The notes under the pieces were generated by a model. It was not told the DNA's origin and ran no database searches. It saw nothing but the letters and a program-made list of their open reading frames with translations. DNA of 28,639 bases from Candidatus Omnitrophota bacterium (lineage in GTDB: Bacteria; Omnitrophota; Koll11; JAHIPI01). The position numbers and the translations under genes were made by a program. The stretch lies in NCBI GenBank assembly GCA_028718265.1, contig JAQUMG010000003.1, forward strand, positions 1 through 28,639, in the 5' to 3' direction. Numbering within the stretch: position 1 is the first letter of the stretch; the number at the start of each line of letters is the position of its first letter. Below, one piece after another: positions 1 to 28,639 of the stretch.

Positions 1-1361
1 CACATCGTAAAATAGACCAGTGAAACACTTTCTATTCTAAAGTCCAGCTCTTCCAGCATTTTCACCATCCCTGCCCTGGTCACCGCCGTAAGTATGTGCG
101 GCAAATTAAGCAACCGCCTCCTTAAATAACCGCCCTGTTCGGATCTAAGCATAAAAAATGGCGTCGCTTTACTGGGAATGGTAATAACTGCCGTTCCTGA
201 ATCTTTCAATACCCGATGAATTTCTCTAAGTACTTTTTTTGTATCGTAGACGTAGTCCAGGAGTCCGGTGCAAATCACAGAATCGTAATGTTGATCTTCA
301 ACGGGCACGGAAGACGCCTCTGACAGTATCAGACTATATCCTTTGATGCCGGCTGCTTTTAGTTTCGCATCGGCCAGCGAAAGCATTTTCCGGGAAATAT
401 CTACGCCGGTAACCGCCGCGCCCCTCCTTGATAATGTATCGATGAAAATCCCCGAACCGCACCCCAGATCCAGCACCTTATCACCGTTAATTACATCTAA
501 TGCGGAAAGGATATTTGACTCCCGCTTTTTCAGAAAGGCATTTACAAAAAAACTGCGGATGCCTTTTTTTTCAGAATAATACCTGTCAAAAAACTCGGGG
601 TTTTCTTCCCAGTAGGCCCTGATACAATCAGCGGCACTCAGTGTTTCCATCTTTTTCATTTCGCGTTTGAACCAAACCAGCTTCTTGAGGTAATATATTA
701 TATCGGGCAATATCCTAACCGTGCTCTTTTTGCCTTTACGCCGTATATAAATCGTCGGAATCTCCGATATTTTGAGGCCGCTGAAATAAGCCCGGGCTAT
801 AATCTCCGTATCCCAGAACCAGTGATTATCCTGAACTTTTTCCAAAACGGGCAAAATGCGTTCTCTGTTAAAAAATTTGCAGCCTGTTTCAGTGTCGTAA
901 AATTTCAGGCCTAAAAAATTTCTGACCAAAAAGTTATACCCCCTGTTCATAAGCCATCGATTTACCGAACCGGGCGTTACTTTATACGTTCTCCGGGCAC
1001 AGGCTACATCCGCACCCCCTTTTATCTCCGCAATCAGTATGGGGATGTATCTTGCGTGCGTTTCCAGATCTATATCGATAAAACCGGCGACCTTGCCGCT
1101 GGCCGCCCTGATCCCGTCCGAAACAGCTTTCCCTCTTCCCATGTTTCTTTCGTGGAAGATACATGACATGTGTGCATTAGCGCCGCACAGCCTGCGGATA
1201 ATATCCCGGGTATTATCGCTTGAACCGTCATCTACAAATATAATTTCATATTTATATTTGTTCGCCGCCATTACTGTAAGCGTCTCTTTCACGCTCTCCT
1301 CCAAATGGCCGGCTTCATTATAACAGGCAATCGCCAGACTTATATCAGGCGCTGTTTTCAT
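1..1361 (-). CDS. GT2 glycosyltransferase fused to a SAM methyltransferase (3' end cut by window)
   Basis: The reading frame is open from an ATG at 1361 to the left edge (453 codons, no stop). Residues 1-230 are a family 2 glycosyltransferase of the polyprenyl-phosphate sugar synthase (DPM1-like) type: CYNE near residue 13, VDDGSSDNT at 43-51 and a DIDLE segment near 95 where the DxD metal site lies. After a linker that includes YWEENPEFFDRYYSEK, a class I SAM methyltransferase domain begins, with motif I VLDLGCGSGIF near residue 297 and a GVDIS acidic loop after it. The start overlaps the TGA of the upstream gene as ATGA. The GT half may load a sugar onto a lipid phosphate or add it to the growing chain; the methyltransferase half may methylate that sugar. 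Family calls are firm, substrates unknown. The fusion is seen directly, with no stop or frame change between the domains. Confidence 0.88.
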   Translation of the reverse strand, partial: MKTAPDISLAIACYNEAGHLEESVKETLTVMAANKYKYEIIFVDDGSSDNTRDIIRRLCGANAHMSCIFHERNMGRGKAVSDGIRAASGKVAGFIDIDLETHARYIPILIAEIKGGADVACARRTYKVTPGSVNRWLMNRGYNFLVRNFLGLKFYDTETGCKFFNRERILPVLEKVQDNHWFWDTEIIARAYFSGLKISEIPTIYIRRKGKKSTVRILPDIIYYLKKLVWFKREMKKMETLSAADCIRAYWEENPEFFDRYYSEKKGIRSFFVNAFLKKRESNILSALDVINGDKVLDLGCGSGIFIDTLSRRGAAVTGVDISRKMLSLADAKLKAAGIKGYSLILSEASSVPVEDQHYDSVICTGLLDYVYDTKKVLREIHRVLKDSGTAVITIPSKATPFFMLRSEQGGYLRRRLLNLPHILTAVTRAGMVKMLEELDFRIESVSLVYFTM

Positions 1362-2560
1362 TCTTCCTTTCTTCCGATTTCATGCGCTATCAGAAAAAAT
1401 AACATTATTACGCCGTAAATTTTTAGACCGCTGAAAACACTTAAAAACCCGGAACCGAATGCAGGAAACTGAATCAGTGAATATCTTAATCCGATAAGCA
1501 AAAAAGATAAGGCAAATAAAACAGTAGGGATCAGCTTCGGCTCTTTGTTTAACCGGGCCCACAGCAGTATAATCGGCAGATATAAAAGGATATAATGATG
1601 CTCGTGAACTACCGGAAATATCAGGAAAATGAGCGGCAGCATAAGCGAAAACTCCAAAAGAAATCTCAGGTCCGAACCTCTGAATCTCTCCCTCGTGATA
1701 TACGCCGCGTATGCGCATAGAATCACTAAAATAGTTAATATTATACCGCCGGTACCGTTTATCCGGTTAATCAGGGCCGCTAAAGAAAGATTGCTCAACG
1801 TAGTATCGGTTAAATTCCGGTATAAAAAATCTATTACAGCGGCGAAATAGCTGCGTTCGGCAGCAATCTTTCCCAGTAAAATCGGCAAAGCCTCGAATAG
1901 CACTAAAGAGGCCGCCGCCGAAAAAAATACGCGATAGCATCTTTTCCATAAAAAGAACAGCAATAAAATACCGAAATGCGGCTTTATCAATATGCCCAGA
2001 CTCAATACAATACCGGAAAGAATTTCGTTTTTCCTGTCCAGACAGTATAAAGAGAGTACGAAAAAGAAAAATATCATCGGATTTATCTGTCCGAGGACCG
2101 TATTTTCCAAAAGCGGCTGGAATGAAAATACTAAAAATGCGGAGCTTGCTATCACAAAACCCTTATCTATGTTTTTTATTTTTTCAAAAGCCATTTTTAA
2201 AATAATGCAAATGGATAAAAGCAGCAAAATATTGTTTACCAGCATCCATACGATAGTGGCCGAATTATATTCGAAGAACGTAATCCATTTAATCATAATA
2301 AGGAATGCCGGCGAATGCAGCGTAACTGCGATAAACGGCGGCATTCCAAACTCTTTTCTCAGCTGTTCGGTAGTCTCATTGTCCATACTGTAGACATTAT
2401 AATTCAGATTCAGCGCTTTAGAGTAAAAGTAGTAATTGCCGAGGTCCCCAAAATTCCTGTATAAAGACATCTTTATGACTTCGTGGAAATATGACAAGAA
2501 AACAAATACGGCAACAAGCACCGCAAAGACAACATAAATCGCCCTTCTCTGATTATCCAT
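1358..2560 (-). CDS. GT87-like (DUF2029) polytopic membrane glycosyltransferase
   Basis: A 400-residue integral membrane protein with about ten hydrophobic segments. The first periplasmic loop has FGDLGNYYFYSKAL (Asp39), the pattern of GT-C fold mannosyltransferases of family GT87, which take sugar from polyprenyl-phosphate donors and act on the outer face of the inner membrane. I use the ATG at 2560, which has GAAAGG seven bases upstream; a TTG at 2575 would add five residues. It overlaps the end of the upstream GT9 gene by 8 bases and its stop overlaps the start of the next gene, so it is translationally coupled. The neighbouring DPM1-like GT2 domain could make its lipid-linked donor. GT39 or GT83 relatives are the main alternatives. 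Confidence 0.8.
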   Translation of the reverse strand: MDNQRRAIYVVFAVLVAVFVFLSYFHEVIKMSLYRNFGDLGNYYFYSKALNLNYNVYSMDNETTEQLRKEFGMPPFIAVTLHSPAFLIMIKWITFFEYNSATIVWMLVNNILLLLSICIILKMAFEKIKNIDKGFVIASSAFLVFSFQPLLENTVLGQINPMIFFFFVLSLYCLDRKNEILSGIVLSLGILIKPHFGILLLFFLWKRCYRVFFSAAASLVLFEALPILLGKIAAERSYFAAVIDFLYRNLTDTTLSNLSLAALINRINGTGGIILTILVILCAYAAYITRERFRGSDLRFLLEFSLMLPLIFLIFPVVHEHHYILLYLPIILLWARLNKEPKLIPTVLFALSFLLIGLRYSLIQFPAFGSGFLSVFSGLKIYGVIMLFFLIAHEIGRKEE

Positions 2561-3683
2561 TTTTATGCCTTTCAATCTGTAACTCCGCCGCAGCCATAAC
2601 GTCCTCGACCAAAATCCGGCTCATACAGTCATGCCGGACGCATCTTGCTTTATAGCAAGGGCTGCAAGCCAATTTTTCTCTAAGCACAATATGGCCCTTT
2701 CCTCTCGGCCACCAAAGCACGGGGTCAGTCGGCCCCATACTCGACACCGTAGGTATTTTTAAGGCGCAAGCTATATGTAACGCGCCGGAATTATTGCACA
2801 CAAGAAGATTGCACTGAGCCAATAACGCCATAAACTGCCTGAGAGTAACGCCGCAAAATACCTCTGCGTCTTTACGGCCCGCCTTACTTTGTATTTTACG
2901 CAACAAAGTTTCCTCGGATTTTTCCCCAAAAAGTATAATTTTCACCCCGGATTTCTTTACGAGCCTCCCGGCCAGTTCTTCATACTTATCAGCGCCCCAT
3001 TGCTGGCTTGGATAATAGGCGCCGGGGGCTATTGCTGCCTTCAAAAAGTCGCCGGTCAGGCCCCTGTCGGCAAAAATACTCTTCGCCCATCCGGTTTCGT
3101 CATTGCTTAAATAAATTTGCGGTTCGTACTCATCGGCATTTACCCCTAGAAAGCTTACAAGCCGGAAAATATTGCCGGCCATGTGGGAAGCCGGCAGAAG
3201 CTTTGGGCCGCGCATATTAAAAAACATCTCTCTGCCGCTTTCCTCGAAACCTATTCTGTATCTGGCACCCGAAATATATGTTAAAAATGACTGTCGCAGT
3301 TCATAGGTATAGAAAGGATCAATGACTAAATCTATATTTCTTCTCCTGAAACGACTTATGAAGTCTCTTGTACCGTCAAATATTGCTGTTTCATCCACAT
3401 AAGGGTTATTTCTGATAATTTCATAATTTTTCCCGGAGGCGAGAACCGTCAATCTGGCTCCGGGGTATCTTTTTTTTAATCCTCTGAATATGCCCGTCGA
3501 CAATACCATGTCACCGATGCGGTCATGGCGCAGAAATAATATCTCCTTAATTTCCCCTTCCCGCGGTATCCCGGTTTTTCTTAAAACCACAAGGGGCCTA
3601 AGCAGAAAAGACCTTGCCGTCAGATAAGGCGCCCGCAGAGAAGACCTGATACTGTATGATATTTCGCTTATATTCGATTTCAT
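2553..3683 (-). CDS. Glycosyltransferase family 9 (heptosyltransferase-like)
   Basis: A 376-residue cytoplasmic GT-B enzyme of the ADP-heptose:LPS heptosyltransferase family. Near residue 50 it has the signature ILFLRHDRIGDMVLSTG. The C-terminal half has IAPGAYYPSQQW and CNNSGALHIA, matching the nucleotide-sugar site; the usual NDSG aspartate is Asn here. A cysteine-rich tail (CSPCYKARC then HDCM) is common in the family. The ATG at 3683 forms an ATGA overlap with the upstream methyltransferase; a longer ORF to 3755 lies wholly inside that gene and is unlikely. Family members add heptoses or other sugars to LPS core or EPS. The exact sugar cannot be read from the sequence. Confidence 0.88.
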   Translation of the reverse strand: MKSNISEISYSIRSSLRAPYLTARSFLLRPLVVLRKTGIPREGEIKEILFLRHDRIGDMVLSTGIFRGLKKRYPGARLTVLASGKNYEIIRNNPYVDETAIFDGTRDFISRFRRRNIDLVIDPFYTYELRQSFLTYISGARYRIGFEESGREMFFNMRGPKLLPASHMAGNIFRLVSFLGVNADEYEPQIYLSNDETGWAKSIFADRGLTGDFLKAAIAPGAYYPSQQWGADKYEELAGRLVKKSGVKIILFGEKSEETLLRKIQSKAGRKDAEVFCGVTLRQFMALLAQCNLLVCNNSGALHIACALKIPTVSSMGPTDPVLWWPRGKGHIVLREKLACSPCYKARCVRHDCMSRILVEDVMAAAELQIERHKNG

Positions 3684-4504
3684 GATATTCCGTACGGCTT
3701 CCTGGCGACAATATGAATACCGGTGGCAAAGGAGGGAAATATCCTGCCCCACCACGTCTCGCGTTGATATTTAATAACGTCCAGCTTATTTCTTACGAAC
3801 CAGTATTTTAAATCTACCGGATTGGCAAGATACACGGCATCGTCGTCCGGCGCCGCATCAAAAATATCTTCAAGCACGGGCTCTGAGTATATAAAATCCT
3901 CTCTGTGCCGCAAATCTTTTACCAATAATAACCACGCCTTATATGCGGCCAAATAAGCAGAATTGCCGGAATCCCGTATCCGCTCAAGAGGTGATTTTTT
4001 TTCTTTACGAAATATTGCGTTTTTCAATTTATACATCTCCGCAAACGGAGAAAGCAGGTTCGGAGAAAGTATGATAATCAGCCCGCCTTTTTTTACAACC
4101 CTTGTCATTTCCGAGAGTGCGGCAGCAACATCGTAGACGTGTTCTATCGTAAGAAAAGATGAGACTACATCATAGCTTTCGTCAGGAATAGGAAGACGGA
4201 CAATATCCGTACATTCAAATTCAACATTTTTAGCTTTGCGCTTCTCATTGGCCATGTTAATGAAGATCGGCGATATATCTACACCGCGCGCTTCTTTTAC
4301 TAATTGTCCGAGCATAAAAGTAGACAGTCCCGTTCCGCAGCCGAGATCTAAAAGCCGGTCTTTCCTGCTTACGAACCGTTTAACAAAAGAGACATATTCC
4401 TGATAAGCGTTTTCACCATGGAAATCAAGCCGTCTGCCGTACTGCTTAGATGTCCTGTAAAAATTGATAAGTTCTTTGCTGATATTATCAGGTAGTTTTT
4501 TCAT
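3680..4504 (-). CDS. Class I SAM-dependent methyltransferase
   Basis: A 274-residue soluble methyltransferase. Motif I is LLDLGCGTGLS at residues 51-61, the acidic loop is GVDIS, and the post-motif region has the usual YDVVSSFLTIEHV and VVKKGGLIII. Start ATG at 4504 has AAGGA upstream and overlaps the preceding GT2 gene by 17 bases; its stop overlaps the GT9 start. A position between a GT2 and a GT9 suggests methylation of a sugar in the glycan under construction, but lipid or small-molecule substrates cannot be excluded. Confidence 0.85.
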   Translation of the reverse strand: MKKLPDNISKELINFYRTSKQYGRRLDFHGENAYQEYVSFVKRFVSRKDRLLDLGCGTGLSTFMLGQLVKEARGVDISPIFINMANEKRKAKNVEFECTDIVRLPIPDESYDVVSSFLTIEHVYDVAAALSEMTRVVKKGGLIIILSPNLLSPFAEMYKLKNAIFRKEKKSPLERIRDSGNSAYLAAYKAWLLLVKDLRHREDFIYSEPVLEDIFDAAPDDDAVYLANPVDLKYWFVRNKLDVIKYQRETWWGRIFPSFATGIHIVARKPYGIS

Positions 4505-5291
4505 GCCGCGCCGTTTCCTTATTCTCCTGCTCCCATAACTTAGCGTAAGATATAAAATAGGTAAAAGCTGAAAATCCGCATATTAAAAACCCTCTAAAAC
4601 CGTCCAGGAATCCCGCTTTAATAAAATATTTGTAGCAAAATACGACGACAGGTTTAAAAACGAAATAATACGGCGCGGTAACGGGCCTTATCCGCACGCC
4701 CTTGGCGGTCAAATCTTTGGCGTTTAAAGTTGTCCATAGGTTCACGCGGTTTATATAGTCGTCCAATCTCCGGCATGTATAATGGACCAGATCGTTTTTC
4801 ATGACTCCCAGCTTACCTGATACTTTCATCGATTCCAGATATTTCACGCCAAGATCGTAGCCGACTTTTTCCTTATTGAAAAGGCGGAGATTGTCCGCTT
4901 CATACCATCCGCAATGCCTCACTTCTTTGCCGAGAAATATATTCAGCCGCCTGAAAAGATAACCGCTGCAATCCTTCTCCGCGGAAAGCTTTCCCGATAT
5001 CTCATCCCTCAACTCTTCGGTAACGCGCTCATCGGCATCCAGAGACAGGACCCAGCGGTAAGAAGTCTTTTCCAGGGCATAATTTTTCTGCTCGGTATAT
5101 CCCGTCAGCCTTTTTTGAAAAACCTTATCCGTGTATTGGCGGGCTATCTCTACCGTACCATCGGTACTAAAATCATCCACAACGATAATTTCATCGGCCC
5201 ATTTTACCGACTCAAGGCACCCCCTGATGTCTATCGCGGCGTTTTTTGTACCGATCGTACAGGACAGCTTTTCCCCGGAATTCATACGCAT
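4488..5291 (-). CDS. GT2 glycosyltransferase, WaaE/KdtX-like
   Basis: A 267-residue inverting GT-A enzyme. It shows the N-terminal KNAAIDIRGCLESVKWADEI pattern typical of the LPS-core WaaE/KdtX-like GT2 group, VVDDFSTDGT at 38-46 and the DxD motif LSLDADE at 83-88. The C-terminal 70 residues are hydrophobic and probably sit on the inner membrane face. The ATG at 5291 is followed two codons later by another at 5285; GAGAG lies close to the first and at normal distance from the second, so 5285 may be the real start. It follows the upstream methyltransferase after 23 bases. Likely transfers a hexose or heptose to a lipid-linked chain. Confidence 0.87.
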   Translation of the reverse strand: MRMNSGEKLSCTIGTKNAAIDIRGCLESVKWADEIIVVDDFSTDGTVEIARQYTDKVFQKRLTGYTEQKNYALEKTSYRWVLSLDADERVTEELRDEISGKLSAEKDCSGYLFRRLNIFLGKEVRHCGWYEADNLRLFNKEKVGYDLGVKYLESMKVSGKLGVMKNDLVHYTCRRLDDYINRVNLWTTLNAKDLTAKGVRIRPVTAPYYFVFKPVVVFCYKYFIKAGFLDGFRGFLICGFSAFTYFISYAKLWEQENKETARHEKTT

Positions 5292-5314
5292 TGCTCTCTT
5301 TTGTCTTTAAAAAA

Positions 5315-6064
5315 TTATATCTTCTTACAAACCGCTAAAATGCCCGGCGCCGTACCGGCGGCATCGGCAGATATCTTAAAATCCTCACATTTAAGCTCCT
5401 GCGGCGGCTTTATCCCCCTAATTCTGGAAAAGAGATAGACTAAGCCGGGGACCGCCCGGCGCGGAATCAATTTCTTTATACCCGCCAACCCGGATTTTCT
5501 CACGGCAGCAAGTTCCCTCTCCAGCTCATAAACTCCCTCGGGCCTGGTTATTCCATACGTCTCAACTCCGGAAAAACCCGTCTTGCCCAAAAGGGCCTTC
5601 AATTCTTCCGCTGTAAAAACCTTAATGTGCGACGGATCACCTTTGGGTTCTTCTTTATCTTTTCTGCGGGTAGAAACGAGAAGAATCCCGCCGTTTTTCA
5701 AAACACGGTGTATCTCTTCCAATAGTTTTTGATATTCTGCTACCTGGTGAATCAGCTCAAAAAGACAGGCAACGTCAAAGTAGCTATCCGGAAAATCTAT
5801 ACCTGTGGCGTTCGACAAAACAAACCTGACGTTTTTTTGCCGGTACGTATTCGTTGCCCGGATTATCGTTTTTCGGTCATTATCCAGTCCGACTACCTCA
5901 TCTGCCCGCTTCGAAAGATAATCAGAGCCGTATCCGAAGCTGCACCCCGCATCAAGAACCCGTTTGCCGCCCACCAGGCGGCCGGCAAAATGATAAGGCG
6001 CCATAGCTTCTATAAACTGAGTGTTGTGCAATTCCGGTTCTGTTCTGAAATATGTCTTTGTCAT
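5315..6064 (-). CDS. Class I SAM-dependent methyltransferase
   Basis: A 249-residue methyltransferase. Motif I is VLDAGCSFGYGSDYL at 36-50 and motif II is VVGLDND; the later VLKNGGILLVSTRR strand is typical of Methyltransf_11-like enzymes. I place the start at the ATG at 6064, which forms an ATGA overlap with the aminotransferase stop; an upstream in-frame start at 6103 would lie inside the aminotransferase gene. No strong Shine-Dalgarno sequence is visible, consistent with translational coupling. Next to a DegT-type aminotransferase, it could N- or O-methylate an amino sugar, but that is inference. Confidence 0.84.
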   Translation of the reverse strand: MTKTYFRTEPELHNTQFIEAMAPYHFAGRLVGGKRVLDAGCSFGYGSDYLSKRADEVVGLDNDRKTIIRATNTYRQKNVRFVLSNATGIDFPDSYFDVACLFELIHQVAEYQKLLEEIHRVLKNGGILLVSTRRKDKEEPKGDPSHIKVFTAEELKALLGKTGFSGVETYGITRPEGVYELERELAAVRKSGLAGIKKLIPRRAVPGLVYLFSRIRGIKPPQELKCEDFKISADAAGTAPGILAVCKKI

Positions 6065-7233
6065 TTTTTCGAAAAAGATTTGATTGTATCCGTTACGGCG
6101 CATACCACATCTTCAATGTCAGCGCCGGACAACTTCGGGGAAACAGGCAAAGAAACAGTCCCGTCCGAAATCCGTTCTGCATTCGGAAAATCCCCTCTCT
6201 TATAGCCAAAAGTTTTCTGATAGTAAGGATGCAGATGCAACGCTACATAATGAACGCCTACGCCTATGTTCCTTTTTGTCATCTCGTCTAAAAACCGGTC
6301 CCGGCCGATTTTTAGTGCCCGCGGTTCAAGCAGCAAAGTGTATAAATGATAGGAGTGCTTTGTGTCCTTTTCGGCAGACAGCGGCACACTTACCGGCAGG
6401 CCGGCGAACGCGTCATTGTATCTCGACCAAATCATTTTTCGCTTTTTCCAATACCTGTCTATTCTCGGTAACTGATGAATACCTATTGCCGCTACGAGAT
6501 CCATCATATTATATTTATATCCTGAAGCTACAACCTGATAATGCCTGTAACCTTTGTCAGAAAATCTCTGCCATGCATCTTTTGTCATACCCTGGAGGGC
6601 AAGCACTTTTACCTTTTCCTCATATTCCTTGTTATTTGTAATCGCCATACCGCCCTCGCCGGTTGTAATATTCTTTGTTACATAAAAACTGAAACAGCCG
6701 AGGTCTCCGAAAGTTCCCGTTTTTCTCCGGTGGTATTCTGCTTCGATTGCATGTGCACAATCTTCCACTACTTTCAGATTACGTTTTTTTGCGATATGCA
6801 TAATAGCATCCATATCGCAGGGGCGGCCCGCAAAATGCACGGGGATTACGGCCTTCGTTCTGGATGTAATCTTCCGCCTTATTTCTTCGGGGTCGATATT
6901 CATCGTGTCTCCTTGGCAATCTGCAAATACGGGTTTTGCGCCCGCATGGATCACAGCATTGGCTGTGCCGGCAAACGTCATTGTAGGCAAAATTACCTCG
7001 TCACCCGGTTTTATGCCTGCGGCAATCATGGAAAGATGCAAAGCTGCTGTGCACGAGTTTACAGCCATGGCAAAATCAACGCCTTTATAATCCCTGAACA
7101 TCCTTTCGAATTTCTGAACCTTCGCACCCGTACCTAACCATCCTGATTTCAGTGCGGATACCACCTCATCGATTTCCGGCCGACCTATCAGCGGACTGCC
7201 AAAAACCAGAAACTTTTTGCGCTTCCTGCTCAT
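6061..7233 (-). CDS. DegT/DnrJ/EryC1/StrS-family PLP sugar aminotransferase
   Basis: A 390-residue PLP-dependent enzyme, full length for the family. It has the PLP-phosphate region VNSCTAALHLSM (58-69), VVEDCAHAIEA (155-165, Asp158 pairs with the pyridine nitrogen) and the catalytic lysine in FSFYVTKNITTGEGG (181-195, Lys187). Relatives convert a nucleotide keto-sugar to an amino sugar using glutamate (ArnB, WecE, PglE-like). The start is well supported by AAGGAG eight bases before the ATG. No NDP-sugar dehydratase lies nearby, so its keto-sugar must be made elsewhere. It is coupled to the following methyltransferase. Confidence 0.93.
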   Translation of the reverse strand: MSRKRKKFLVFGSPLIGRPEIDEVVSALKSGWLGTGAKVQKFERMFRDYKGVDFAMAVNSCTAALHLSMIAAGIKPGDEVILPTMTFAGTANAVIHAGAKPVFADCQGDTMNIDPEEIRRKITSRTKAVIPVHFAGRPCDMDAIMHIAKKRNLKVVEDCAHAIEAEYHRRKTGTFGDLGCFSFYVTKNITTGEGGMAITNNKEYEEKVKVLALQGMTKDAWQRFSDKGYRHYQVVASGYKYNMMDLVAAIGIHQLPRIDRYWKKRKMIWSRYNDAFAGLPVSVPLSAEKDTKHSYHLYTLLLEPRALKIGRDRFLDEMTKRNIGVGVHYVALHLHPYYQKTFGYKRGDFPNAERISDGTVSLPVSPKLSGADIEDVVCAVTDTIKSFSKK

Positions 7234-7245
7234 CTTGGTAGCTCC

Positions 7246-8382
7246 TTAACAGCCATGAAAGAGTTCGAAGTAGGCTCTTTCCGTTTCTTTGACATTTCTT
7301 TCTATACTGAAATTCTGCTCGACCCAATTTCTTGCAGCAACACCCATTTCCTGCCTCTTGCCGGCATCTTTTAATAACTCAATAATCGCCGCTGACAAGG
7401 CATGCGGTTTTGAAGGAGCGATCAATACTCCGGCTTTGCCATCGGGAACGAGTTCCGGCGTTCCGCCGCTATTCGTAGCCACTACAGGCCTGCCGGAAGC
7501 CATGGCCTCAAGCAAAACCCTGCCGCACGCCTCCGCTCTGGAGGTAAGAACAAATATGTCCAACGCGTTAAAAAGTTCCGGCATATCCTCTCTAAAGCCG
7601 CAAAAAATCACCGAATCTTTCAATCCAAGCTTATTGGCCACCTTTCTCAGATACTGCTCTCTATATGCGTCCTCTTTAAATACGGCACCGCCTATTACCA
7701 GAAATTTTATATCTCTGCCTTTAAATATTTTTTTAAGTGTGCGCGCTTCCTCAAAGAAATACTCATGCCCTTTATTTTTCGAAAACCGGCTCGCAATACC
7801 GATAACCGCGGTATCGCCTCGCAGGCCAAATTCTTCTTTTACTCTGCGCGAGTCTATGCCTGAATTAAACTTTCCCAAATCTACTCCGTTATAAATAATC
7901 CGGGCCTTAGGTATCAATCTGTTGTTTTTTTCAAACCTGCGCGCCACGGCCTTTGAATTACATATAATCCTGTCCGGCAGAAAGGAAAACAGCCTGTCTA
8001 AATCCAGCATCTCCTTTTCTACCAGACTACGCGCATGCCAGATAACCGGTATCTTTTGCAGCTTTGCGACAATCGCCCCGTACATATTGGTTCTTATGCT
8101 CTGTGAGTGAATTAAGTTTATATCCTTTTCCCTGCTTATGCCTATTAAGCGCCTTATCGCTTTGTCTGCGCCTATAAGAAACCGGAAACGCGGCATCTTT
8201 ACAAACTGTACATCTATGCCGAGCTTGCGCAGTTTATCGGCGAATATACCGTTTTCGGGTAAAACAAAAAATACTTTAAACTTATCTTTGTCCATATGTT
8301 CCACAAGATTCAACAGGCTATTTTCGGCCCCGCCAAGACCGGACATCTCATGGATATAAAGGATATTAAGAGGCGTGTTCAT
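7246..8382 (-). CDS. GT4 glycosyltransferase (GT-B fold)
   Basis: A 378-residue retaining glycosyltransferase. The N-terminal domain has LGGAEN at 16-21 and the C-terminal domain has SRAEACGRVLLEAMASG, the E-x7-E nucleotide-sugar motif (about residues 284-292), followed by PVVATNSGGTPELV. The start ATG at 8382 has AAAGG upstream and overlaps the end of the broken GT4 gene by 17 bases. It acts at the cytoplasmic membrane face on a lipid-linked glycan. Possibly a paralogue of the disrupted GT4 just upstream. Sugar specificity unknown. Confidence 0.9.
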   Translation of the reverse strand: MNTPLNILYIHEMSGLGGAENSLLNLVEHMDKDKFKVFFVLPENGIFADKLRKLGIDVQFVKMPRFRFLIGADKAIRRLIGISREKDINLIHSQSIRTNMYGAIVAKLQKIPVIWHARSLVEKEMLDLDRLFSFLPDRIICNSKAVARRFEKNNRLIPKARIIYNGVDLGKFNSGIDSRRVKEEFGLRGDTAVIGIASRFSKNKGHEYFFEEARTLKKIFKGRDIKFLVIGGAVFKEDAYREQYLRKVANKLGLKDSVIFCGFREDMPELFNALDIFVLTSRAEACGRVLLEAMASGRPVVATNSGGTPELVPDGKAGVLIAPSKPHALSAAIIELLKDAGKRQEMGVAARNWVEQNFSIERNVKETERAYFELFHGC

Positions 8383-8761
8383 AAAGCCTTTCTATCTTAT
8401 TTACCATCTTTTCCAATGTAAAACGCTGCTCCCATATTTTCCGCGATTCCTCACCCATCTTTTTTCTCTCGTCCGTACTTTCAGTTAAAAATTTTATTTT
8501 TTCCATTATTATTTCCGAATTCGCGGGCGGAACAACAAAGCCGTTTAATCCGTCCTGGACAAGTTCGGCGCTGCCTCCTATGTCCGTAGCGATCAAAGGA
8601 AGACCGCTTGAAGCAGCCTCTGTCAGCACAACAGGCAGCCCCTCGAGTAAAGTAGACGGCTGGACAAAAACATCCATAGCCGGAAGCAAGTTTTCGATGT
8701 CCCTTCTTAATCCCGTGAAAATTACCATATCTTCAAGATTTAAATCTCTGACTCTGGCCTT
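8366..8761 (-). pseudogene. C-terminal remnant of a GT4 gene, downstream of an in-frame stop
   Basis: This stretch continues the reading frame of the gene at 8762-9469 directly after its TAA codon. It encodes the rest of the GT4 C-terminal domain: VIFTGLRRDIENLLPAMDVFV, the E-x7-E region LLEGLPVVLTEAASSG, then IATDIGGSAELVQDG. The first internal ATG is at 8728, with only a weak GAAG close to it, so independent translation is doubtful, and the piece lacks the VGDGP nucleotide-binding loop. I infer a broken or sequencing-damaged gene rather than a separate protein. Together with the N-terminal part it would be a normal 367-residue GT4. Confidence 0.75.
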
Positions 8762-9469
8762 TTAATTCCCCGCTACCGGGCCGTCGCCTACAATCAGACA
8801 TTTTAAGCCGGATACGCAGAGGCGCAGTTTATTCATTGCTTCTATCAGATATTTATGGCCTTTATGTTCTACGAGGCGGCCTATGTTCCCTACGACAAAA
8901 TTATCTTCTCCGATGCCTAATTGCCTGCGCATTTCCCGCCTTTCCGGCGGGGTTTGCGTTTCCATGCTTCTTGCGCTGCTGTAAATCACCACTATCTTGT
9001 CCGCATCTATACCGATAGATTCTATAATAGATTTTTTGACCGCTTCCGACACGGCTATGATCTTTGTCGTAAAAAAACTAAAAAATCTAAGCTTTATCTT
9101 GTCCTTTATCGAAACATCATAATAAAGATTGCCGCAATGGTTTATTCTTACGGGAATCTTCGCTAAAATCCCGCACGCCACGGCCCAGATCATGGGAAAC
9201 ATGCCGTAGGAGTGCATGACTTTGAAATTTTCTTTGCGTAATTCTTTCGCAAGCCCGAGAAGGTGCCATATCCCGATACCGCCCTCAAAGCCGAAACTCC
9301 TCACTAAAATTCCTTCTATTTCAATCTCCTCGGCCAGAATGCCCTTTCGTTTCAGACACCACACCTCTGAAAGATATTTTTCTTTATCAAGGGCCAGGAT
9401 AAGATTTTTCAATATATTTTCCAACCCGCCCATGTTTAATTCATCAACAAGATGGCAAATCTTTATCAT
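8762..9469 (-). CDS. GT4 glycosyltransferase, N-terminal part ended by a premature TAA
   Basis: A 235-residue product that holds the whole GT4 N-terminal Rossmann domain (HLVDELNMGGLEN near residues 6-18) and the start of the second (VVGNIGRLVEHKGHKYLIEA, CLIVGDGP). It ends at TAA 8764-8762, five codons after GDGP. Family members run on here with a Leu-containing helix, and the same frame does continue for another 132 codons, so only one base need have changed (for example TTA to TAA). As it stands it lacks the E-x7-E half of the active site and should be inactive. The ATG at 9469 follows the preceding gene by 29 bases, with AAAGGG further upstream than usual. Confidence 0.78.
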   Translation of the reverse strand: MIKICHLVDELNMGGLENILKNLILALDKEKYLSEVWCLKRKGILAEEIEIEGILVRSFGFEGGIGIWHLLGLAKELRKENFKVMHSYGMFPMIWAVACGILAKIPVRINHCGNLYYDVSIKDKIKLRFFSFFTTKIIAVSEAVKKSIIESIGIDADKIVVIYSSARSMETQTPPERREMRRQLGIGEDNFVVGNIGRLVEHKGHKYLIEAMNKLRLCVSGLKCLIVGDGPVAGN

Positions 9470-9498
9470 AACGACACAGAACCCTTTCTTCGGTTCCG

Positions 9499-10986
9499 CT
9501 ACCTGCGATGCATATCTATTTTATAAACATAGATTATCGGCTTGCCTGAACTTTCGTATGCCAATTTTATGCTGTCCGGATATTTTTCCAATAAGGGATA
9601 TAAAAAATCTTCGACTACAAATACTGCCTTGCCCTTCTTTTTCAGGCTGTCATATTTCCACGCCACAATATAATCTATTTTATTTTTCCTTATACTCGAA
9701 AAAGCTTTGCGCGCGTCCGGTTCCAGTTCGAGGGTAGCTCCCTTCCTTTGTGAATATAAATACACCGCAACCGGGTCGCATGAAAGAATAATCGCTGCCG
9801 GCGGCGTATTCTCCTTAACCCATGACATGGTCTCGAAAAACGATGATTCCGGAGAAGTATCCCTGTCAGCGAGACCTCTGGCCATAACGATATTCGCGGG
9901 GATAAGCGCCAAAAATAAAGCGCTGACTATGACTTTTTTCGCAAGTACTAACTTTGGCCTCCTGAGAATAATCATCAGATAGCCCAGAAGGAAGGGGTAT
10001 ATCGGCAAAAGAAATCGTTCGTCATGATATGTCCAAAACATAAGCATTACGATATAAATTATGATATACAATTCTATGATACCTGCGTTTTTGCGCACAC
10101 AACGATAAAATCCGGAGATAAACAAAGCTGAAAATAACACGCTCAAAAAAATCTTTACCGGAAAGAGAACGTCGCCAAACGTGACTTCTCTAAAATACGG
10201 GAAAAAGACGATATCCGCGACTACTTTCCCGCCGTAATATTTAAGGTTGGATAAAAACCGCAGCGGCATATCCGAAATTTTGATTGTGCCGAGGGAAAGA
10301 TTGTAAGGGTCCCTTAGTTTAAAGATATAGTCATAACCGTTTGTGTTGTTTAATCCATATATAAACCATGGAATCATAAGCATACCTATCAATCCGAAAA
10401 GCATGGCGTACGTATATTTTCTGCGCATCAAAAGATAAATAAATAGCGATAGAAATAATATAGCGCCGACGGTTCTGATATAAAAACTTATTATTACGAT
10501 CAGCGCTCCCAGTAATACCTTCGGTGCCGATAAGCTGTCTTCCCATGCAAGAAAAATATAAATAGCAATCCAGGAAAACAGAATATAGCCGGCCTCGGAC
10601 ATAAGAGCATGGGCATAATTAAGGAATAATGGATTTAAGGCAAAAAGCAAAAAGACCGCAGCAACCTCCTTTGAATCTAAATATTTATTGAGGATGCCGA
10701 TCAAGACAAGAAGCGAAAGTCCGCTGAATATTACCGTTAACATCCGCAGTAAAACTATATTCGCGCCAAAAATCTTTATAACGATAGAGAGAAGGAAGGC
10801 GTATCCCGGAGGACAAACATGAGCCGGTTTGGGCTCAGGCAGATATTCATCCACGTATCCCGTGCCATTGGCGATAGAACGGCCTAAAACAAAATAACGC
10901 GCTGAATCCGCCCTCAAACACGATTCGTGAAACAGGAAACAGGCGTAATAAATCATTATGGGTATGATTAGATATTTTAGCTTCAT
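9499..10986 (-). CDS. GT39/ArnT-like polytopic glycosyltransferase
   Basis: A 495-residue membrane protein with about ten to twelve transmembrane segments and a hydrophilic C-terminal domain of about 120 residues, the layout of dolichyl-phosphate-mannose-protein mannosyltransferase-like GT-C enzymes. The first loop holds LRADSARYFVLGRSIANGTGY with Asp27, the place of the family's catalytic acid. Such enzymes move sugars from polyprenyl-phosphate donors on the periplasmic side. The ATG at 10986 forms an ATGA overlap with the upstream methyltransferase and has GGTGA next to it; an ORF start at 11007 is less likely. Together with the GT87-like gene it gives two periplasmic glycosyltransferases in the locus. 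Confidence 0.78.
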   Translation of the reverse strand: MKLKYLIIPIMIYYACFLFHESCLRADSARYFVLGRSIANGTGYVDEYLPEPKPAHVCPPGYAFLLSIVIKIFGANIVLLRMLTVIFSGLSLLVLIGILNKYLDSKEVAAVFLLFALNPLFLNYAHALMSEAGYILFSWIAIYIFLAWEDSLSAPKVLLGALIVIISFYIRTVGAILFLSLFIYLLMRRKYTYAMLFGLIGMLMIPWFIYGLNNTNGYDYIFKLRDPYNLSLGTIKISDMPLRFLSNLKYYGGKVVADIVFFPYFREVTFGDVLFPVKIFLSVLFSALFISGFYRCVRKNAGIIELYIIIYIVMLMFWTYHDERFLLPIYPFLLGYLMIILRRPKLVLAKKVIVSALFLALIPANIVMARGLADRDTSPESSFFETMSWVKENTPPAAIILSCDPVAVYLYSQRKGATLELEPDARKAFSSIRKNKIDYIVAWKYDSLKKKGKAVFVVEDFLYPLLEKYPDSIKLAYESSGKPIIYVYKIDMHRR

Positions 10987-11648
10987 TTCACCGCCAAAAC
11001 TGCCCATCCGAGCGCATCTTTTTTATCGATATTATCTCCGACCATGCTTAATATAAAGAAGGATAGCGAAACGGGCAGACAAAGTATCGATGCAGTCCTC
11101 TCTGCCCATTTCAATCCGATAACAGGCCTCAAGAGACCCGTTATTACAGACCATGCCACGTCAATAAACCTCTGTCCTATCAGGGAAAATATTCCGCCGA
11201 TCCGATCTATGGCTATTATCTGTAACCCGTTCTTTTCCAATAAATACCTTATTCCGTATTTGGTAAACCTGAAATAGTCATCCGGTTCATAGTGAAGGCA
11301 CCATTCCTGCGGAACAGTCATATACAGGTAACCTTCTTTTTTCAATACTCTTTTTATTTCTTTTATGGCTATCTCGGGCTCGGCAAGATGTTCCAGGACT
11401 TCCGTGCATAGTATGGCGTCAAAATGGCCGTCCGGGAAAGGAATATCCCGAATACTTCCAAGAATATCCGGCTTCACGTCACTGCTTTCATCCATGCCTA
11501 TATATTCGCTGCTTTTCTTAAGATATCTTTCATAAGGCCTTGTCCCGCAGCCTATGTCCAGCACCCTGCCGCTTAAATAATCCGAATACCTCTTCAATGC
11601 CGATCGCTCGAGGTTCTTCACTATGAATAACGGCGACATTATCAGCAT
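10983..11648 (-). CDS. Class I SAM-dependent methyltransferase
   Basis: A 221-residue methyltransferase with motif I VLDIGCGTRPYERYL at 29-43, YIGMDES as the acidic loop, and FDAILCTEVLEHL. The C-terminal 60 residues are partly hydrophobic (AERTASILCLPVSLSFFILS), so it may attach to the membrane. The chosen start, ATG at 11648, overlaps the upstream GT2 stop by 7 bases and has GGGAG five bases before; ATG 11639 is an alternative. Likely acts on a lipid-linked glycan given its neighbours. Confidence 0.82.
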   Translation of the reverse strand: MLIMSPLFIVKNLERSALKRYSDYLSGRVLDIGCGTRPYERYLKKSSEYIGMDESSDVKPDILGSIRDIPFPDGHFDAILCTEVLEHLAEPEIAIKEIKRVLKKEGYLYMTVPQEWCLHYEPDDYFRFTKYGIRYLLEKNGLQIIAIDRIGGIFSLIGQRFIDVAWSVITGLLRPVIGLKWAERTASILCLPVSLSFFILSMVGDNIDKKDALGWAVLAVK

Positions 11649-12631
11649 GCGGGCTCCCGGGTGTGACGAGTTTTTAGATATCTGACATAGACGCGCCAGG
11701 TAAATCTTGCCCATTCCTTAAAATAATTTATATCGTGCGGGTGTTTAAAAAACAGGCTCGTTACAGGAAAAATGCCCCATATGATTATACTGTGCAGTAC
11801 TAAATTGAAAAACAGCGCAAAAACCGACCATGAGCCGTAATTTTTTTCATAAAAGAGAAGTTTGCTCGTCAGCTTCCATTCGGCGCAACTGAGCGGTATC
11901 TGATTTGAACTTCTGTTACTGTTGTGGATAATTTTGATATCCGGAATAAAATAAATTTTTCCTCCGTTTTTTTTGATCTGGTAGCATAAATCTATCTCGT
12001 CATAATACATAAAAAAACGCTCGTCCATAAAGCCGATTTTTTCAAGAGTATTCCGCCTTATAAGCAGAGACGCGCCGTAAGGAACGTCGATCGGCCGCAT
12101 ATCGTCATGATCCCATTCGCCCATTTTATAATAATTAAAAAACGCGCTTTTAGGAAATGCGCCGTCCAGGCCCAGGCTTTCCATAAAGTCGGTAAATAAT
12201 GACGGAAAGTGCCTCGCGCTATATTGCAGCGAACCGTCCGGAAATATCAGTTTGCATCCGATCGCATCTATATCTGCATGGTCATCCATGAACATGGTCA
12301 TGGCCTTCAGGGAATTATCAATAAGTTCGGTATCCGGATTCAATAATAAAACATAACGCCCATTACTTTTTGTCAAAGCCATGTTATTGGCCCTGGAAAA
12401 ACCCAGATTCTCCTTATTGGCTATCAGGTGAACCTGCGGAAATTCTTTTGCTACCATCTCCCCGCTTCCGTCAGAAGAATTATTGTCGACAACCCATACC
12501 TCAAAATCCACGTCTTCAGTAAACCTGTATATGGATTCGAGGCTTTTTTTTAAAAAATCCCGCACGTTCCAGTTAACTATAACTACCGATATATCGGTTT
12601 TCTTATCGCCGGCAGTTTCCATATTTTCCAT
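11642..12631 (-). CDS. GT2 glycosyltransferase, rhamnosyltransferase-like
   Basis: A 329-residue enzyme of the GT2 group that contains the WbbL/RfbF rhamnosyltransferases. It has SVVIVNWNVRDFLKKSLESI at 15-34, WVVDNNSSDGS near 46-56, NLGFSRANNMAL and LLLNPDTEL at 96-103 in place of the DxD. Later MYYDEIDLCYQIKKNGG is the usual acceptor-side segment. A hydrophobic stretch near the C-terminus may anchor it to the membrane. The ATG at 12631 lies one base after the upstream stop with AAGTGA before it; a TTG at 12646 is the less likely alternative. Probably adds a deoxyhexose to the lipid-linked chain. Confidence 0.86.
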   Translation of the reverse strand: MENMETAGDKKTDISVVIVNWNVRDFLKKSLESIYRFTEDVDFEVWVVDNNSSDGSGEMVAKEFPQVHLIANKENLGFSRANNMALTKSNGRYVLLLNPDTELIDNSLKAMTMFMDDHADIDAIGCKLIFPDGSLQYSARHFPSLFTDFMESLGLDGAFPKSAFFNYYKMGEWDHDDMRPIDVPYGASLLIRRNTLEKIGFMDERFFMYYDEIDLCYQIKKNGGKIYFIPDIKIIHNSNRSSNQIPLSCAEWKLTSKLLFYEKNYGSWSVFALFFNLVLHSIIIWGIFPVTSLFFKHPHDINYFKEWARFTWRVYVRYLKTRHTREPAC

Positions 12632-12632
12632 T

Positions 12633-13664
12633 TCACTTAACCGCAATTATCTCTATTTCCTCGCCGCGTTCCTGGCCGCAACGGCATAAAAATGATTCTT
12701 TCAAGGCGAACCAAAAGCGGCCCTTTTGGGGCGTTTTGTTTTTCATGTCGAGCGTTCCGTTTGCTTTCGAAATAAGTACGCTATGATCATATATACATTC
12801 TGCGGTTTTGGCCGATGTTGTGACGCTAAATTCCTTAAACGGGCTTTTTTCAAAAATACGGCGTGCGGTTTTAGGAGAAAAAACGAACATATGTCTCGGC
12901 GCTTCTAAAATGAGGCAATTTCTTTTAAAAACTTCATGGCTCAGGCTGCCGGCATTAGGCGTGCGGATAATCAGTCTTCCGCCTTTTTTAAGGATCCTAA
13001 AACATTCGTTAATAGTGTCCAACGGGTCAGGCACGTGCTCTATAACGTGCCTCATCACTATCTGGTCTGCGGAAGAAGCCTCTAACCCCGCTTCCTTAAG
13101 CGTACCTTTGAATACCGGGATGCCGTTTTTTTCTGCCACGCCGGCTGCTATGAGGTCCGGTTCCACGCCCAGCACGCTCCATCCCAACCGCTGCATTATT
13201 TCCAGATATTCGCCGCTGCCGCAGCCTATGTCTACAATAAATCCGCTTGTTTTAAAAAACGGGAAAAGCGATTCCATGCCATATGTCGCTTTTGAGGCTA
13301 CCGCAGGAATCTTTGACAACAATTTACCTGCCCGGCATAGTACGTGTTTTTTGTGAAGATGCCGATACCCGTATTTTCCGCAAAGGATAGCCCCTCTTAC
13401 GGCATCTTTCAGAGGCGCCAGGGGCCCTCTCTTATAATTAAAATCTCCTTCATGCGTAAAATAATTACTGCCGTAGCATTTATCCACATCATCTGCTGAC
13501 GGCCTTGGATTAAGCCACAATAACCCGCACTTTGGACAACGGCTTATGCTGAATTCGCCTTTGACTCCGCAAAAATTGTCAACCAATCCGTTATAAATTC
13601 CTTCGCCATGAATACCGCAAATTATACAATCCGGAAATGCTTCCATCTTTATAGTATCGTGCAT
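12633..13664 (-). CDS. SAM methyltransferase with N-terminal zinc ribbon
   Basis: A 343-residue protein. Cys13-x2-Cys16 and Cys43-x2-Cys46, followed by GLLWLNPRPS, form a zinc-ribbon-like N-terminus. The methyltransferase domain has FIVDIGCGSGEYL at 142-154, VLGVEPD, and the downstream IVMRHVIEHVPDPL, as in Methyltransf_23 enzymes. This architecture resembles sugar C-methyltransferases and other polysaccharide-locus methyltransferases. The ATG at 13664 has a good AAGGA seven bases upstream and overlaps the flippase gene by 16 bases. Substrate unknown. Confidence 0.88.
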   Translation of the reverse strand: MHDTIKMEAFPDCIICGIHGEGIYNGLVDNFCGVKGEFSISRCPKCGLLWLNPRPSADDVDKCYGSNYFTHEGDFNYKRGPLAPLKDAVRGAILCGKYGYRHLHKKHVLCRAGKLLSKIPAVASKATYGMESLFPFFKTSGFIVDIGCGSGEYLEIMQRLGWSVLGVEPDLIAAGVAEKNGIPVFKGTLKEAGLEASSADQIVMRHVIEHVPDPLDTINECFRILKKGGRLIIRTPNAGSLSHEVFKRNCLILEAPRHMFVFSPKTARRIFEKSPFKEFSVTTSAKTAECIYDHSVLISKANGTLDMKNKTPQKGRFWFALKESFLCRCGQERGEEIEIIAVK

Positions 13665-15175
13665 ACCGATTCCTTAAGAATTTCCAAGGTTTTATTTCGC
13701 GCCATGTCATCCAATCCCCATCTCCATACAAATAAAACATATAAAATAAAAGCAGTAAAAAACCCGATCATGCTGATGGGGTTCAGGAGGGGCAGATCGA
13801 AACTCCTGAGCCACCAGAACAAAAGACAGCATAACGCCATAGGCGGAAAACTGCGATAACACAGCCTGCCGTACCACGTAATAAGCCGCTCGCCAAACAG
13901 GTCGCAGGACGCTTTATTGAGAAGTATTGTATCCAATAATACACGCAGAAACCATGCAAACGCTGCACCTAATACGCCGAATTTATAAATAAAAACACAG
14001 GCCAGAGGAATATAAATCACGGTCTCTATCAGATGAAAGGCGGCCGGAATATGCGGCTTCCCTACGCCCTGAAGAATCACTGCGGAAGGCCATGCCACCG
14101 CGTTAACCAATCCGGCTAGCGCAAGAATTATGAGGACATCCGTCGAGTTTTCGGCAAAGTCATTACCTATCCACATAGCAAGAAACTGTCTGCCGAATAT
14201 GACAAAAAATACCACAAAAAAAACATAAAGAAAAAATATATAAAGCGTACTCCGGTAATGAAGCTCTCTATTCGTCTCACTTTTATGCAGGCCGTGAGTG
14301 TAGCTGGAAGCCGGGAAAATGACGGATGAAAACGCGGAAGGTATGACAGATAATCTATTTATTATGGAATAGGGCACGGAATAATACGTAAGAGTAGATA
14401 CGGAACGGAACATTGTCAGGAATATCTTTTCCATATTAAGCAGTATCGGCGCGGTAACGCTTGATATCGTAACAAACCCTCCGAATTTTAACAGGTCCCT
14501 CAGGGTAGCTGCATCCCATGACAGTTTCGCCAGAAAAGGCAGCATCTTTCTCATGTATATCCAGTAGACACAGATTCCTACTGTCTGCAAAAATATATTG
14601 GAAATAATTATTTCCCTGAGCGAAAAACCGTATTTAAGCAGCGCGACTGTCACCCCTATCTGCAACGTGCCAAGCGCCGTTTCTATAATATTTAATATAT
14701 CAAATCTTCCGATAGCCTGAATAATACTGCTGGCCAGACTTAAAAGCATAAAGATGAAAAACCCTGCCGATCCTACTCTTAACGCAAAAACAGAAATTGC
14801 CTTAAATTCGTCCGGTATTCTAAAAACCTTTTCTACCAATATGTGCGCAGAAAGAGCTATCAATAGCGTACCGAATAAACCCAGAGAGATATAAAAAAAC
14901 AGGCATGACCAGAATGTCTTTCGTATCTTGTCCTCCTCTTTACGGGCAAGATGTTGTGATATATACTTTATCGAAGCCGTCCCCAGGCCGAACTGCAGAA
15001 AGGAAAAATATCCTACAATCACGCCGATCAGCATATATACGCCGTAAAGGTCTACGCTTAAACGGCGGATAATAAACGGCATAGTCGCCAACGTAAGTAT
15101 CAGCATCCATGCCTGTCCGAAGAAATTCCAGAGGATGTTTTTCCCTATGTTTTTTGACAGATTTTTTTCTTCCAT
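13649..15175 (-). CDS. Wzx-type polysaccharide flippase (MOP superfamily)
   Basis: A 508-residue protein with about fourteen hydrophobic segments, the size and layout of lipid-linked oligosaccharide flippases. Typical features are the N-terminal NILWNFFGQAWMLILTLATM and RRLSVDLYGVYMLIGVIVGY near residues 40-60, and the long alternating loops. It would move undecaprenyl-linked repeat units to the periplasm. Two start codons lie six bases apart (15181 and 15175); AAGG is at the right distance only from the second, so I use that. It is followed by a coupled methyltransferase and preceded by the sulfatase-like gene. Confidence 0.9.
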   Translation of the reverse strand: MEEKNLSKNIGKNILWNFFGQAWMLILTLATMPFIIRRLSVDLYGVYMLIGVIVGYFSFLQFGLGTASIKYISQHLARKEEDKIRKTFWSCLFFYISLGLFGTLLIALSAHILVEKVFRIPDEFKAISVFALRVGSAGFFIFMLLSLASSIIQAIGRFDILNIIETALGTLQIGVTVALLKYGFSLREIIISNIFLQTVGICVYWIYMRKMLPFLAKLSWDAATLRDLLKFGGFVTISSVTAPILLNMEKIFLTMFRSVSTLTYYSVPYSIINRLSVIPSAFSSVIFPASSYTHGLHKSETNRELHYRSTLYIFFLYVFFVVFFVIFGRQFLAMWIGNDFAENSTDVLIILALAGLVNAVAWPSAVILQGVGKPHIPAAFHLIETVIYIPLACVFIYKFGVLGAAFAWFLRVLLDTILLNKASCDLFGERLITWYGRLCYRSFPPMALCCLLFWWLRSFDLPLLNPISMIGFFTAFILYVLFVWRWGLDDMARNKTLEILKESVCTIL

Positions 15176-15184
15176 CGTCATGCC

Positions 15185-16729
15185 TTATTTGATTTTATCA
15201 GATACATCTACAAAGTCATACAGATGCAGATTGTCCGAAAACGCATAACTTCTGTCCGGCAATAATTCAAACTCTTCGCCAAAGTAAAGGTTAAATACCA
15301 CCCTGAAGGAATTAACGGGGGTTATCGATGGATATAGGATACTTTTATCCGCGCCGGGAAGATAATAGGCGTTTAATATTCCCATCTTTTCCCTGAGTTC
15401 GCCGCGCGGAGCGTTTTTCCATGGCCATTTGTAAAAATCTGCCAAATACTTCAGCGGGTATTGGCCTTCATCCGACTGAATAATAATGATGGGCGGCTTT
15501 TCGGACGACAATAACTTATCTACCAATTTCCTTACTTCGCGATTAGCAAATATAATCTGGTTTAAATAATTCTCCTTATGGCTTCTTTTATCGGCTTCCT
15601 CTTTTGTCAGAAAATCTCCGTTGCTGTCAAACACATAGGGATCGTGCGGTATAACCAGATGCGCAAAGACAAAGGTGGGCCTACTATCCCCGGGCATATT
15701 GGATAATTTATCAAACTCGTAGAGCGTCCTTTCCCATTGTTCCCTTCGTACGTCGTATAGTTCCAACTTTTCTAAGATAGAGCAGAATATGCTTGTTTTA
15801 TAAAGCGCTAACGGAAATTCCGACAGAAGATACCAATTAAAATTTATATCGGCATAATGGTTATGACTCGTCGGCTGGAAAAATGACCCTAAATGGACGT
15901 ATCGGTATCCATGCGATTTTAGGAAACGAAGCACCCGATGATTCTGCAGTTTGTCATAAATCAACCGCCTGTCATTAAGCTTTGCCAGGACATTATTGCT
16001 CATATCCCTAATAAATTCCATATTCAGGCTTGAGCAAAGAGATTGTTCCGTATCGCCATAGTTGGCATTACTTCTCGAGGCAACATAGAATCCTTTGCTG
16101 GTGAGATAATTAATAAATTCACTATTATCGAAACCATACACTTCCTTAAGAATATCGGCGCGGTTATATCTATCGAGTATAATATAATAGATATCCGGGC
16201 ATACCGACGCCGCTTCTGATTTTGTTATGCAGATGTTAAGATTTCCCGGCGTGTGATTTTTCACGGCCCATTTGCCTAAACTCGCCGTTACCTCGTAAAA
16301 AACGATGTTTATGAGCGAAATGGCTACGAGAGAGCCGGCAACTACGTTGAATATGCGTGTAACATTATCTAAATTACCGCGGCGCTTTATGATGCCGTAA
16401 ATGCCCAATATAAAAAGTGCACCCCATATCGCTGTCAGATACCTGTGTCTCATTATAAAAAATCCGTTTATTTGCCACCAGAGGCCCGTATCATAAATCG
16501 GCCCGTAGCTAAAGCACAGGATTAGCGCAAGGGATACAATCAGCCCCGCTTTTTTGTAGTCTTTAAGTACACTCGCAAGAAGTAAAATCAGAAGAAGCGT
16601 AACAATCAGTAAGAATGCTGACGGCAGTAAGATGTCTCCGGGCCTGACCTGGCCTAAATTATGGGCGAAAAGAAACAAAACGGGAAATAATGCGAACAGA
16701 AACGGGTGGAGAAGCGGTGGTTTTTTCAT
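15185..16729 (-). CDS. Membrane-anchored sulfatase-like protein (alkaline phosphatase superfamily)
   Basis: A 514-residue protein with four to five N-terminal membrane segments (to about residue 145) and a periplasmic domain. The domain starts with PDIYYIILDRYNR (178-190, Asp186 metal ligand), then NYGDTEQSLCSSLNM with Thr227 as probable nucleophile, AHLVIPHDPY (His362) and IIIQSDEGQYP (Asp420-Glu421). Sulfatases and LTA-synthase-like enzymes usually have Asp-His in the last motif, so this is a variant group. Relatives hydrolyse or transfer sulfate or phospho-head groups on cell-surface glycans. Its start is adjacent to the NoeA-like gene. Transferase versus hydrolase activity cannot be decided. 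Confidence 0.82.
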   Translation of the reverse strand: MKKPPLLHPFLFALFPVLFLFAHNLGQVRPGDILLPSAFLLIVTLLLILLLASVLKDYKKAGLIVSLALILCFSYGPIYDTGLWWQINGFFIMRHRYLTAIWGALFILGIYGIIKRRGNLDNVTRIFNVVAGSLVAISLINIVFYEVTASLGKWAVKNHTPGNLNICITKSEAASVCPDIYYIILDRYNRADILKEVYGFDNSEFINYLTSKGFYVASRSNANYGDTEQSLCSSLNMEFIRDMSNNVLAKLNDRRLIYDKLQNHRVLRFLKSHGYRYVHLGSFFQPTSHNHYADINFNWYLLSEFPLALYKTSIFCSILEKLELYDVRREQWERTLYEFDKLSNMPGDSRPTFVFAHLVIPHDPYVFDSNGDFLTKEEADKRSHKENYLNQIIFANREVRKLVDKLLSSEKPPIIIIQSDEGQYPLKYLADFYKWPWKNAPRGELREKMGILNAYYLPGADKSILYPSITPVNSFRVVFNLYFGEEFELLPDRSYAFSDNLHLYDFVDVSDKIK

Positions 16730-16730
16730 A

Positions 16731-18122
16731 CTAAATTTCGCGCCTTTTCATTAGATACAGGGTCCTTCCGGTACCCCTGATGCAGACCGTGCGGATTATA
16801 GAGAAAAACTTTTTGAATTCATCTTCAAAAATTTGTTGCGTATAATCCTTAAAAATATCTTCCCTGCTTGCAAGAAGTTTTTGGACTTTTGAATCGCTTT
16901 TCGGGACAAACTCGATAATAAGAGACCTGCATATTCTATTAAATAACAGGGCGATCTTCCCGAATGGCAAATTATTGGATATGGCAAGGTGATGTATTAA
17001 AGCAAGCGCCAGCGCCGCATCACAGGGGCCGCGCTCTGAAAATGAAAAGCGTTCCTCATTGTCCCAGCCCAGGGCCGGACTCGGATTGACAAGATCAAGC
17101 CATAAGGGAAACGGATTGCCTTCCCTCTTACCGATGCATTCAAGATAATTTTTCTCAACAGCCGCAGGATCCGCATCGAATGCGATAGTCGCTGCTCCTT
17201 TTCCGCTTGCAATGCGGCTGAATACGCCTGTGTTTGAGCCAAGATCCCAGACCGTATCCGGTTTGGCGGCTTCCAGGAATTCCCCGACAAGCTCCTTTTT
17301 ATGATTGAAAGAATCCGGAGAGTAGCTGATATCGTCATAATACCCGGCCCATTCTGACTTCGGCGGAGTCCATCTGAGCCTTTTTATCGCTGATTCCAAA
17401 TTATCAATAAGGCCGAGCAGATTTGTACGGCTTAACCGCAGGCCGGTTTTACGCACGGATTTATCGGCAAAATGCTCCTGGCTTTTAGCGTGAAGGTGTA
17501 TATTTACAAACAGAGTGAAATTAAAATACGTGCGTAGCGGCAGTAACTTGCCGGCTAAATCCAGAGGGATTCCGTCTATGTATGTCTTTAACAACTGGGC
17601 CAGCCTGATGTCTCTGTAGGCCATTAATGCTAACGGCGCCAGAAAATGCTGGCAAAACTGCCTGTACGCAACCCATGGCTCTCCTTCTCTGTATTTTTCA
17701 AAAGAAAGCGTATCGATCAGCATGGGTTTATTTTTTACAAATTGGATGTTGTAGGCGCTGCAGTCTTTGAGAGACATCCCTGAATCAAGCGCTTTCTTTT
17801 CAATCCGCAGAGTTGCCAAAGCTGCGGCCTTCAGCTGGCTAAACGACCATTCATAGGGATATGATATGAACGGCACAGGAAAAGGTTTTATTATTTTATA
17901 CGCTTTATCCGGATTTGGCTGCTCAATATCGGCTTCTTCGTGGTTGATCAGCAATTCAGCTTTTACAAGTTTCTCATAAAGGCCTGAATTCAGCAAGCGT
18001 TCATAATCTTCTCGGTACGACCGGTTTATCTGCCGATAAATCGAACCATTGCGGCAGAAAAGAAATCCGCTCGGATCGCGAAATGAGCTTGCGACACTTT
18101 CGCTATTTTTCACATTTTCCAT
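16731..18122 (-). CDS. NoeA-like SAM methyltransferase with a kinase-like N-terminal region
   Basis: A 463-residue two-part protein. The C-terminal part has motif I VWDLGSNTGVFSRIA at 291-305 and AFDADPAAVE at 314-323, as in the SAM methyltransferase family that includes the nodulation protein NoeA. The N-terminal part (about 75-200) is conserved in that family (PFPVPFISYPYEWSFSQLKA) and contains LKDCSAYNIQF and MLIDTLSFE. These resemble the D-x4-N catalytic loop and the metal-binding Asp of aminoglycoside-phosphotransferase-like kinases (Asp120, Asn125, Asp137). Start ATG 18122 has GGGGA at normal distance and overlaps the small membrane gene by 20 bases. A chain-capping role is possible but speculative. 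Confidence 0.8.
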   Translation of the reverse strand: MENVKNSESVASSFRDPSGFLFCRNGSIYRQINRSYREDYERLLNSGLYEKLVKAELLINHEEADIEQPNPDKAYKIIKPFPVPFISYPYEWSFSQLKAAALATLRIEKKALDSGMSLKDCSAYNIQFVKNKPMLIDTLSFEKYREGEPWVAYRQFCQHFLAPLALMAYRDIRLAQLLKTYIDGIPLDLAGKLLPLRTYFNFTLFVNIHLHAKSQEHFADKSVRKTGLRLSRTNLLGLIDNLESAIKRLRWTPPKSEWAGYYDDISYSPDSFNHKKELVGEFLEAAKPDTVWDLGSNTGVFSRIASGKGAATIAFDADPAAVEKNYLECIGKREGNPFPLWLDLVNPSPALGWDNEERFSFSERGPCDAALALALIHHLAISNNLPFGKIALLFNRICRSLIIEFVPKSDSKVQKLLASREDIFKDYTQQIFEDEFKKFFSIIRTVCIRGTGRTLYLMKRREI

Positions 18123-18336
18123 CGTTTTCCCCGGGTGATGAATTTTTAAATTTTGCTTTAATTTTATGCCAGAATAATTTAATGCTGAATAAACCGCCCA
18201 AAAGCACGCCTGCGATTAACTGTAAAATATAGCTGCCTGAACCCAAATCAAGGTAGCCGTACGCATCCTGGGGAAAAATTAAATATAATAAAATCAAAAA
18301 AATAAACGTAGTTCCCGATAACCTGGCATATCTCAT
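18103..18336 (-). CDS. Small conserved-looking membrane protein
   Basis: A 77-residue protein. Residues 8-20 and 37-55 are hydrophobic, separated by GYLDLGSGSYILQLIAG; it ends with LFWHKIKAKFK and a charged tail. The start at 18336 is chosen because GGAGG lies ten bases upstream; ATG 18363 lacks this and overlaps the ligase gene. I recall similar short YLDPGSGSY-type proteins beside sulfatase-like and NoeA-like genes in other polysaccharide loci, but cannot confirm this here. It might be a small partner subunit of the following methyltransferase or sulfatase-like protein. Function unknown. Confidence 0.75.
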   Translation of the reverse strand: MRYARLSGTTFIFLILLYLIFPQDAYGYLDLGSGSYILQLIAGVLLGGLFSIKLFWHKIKAKFKNSSPGENDGKCEK

Positions 18337-18352
18337 CGCAAAGATACCTCCA

Positions 18353-19726
18353 TTAGCCGGCATTTTCCTGAATTGCCGTTTCCTGCTTCAATAATCTCGG
18401 TAACGCCACAACAATGGCCGCCATAAACCAGAAAGGTTCCATGATACGTATTATTATAAAAGTATTGGTGCTCAAGGCCTGCGCCACGAGGCCTATGAAA
18501 CCGGTTAAAAAACCCAGAGAGAGCCCTGCGCTGAAGCCGTTGTTTCTTACAATTTCCATAGCGAAAACGTTTATCGCTTCCTTAAAAAGTATGGCAATAA
18601 TCCACAACGACAGAAATAAGCCCAAAAGTCCTGTTTCGCTAAGCGTTAAAAATATCTGGCCGTCTATAAAAAATCTGCCTACGCCATGGCCGAATATGGG
18701 ACTGGCCGGCACCCTTACCAACAGCACATCCTTCCAGCTTTGCAGCCGGTTTCTGGGAGATTCCTCAAGCTGTACAGATGGCCCTCCTACGTCTTCTTGT
18801 ATGGTAACTGTTTGCACTATTCTGTTTTTTATCATAGTAGGCATAAATATGGCTAATAAAATCAAACCGGCTATGATGGCACATATTAAAATAATCTTCC
18901 GTGAGAAGAAAATAAAAGCAGCTATCATAGGCAAAATAGCAAGATATGACCCCCTTGACAGCGTATATAAAAAAGCTCTGAACATAAGTATGAGTGAACC
19001 TGCCAAAAATATTTTCGGGAGCGGGAGCTGCATGTAGTATAAGAGGCCCGCAGCTATAGCCATTATAAAAAGTAAGTATCCGCCCAGGGTACCCGCCTCT
19101 CCGCCGCCTCTGGTCTCTACGGGCGGCGCTGTCCTGAAAAATGCGGTGCCCATTTCCACCTGTTCCCTGATATAAATATTTGAACTGATCGACACGAAAA
19201 GCGCCGTCAGAAGAAAAATCAGGACAAAAAGTTTCGCCTGTTCGAGGGACCTCATATTATCTCCGACTATCAAGAACAATAAAAAGTATTCGAAATATTT
19301 AAGTATGGCGAAAGAGCTGTGGGCAAGGTCTATTTGGCCGGACATAGCAGCAAAGGCTGTTGATAGAATGCACACAAAAATGTACGCAAAAAACGGGCCC
19401 GTAAGTTTAGTTCTAAAAATAGCGGCTACGTTTTTTGTGAGAACAGCCCTCATAAACCACGCCAGAATAACCACTAACAAAAATATATCCTCTACTCTTA
19501 TGGTTATTTCTCTGGTAGAGGTTGTTCCGACTATCATTTCCGGAGAAAAAAGTGTTGAGATAATAATAATAACCAATCCGATATTAGGTTCGATTAAGGT
19601 AGGTATAAAAACAAGAAAAAATGCCATAACGCCGATACTTTTTATATCAAAATGTACGCTTGTGGTAAAAAAAGTTATGGCAAGACCCAAGATCGCAATC
19701 AGAATATATATTAATTGCTTGCTCAC
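18353..19726 (-). CDS. O-antigen ligase/polymerase-type (Wzy/WaaL) membrane protein
   Basis: A 457-residue protein with about twelve membrane segments. Near residue 345 it has FGHGVGRFFIDGQIFLTLSETGLLGL, which matches the Wzy_C region: GxGxG, then a hydrophobic stretch, then the E-x-G-L-L-G-L loop. A long periplasmic loop precedes it (about 295-345). Such proteins polymerise or ligate polysaccharide from undecaprenyl carriers at the periplasmic face. The start codon is GTG at 19726, with AAGGA about ten bases before it. It is 24 bases downstream of the HD-GYP gene. Polymerase and ligase cannot be told apart from sequence. Confidence 0.87.
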   Translation of the reverse strand: MSKQLIYILIAILGLAITFFTTSVHFDIKSIGVMAFFLVFIPTLIEPNIGLVIIIISTLFSPEMIVGTTSTREITIRVEDIFLLVVILAWFMRAVLTKNVAAIFRTKLTGPFFAYIFVCILSTAFAAMSGQIDLAHSSFAILKYFEYFLLFLIVGDNMRSLEQAKLFVLIFLLTALFVSISSNIYIREQVEMGTAFFRTAPPVETRGGGEAGTLGGYLLFIMAIAAGLLYYMQLPLPKIFLAGSLILMFRAFLYTLSRGSYLAILPMIAAFIFFSRKIILICAIIAGLILLAIFMPTMIKNRIVQTVTIQEDVGGPSVQLEESPRNRLQSWKDVLLVRVPASPIFGHGVGRFFIDGQIFLTLSETGLLGLFLSLWIIAILFKEAINVFAMEIVRNNGFSAGLSLGFLTGFIGLVAQALSTNTFIIIRIMEPFWFMAAIVVALPRLLKQETAIQENAG

Positions 19727-19750
19727 GAATTACGCATCCTTTTATACTGC

Positions 19751-20869
19751 TTAAACAGAATCCTGGATAGACGGGAAATCCTGTTTGGACAAATCTACTA
19801 TAGTTCTTTCCTTAAGGCTTTTGCCGAAAGCATCCTGAATAATTATTACAACAGGCCTGAGCGGCGAGCCTGGTTGAACGCTGATGACCCTGGCCAATTC
19901 ATGCGTATTCAGTTTTACGATGCTTCCTATCGGATAAATCGACATCTTATTAATAAATACTTTCATTACCTCCGGGGCAAAGTAATCTTTCAGAGGCCCG
20001 AGAATAAACCTTATGGCCTTATGTGCATTCATCCCTTCGCGGTGAGGCCTGTCGTTAGTTATAGCTTCATAGGTATCCACTAAACCTATGATCCTGGCAT
20101 AGATATTGATGCTATCCGCTTTTATGCCGGCGGGGTATCCGTTTCCGTTTATCCTTTCATGGTGCATTTCGATGGTTTCCCTCACTGTCTTATTAATAAC
20201 GCCTATATTTTCTATAATCCTTAAACTTTTGGAGATATGGCTCTTGACCAAATTATGCTCTTCTTTCGTAAGCTTTCGCGGCTGGCTTAAAATATCGCCC
20301 ATCGTATCGATACCCAGATCGTAAAATATGCTCGCGAAGCCAAGATGGCTAAGGTGAGACTTATTTAGCCCCATACTCATGCCGATGACAGAGGCCAGAA
20401 GCAGAACGTTTACAATATGGTAAGGAAGATAGTAAACGTTTTTTCTCTTTTCGTATATGTTATCTAATATACTGTCACCCAAAACGATCTGATTAAAGAC
20501 ATCGTCCAGTACTTCGTATATTTCATCCATATAGGGGGCGACATCTTCGCCCTGCCGTATTTTTTCCAGCAGGACATTTACGACCTCTACCGTATTTTTG
20601 TAGATCTCTTCCGACTTTGCCATGTTATCTACGCCGTGCTGTTTTACCGCCTCGATAAGCCTCTTGGACATCAAAGAGTGGTCTTCGGCTTTTTTGCCCC
20701 GTGCGATCTCGCGCGTAAGGATGCCCTTCGGGAAATTAAGATAAGACTCCGCTGCTTTCTTGCCTTCCCCCTCTTTTTTGGGGGCATCTTTCGGCGGCAC
20801 TTTATTGCCTTCTTTATTTATTCCGTCCGGAGGAACGGTGTTCCGCAATATGTCATACATTCTTGGCAT
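19751..20869 (-). CDS. HD-GYP domain protein with a degenerate HD motif
   Basis: A 372-residue cytoplasmic protein. An N-terminal region of about 140 residues (a Pro/Lys/Glu-rich stretch, then helical) precedes an HD-GYP domain, the fold of cyclic-di-GMP phosphodiesterases. Seen motifs: His151 (YHIVNVLLLA), Tyr183-Asp184 where His-Asp is normal, VKSHI (His211), MHHERINGNGYPAG (236-248) and DTYEA (Asp265). The C-terminus has a short beta-rich extension. Loss of the HD histidine and the D-to-N change in the HHER-x-DG segment suggest altered metal binding, so it may be a c-di-GMP sensor rather than an active hydrolase. It overlaps the ATPase gene by 17 bases, with GGGAG upstream of ATG 20869. 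Confidence 0.85.
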   Translation of the reverse strand: MPRMYDILRNTVPPDGINKEGNKVPPKDAPKKEGEGKKAAESYLNFPKGILTREIARGKKAEDHSLMSKRLIEAVKQHGVDNMAKSEEIYKNTVEVVNVLLEKIRQGEDVAPYMDEIYEVLDDVFNQIVLGDSILDNIYEKRKNVYYLPYHIVNVLLLASVIGMSMGLNKSHLSHLGFASIFYDLGIDTMGDILSQPRKLTKEEHNLVKSHISKSLRIIENIGVINKTVRETIEMHHERINGNGYPAGIKADSINIYARIIGLVDTYEAITNDRPHREGMNAHKAIRFILGPLKDYFAPEVMKVFINKMSIYPIGSIVKLNTHELARVISVQPGSPLRPVVIIIQDAFGKSLKERTIVDLSKQDFPSIQDSV

Positions 20870-21683
20870 AAGTAGAAGTCTCCCTGTTCAGATCCGATAC
20901 GACTTTTTCGGCCAATTCTTTATTAATCTCTTTTGCTTCCTGTCCGAAACCTATCAAAAGGCTCATATCACAGATATTGTTTATTTTTCTGGGCAAACCC
21001 TGGGAATAATTGTAAATAACCTCTATGGCCCCTCTCGTAAAAATATCTTTTTTGGCTCCCGCTACGGTAAGGCGGTGTTTTATATATTCATCTGTTTCTT
21101 TTTCATTTAAAGCGGTTAGGTGGTATTTTATGCCCAACCTCTGTTCCAGTTGCGGGATAGCTTTGACCCTATACAGGAGTTCCGGCTGACCGATCAGCAC
21201 CATTGTAAGCAGGAATTTGTTGTTCAGCTGAAAATTTAAAAATAATCTTAGCTCTTCAAAGGTCTCCTTATTCCTGATAATCTGCGCCTCGTCGATCAGG
21301 ATCACGGTGTTCTTCCCTTCCGCATAATTCTTATAGATGATATCCTGCATGATATGCAGGATCTGAGGCTTCTCGCCCGTGACGTGTTCATTTTTCAGCT
21401 GATAAATTATTTCCTGAATAAACTGAATGGGCGTCAGCTGGGGATGAATTATAAGGGCCACCTCATACATATGGTTCTTTATGAGCTCGTCTATAACTAT
21501 CCGGCTTAATATGGTCTTGCCCGAACCATATTCGCCCGTCAGCATGGCAGCGCCTTTTGTTTCTTTTATCGCGTATAAAAGCCGGGTAAGCGCCTCTTCG
21601 TGCTTCTTGGAATAATACATAAAGCGCGGATCGGGCGTATTCTCAAAAGGCCTCTCGTTTAACCCCCAATGCTTTTCATACAT
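20853..21683 (-). CDS. ExeA-like AAA ATPase of the XrtA/PEP-CTERM-locus type
   Basis: A 276-residue P-loop ATPase. It starts with MYEKHWGLNERPFENTPDPR, then has Walker A GEYGSGKT (50-57), Walker B VILIDEAQ (127-134) and a later sensor-like VLIGQPEL. The form matches the secretion-pathway ATPase subfamily that accompanies Wzc- and Wza-like genes in XrtA exosortase/EPS loci. ATG 21683 has AGGA five bases upstream and overlaps the Wzc stop by 8 bases; the longer ORF to 21788 lies within the Wzc gene. No exosortase is in view. Its role in polysaccharide export is inferred from position. Confidence 0.88.
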   Translation of the reverse strand: MYEKHWGLNERPFENTPDPRFMYYSKKHEEALTRLLYAIKETKGAAMLTGEYGSGKTILSRIVIDELIKNHMYEVALIIHPQLTPIQFIQEIIYQLKNEHVTGEKPQILHIMQDIIYKNYAEGKNTVILIDEAQIIRNKETFEELRLFLNFQLNNKFLLTMVLIGQPELLYRVKAIPQLEQRLGIKYHLTALNEKETDEYIKHRLTVAGAKKDIFTRGAIEVIYNYSQGLPRKINNICDMSLLIGFGQEAKEINKELAEKVVSDLNRETSTYAKNV

Positions 21684-23637
21684 TTTTCCTGCTTTCCTCC
21701 CTGCGGGCGCTGCCTGATTTATCTTCGTCGGTGTAATACTTCTTATTATAATAATAATAGCTGTCGATGCCGATCTCCGGCGTGACATTGTTCAGGACTA
21801 TGCCGCCGAGAGAATCTTTGCCTTTTATGCTTTCGATTTGCATCTTCCCGCGCCGCAATGCCAGCCTTGACGTAAAACCGGCCCTGTACACCAATAATAC
21901 GCCGTCCACCTTGGGTAAAAGAAGAGACGGCTCGCTCACCGCCAGAATCGGAGAAGTATCTATCAATACTATGTCATACTTTTCTTTGAAAAAATTCAGG
22001 GTTTCGGTCAGTTTATTAGAATTAAAAAGACTTACTATATTGGGGAAACTGGCACCGCTGGTAACTATATTCAGATTATTCAGCCATGGTTTATCTACGA
22101 CATTCTCTACCTTTGTAGTTCCCAGCATTATGTCCGTGGCGGTTTTTACGGCGGCTTCGGGGTTTATCTTTCCCACCAGTATCTCCATTATGCCGTTTTC
22201 TTTTCCTTTTAATCCAAAAGTCTTATGGATATGCGCTCTTCTTACGTCGCAATCTATGACAAGTACTTTGTACCCCATCTGCGCCATTATCACGCCCAGC
22301 GTAGAAGTTACTACCGTCTTGCCTTCCTCCGGCTTACAGCTGGTTATCATTAGTATCTTATTCTTGATCTTGCCGCCCTCCCCGAACAGGACCTGGAGGT
22401 TTACACTTAATAAACGAAATGCTTCCAGGAAGAGGGATGCGTGATCGGTTTTCGCAAGCTCAAGAATAGGTACCGGCTTCCACTGCGTGCGGCTCTTGTG
22501 CTTACTGAACAATTTATGCTTTTTCTTTGATACCTCTCTTTCGTCCTTATACTGTTCGCTGCAATAGGGTATTATGCCTACAACCGGGACCTTTATAAAA
22601 TTTTCCACGTCATCCACACGGCCTATGGATGTGTCCAAATGCTCGGTTAATAACGCGGTCGTGAAGCCCAGTATAAGGCCGAGTATAATGCCTACCAGAT
22701 AATTACGTGGTTTATTCGGATAGAACGGCGCCCTGGGCGTAATCGCGGGATTGACCAGAATTATATTATCGATCTTTTCCGCTTCCTTGATCTGAGATTC
22801 CTGCAGTTGTTTCTTCAGCGAGGAATACAAGGTCTCGTTGATCGCTATATCTCTCTTAAGGATACCGTATTCAAACTCTTCTTTGGGAAGATTTTTTAAC
22901 TCCAGCTTCAGGGCAGTTATTTCGTCCTTGACGGATATTACCTGCGGATAATTTTCGGTATATTTTCCCGTAAGATCCGCCAATTTATTCTCTAAATCCG
23001 ATATTCGCGCAACAATACCTACCGCCGATCCCACCGCGCCCTGCGTGGTAAGAGCATTCAGCCTTTCCTCCTGTACTTTTAATTTGGCGTAGACATCTTT
23101 CAGTGTCTGCTCGATAAATATTCTGACGTTGCGGGTACGTTCATTCTTCTGTTCGGCATTTACTTTCTTAAAGACTTCCGCTATCTTGTTTGCAATATCG
23201 GTCGCCTTCTGGGGATCTTCAAACTGGGCGTATAAACGGATCATGCTGCTCTTTTCTATTTCCGTAGCCGAAACTCTGTCGCTTATATCGCTGATCATGC
23301 GTTCTTTTTCTTCTTTGGAGCTGTCTTCTTTTATCCAATCCAATTCTTTTGCGGCTATTTCCAGGATAGGCCTGCTTATGAGCTGCTTTGCGTAATCGGC
23401 GACCGGCACATCCTGTTCACCCCAATAGCGCACGGCTGCCGGAAAGACGAGTTCCGACGGCATAAGTCGCAACGGCTCTACTTTTATCAGAACCGACGTT
23501 CTGTATATGGGTATCTGGAGCGAGGTGTATATAAAAATTGCGGAAAAAACCGTTGTGAAGGCAATGATGATTTCCCATTTTCTTTTCAGGAATATCGACC
23601 AGAAATCTCTTAAATTCAACTCGTACAATTGTTCCAT
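21676..23637 (-). CDS. Wzc-like chain-length determinant fused to a BY-kinase
   Basis: A 653-residue inner-membrane protein. An N-terminal Wzz domain with one membrane segment near residue 25, a long coiled-coil periplasmic region with a GNVR-like part (KRDIAINETLYSSLKKQLQ), a second membrane segment near residue 310, and a cytoplasmic tyrosine autokinase domain. The kinase has Walker A CKPEEGKT (about 435), Walker A' VLVIDCDVRR (about 460) and Walker B VLIDTSPIL (about 555). The C-terminal tail has six Tyr in ten residues (SYYYYNKKYY). It controls polymer length and export through phosphorylation of this cluster. I use ATG 23637 with GGGA upstream; a GTG at 23655 adds six residues. Confidence 0.93.
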   Translation of the reverse strand: MEQLYELNLRDFWSIFLKRKWEIIIAFTTVFSAIFIYTSLQIPIYRTSVLIKVEPLRLMPSELVFPAAVRYWGEQDVPVADYAKQLISRPILEIAAKELDWIKEDSSKEEKERMISDISDRVSATEIEKSSMIRLYAQFEDPQKATDIANKIAEVFKKVNAEQKNERTRNVRIFIEQTLKDVYAKLKVQEERLNALTTQGAVGSAVGIVARISDLENKLADLTGKYTENYPQVISVKDEITALKLELKNLPKEEFEYGILKRDIAINETLYSSLKKQLQESQIKEAEKIDNIILVNPAITPRAPFYPNKPRNYLVGIILGLILGFTTALLTEHLDTSIGRVDDVENFIKVPVVGIIPYCSEQYKDEREVSKKKHKLFSKHKSRTQWKPVPILELAKTDHASLFLEAFRLLSVNLQVLFGEGGKIKNKILMITSCKPEEGKTVVTSTLGVIMAQMGYKVLVIDCDVRRAHIHKTFGLKGKENGIMEILVGKINPEAAVKTATDIMLGTTKVENVVDKPWLNNLNIVTSGASFPNIVSLFNSNKLTETLNFFKEKYDIVLIDTSPILAVSEPSLLLPKVDGVLLVYRAGFTSRLALRRGKMQIESIKGKDSLGGIVLNNVTPEIGIDSYYYYNKKYYTDEDKSGSARREESRKNV

Positions 23638-23673
23638 ATTTTTATTATCCCGCACTATCCACGCATTTTAACA

Positions 23674-24765
23674 CTAATTGCTTGCTGCTACGTGCTTATA
23701 CCACGCTCTGATTTCTTTTCTCCAGTCAAAGATGGACATAGCAGTATCTACTGACGGCTGTATATCGTTCAGGAACTTATTGAAATTGGCGATAAATGTC
23801 TTTGGCACATATACCACATCATTGGGCATAAGGATAACATCGGGTTTGGAGGTCCCTTTATGAATAGCGCGAAAGAGATTGACTCTCACGACCTCCGGCG
23901 TTTCGGTTAAATTGTTGTGCACCACTATTATGCTGTCGGTACGGGCATCGTCGGTAAAATCGCCCGCCAGAGCTACGGCCTCAAGCAGATTAAGGTCACC
24001 CTGGTACGTATATATTCCCGGCGCGGCCACCTGGCCCAGGATTATTATCTTATTGCCGGTAAAGGTTCTCATCATTATGGATACCTGCGCCAATTTGATA
24101 TATTTGGATAGTTCTTCACTAAGCCTGGTTTCAAGCTGCGCCGGCGTCAATCCTGCCGCTTTAACCCTTCCGACCAGCGGATAGGATATGTTACCGTCCG
24201 GGCCCACGGTGACATCTTTGGGCGGATTCATTTCGCCCAATATGTTGCCCTTTTTGGTTAATTCCTCTTTTTTCTTTTCGCCGCCGAATGTTCTTATCAT
24301 AACTGATATCTGAGGGGATTTAATATACCTGGACATCTCTTCGGTCATTTTATCTTCGAGTTGTTTTATCGTCAGGCCGGCGACTTCGAACCGGCCGATT
24401 AGAGGATATGATATTCTGCCGTCGGGATCTACGATAACGACTTTACTGACGTCAGGGTTCTGCCAGACGAAAACCTCTACTCCGTCACCCGGGACTATCT
24501 TATATTCTTTTCCGGCTTCTTCCGCTTCGGGCGCCGCTTTTTCAGCAGGCAGCAGTTCGACGGGTTTTTCCCATACAAAAATCTCCATCGTATCCCCGGG
24601 CGCTATATAATATTCTACCAAAGGAGTTCTGCTCTGCAATGTACCGGTGACGCCCGACTCCTGCGTCCTGAGGTACTGTACACTTGCCGCCAAAGCAAAA
24701 GAAGAACTCAGTGATAGCAGAAAACCTAAAAATAATATATATTTTAATTTTCGTATTATCTGCAT
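23674..24765 (-). CDS. Wza-like polysaccharide export protein with internal duplication
   Basis: A 363-residue exported protein. Residues 1-27 form a signal peptide ending SFALA; there is no lipobox cysteine, unlike E. coli Wza. Two copies of the first export-domain strand, YYIAPGDTMEIFVWEKP (52-68) and YKIVPGDGVEVFVWQNP (88-104), and two copies of the following unit (112-164 and 187-239, with ISYPL[IV]GR and ISVMIRTF/VSIMMRTF) show a partial tandem duplication. An SLBB-like region (NKIIILGQVAAPGIY onward) and a C-terminal tail follow. It probably forms the outer-membrane channel or periplasmic ring. First gene after the promoter; AAAGG about ten bases before ATG 24765. Confidence 0.9.
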   Translation of the reverse strand: MQIIRKLKYILFLGFLLSLSSSFALAASVQYLRTQESGVTGTLQSRTPLVEYYIAPGDTMEIFVWEKPVELLPAEKAAPEAEEAGKEYKIVPGDGVEVFVWQNPDVSKVVIVDPDGRISYPLIGRFEVAGLTIKQLEDKMTEEMSRYIKSPQISVMIRTFGGEKKKEELTKKGNILGEMNPPKDVTVGPDGNISYPLVGRVKAAGLTPAQLETRLSEELSKYIKLAQVSIMMRTFTGNKIIILGQVAAPGIYTYQGDLNLLEAVALAGDFTDDARTDSIIVVHNNLTETPEVVRVNLFRAIHKGTSKPDVILMPNDVVYVPKTFIANFNKFLNDIQPSVDTAMSIFDWRKEIRAWYKHVAASN

Positions 24766-24813
24766 CTTATAACGCCTTTGCCTCCAATTATCATATTATA
24801 TGCTCCCTTTAAT

Positions 24814-24841
24814 ATTATAGTATATATGATATATGCGCCAA
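24814..24841 (-). promoter_or_regulatory. Sigma70-like promoter before the EPS operon
   Basis: On the minus strand the gap between the nucleotidyltransferase and the Wza-like gene reads TTGGCG (24841-24836), 16 bases, then TATAAT (24819-24814). The -10 box is a perfect match and the -35 matches four of six. It lies about 50 bases before the Wza-like ATG, and it is the only gap over 30 bases in the window apart from cut ends. It would start a transcript of at least 22 genes toward the left edge. Predicted by eye; no experimental support. Confidence 0.6.
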
Positions 24842-24843
24842 AT

Positions 24844-25914
24844 TCAATACTTTTTAAAATGCGGGAGGCACAATCTTTTTACGATCGCGATAAAATCCCC
24901 AAGTGAAGCCGCTTCAACTAATTCCAGCAAAATATAGCTGAGAAATACGTCCAAAAAATACCTCCTGAAAGAATCTTTTTTAAAAATAACGGTTTTGTTA
25001 GCAAATAGACTTATAAAAACGCGCTTTGCTGCGGAAATGTTCAGTCTTCGCGATAATTCCTGCGGTATTTTAAACCCGAAAAGCTCATGATTCAGTTTGA
25101 GGGCAGTATATAACGAGCCCCGCATATTCCATTCTCTTGCTTTCTCAGCGAGCGAATCCCGGTCGATTTTGCCCTGATATTTTTCAATAAGACGGTTTAT
25201 GTCACATATGCATTTCAGTTTTCTGAAGGAATCACTGTTTACGAGATGGGCAGAAAGATATAAGAGAAGTTCTTCCGGTTCAAAATCGAGGTATTGCGCG
25301 CCATCCAGCATCATGTTTTCCGTCCCCTGCCATAAGCCTTCTATCCTCTCCGGCGAGCGCACCATCATAGTAATGTCCCAATGGAGTTCCACCATCTTCT
25401 GGCCCTGCCTGTGGAATGCGTAACACCATTTATACTCCTCCTGTTCGTCTAAAGGCGTGAAGAAATAACCCATACTCTCCAGAAGGTTACGGGCGCGTTC
25501 TTTATCTTTTTCCCGGACAAGTAAATCGACGTCGACACTCTGATCGCGACTCGTAATATCGCCGTATAATCTTTCGGCCAGCGTAATTCCCTTAAGCGGT
25601 ATGACTTCTACGCTGCTTTCCCTGAAAATGGCCAGGATTCTTATCAATTCCTCTCTGTAATGATTATTGGCGGTTGCGGTCGTGAGGTAGGATACGCACA
25701 GGTCGTGCAATGCTTTTTTTTCCGCGTCGTTTGCCGGCGTATAAAATTTCAGGGATTGATACAGGAGGGAAGAGACGCCTTTTTCGCGCGCTGTCCGGAC
25801 AAGATATTCGAAATCTATTCCTTCTTTTACCAGCCCGCGGAGCTCTTCTTCATGATATTTCGCGCCGCTTTGCAGGGAAAGAAGCAATAATCTTTCCGCG
25901 CGCCGCTTTAGCAT
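24844..25914 (-). CDS. NTP_transf_5-type nucleotidyltransferase
   Basis: A 356-residue protein with the pattern of the uncharacterised nucleotidyltransferase family PF14907: EVIPLKGITLAERLYGDI (103-120), then SRDQSVDVDLLV (122-133) with Asp128 and Asp130 as metal ligands, and MVELHWDI further on. Helical regions flank the domain on both sides. Family members occur in lasso-peptide and other RiPP clusters beside HPr-kinase-like genes and ABC transporters, where the nucleotidyltransferase has been linked to sugar or nucleotide decoration of phosphorylated peptides. Here it is the third of four genes after a Cys-repeat peptide, with a 7-base overlap with the ABC gene. Its substrate is inferred, not shown. 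Confidence 0.85.
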   Translation of the reverse strand: MLKRRAERLLLLSLQSGAKYHEEELRGLVKEGIDFEYLVRTAREKGVSSLLYQSLKFYTPANDAEKKALHDLCVSYLTTATANNHYREELIRILAIFRESSVEVIPLKGITLAERLYGDITSRDQSVDVDLLVREKDKERARNLLESMGYFFTPLDEQEEYKWCYAFHRQGQKMVELHWDITMMVRSPERIEGLWQGTENMMLDGAQYLDFEPEELLLYLSAHLVNSDSFRKLKCICDINRLIEKYQGKIDRDSLAEKAREWNMRGSLYTALKLNHELFGFKIPQELSRRLNISAAKRVFISLFANKTVIFKKDSFRRYFLDVFLSYILLELVEAASLGDFIAIVKRLCLPHFKKY

Positions 25915-27695
25915 ATTTTTTCCAGCTGGTTCGCAAATAATTCGGTATATTTTATATCATTGTCCGCAAGTTCGGGGTGGGTGCTGACGGCCATTTCGCC
26001 CGGGCCTTTAAAGAAATAAACGGTATCCATCTTACTGACGGCGGAAAATCGGTGCGAAATTATGATAAAAGTCAGGCCGGGATATCTCCGCTTTATGTTA
26101 TCTATTATCTTTTCTTCCGTGTTGGAATCCAGCGACGACGAAGCCTCGTCCATGATCAGTATCTTTGGCCGTTTTGCAAGCGCACGCGCTATGGCTATTC
26201 TCTGTTTCTGGCCCTGCGATACCTTGGAAATAATATCACTTAAGACCGTATCGTAGCCGGCAGGGAGTCCGGTTATAAACGAATGGATCTCGGCCAGCTC
26301 CGCGGCTTCAATTATGTCCGGTTCGCCGATTTTTGGGTTGTCGCCGGTAATAATTTCTCTTATGCTCCCGCTCCATATAAAAGGCGATTGAGGAACAAGT
26401 CCGATCTGATCATAAATCGATTTGAACTTTATCTCCCTTATATCGCAATCCCTCAAAAAAATACCGCCGCTATTTACATCATATAAGCGCAGAATGAGAT
26501 TGGCTATCGTTGTTTTGCCGCAGCCGGAGGGGCCGACGAGAGCTATTTTTGCGCCGGGTGAAACCGTAAAATTCATATTATCAAGAATGCGCCTGGTGCC
26601 GTCGTAACCAAAGGTTACACCTTTGAACTCTATTCTGCATTCCGAAAAATCTATCTTTTTAGCGCTGCTCCTTTCTCCCATGGATGCTTCAATATCCAAC
26701 AGTTCGGCCATACGTTCAAGAGAAAGGCGGTTTAACACTATCTTCTGAAAAATACCCAATACCGCAGTGTACGCCCCTGTGCCCTGGGATAAATATGCCG
26801 CAATAGCTCCGAGCGAACCGAGCGTCAGTTCTCCCTTTATGACAAGCAGCGTCCCGACAAATCCTATCATCCCGAAAAACAACTTACTGGATAACTCGGA
26901 TAAAATACCGGAAGCGGCATCGAGCCTTGAGGTTTTGACATCTACCCTGACGGAATCTGCGAAAGTCCGGAAATATTTTCTGATCATCGCACCCATAGCA
27001 CCCGATGCTTTTACAAAATAGATTTGCGAAAAAAGCTGCGTCAGGATTTTGGACATCTCCCAATTTTTTTTATAGCTGGTCATGGCCAGTTCTTCATGCT
27101 TCTTCGTAAAAAAATAGATCTGTCCTATGACCACAAATTGGTAGCATATTATCAATAACAGCAGTTTACCGTTTATAAAAAATATAATGGCCGTTATAAG
27201 AACCAGCCTTAAGAGAGCTTTTATTAATTCCGGCAATGTGTTGGTTATTATATTCGCGGAGACATTGATATCCGCATTGATTCTGGAGACACATTCACCT
27301 ACGGAGGCATCCTGAAAAGACGCGAGGGAAATATGCCGGATTCTTTTAAATGCGTCCTTAGCAAGATTAATCCGCATTTTGCGGATAATGACATCTCTGA
27401 TCCATAGATTACCCTTGTCCGCGGCCTGCCGAAGAATATATATGGCTCCGCCTATTACCGCGTACTTTAAAAATAAAACCATATTTTTACCGAGAACGCC
27501 GTCATCCAGCGCCAGCTTTCCCAGATACGGCGCCGCAAGCGAAAGAAGTATGGAAATACTTCCTGCGGCAAGCATAACTGACTCGGCTCTACGGTAACGG
27601 TTAAGATAACCGTTAAACCTGAAAAAAAGCCTGAAGGCGTCTTTTACCGTCCCGATGCTTAGCTTCGAATATTCTTTATTGCGGCCGAACGGCAT
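25908..27695 (-). CDS. ABC exporter, fused membrane and ATPase domains
   Basis: A 595-residue half-transporter of the MsbA/LanT type: six membrane segments (about 35-320), then an ATPase with Walker A GPSGCGKT (about 387-394), Q-loop PQSPFIW, signature VSQGQKQRIA (about 494) and Walker B ILIMDEASSSLD (about 515), and H-loop ISHR. It has no N-terminal C39 peptidase domain, so it would not cleave a leader by itself. ATG 27695 has GGAGG nine bases upstream and overlaps the kinase gene by 20 bases. Its place between a kinase and a nucleotidyltransferase suggests export of the Cys-repeat peptide; lipid or glycan export is the alternative. Confidence 0.92.
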   Translation of the reverse strand: MPFGRNKEYSKLSIGTVKDAFRLFFRFNGYLNRYRRAESVMLAAGSISILLSLAAPYLGKLALDDGVLGKNMVLFLKYAVIGGAIYILRQAADKGNLWIRDVIIRKMRINLAKDAFKRIRHISLASFQDASVGECVSRINADINVSANIITNTLPELIKALLRLVLITAIIFFINGKLLLLIICYQFVVIGQIYFFTKKHEELAMTSYKKNWEMSKILTQLFSQIYFVKASGAMGAMIRKYFRTFADSVRVDVKTSRLDAASGILSELSSKLFFGMIGFVGTLLVIKGELTLGSLGAIAAYLSQGTGAYTAVLGIFQKIVLNRLSLERMAELLDIEASMGERSSAKKIDFSECRIEFKGVTFGYDGTRRILDNMNFTVSPGAKIALVGPSGCGKTTIANLILRLYDVNSGGIFLRDCDIREIKFKSIYDQIGLVPQSPFIWSGSIREIITGDNPKIGEPDIIEAAELAEIHSFITGLPAGYDTVLSDIISKVSQGQKQRIAIARALAKRPKILIMDEASSSLDSNTEEKIIDNIKRRYPGLTFIIISHRFSAVSKMDTVYFFKGPGEMAVSTHPELADNDIKYTELFANQLEKIC

Positions 27696-28380
27696 TTGTT
27701 TCTGCCTCCAGGGTACGCCAGAAATTACGGTTTTTTGAGAATTCCATTTCGTAGGCAGGTATTTTTCTTGTAAAATCCGCAGCTGTTAAAAATATGTTGC
27801 CGGCGAGCGGCTTTCCCGTATAAGTAAGAAAGTGTATATGAGCGGACAATATCCGCATCAATGCATCCTCAGGCGGCAATAATTTGAATGATATCCGGTT
27901 GGATTTTTTGATAAAAAATACGGCGGAAATCTTACCCTTCGTATTTTTATCCGGCCTTATAAACGGCGCCTGCGCCCACGGCGTAGAAAAAGCATAATAA
28001 TGGGCGCCGCTTCTTCTGGCGGCTATGATATCGTCGCCGAGCACCCTGTGCTTCCGCGAGAGGCCGGCTATTGTGGACTTACCGGCTCCGGCTTTACCGA
28101 AAAAGATGAACACTTCACCGTCTTTGACTACCGCCGCCGCGTGCAGCAGCATCCCCTTATTTAACGCCAGAAGCTGAGAATAGGCATACGATATGAGTTT
28201 ACCGTCTGAAATGGGAAAATGGGGATAATGTTTATTAGCGGGAAAATGGGAACAACGTTTATTTCTTTTTTTACTTTTACATATGAATTCTTCGTATATT
28301 GGCTGCTGAAGAATATCGTACCGGTTTTTTACATCCAGTGGTAATCCCGCTATATTAATTACGAGATTTTCTCTTTTCAT
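27676..28380 (-). CDS. HPr-kinase-like P-loop protein
   Basis: A 234-residue protein with the HprK C-terminal kinase fold: LLHAAAVVKDGEVFIFFG leading to the P-loop GKAGAGKST (95-103), then VLGDDIIA (113-120) with Asp116-Asp117, and FSTPW near 131. The N-terminal regulatory domain of true HPr kinase is absent. Relatives phosphorylate Ser in lasso-peptide precursors or have unknown targets. It starts 12 bases after the Cys-repeat peptide stop. Only a weak AGAAG lies before ATG 28380. A short duplicated stretch (KRCSHFP and KHYPHFP, 41-47 and 50-56) is unusual. The neighbouring Ser/Thr-rich peptide is its likely substrate, by position. Confidence 0.83.
   Translation of the reverse strand: MKRENLVINIAGLPLDVKNRYDILQQPIYEEFICKSKKRNKRCSHFPANKHYPHFPISDGKLISYAYSQLLALNKGMLLHAAAVVKDGEVFIFFGKAGAGKSTIAGLSRKHRVLGDDIIAARRSGAHYYAFSTPWAQAPFIRPDKNTKGKISAVFFIKKSNRISFKLLPPEDALMRILSAHIHFLTYTGKPLAGNIFLTAADFTRKIPAYEMEFSKNRNFWRTLEAETNAVRPQ
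28213..28261 (-). repeat. Short tandem repeat inside the HPr-kinase-like gene
   Basis: Two 22-base copies (28213-28234 and 28240-28261), 27 bases apart, match at 19 of 22 positions. They encode KHYPHFP and KRCSHFP. The offset is nine codons, so the frame is kept. It lies before the P-loop and is probably a small local duplication. Confidence 0.65.
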
Positions 28381-28392
28381 CTATACAAGCTT

Positions 28393-28639
28393 CTAAGCGA
28401 CGGCGCTTGAGCCCATACTACAGCTCGCCGCGGAACTGCCGGTGCCGCACGTGGGCCCTAAGGGCGTAGTACCTCTAAGGCAGTCTCCTAAAACCGCCGT
28501 TCCTACATCACAACCGCTTTGAGCATCACTCCCGCTAATGCAATTATCGCCGGCACTGGTTCCCGTACTACAGTTGAGGATTTCGGGCTGGCTTCCGACA
28601 CCGCACTTGGAAGGTCCGCCCTGCGGTTCAATCCCGAGA
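28393..28639 (-). CDS. Cysteine-repeat peptide, probable RiPP-like precursor (5' end cut by window)
   Basis: The frame is open from the right edge to TAG at 28395-28393, giving the last 81 residues of a peptide whose start is outside the window. Seven Cys occur at visible positions 12, 23, 33, 43, 53, 64 and 73, each beginning C-x-x-G followed by Ser or Thr (CGVGS, CSTGT, CISGS, CDVGT, CLRGT, CGTGS, CSMGS). There are no aromatic residues and very few charged ones. It ends SSAVA. Twelve bases later a HPr-kinase-like gene starts. I recognise no family. A modified, exported peptide is my inference; a secreted structural repeat protein (for example a beta-solenoid) is the alternative. Confidence 0.7.
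   Translation of the reverse strand, partial: LGIEPQGGPSKCGVGSQPEILNCSTGTSAGDNCISGSDAQSGCDVGTAVLGDCLRGTTPLGPTCGTGSSAASCSMGSSAVA
28396..28605 (-). repeat. Seven C-x-x-G-[S/T] units of 9-11 residues
   Basis: From the Cys codon at 28605-28603 to the stop, seven in-frame units start with Cys, Gly three residues later and Ser/Thr next. Unit lengths are 11, 10, 10, 10, 11, 9 and 9 residues. DNA identity between units is low while the four key positions are kept 7/7, suggesting protein-level selection rather than recent duplication. Confidence 0.8.

Follow-up and report, generated by a model that had tools for sequence, protein, structure and literature searches.

The open reading frame (ORF) at the right edge of the window, the 28,639-nt stretch of DNA analysed here, codes, on strong evidence, for the core half of an Omnitrophota RiPP precursor. 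It is a long representative of a kind of bacterial peptide that has been catalogued but little studied, and the system is a variant in which a SynChlorMet-like pair of radical SAM enzymes is combined with tailoring like that of linear polyphosphorylated peptides (LPP) and with a long repeat core.

Results

Repeat units of the precursor

The ORF is open at the right window edge and contains 81 residues with seven Cys, all of which (7/7) are followed by Gly at +3 and Ser/Thr at +4. Successive Cys are spaced 9 (once), 10 (three times) or 11 residues (twice) apart, and F, W and Y are absent downstream of the first Cys. In 20,000 shuffles of the 81 residues, at most four C-x2-G-[ST] motifs arose, compared with the seven observed. 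Tandem Repeats Finder reported no DNA array at 28380-28639, and the units are therefore alike in protein, not in DNA. The stop of the ORF is separated by 12 bases from the ATG of the HprK-like gene at 28380. As a whole, the observation made in an earlier note on this DNA, of seven C-x2-G-[ST] units in an ORF that runs off the window beside a kinase gene, is confirmed. Its 9-11 residue spacing, lack of aromatics (counted here after the first Cys), divergent DNA between units, and gene order of precursor, 12 bases, HprK-like kinase, ABC exporter and nucleotidyltransferase (NTP_transf_5) were likewise borne out (Table 1).

Table 1. Genes of the cluster and its border within the window.
Feature	Position	Strand	Remarks
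C-x2-G-repeat precursor, C-terminal 81 residues	28393..28638	(-)	7 units in view; 5' end beyond window
HprK-like kinase, ScmC-like, 234 aa	27676..28380	(-)	ScmC 39.6 bits, cut-off 125
ABC exporter, 595 aa	25908..27695	(-)	membrane and ATPase domains; peptidase domain not listed
NTP_transf_5 protein, 356 aa	24844..25914	(-)	PF14907, E 6.8e-50
Wza-like polysaccharide export gene	23674..24765	(-)	named by eye; first of neighbouring exopolysaccharide genes

Across 41 precursors (25 database proteins, the window ORF and 15 from loci), Gly is at +3 for 297 of 304 Cys, leaving seven without it, and for 187/187 Cys in the 22 window-type precursors. The 41 rows are not independent, because two near-identical pairs were kept (P0044 and the L012 copy; P0046 and the L002 copy). 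The copies of database proteins in L001, L005, L064 and L026 were not double-counted, the orphan precursor in L091 is outside the set, and P0003 was counted without its 13 N-terminal residues because its annotated start is probably wrong, a cut that took away one Cys lacking Gly. Shuffling the non-Cys residues (500 trials) gave a mean of 54 and a maximum of 75 C-x2-G motifs, against 290 counted in the same run. Units are spaced 9-11 residues apart in 218 of 256 cases, 10 being the commonest.

Ser/Thr follows C-x2-G in 149/297 units, compared with 640/2446 other core positions. With Ser/Thr in roughly one unit of two, the rule for the family is C-x2-G, not C-x2-G-[ST], and Ser/Thr is a preference only. 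The Ser/Thr conservation described in the earlier note is complete in the window ORF but extends to only 142/290 C-x2-G units in the 40 other precursors. On the same counts, we dropped its suggestion that the kinase acts on each Ser/Thr after Gly; the LppK kinase of LPP phosphorylates a single Ser, according to the available text of that paper (PMC13381572).

Full-length relatives and leader

A protein search with the window ORF returned five relatives of 122-141 aa (E 2.8e-34 to 5e-15), and a profile search returned 22 proteins at E <=0.01, all except the last at 1.1e-12 or better; among the profile matches, 14 new window-type proteins have 117-124 aa and the others 73-109 aa. Overall, window-type relatives are 117-141 aa long, with 8-9 units and a KKKYEPPSI-type leader (for example, MTKENKPLGKKKYEPPSITG), the consensus of which is K-K-x-Y-x-x-P-x-[IV]. 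A G-x-T ahead of the first Cys is kept in 11/11 rows of the window-branch alignment and is absent from the sister branches. One organism name, Candidatus Tantalella remota (Omnitrophota), appears among the matched proteins. Searches of window-type precursors against Pfam, NCBIfam and PHROGs gave nothing useful, and viral contigs searched with the kinase and precursor profiles yielded candidates and no confirmed relative. The earlier note had named a large structural protein with many more repeats as an outcome that would refute its idea; none was found among the relatives, in a search that admitted 0.55-1.75 times the query length.

Gene cluster in the window and its relatives

With a kinase profile, the species-genome collection yielded five loci, each under an Omnitrophota title. 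The repeat precursor is present in 5/5, directly before the kinase except in L003 and L004, where it lies between two radical SAM genes, ~3 kb before the kinase. In L001, whose kinase is 62% identical to that of the window, the order is as in the window: precursor, kinase, ABC exporter, NTP_transf_5, Wza-like, Wzc-like, ExeA-like (by eye), HD-GYP-like and O-antigen-type genes. Ahead of the L001 precursor are signal peptidase I, radical SAM A, a PqqD-like RRE, and radical SAM B with a fused RRE. Judged from synteny only, the window contig would continue as L001 does beyond its edge, radical SAM genes included.

Because signal peptidase, radical SAM and RRE genes precede the precursor in relatives, the window gene probably does not open the operon, contrary to the earlier note. 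Its RiPP-like assignment is well supported by the YxxP leader, the PqqD-like RREs and the two radical SAM/SPASM enzymes of the relatives, and its interpretation as a whole is partly supported. For the lanthionine-type chemistry that it also mentioned, no lanthionine synthetase gene stood out among the annotated neighbours.

Exopolysaccharide genes adjoin the cluster in the window, L001, L003, L004 and L067; none were found beside the L005 cluster by the same search. The Wza-like gene, in the same order in L001, is probably context and not a maturation gene. Elsewhere in the window, two adjacent ORFs at 8366-9469 resemble halves of one glycosyltransferase, perhaps split by a frameshift or an assembly error.

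Several loci depart from the common arrangement. L084 (G077) has three C-x2-G precursors and two each of the HprK-like, ABC exporter and signal-peptidase-like genes, and L003 carries a third radical-SAM-like gene within the cluster (L003:8151-9287), without the usual SPASM match. A single 663-aa ORF at L088:5771-7762 is, by eye, an apparent fusion of a signal-peptidase-like N-terminus with NTP_transf_5.

Probable maturation enzymes and the Scm models

Both radical SAM enzymes keep the CxxxCxxC motif and SPASM-type Cys (17/17 radical SAM A, 15/15 radical SAM B). In L001, radical SAM A is ScmF-like (E 1.1e-100) and radical SAM B ScmE-like (E 1.1e-48); among sequences with solved structures, SkfB comes closest to radical SAM B (E 1.6e-18) and is called a sactisynthase in the title of its paper (PMC6231123). 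A tree built from 17 radical SAM A proteins, none of them from the window, separates the window-type loci as a group (support 97/96) from the G288 group (100/100).

His80, Lys101, Asp116 and Asp117 of the kinase are invariant in a 25-row alignment and, going by the motif, would be the four residues described for lasso-peptide kinases in the available text of PMC9266682. The kinase profile matched nothing at 0.01 among PDB sequences, and we therefore predicted the fold and compared it with known structures. The model (pLDDT 79.1, pTM 0.79) matches PEPCK (E 2.7e-6) and HPr kinase (E 3.2e-5), with query TM-scores of ~0.4. Kinase relatives are labelled PF27840 in the protein collection; a Pfam scan of the same protein did not return PF27840. 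Among the signal peptidases, the SMxP motif is present in 13/14 and the second (His) motif in 8/14.

The NCBIfam models of SynChlorMet comprise TIGR04248 (ScmD), TIGR04249 (ScmC), TIGR04250 (ScmE), TIGR04251 (ScmF) and TIGR04252 (the precursor ScmA). Scm models are the best NCBIfam match for radical SAM A, radical SAM B, the kinase and one of the two RREs, and in most loci both radical SAM enzymes fall under the curated cut-offs. For ScmF (cut-off 400 bits), L001 (337.5, full length), L063 (313.7) and L066 (345.6) are all below; radical SAM B of L001 reaches 165.9 against ScmE (400 bits), the window kinase falls short of ScmC (125 bits; Table 1), and the RREs of L003 (46.3) and L001 (28.0) are below ScmD (100 bits). 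The cluster of G288 (L088), in a sister branch, passes all four cut-offs, with 559.9, 595.2, 289.1 and 124.7 bits for ScmF, ScmE, ScmC and ScmD, respectively.

The same cluster has two precursors with three C-x2-G units each, one of which spans the ScmA model end to end at 24.8 bits. Among 16 sister-branch precursors, 13 are listed for ScmA, 10 at E <=0.1 and three at E <=1e-3; the best score is 30.4 bits, none exceeds the 35-bit cut-off, and the matching precursors carry 3-7 units. ScmA matched neither the window precursor nor seven relatives of its branch at E up to 10, nor eight shuffles of two sister-branch precursors, nor six other Omnitrophota small precursors. At E up to 10 it also matches, below cut-off, in 8/14 control genomes, and single weak matches therefore count for little; at 1e-3 it matched neither in G001, G003 and G360 nor in any control. 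The earlier note's statement that it knew of no described precursor of this pattern stands for the branch of the window, which has no match, and does not stand for the sister clusters, whose precursors match ScmA below cut-off.

Distribution in Omnitrophota

Of 384 Omnitrophota genomes searched for radical SAM A at E <=1e-60, 15 match, none with an E-value above 7.8e-102. Thirteen of these 15 also have a repeat precursor, 12 in the same cluster and G328 on another contig, near its end. Of the remaining two genomes, G321 has its radical SAM A cluster cut at a contig edge, and G191 has radical SAM A, RRE, kinase and NTP_transf_5, with no repeat precursor found; a search elsewhere in both genomes gave no convincing precursor. 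Precursors are multiple in G077 (three, with two kinases), G079 (two) and G288 (two, with an orphan elsewhere). The orphan, at L091:1447-1641, is ScmA-like with three C-x2-G units, and no maturation gene was seen in the 3.1 kb around it.

Fourteen clusters lie on one contig, from 12 radical SAM A genomes together with G002 and G004, which were reached by the kinase profile. Counted by phmmer at E <=1e-4 with queries from the window and these loci, radical SAM B and the HprK-like kinase are present in 14/14, the PqqD-like protein in 13/14, signal peptidase I in 12/14, and the ABC exporter and NTP_transf_5 in 10/14 each, some absences falling at contig edges; the signal peptidase fused to NTP_transf_5 in L088 (by eye) is beyond the 12/14. 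Homologues thus do occur beside kinase, nucleotidyltransferase and ABC genes, the neighbourhood whose absence the earlier note had said would count against its idea.

In the 384 genomes, the kinase profile matches 95 at 1e-15, and HprK-like genes, being so common, are no marker by themselves; only G001, G003, G005 and G328 are below 1e-80. In 25 other HprK-like loci with flanks of ~1.5 kb, none of 397 ORFs of 40-170 aa has at least three C-x2-G motifs; one of these control loci, L021, belongs to G321, which has radical SAM A on another contig. With the precursor profile, 22 of the 384 genomes match at E <=0.01, and eight have real repeat precursors (G001, G003, G005, G328, G347, G242, G159 and G360). 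In the 14 others (15 loci, L047-L061) small repeat ORFs are lacking, and the one frame with four C-x2-G, of 290 aa, is incidental. The profile missed the precursors of G077, G079, G102, G204 and G288, which were found only around radical SAM A, and the census of precursors without radical SAM A is therefore not exhaustive.

Other small ORFs lie near HprK-like genes. Those in L016, L017, L019, L027, L033 and L034 have a YxxPxL-type leader, a shared CC motif and a different core, the one in L019 being cut at the locus end. NCBIfam gave no match for those of L016, L017, L027 and L033, and they are possibly another kind of Omnitrophota RiPP. Further small ORFs, in L025, L029 and L035 (the last cut at the locus end), have a Y.KP leader and share a 'KKIEV-like' stretch before Cys.

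Discussion

Proposed pathway and alternatives

The Gly kept at +3 of each Cys points to an alpha-thioether, since Gly has only an alpha carbon. An alpha-thioether would be formed as in the Cys31-Gly34 ring of streptosactin (PMC8172795, available text). In the relatives, a radical SAM/SPASM maturase lies beside a Cys-rich precursor, as for sactipeptides, and the sulfur-to-alpha-carbon thioether of sactipeptides would fit both the motif and the enzyme class. We favour, with moderate confidence, a radical-SAM RiPP precursor whose C-x2-G units would become four-residue Cys-Gly thioether rings in a peptide that is tailored and exported; from the sequences we infer the ring chemistry and ring position, as well as the tailoring, the cut site and the role of the product.

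In the proposed pathway, the leader K-K-x-Y-x-x-P-x-[IV] would be held by the PqqD-type RREs while the ScmF-like and ScmE-like radical SAM/SPASM enzymes, perhaps together, would link the sulfur of each Cys with the Gly alpha carbon at +3, so that separate four-residue thioether (sactionine) rings would follow one another along the chain. One or a few Ser/Thr would then receive phosphate from the HprK-like kinase and perhaps a sugar or nucleotide from the NTP_transf_5 protein. For pseudomycoidin, the available text of PMC9266682 describes an HprK-like kinase that adds phosphate and a nucleotidyltransferase-like protein that adds hexose. The signal-peptidase-like enzyme would cut the leader near the branch-conserved G-x-T; LPP are phosphorylated and cleaved by a signal peptidase, and cleavage after a Thr is known there (PMC13381572, available text). 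The ABC exporter would secrete the product, which may act outside the cell together with the exopolysaccharide specified by the adjacent genes.

Radical SAM/SPASM enzymes catalyse many reactions, and the same RiPP cassette could install another modification: beta-carbon thioethers as in ranthipeptides, C-C links, or oxidation of Cys/Gly, in which case Gly would provide no more than a turn. One precedent is PapB, which installs six Cys-x3-Asp beta-carbon thioethers on a single peptide (PMC9413430, available text), and the PapB model also matches radical SAM B, below its cut-off. However, no residue other than Gly at +3 is conserved along with Cys, no Asp/Glu occupies a fixed place, and the best PDB match of radical SAM B is SkfB, which leaves another modification a possible but clearly less probable outcome than Cys-Gly rings. 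An improbable reading is a linear, LPP-like phosphorylated peptide made by the kinase, NTP transferase and signal peptidase, with the radical SAM enzymes acting elsewhere. The C-x2-G core tracks radical SAM, with 13/15 radical SAM A genomes against 0/25 kinase loci without the cluster (short flanks), and a word search of the available text of the LPP paper gave no radical SAM, even though the tailoring genes are the LPP core set and LPP clusters also lie in polysaccharide loci (PMC13381572).

The regular spacing (9-11 residues in 218/256) and the adjacent exopolysaccharide genes would also suit an unmodified Cys-rich structural repeat protein, secreted or cytosolic and held as a solenoid by disulfides. 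We consider such a protein very improbable: the relatives are short, begin with the leader motif, have no signal peptide by eye and are linked to radical SAM and RRE genes, and AlphaFold finds no fold for precursor P0001 (pLDDT 38.7, pTM 0.13, in a prediction that rests on 24 rows).

Extending the preferred reading of Cys-Gly rings, we suggest tentatively, and as a rather unlikely whole, a polysactipeptide with about nine consecutive, unnested four-residue Cys-Gly alpha-thioether rings installed on one chain by the radical SAM pair. After phosphorylation and glycosylation it would leave the cell as a stiff rod, either to become part of the Omnitrophota exopolysaccharide or to regulate it; the whole SynChlorMet kind would then share this chemistry, with at least three rings. 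The ring model is a precise prediction, testable by co-expression and mass spectrometry. The catalogued SynChlorMet precursor kind gains a clear core motif, the C-x2-G repeats, and becomes linked to the phosphorylated LPP pathway, and the pathway type is extended to Omnitrophota, a phylum known mostly from metagenomes.

Comparison with known systems

Literature searches found no paper on SynChlorMet by name, none on CxxG with radical SAM and precursor peptide, and nothing on a C-x2-G repeat; most subscription journals were outside their scope, and prior work may exist. In its available text, PMC9902471 mentions the expression of Omnitrophota gene clusters, without this peptide.

Among the systems below, all compared through the available text of the cited papers, streptosactin resembles the proposed product in its unnested alpha-thioether rings from Cys to i+3, one of them Cys-Gly, but is a 14-residue product with two rings and one radical SAM enzyme, and no kinase is mentioned (PMC8172795). 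The ranthipeptide Freyrasin/PapA shares many repeated Cys-x_n-acceptor units and a radical SAM/SPASM enzyme, whereas its acceptor is Asp/Glu at i+4, bonded at the beta or gamma carbon (PMC9413430). Thuricin CD requires two radical SAM enzymes jointly for its thioethers, the enzymes acting as one complex in which only one radical SAM activity is strictly needed; it differs in having two precursors, and kinase and NTP transferase are not mentioned (PMC12093266). Lasso peptides of the paeninodin/pseudomycoidin type share an HprK-like kinase with His-Lys-Asp-Asp and a nucleotidyltransferase-like protein, PsmN, that adds hexose, but their product is a lasso macrolactam (PMC9266682); no gene for an asparagine synthetase-like lasso macrolactam synthetase stood out among the annotated neighbours here.

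LPP (Popov et al. 2026, PMC13381572, again in its available text) are alike in their SpI-type peptidase, discrete RRE, HprK-like kinase, NTP transferase, MsbA-like exporter, YxxP leader and location in polysaccharide loci. LPP maturation involves the YxxPx[LVI] leader motif, HprK kinase, NTP transferase, SpI and exporter, or counts them among its core genes, although deletion of the NTP transferase had no effect. All five LPP core genes were found by phmmer in L001, L002, L003, L004, L062, L063, L065 and L084, and the window shows three of them (kinase, exporter and NTP_transf_5). LPP differ in that they are described as Bacillota-only, whereas the present cluster is from Omnitrophota (5/5 kinase-profile loci); their leader is YxxPxVLxHQxIxFETxxS, of which the Omnitrophota relatives have YxxPx[IV] and not the rest; and two radical SAM enzymes and a C-x2-G core are found here, radical SAM being absent from the text of that paper by word search.

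SynChlorMet differs in that window-type proteins are below every Scm cut-off, that their 8-9-unit, longer-leader precursors have no ScmA match, and that the Scm models compared include none for signal peptidase, exporter or NTP_transf_5. The likeness to SynChlorMet lies in the set of two radical SAM/SPASM enzymes, a PqqD-like protein, an HprK-like protein and a small precursor.
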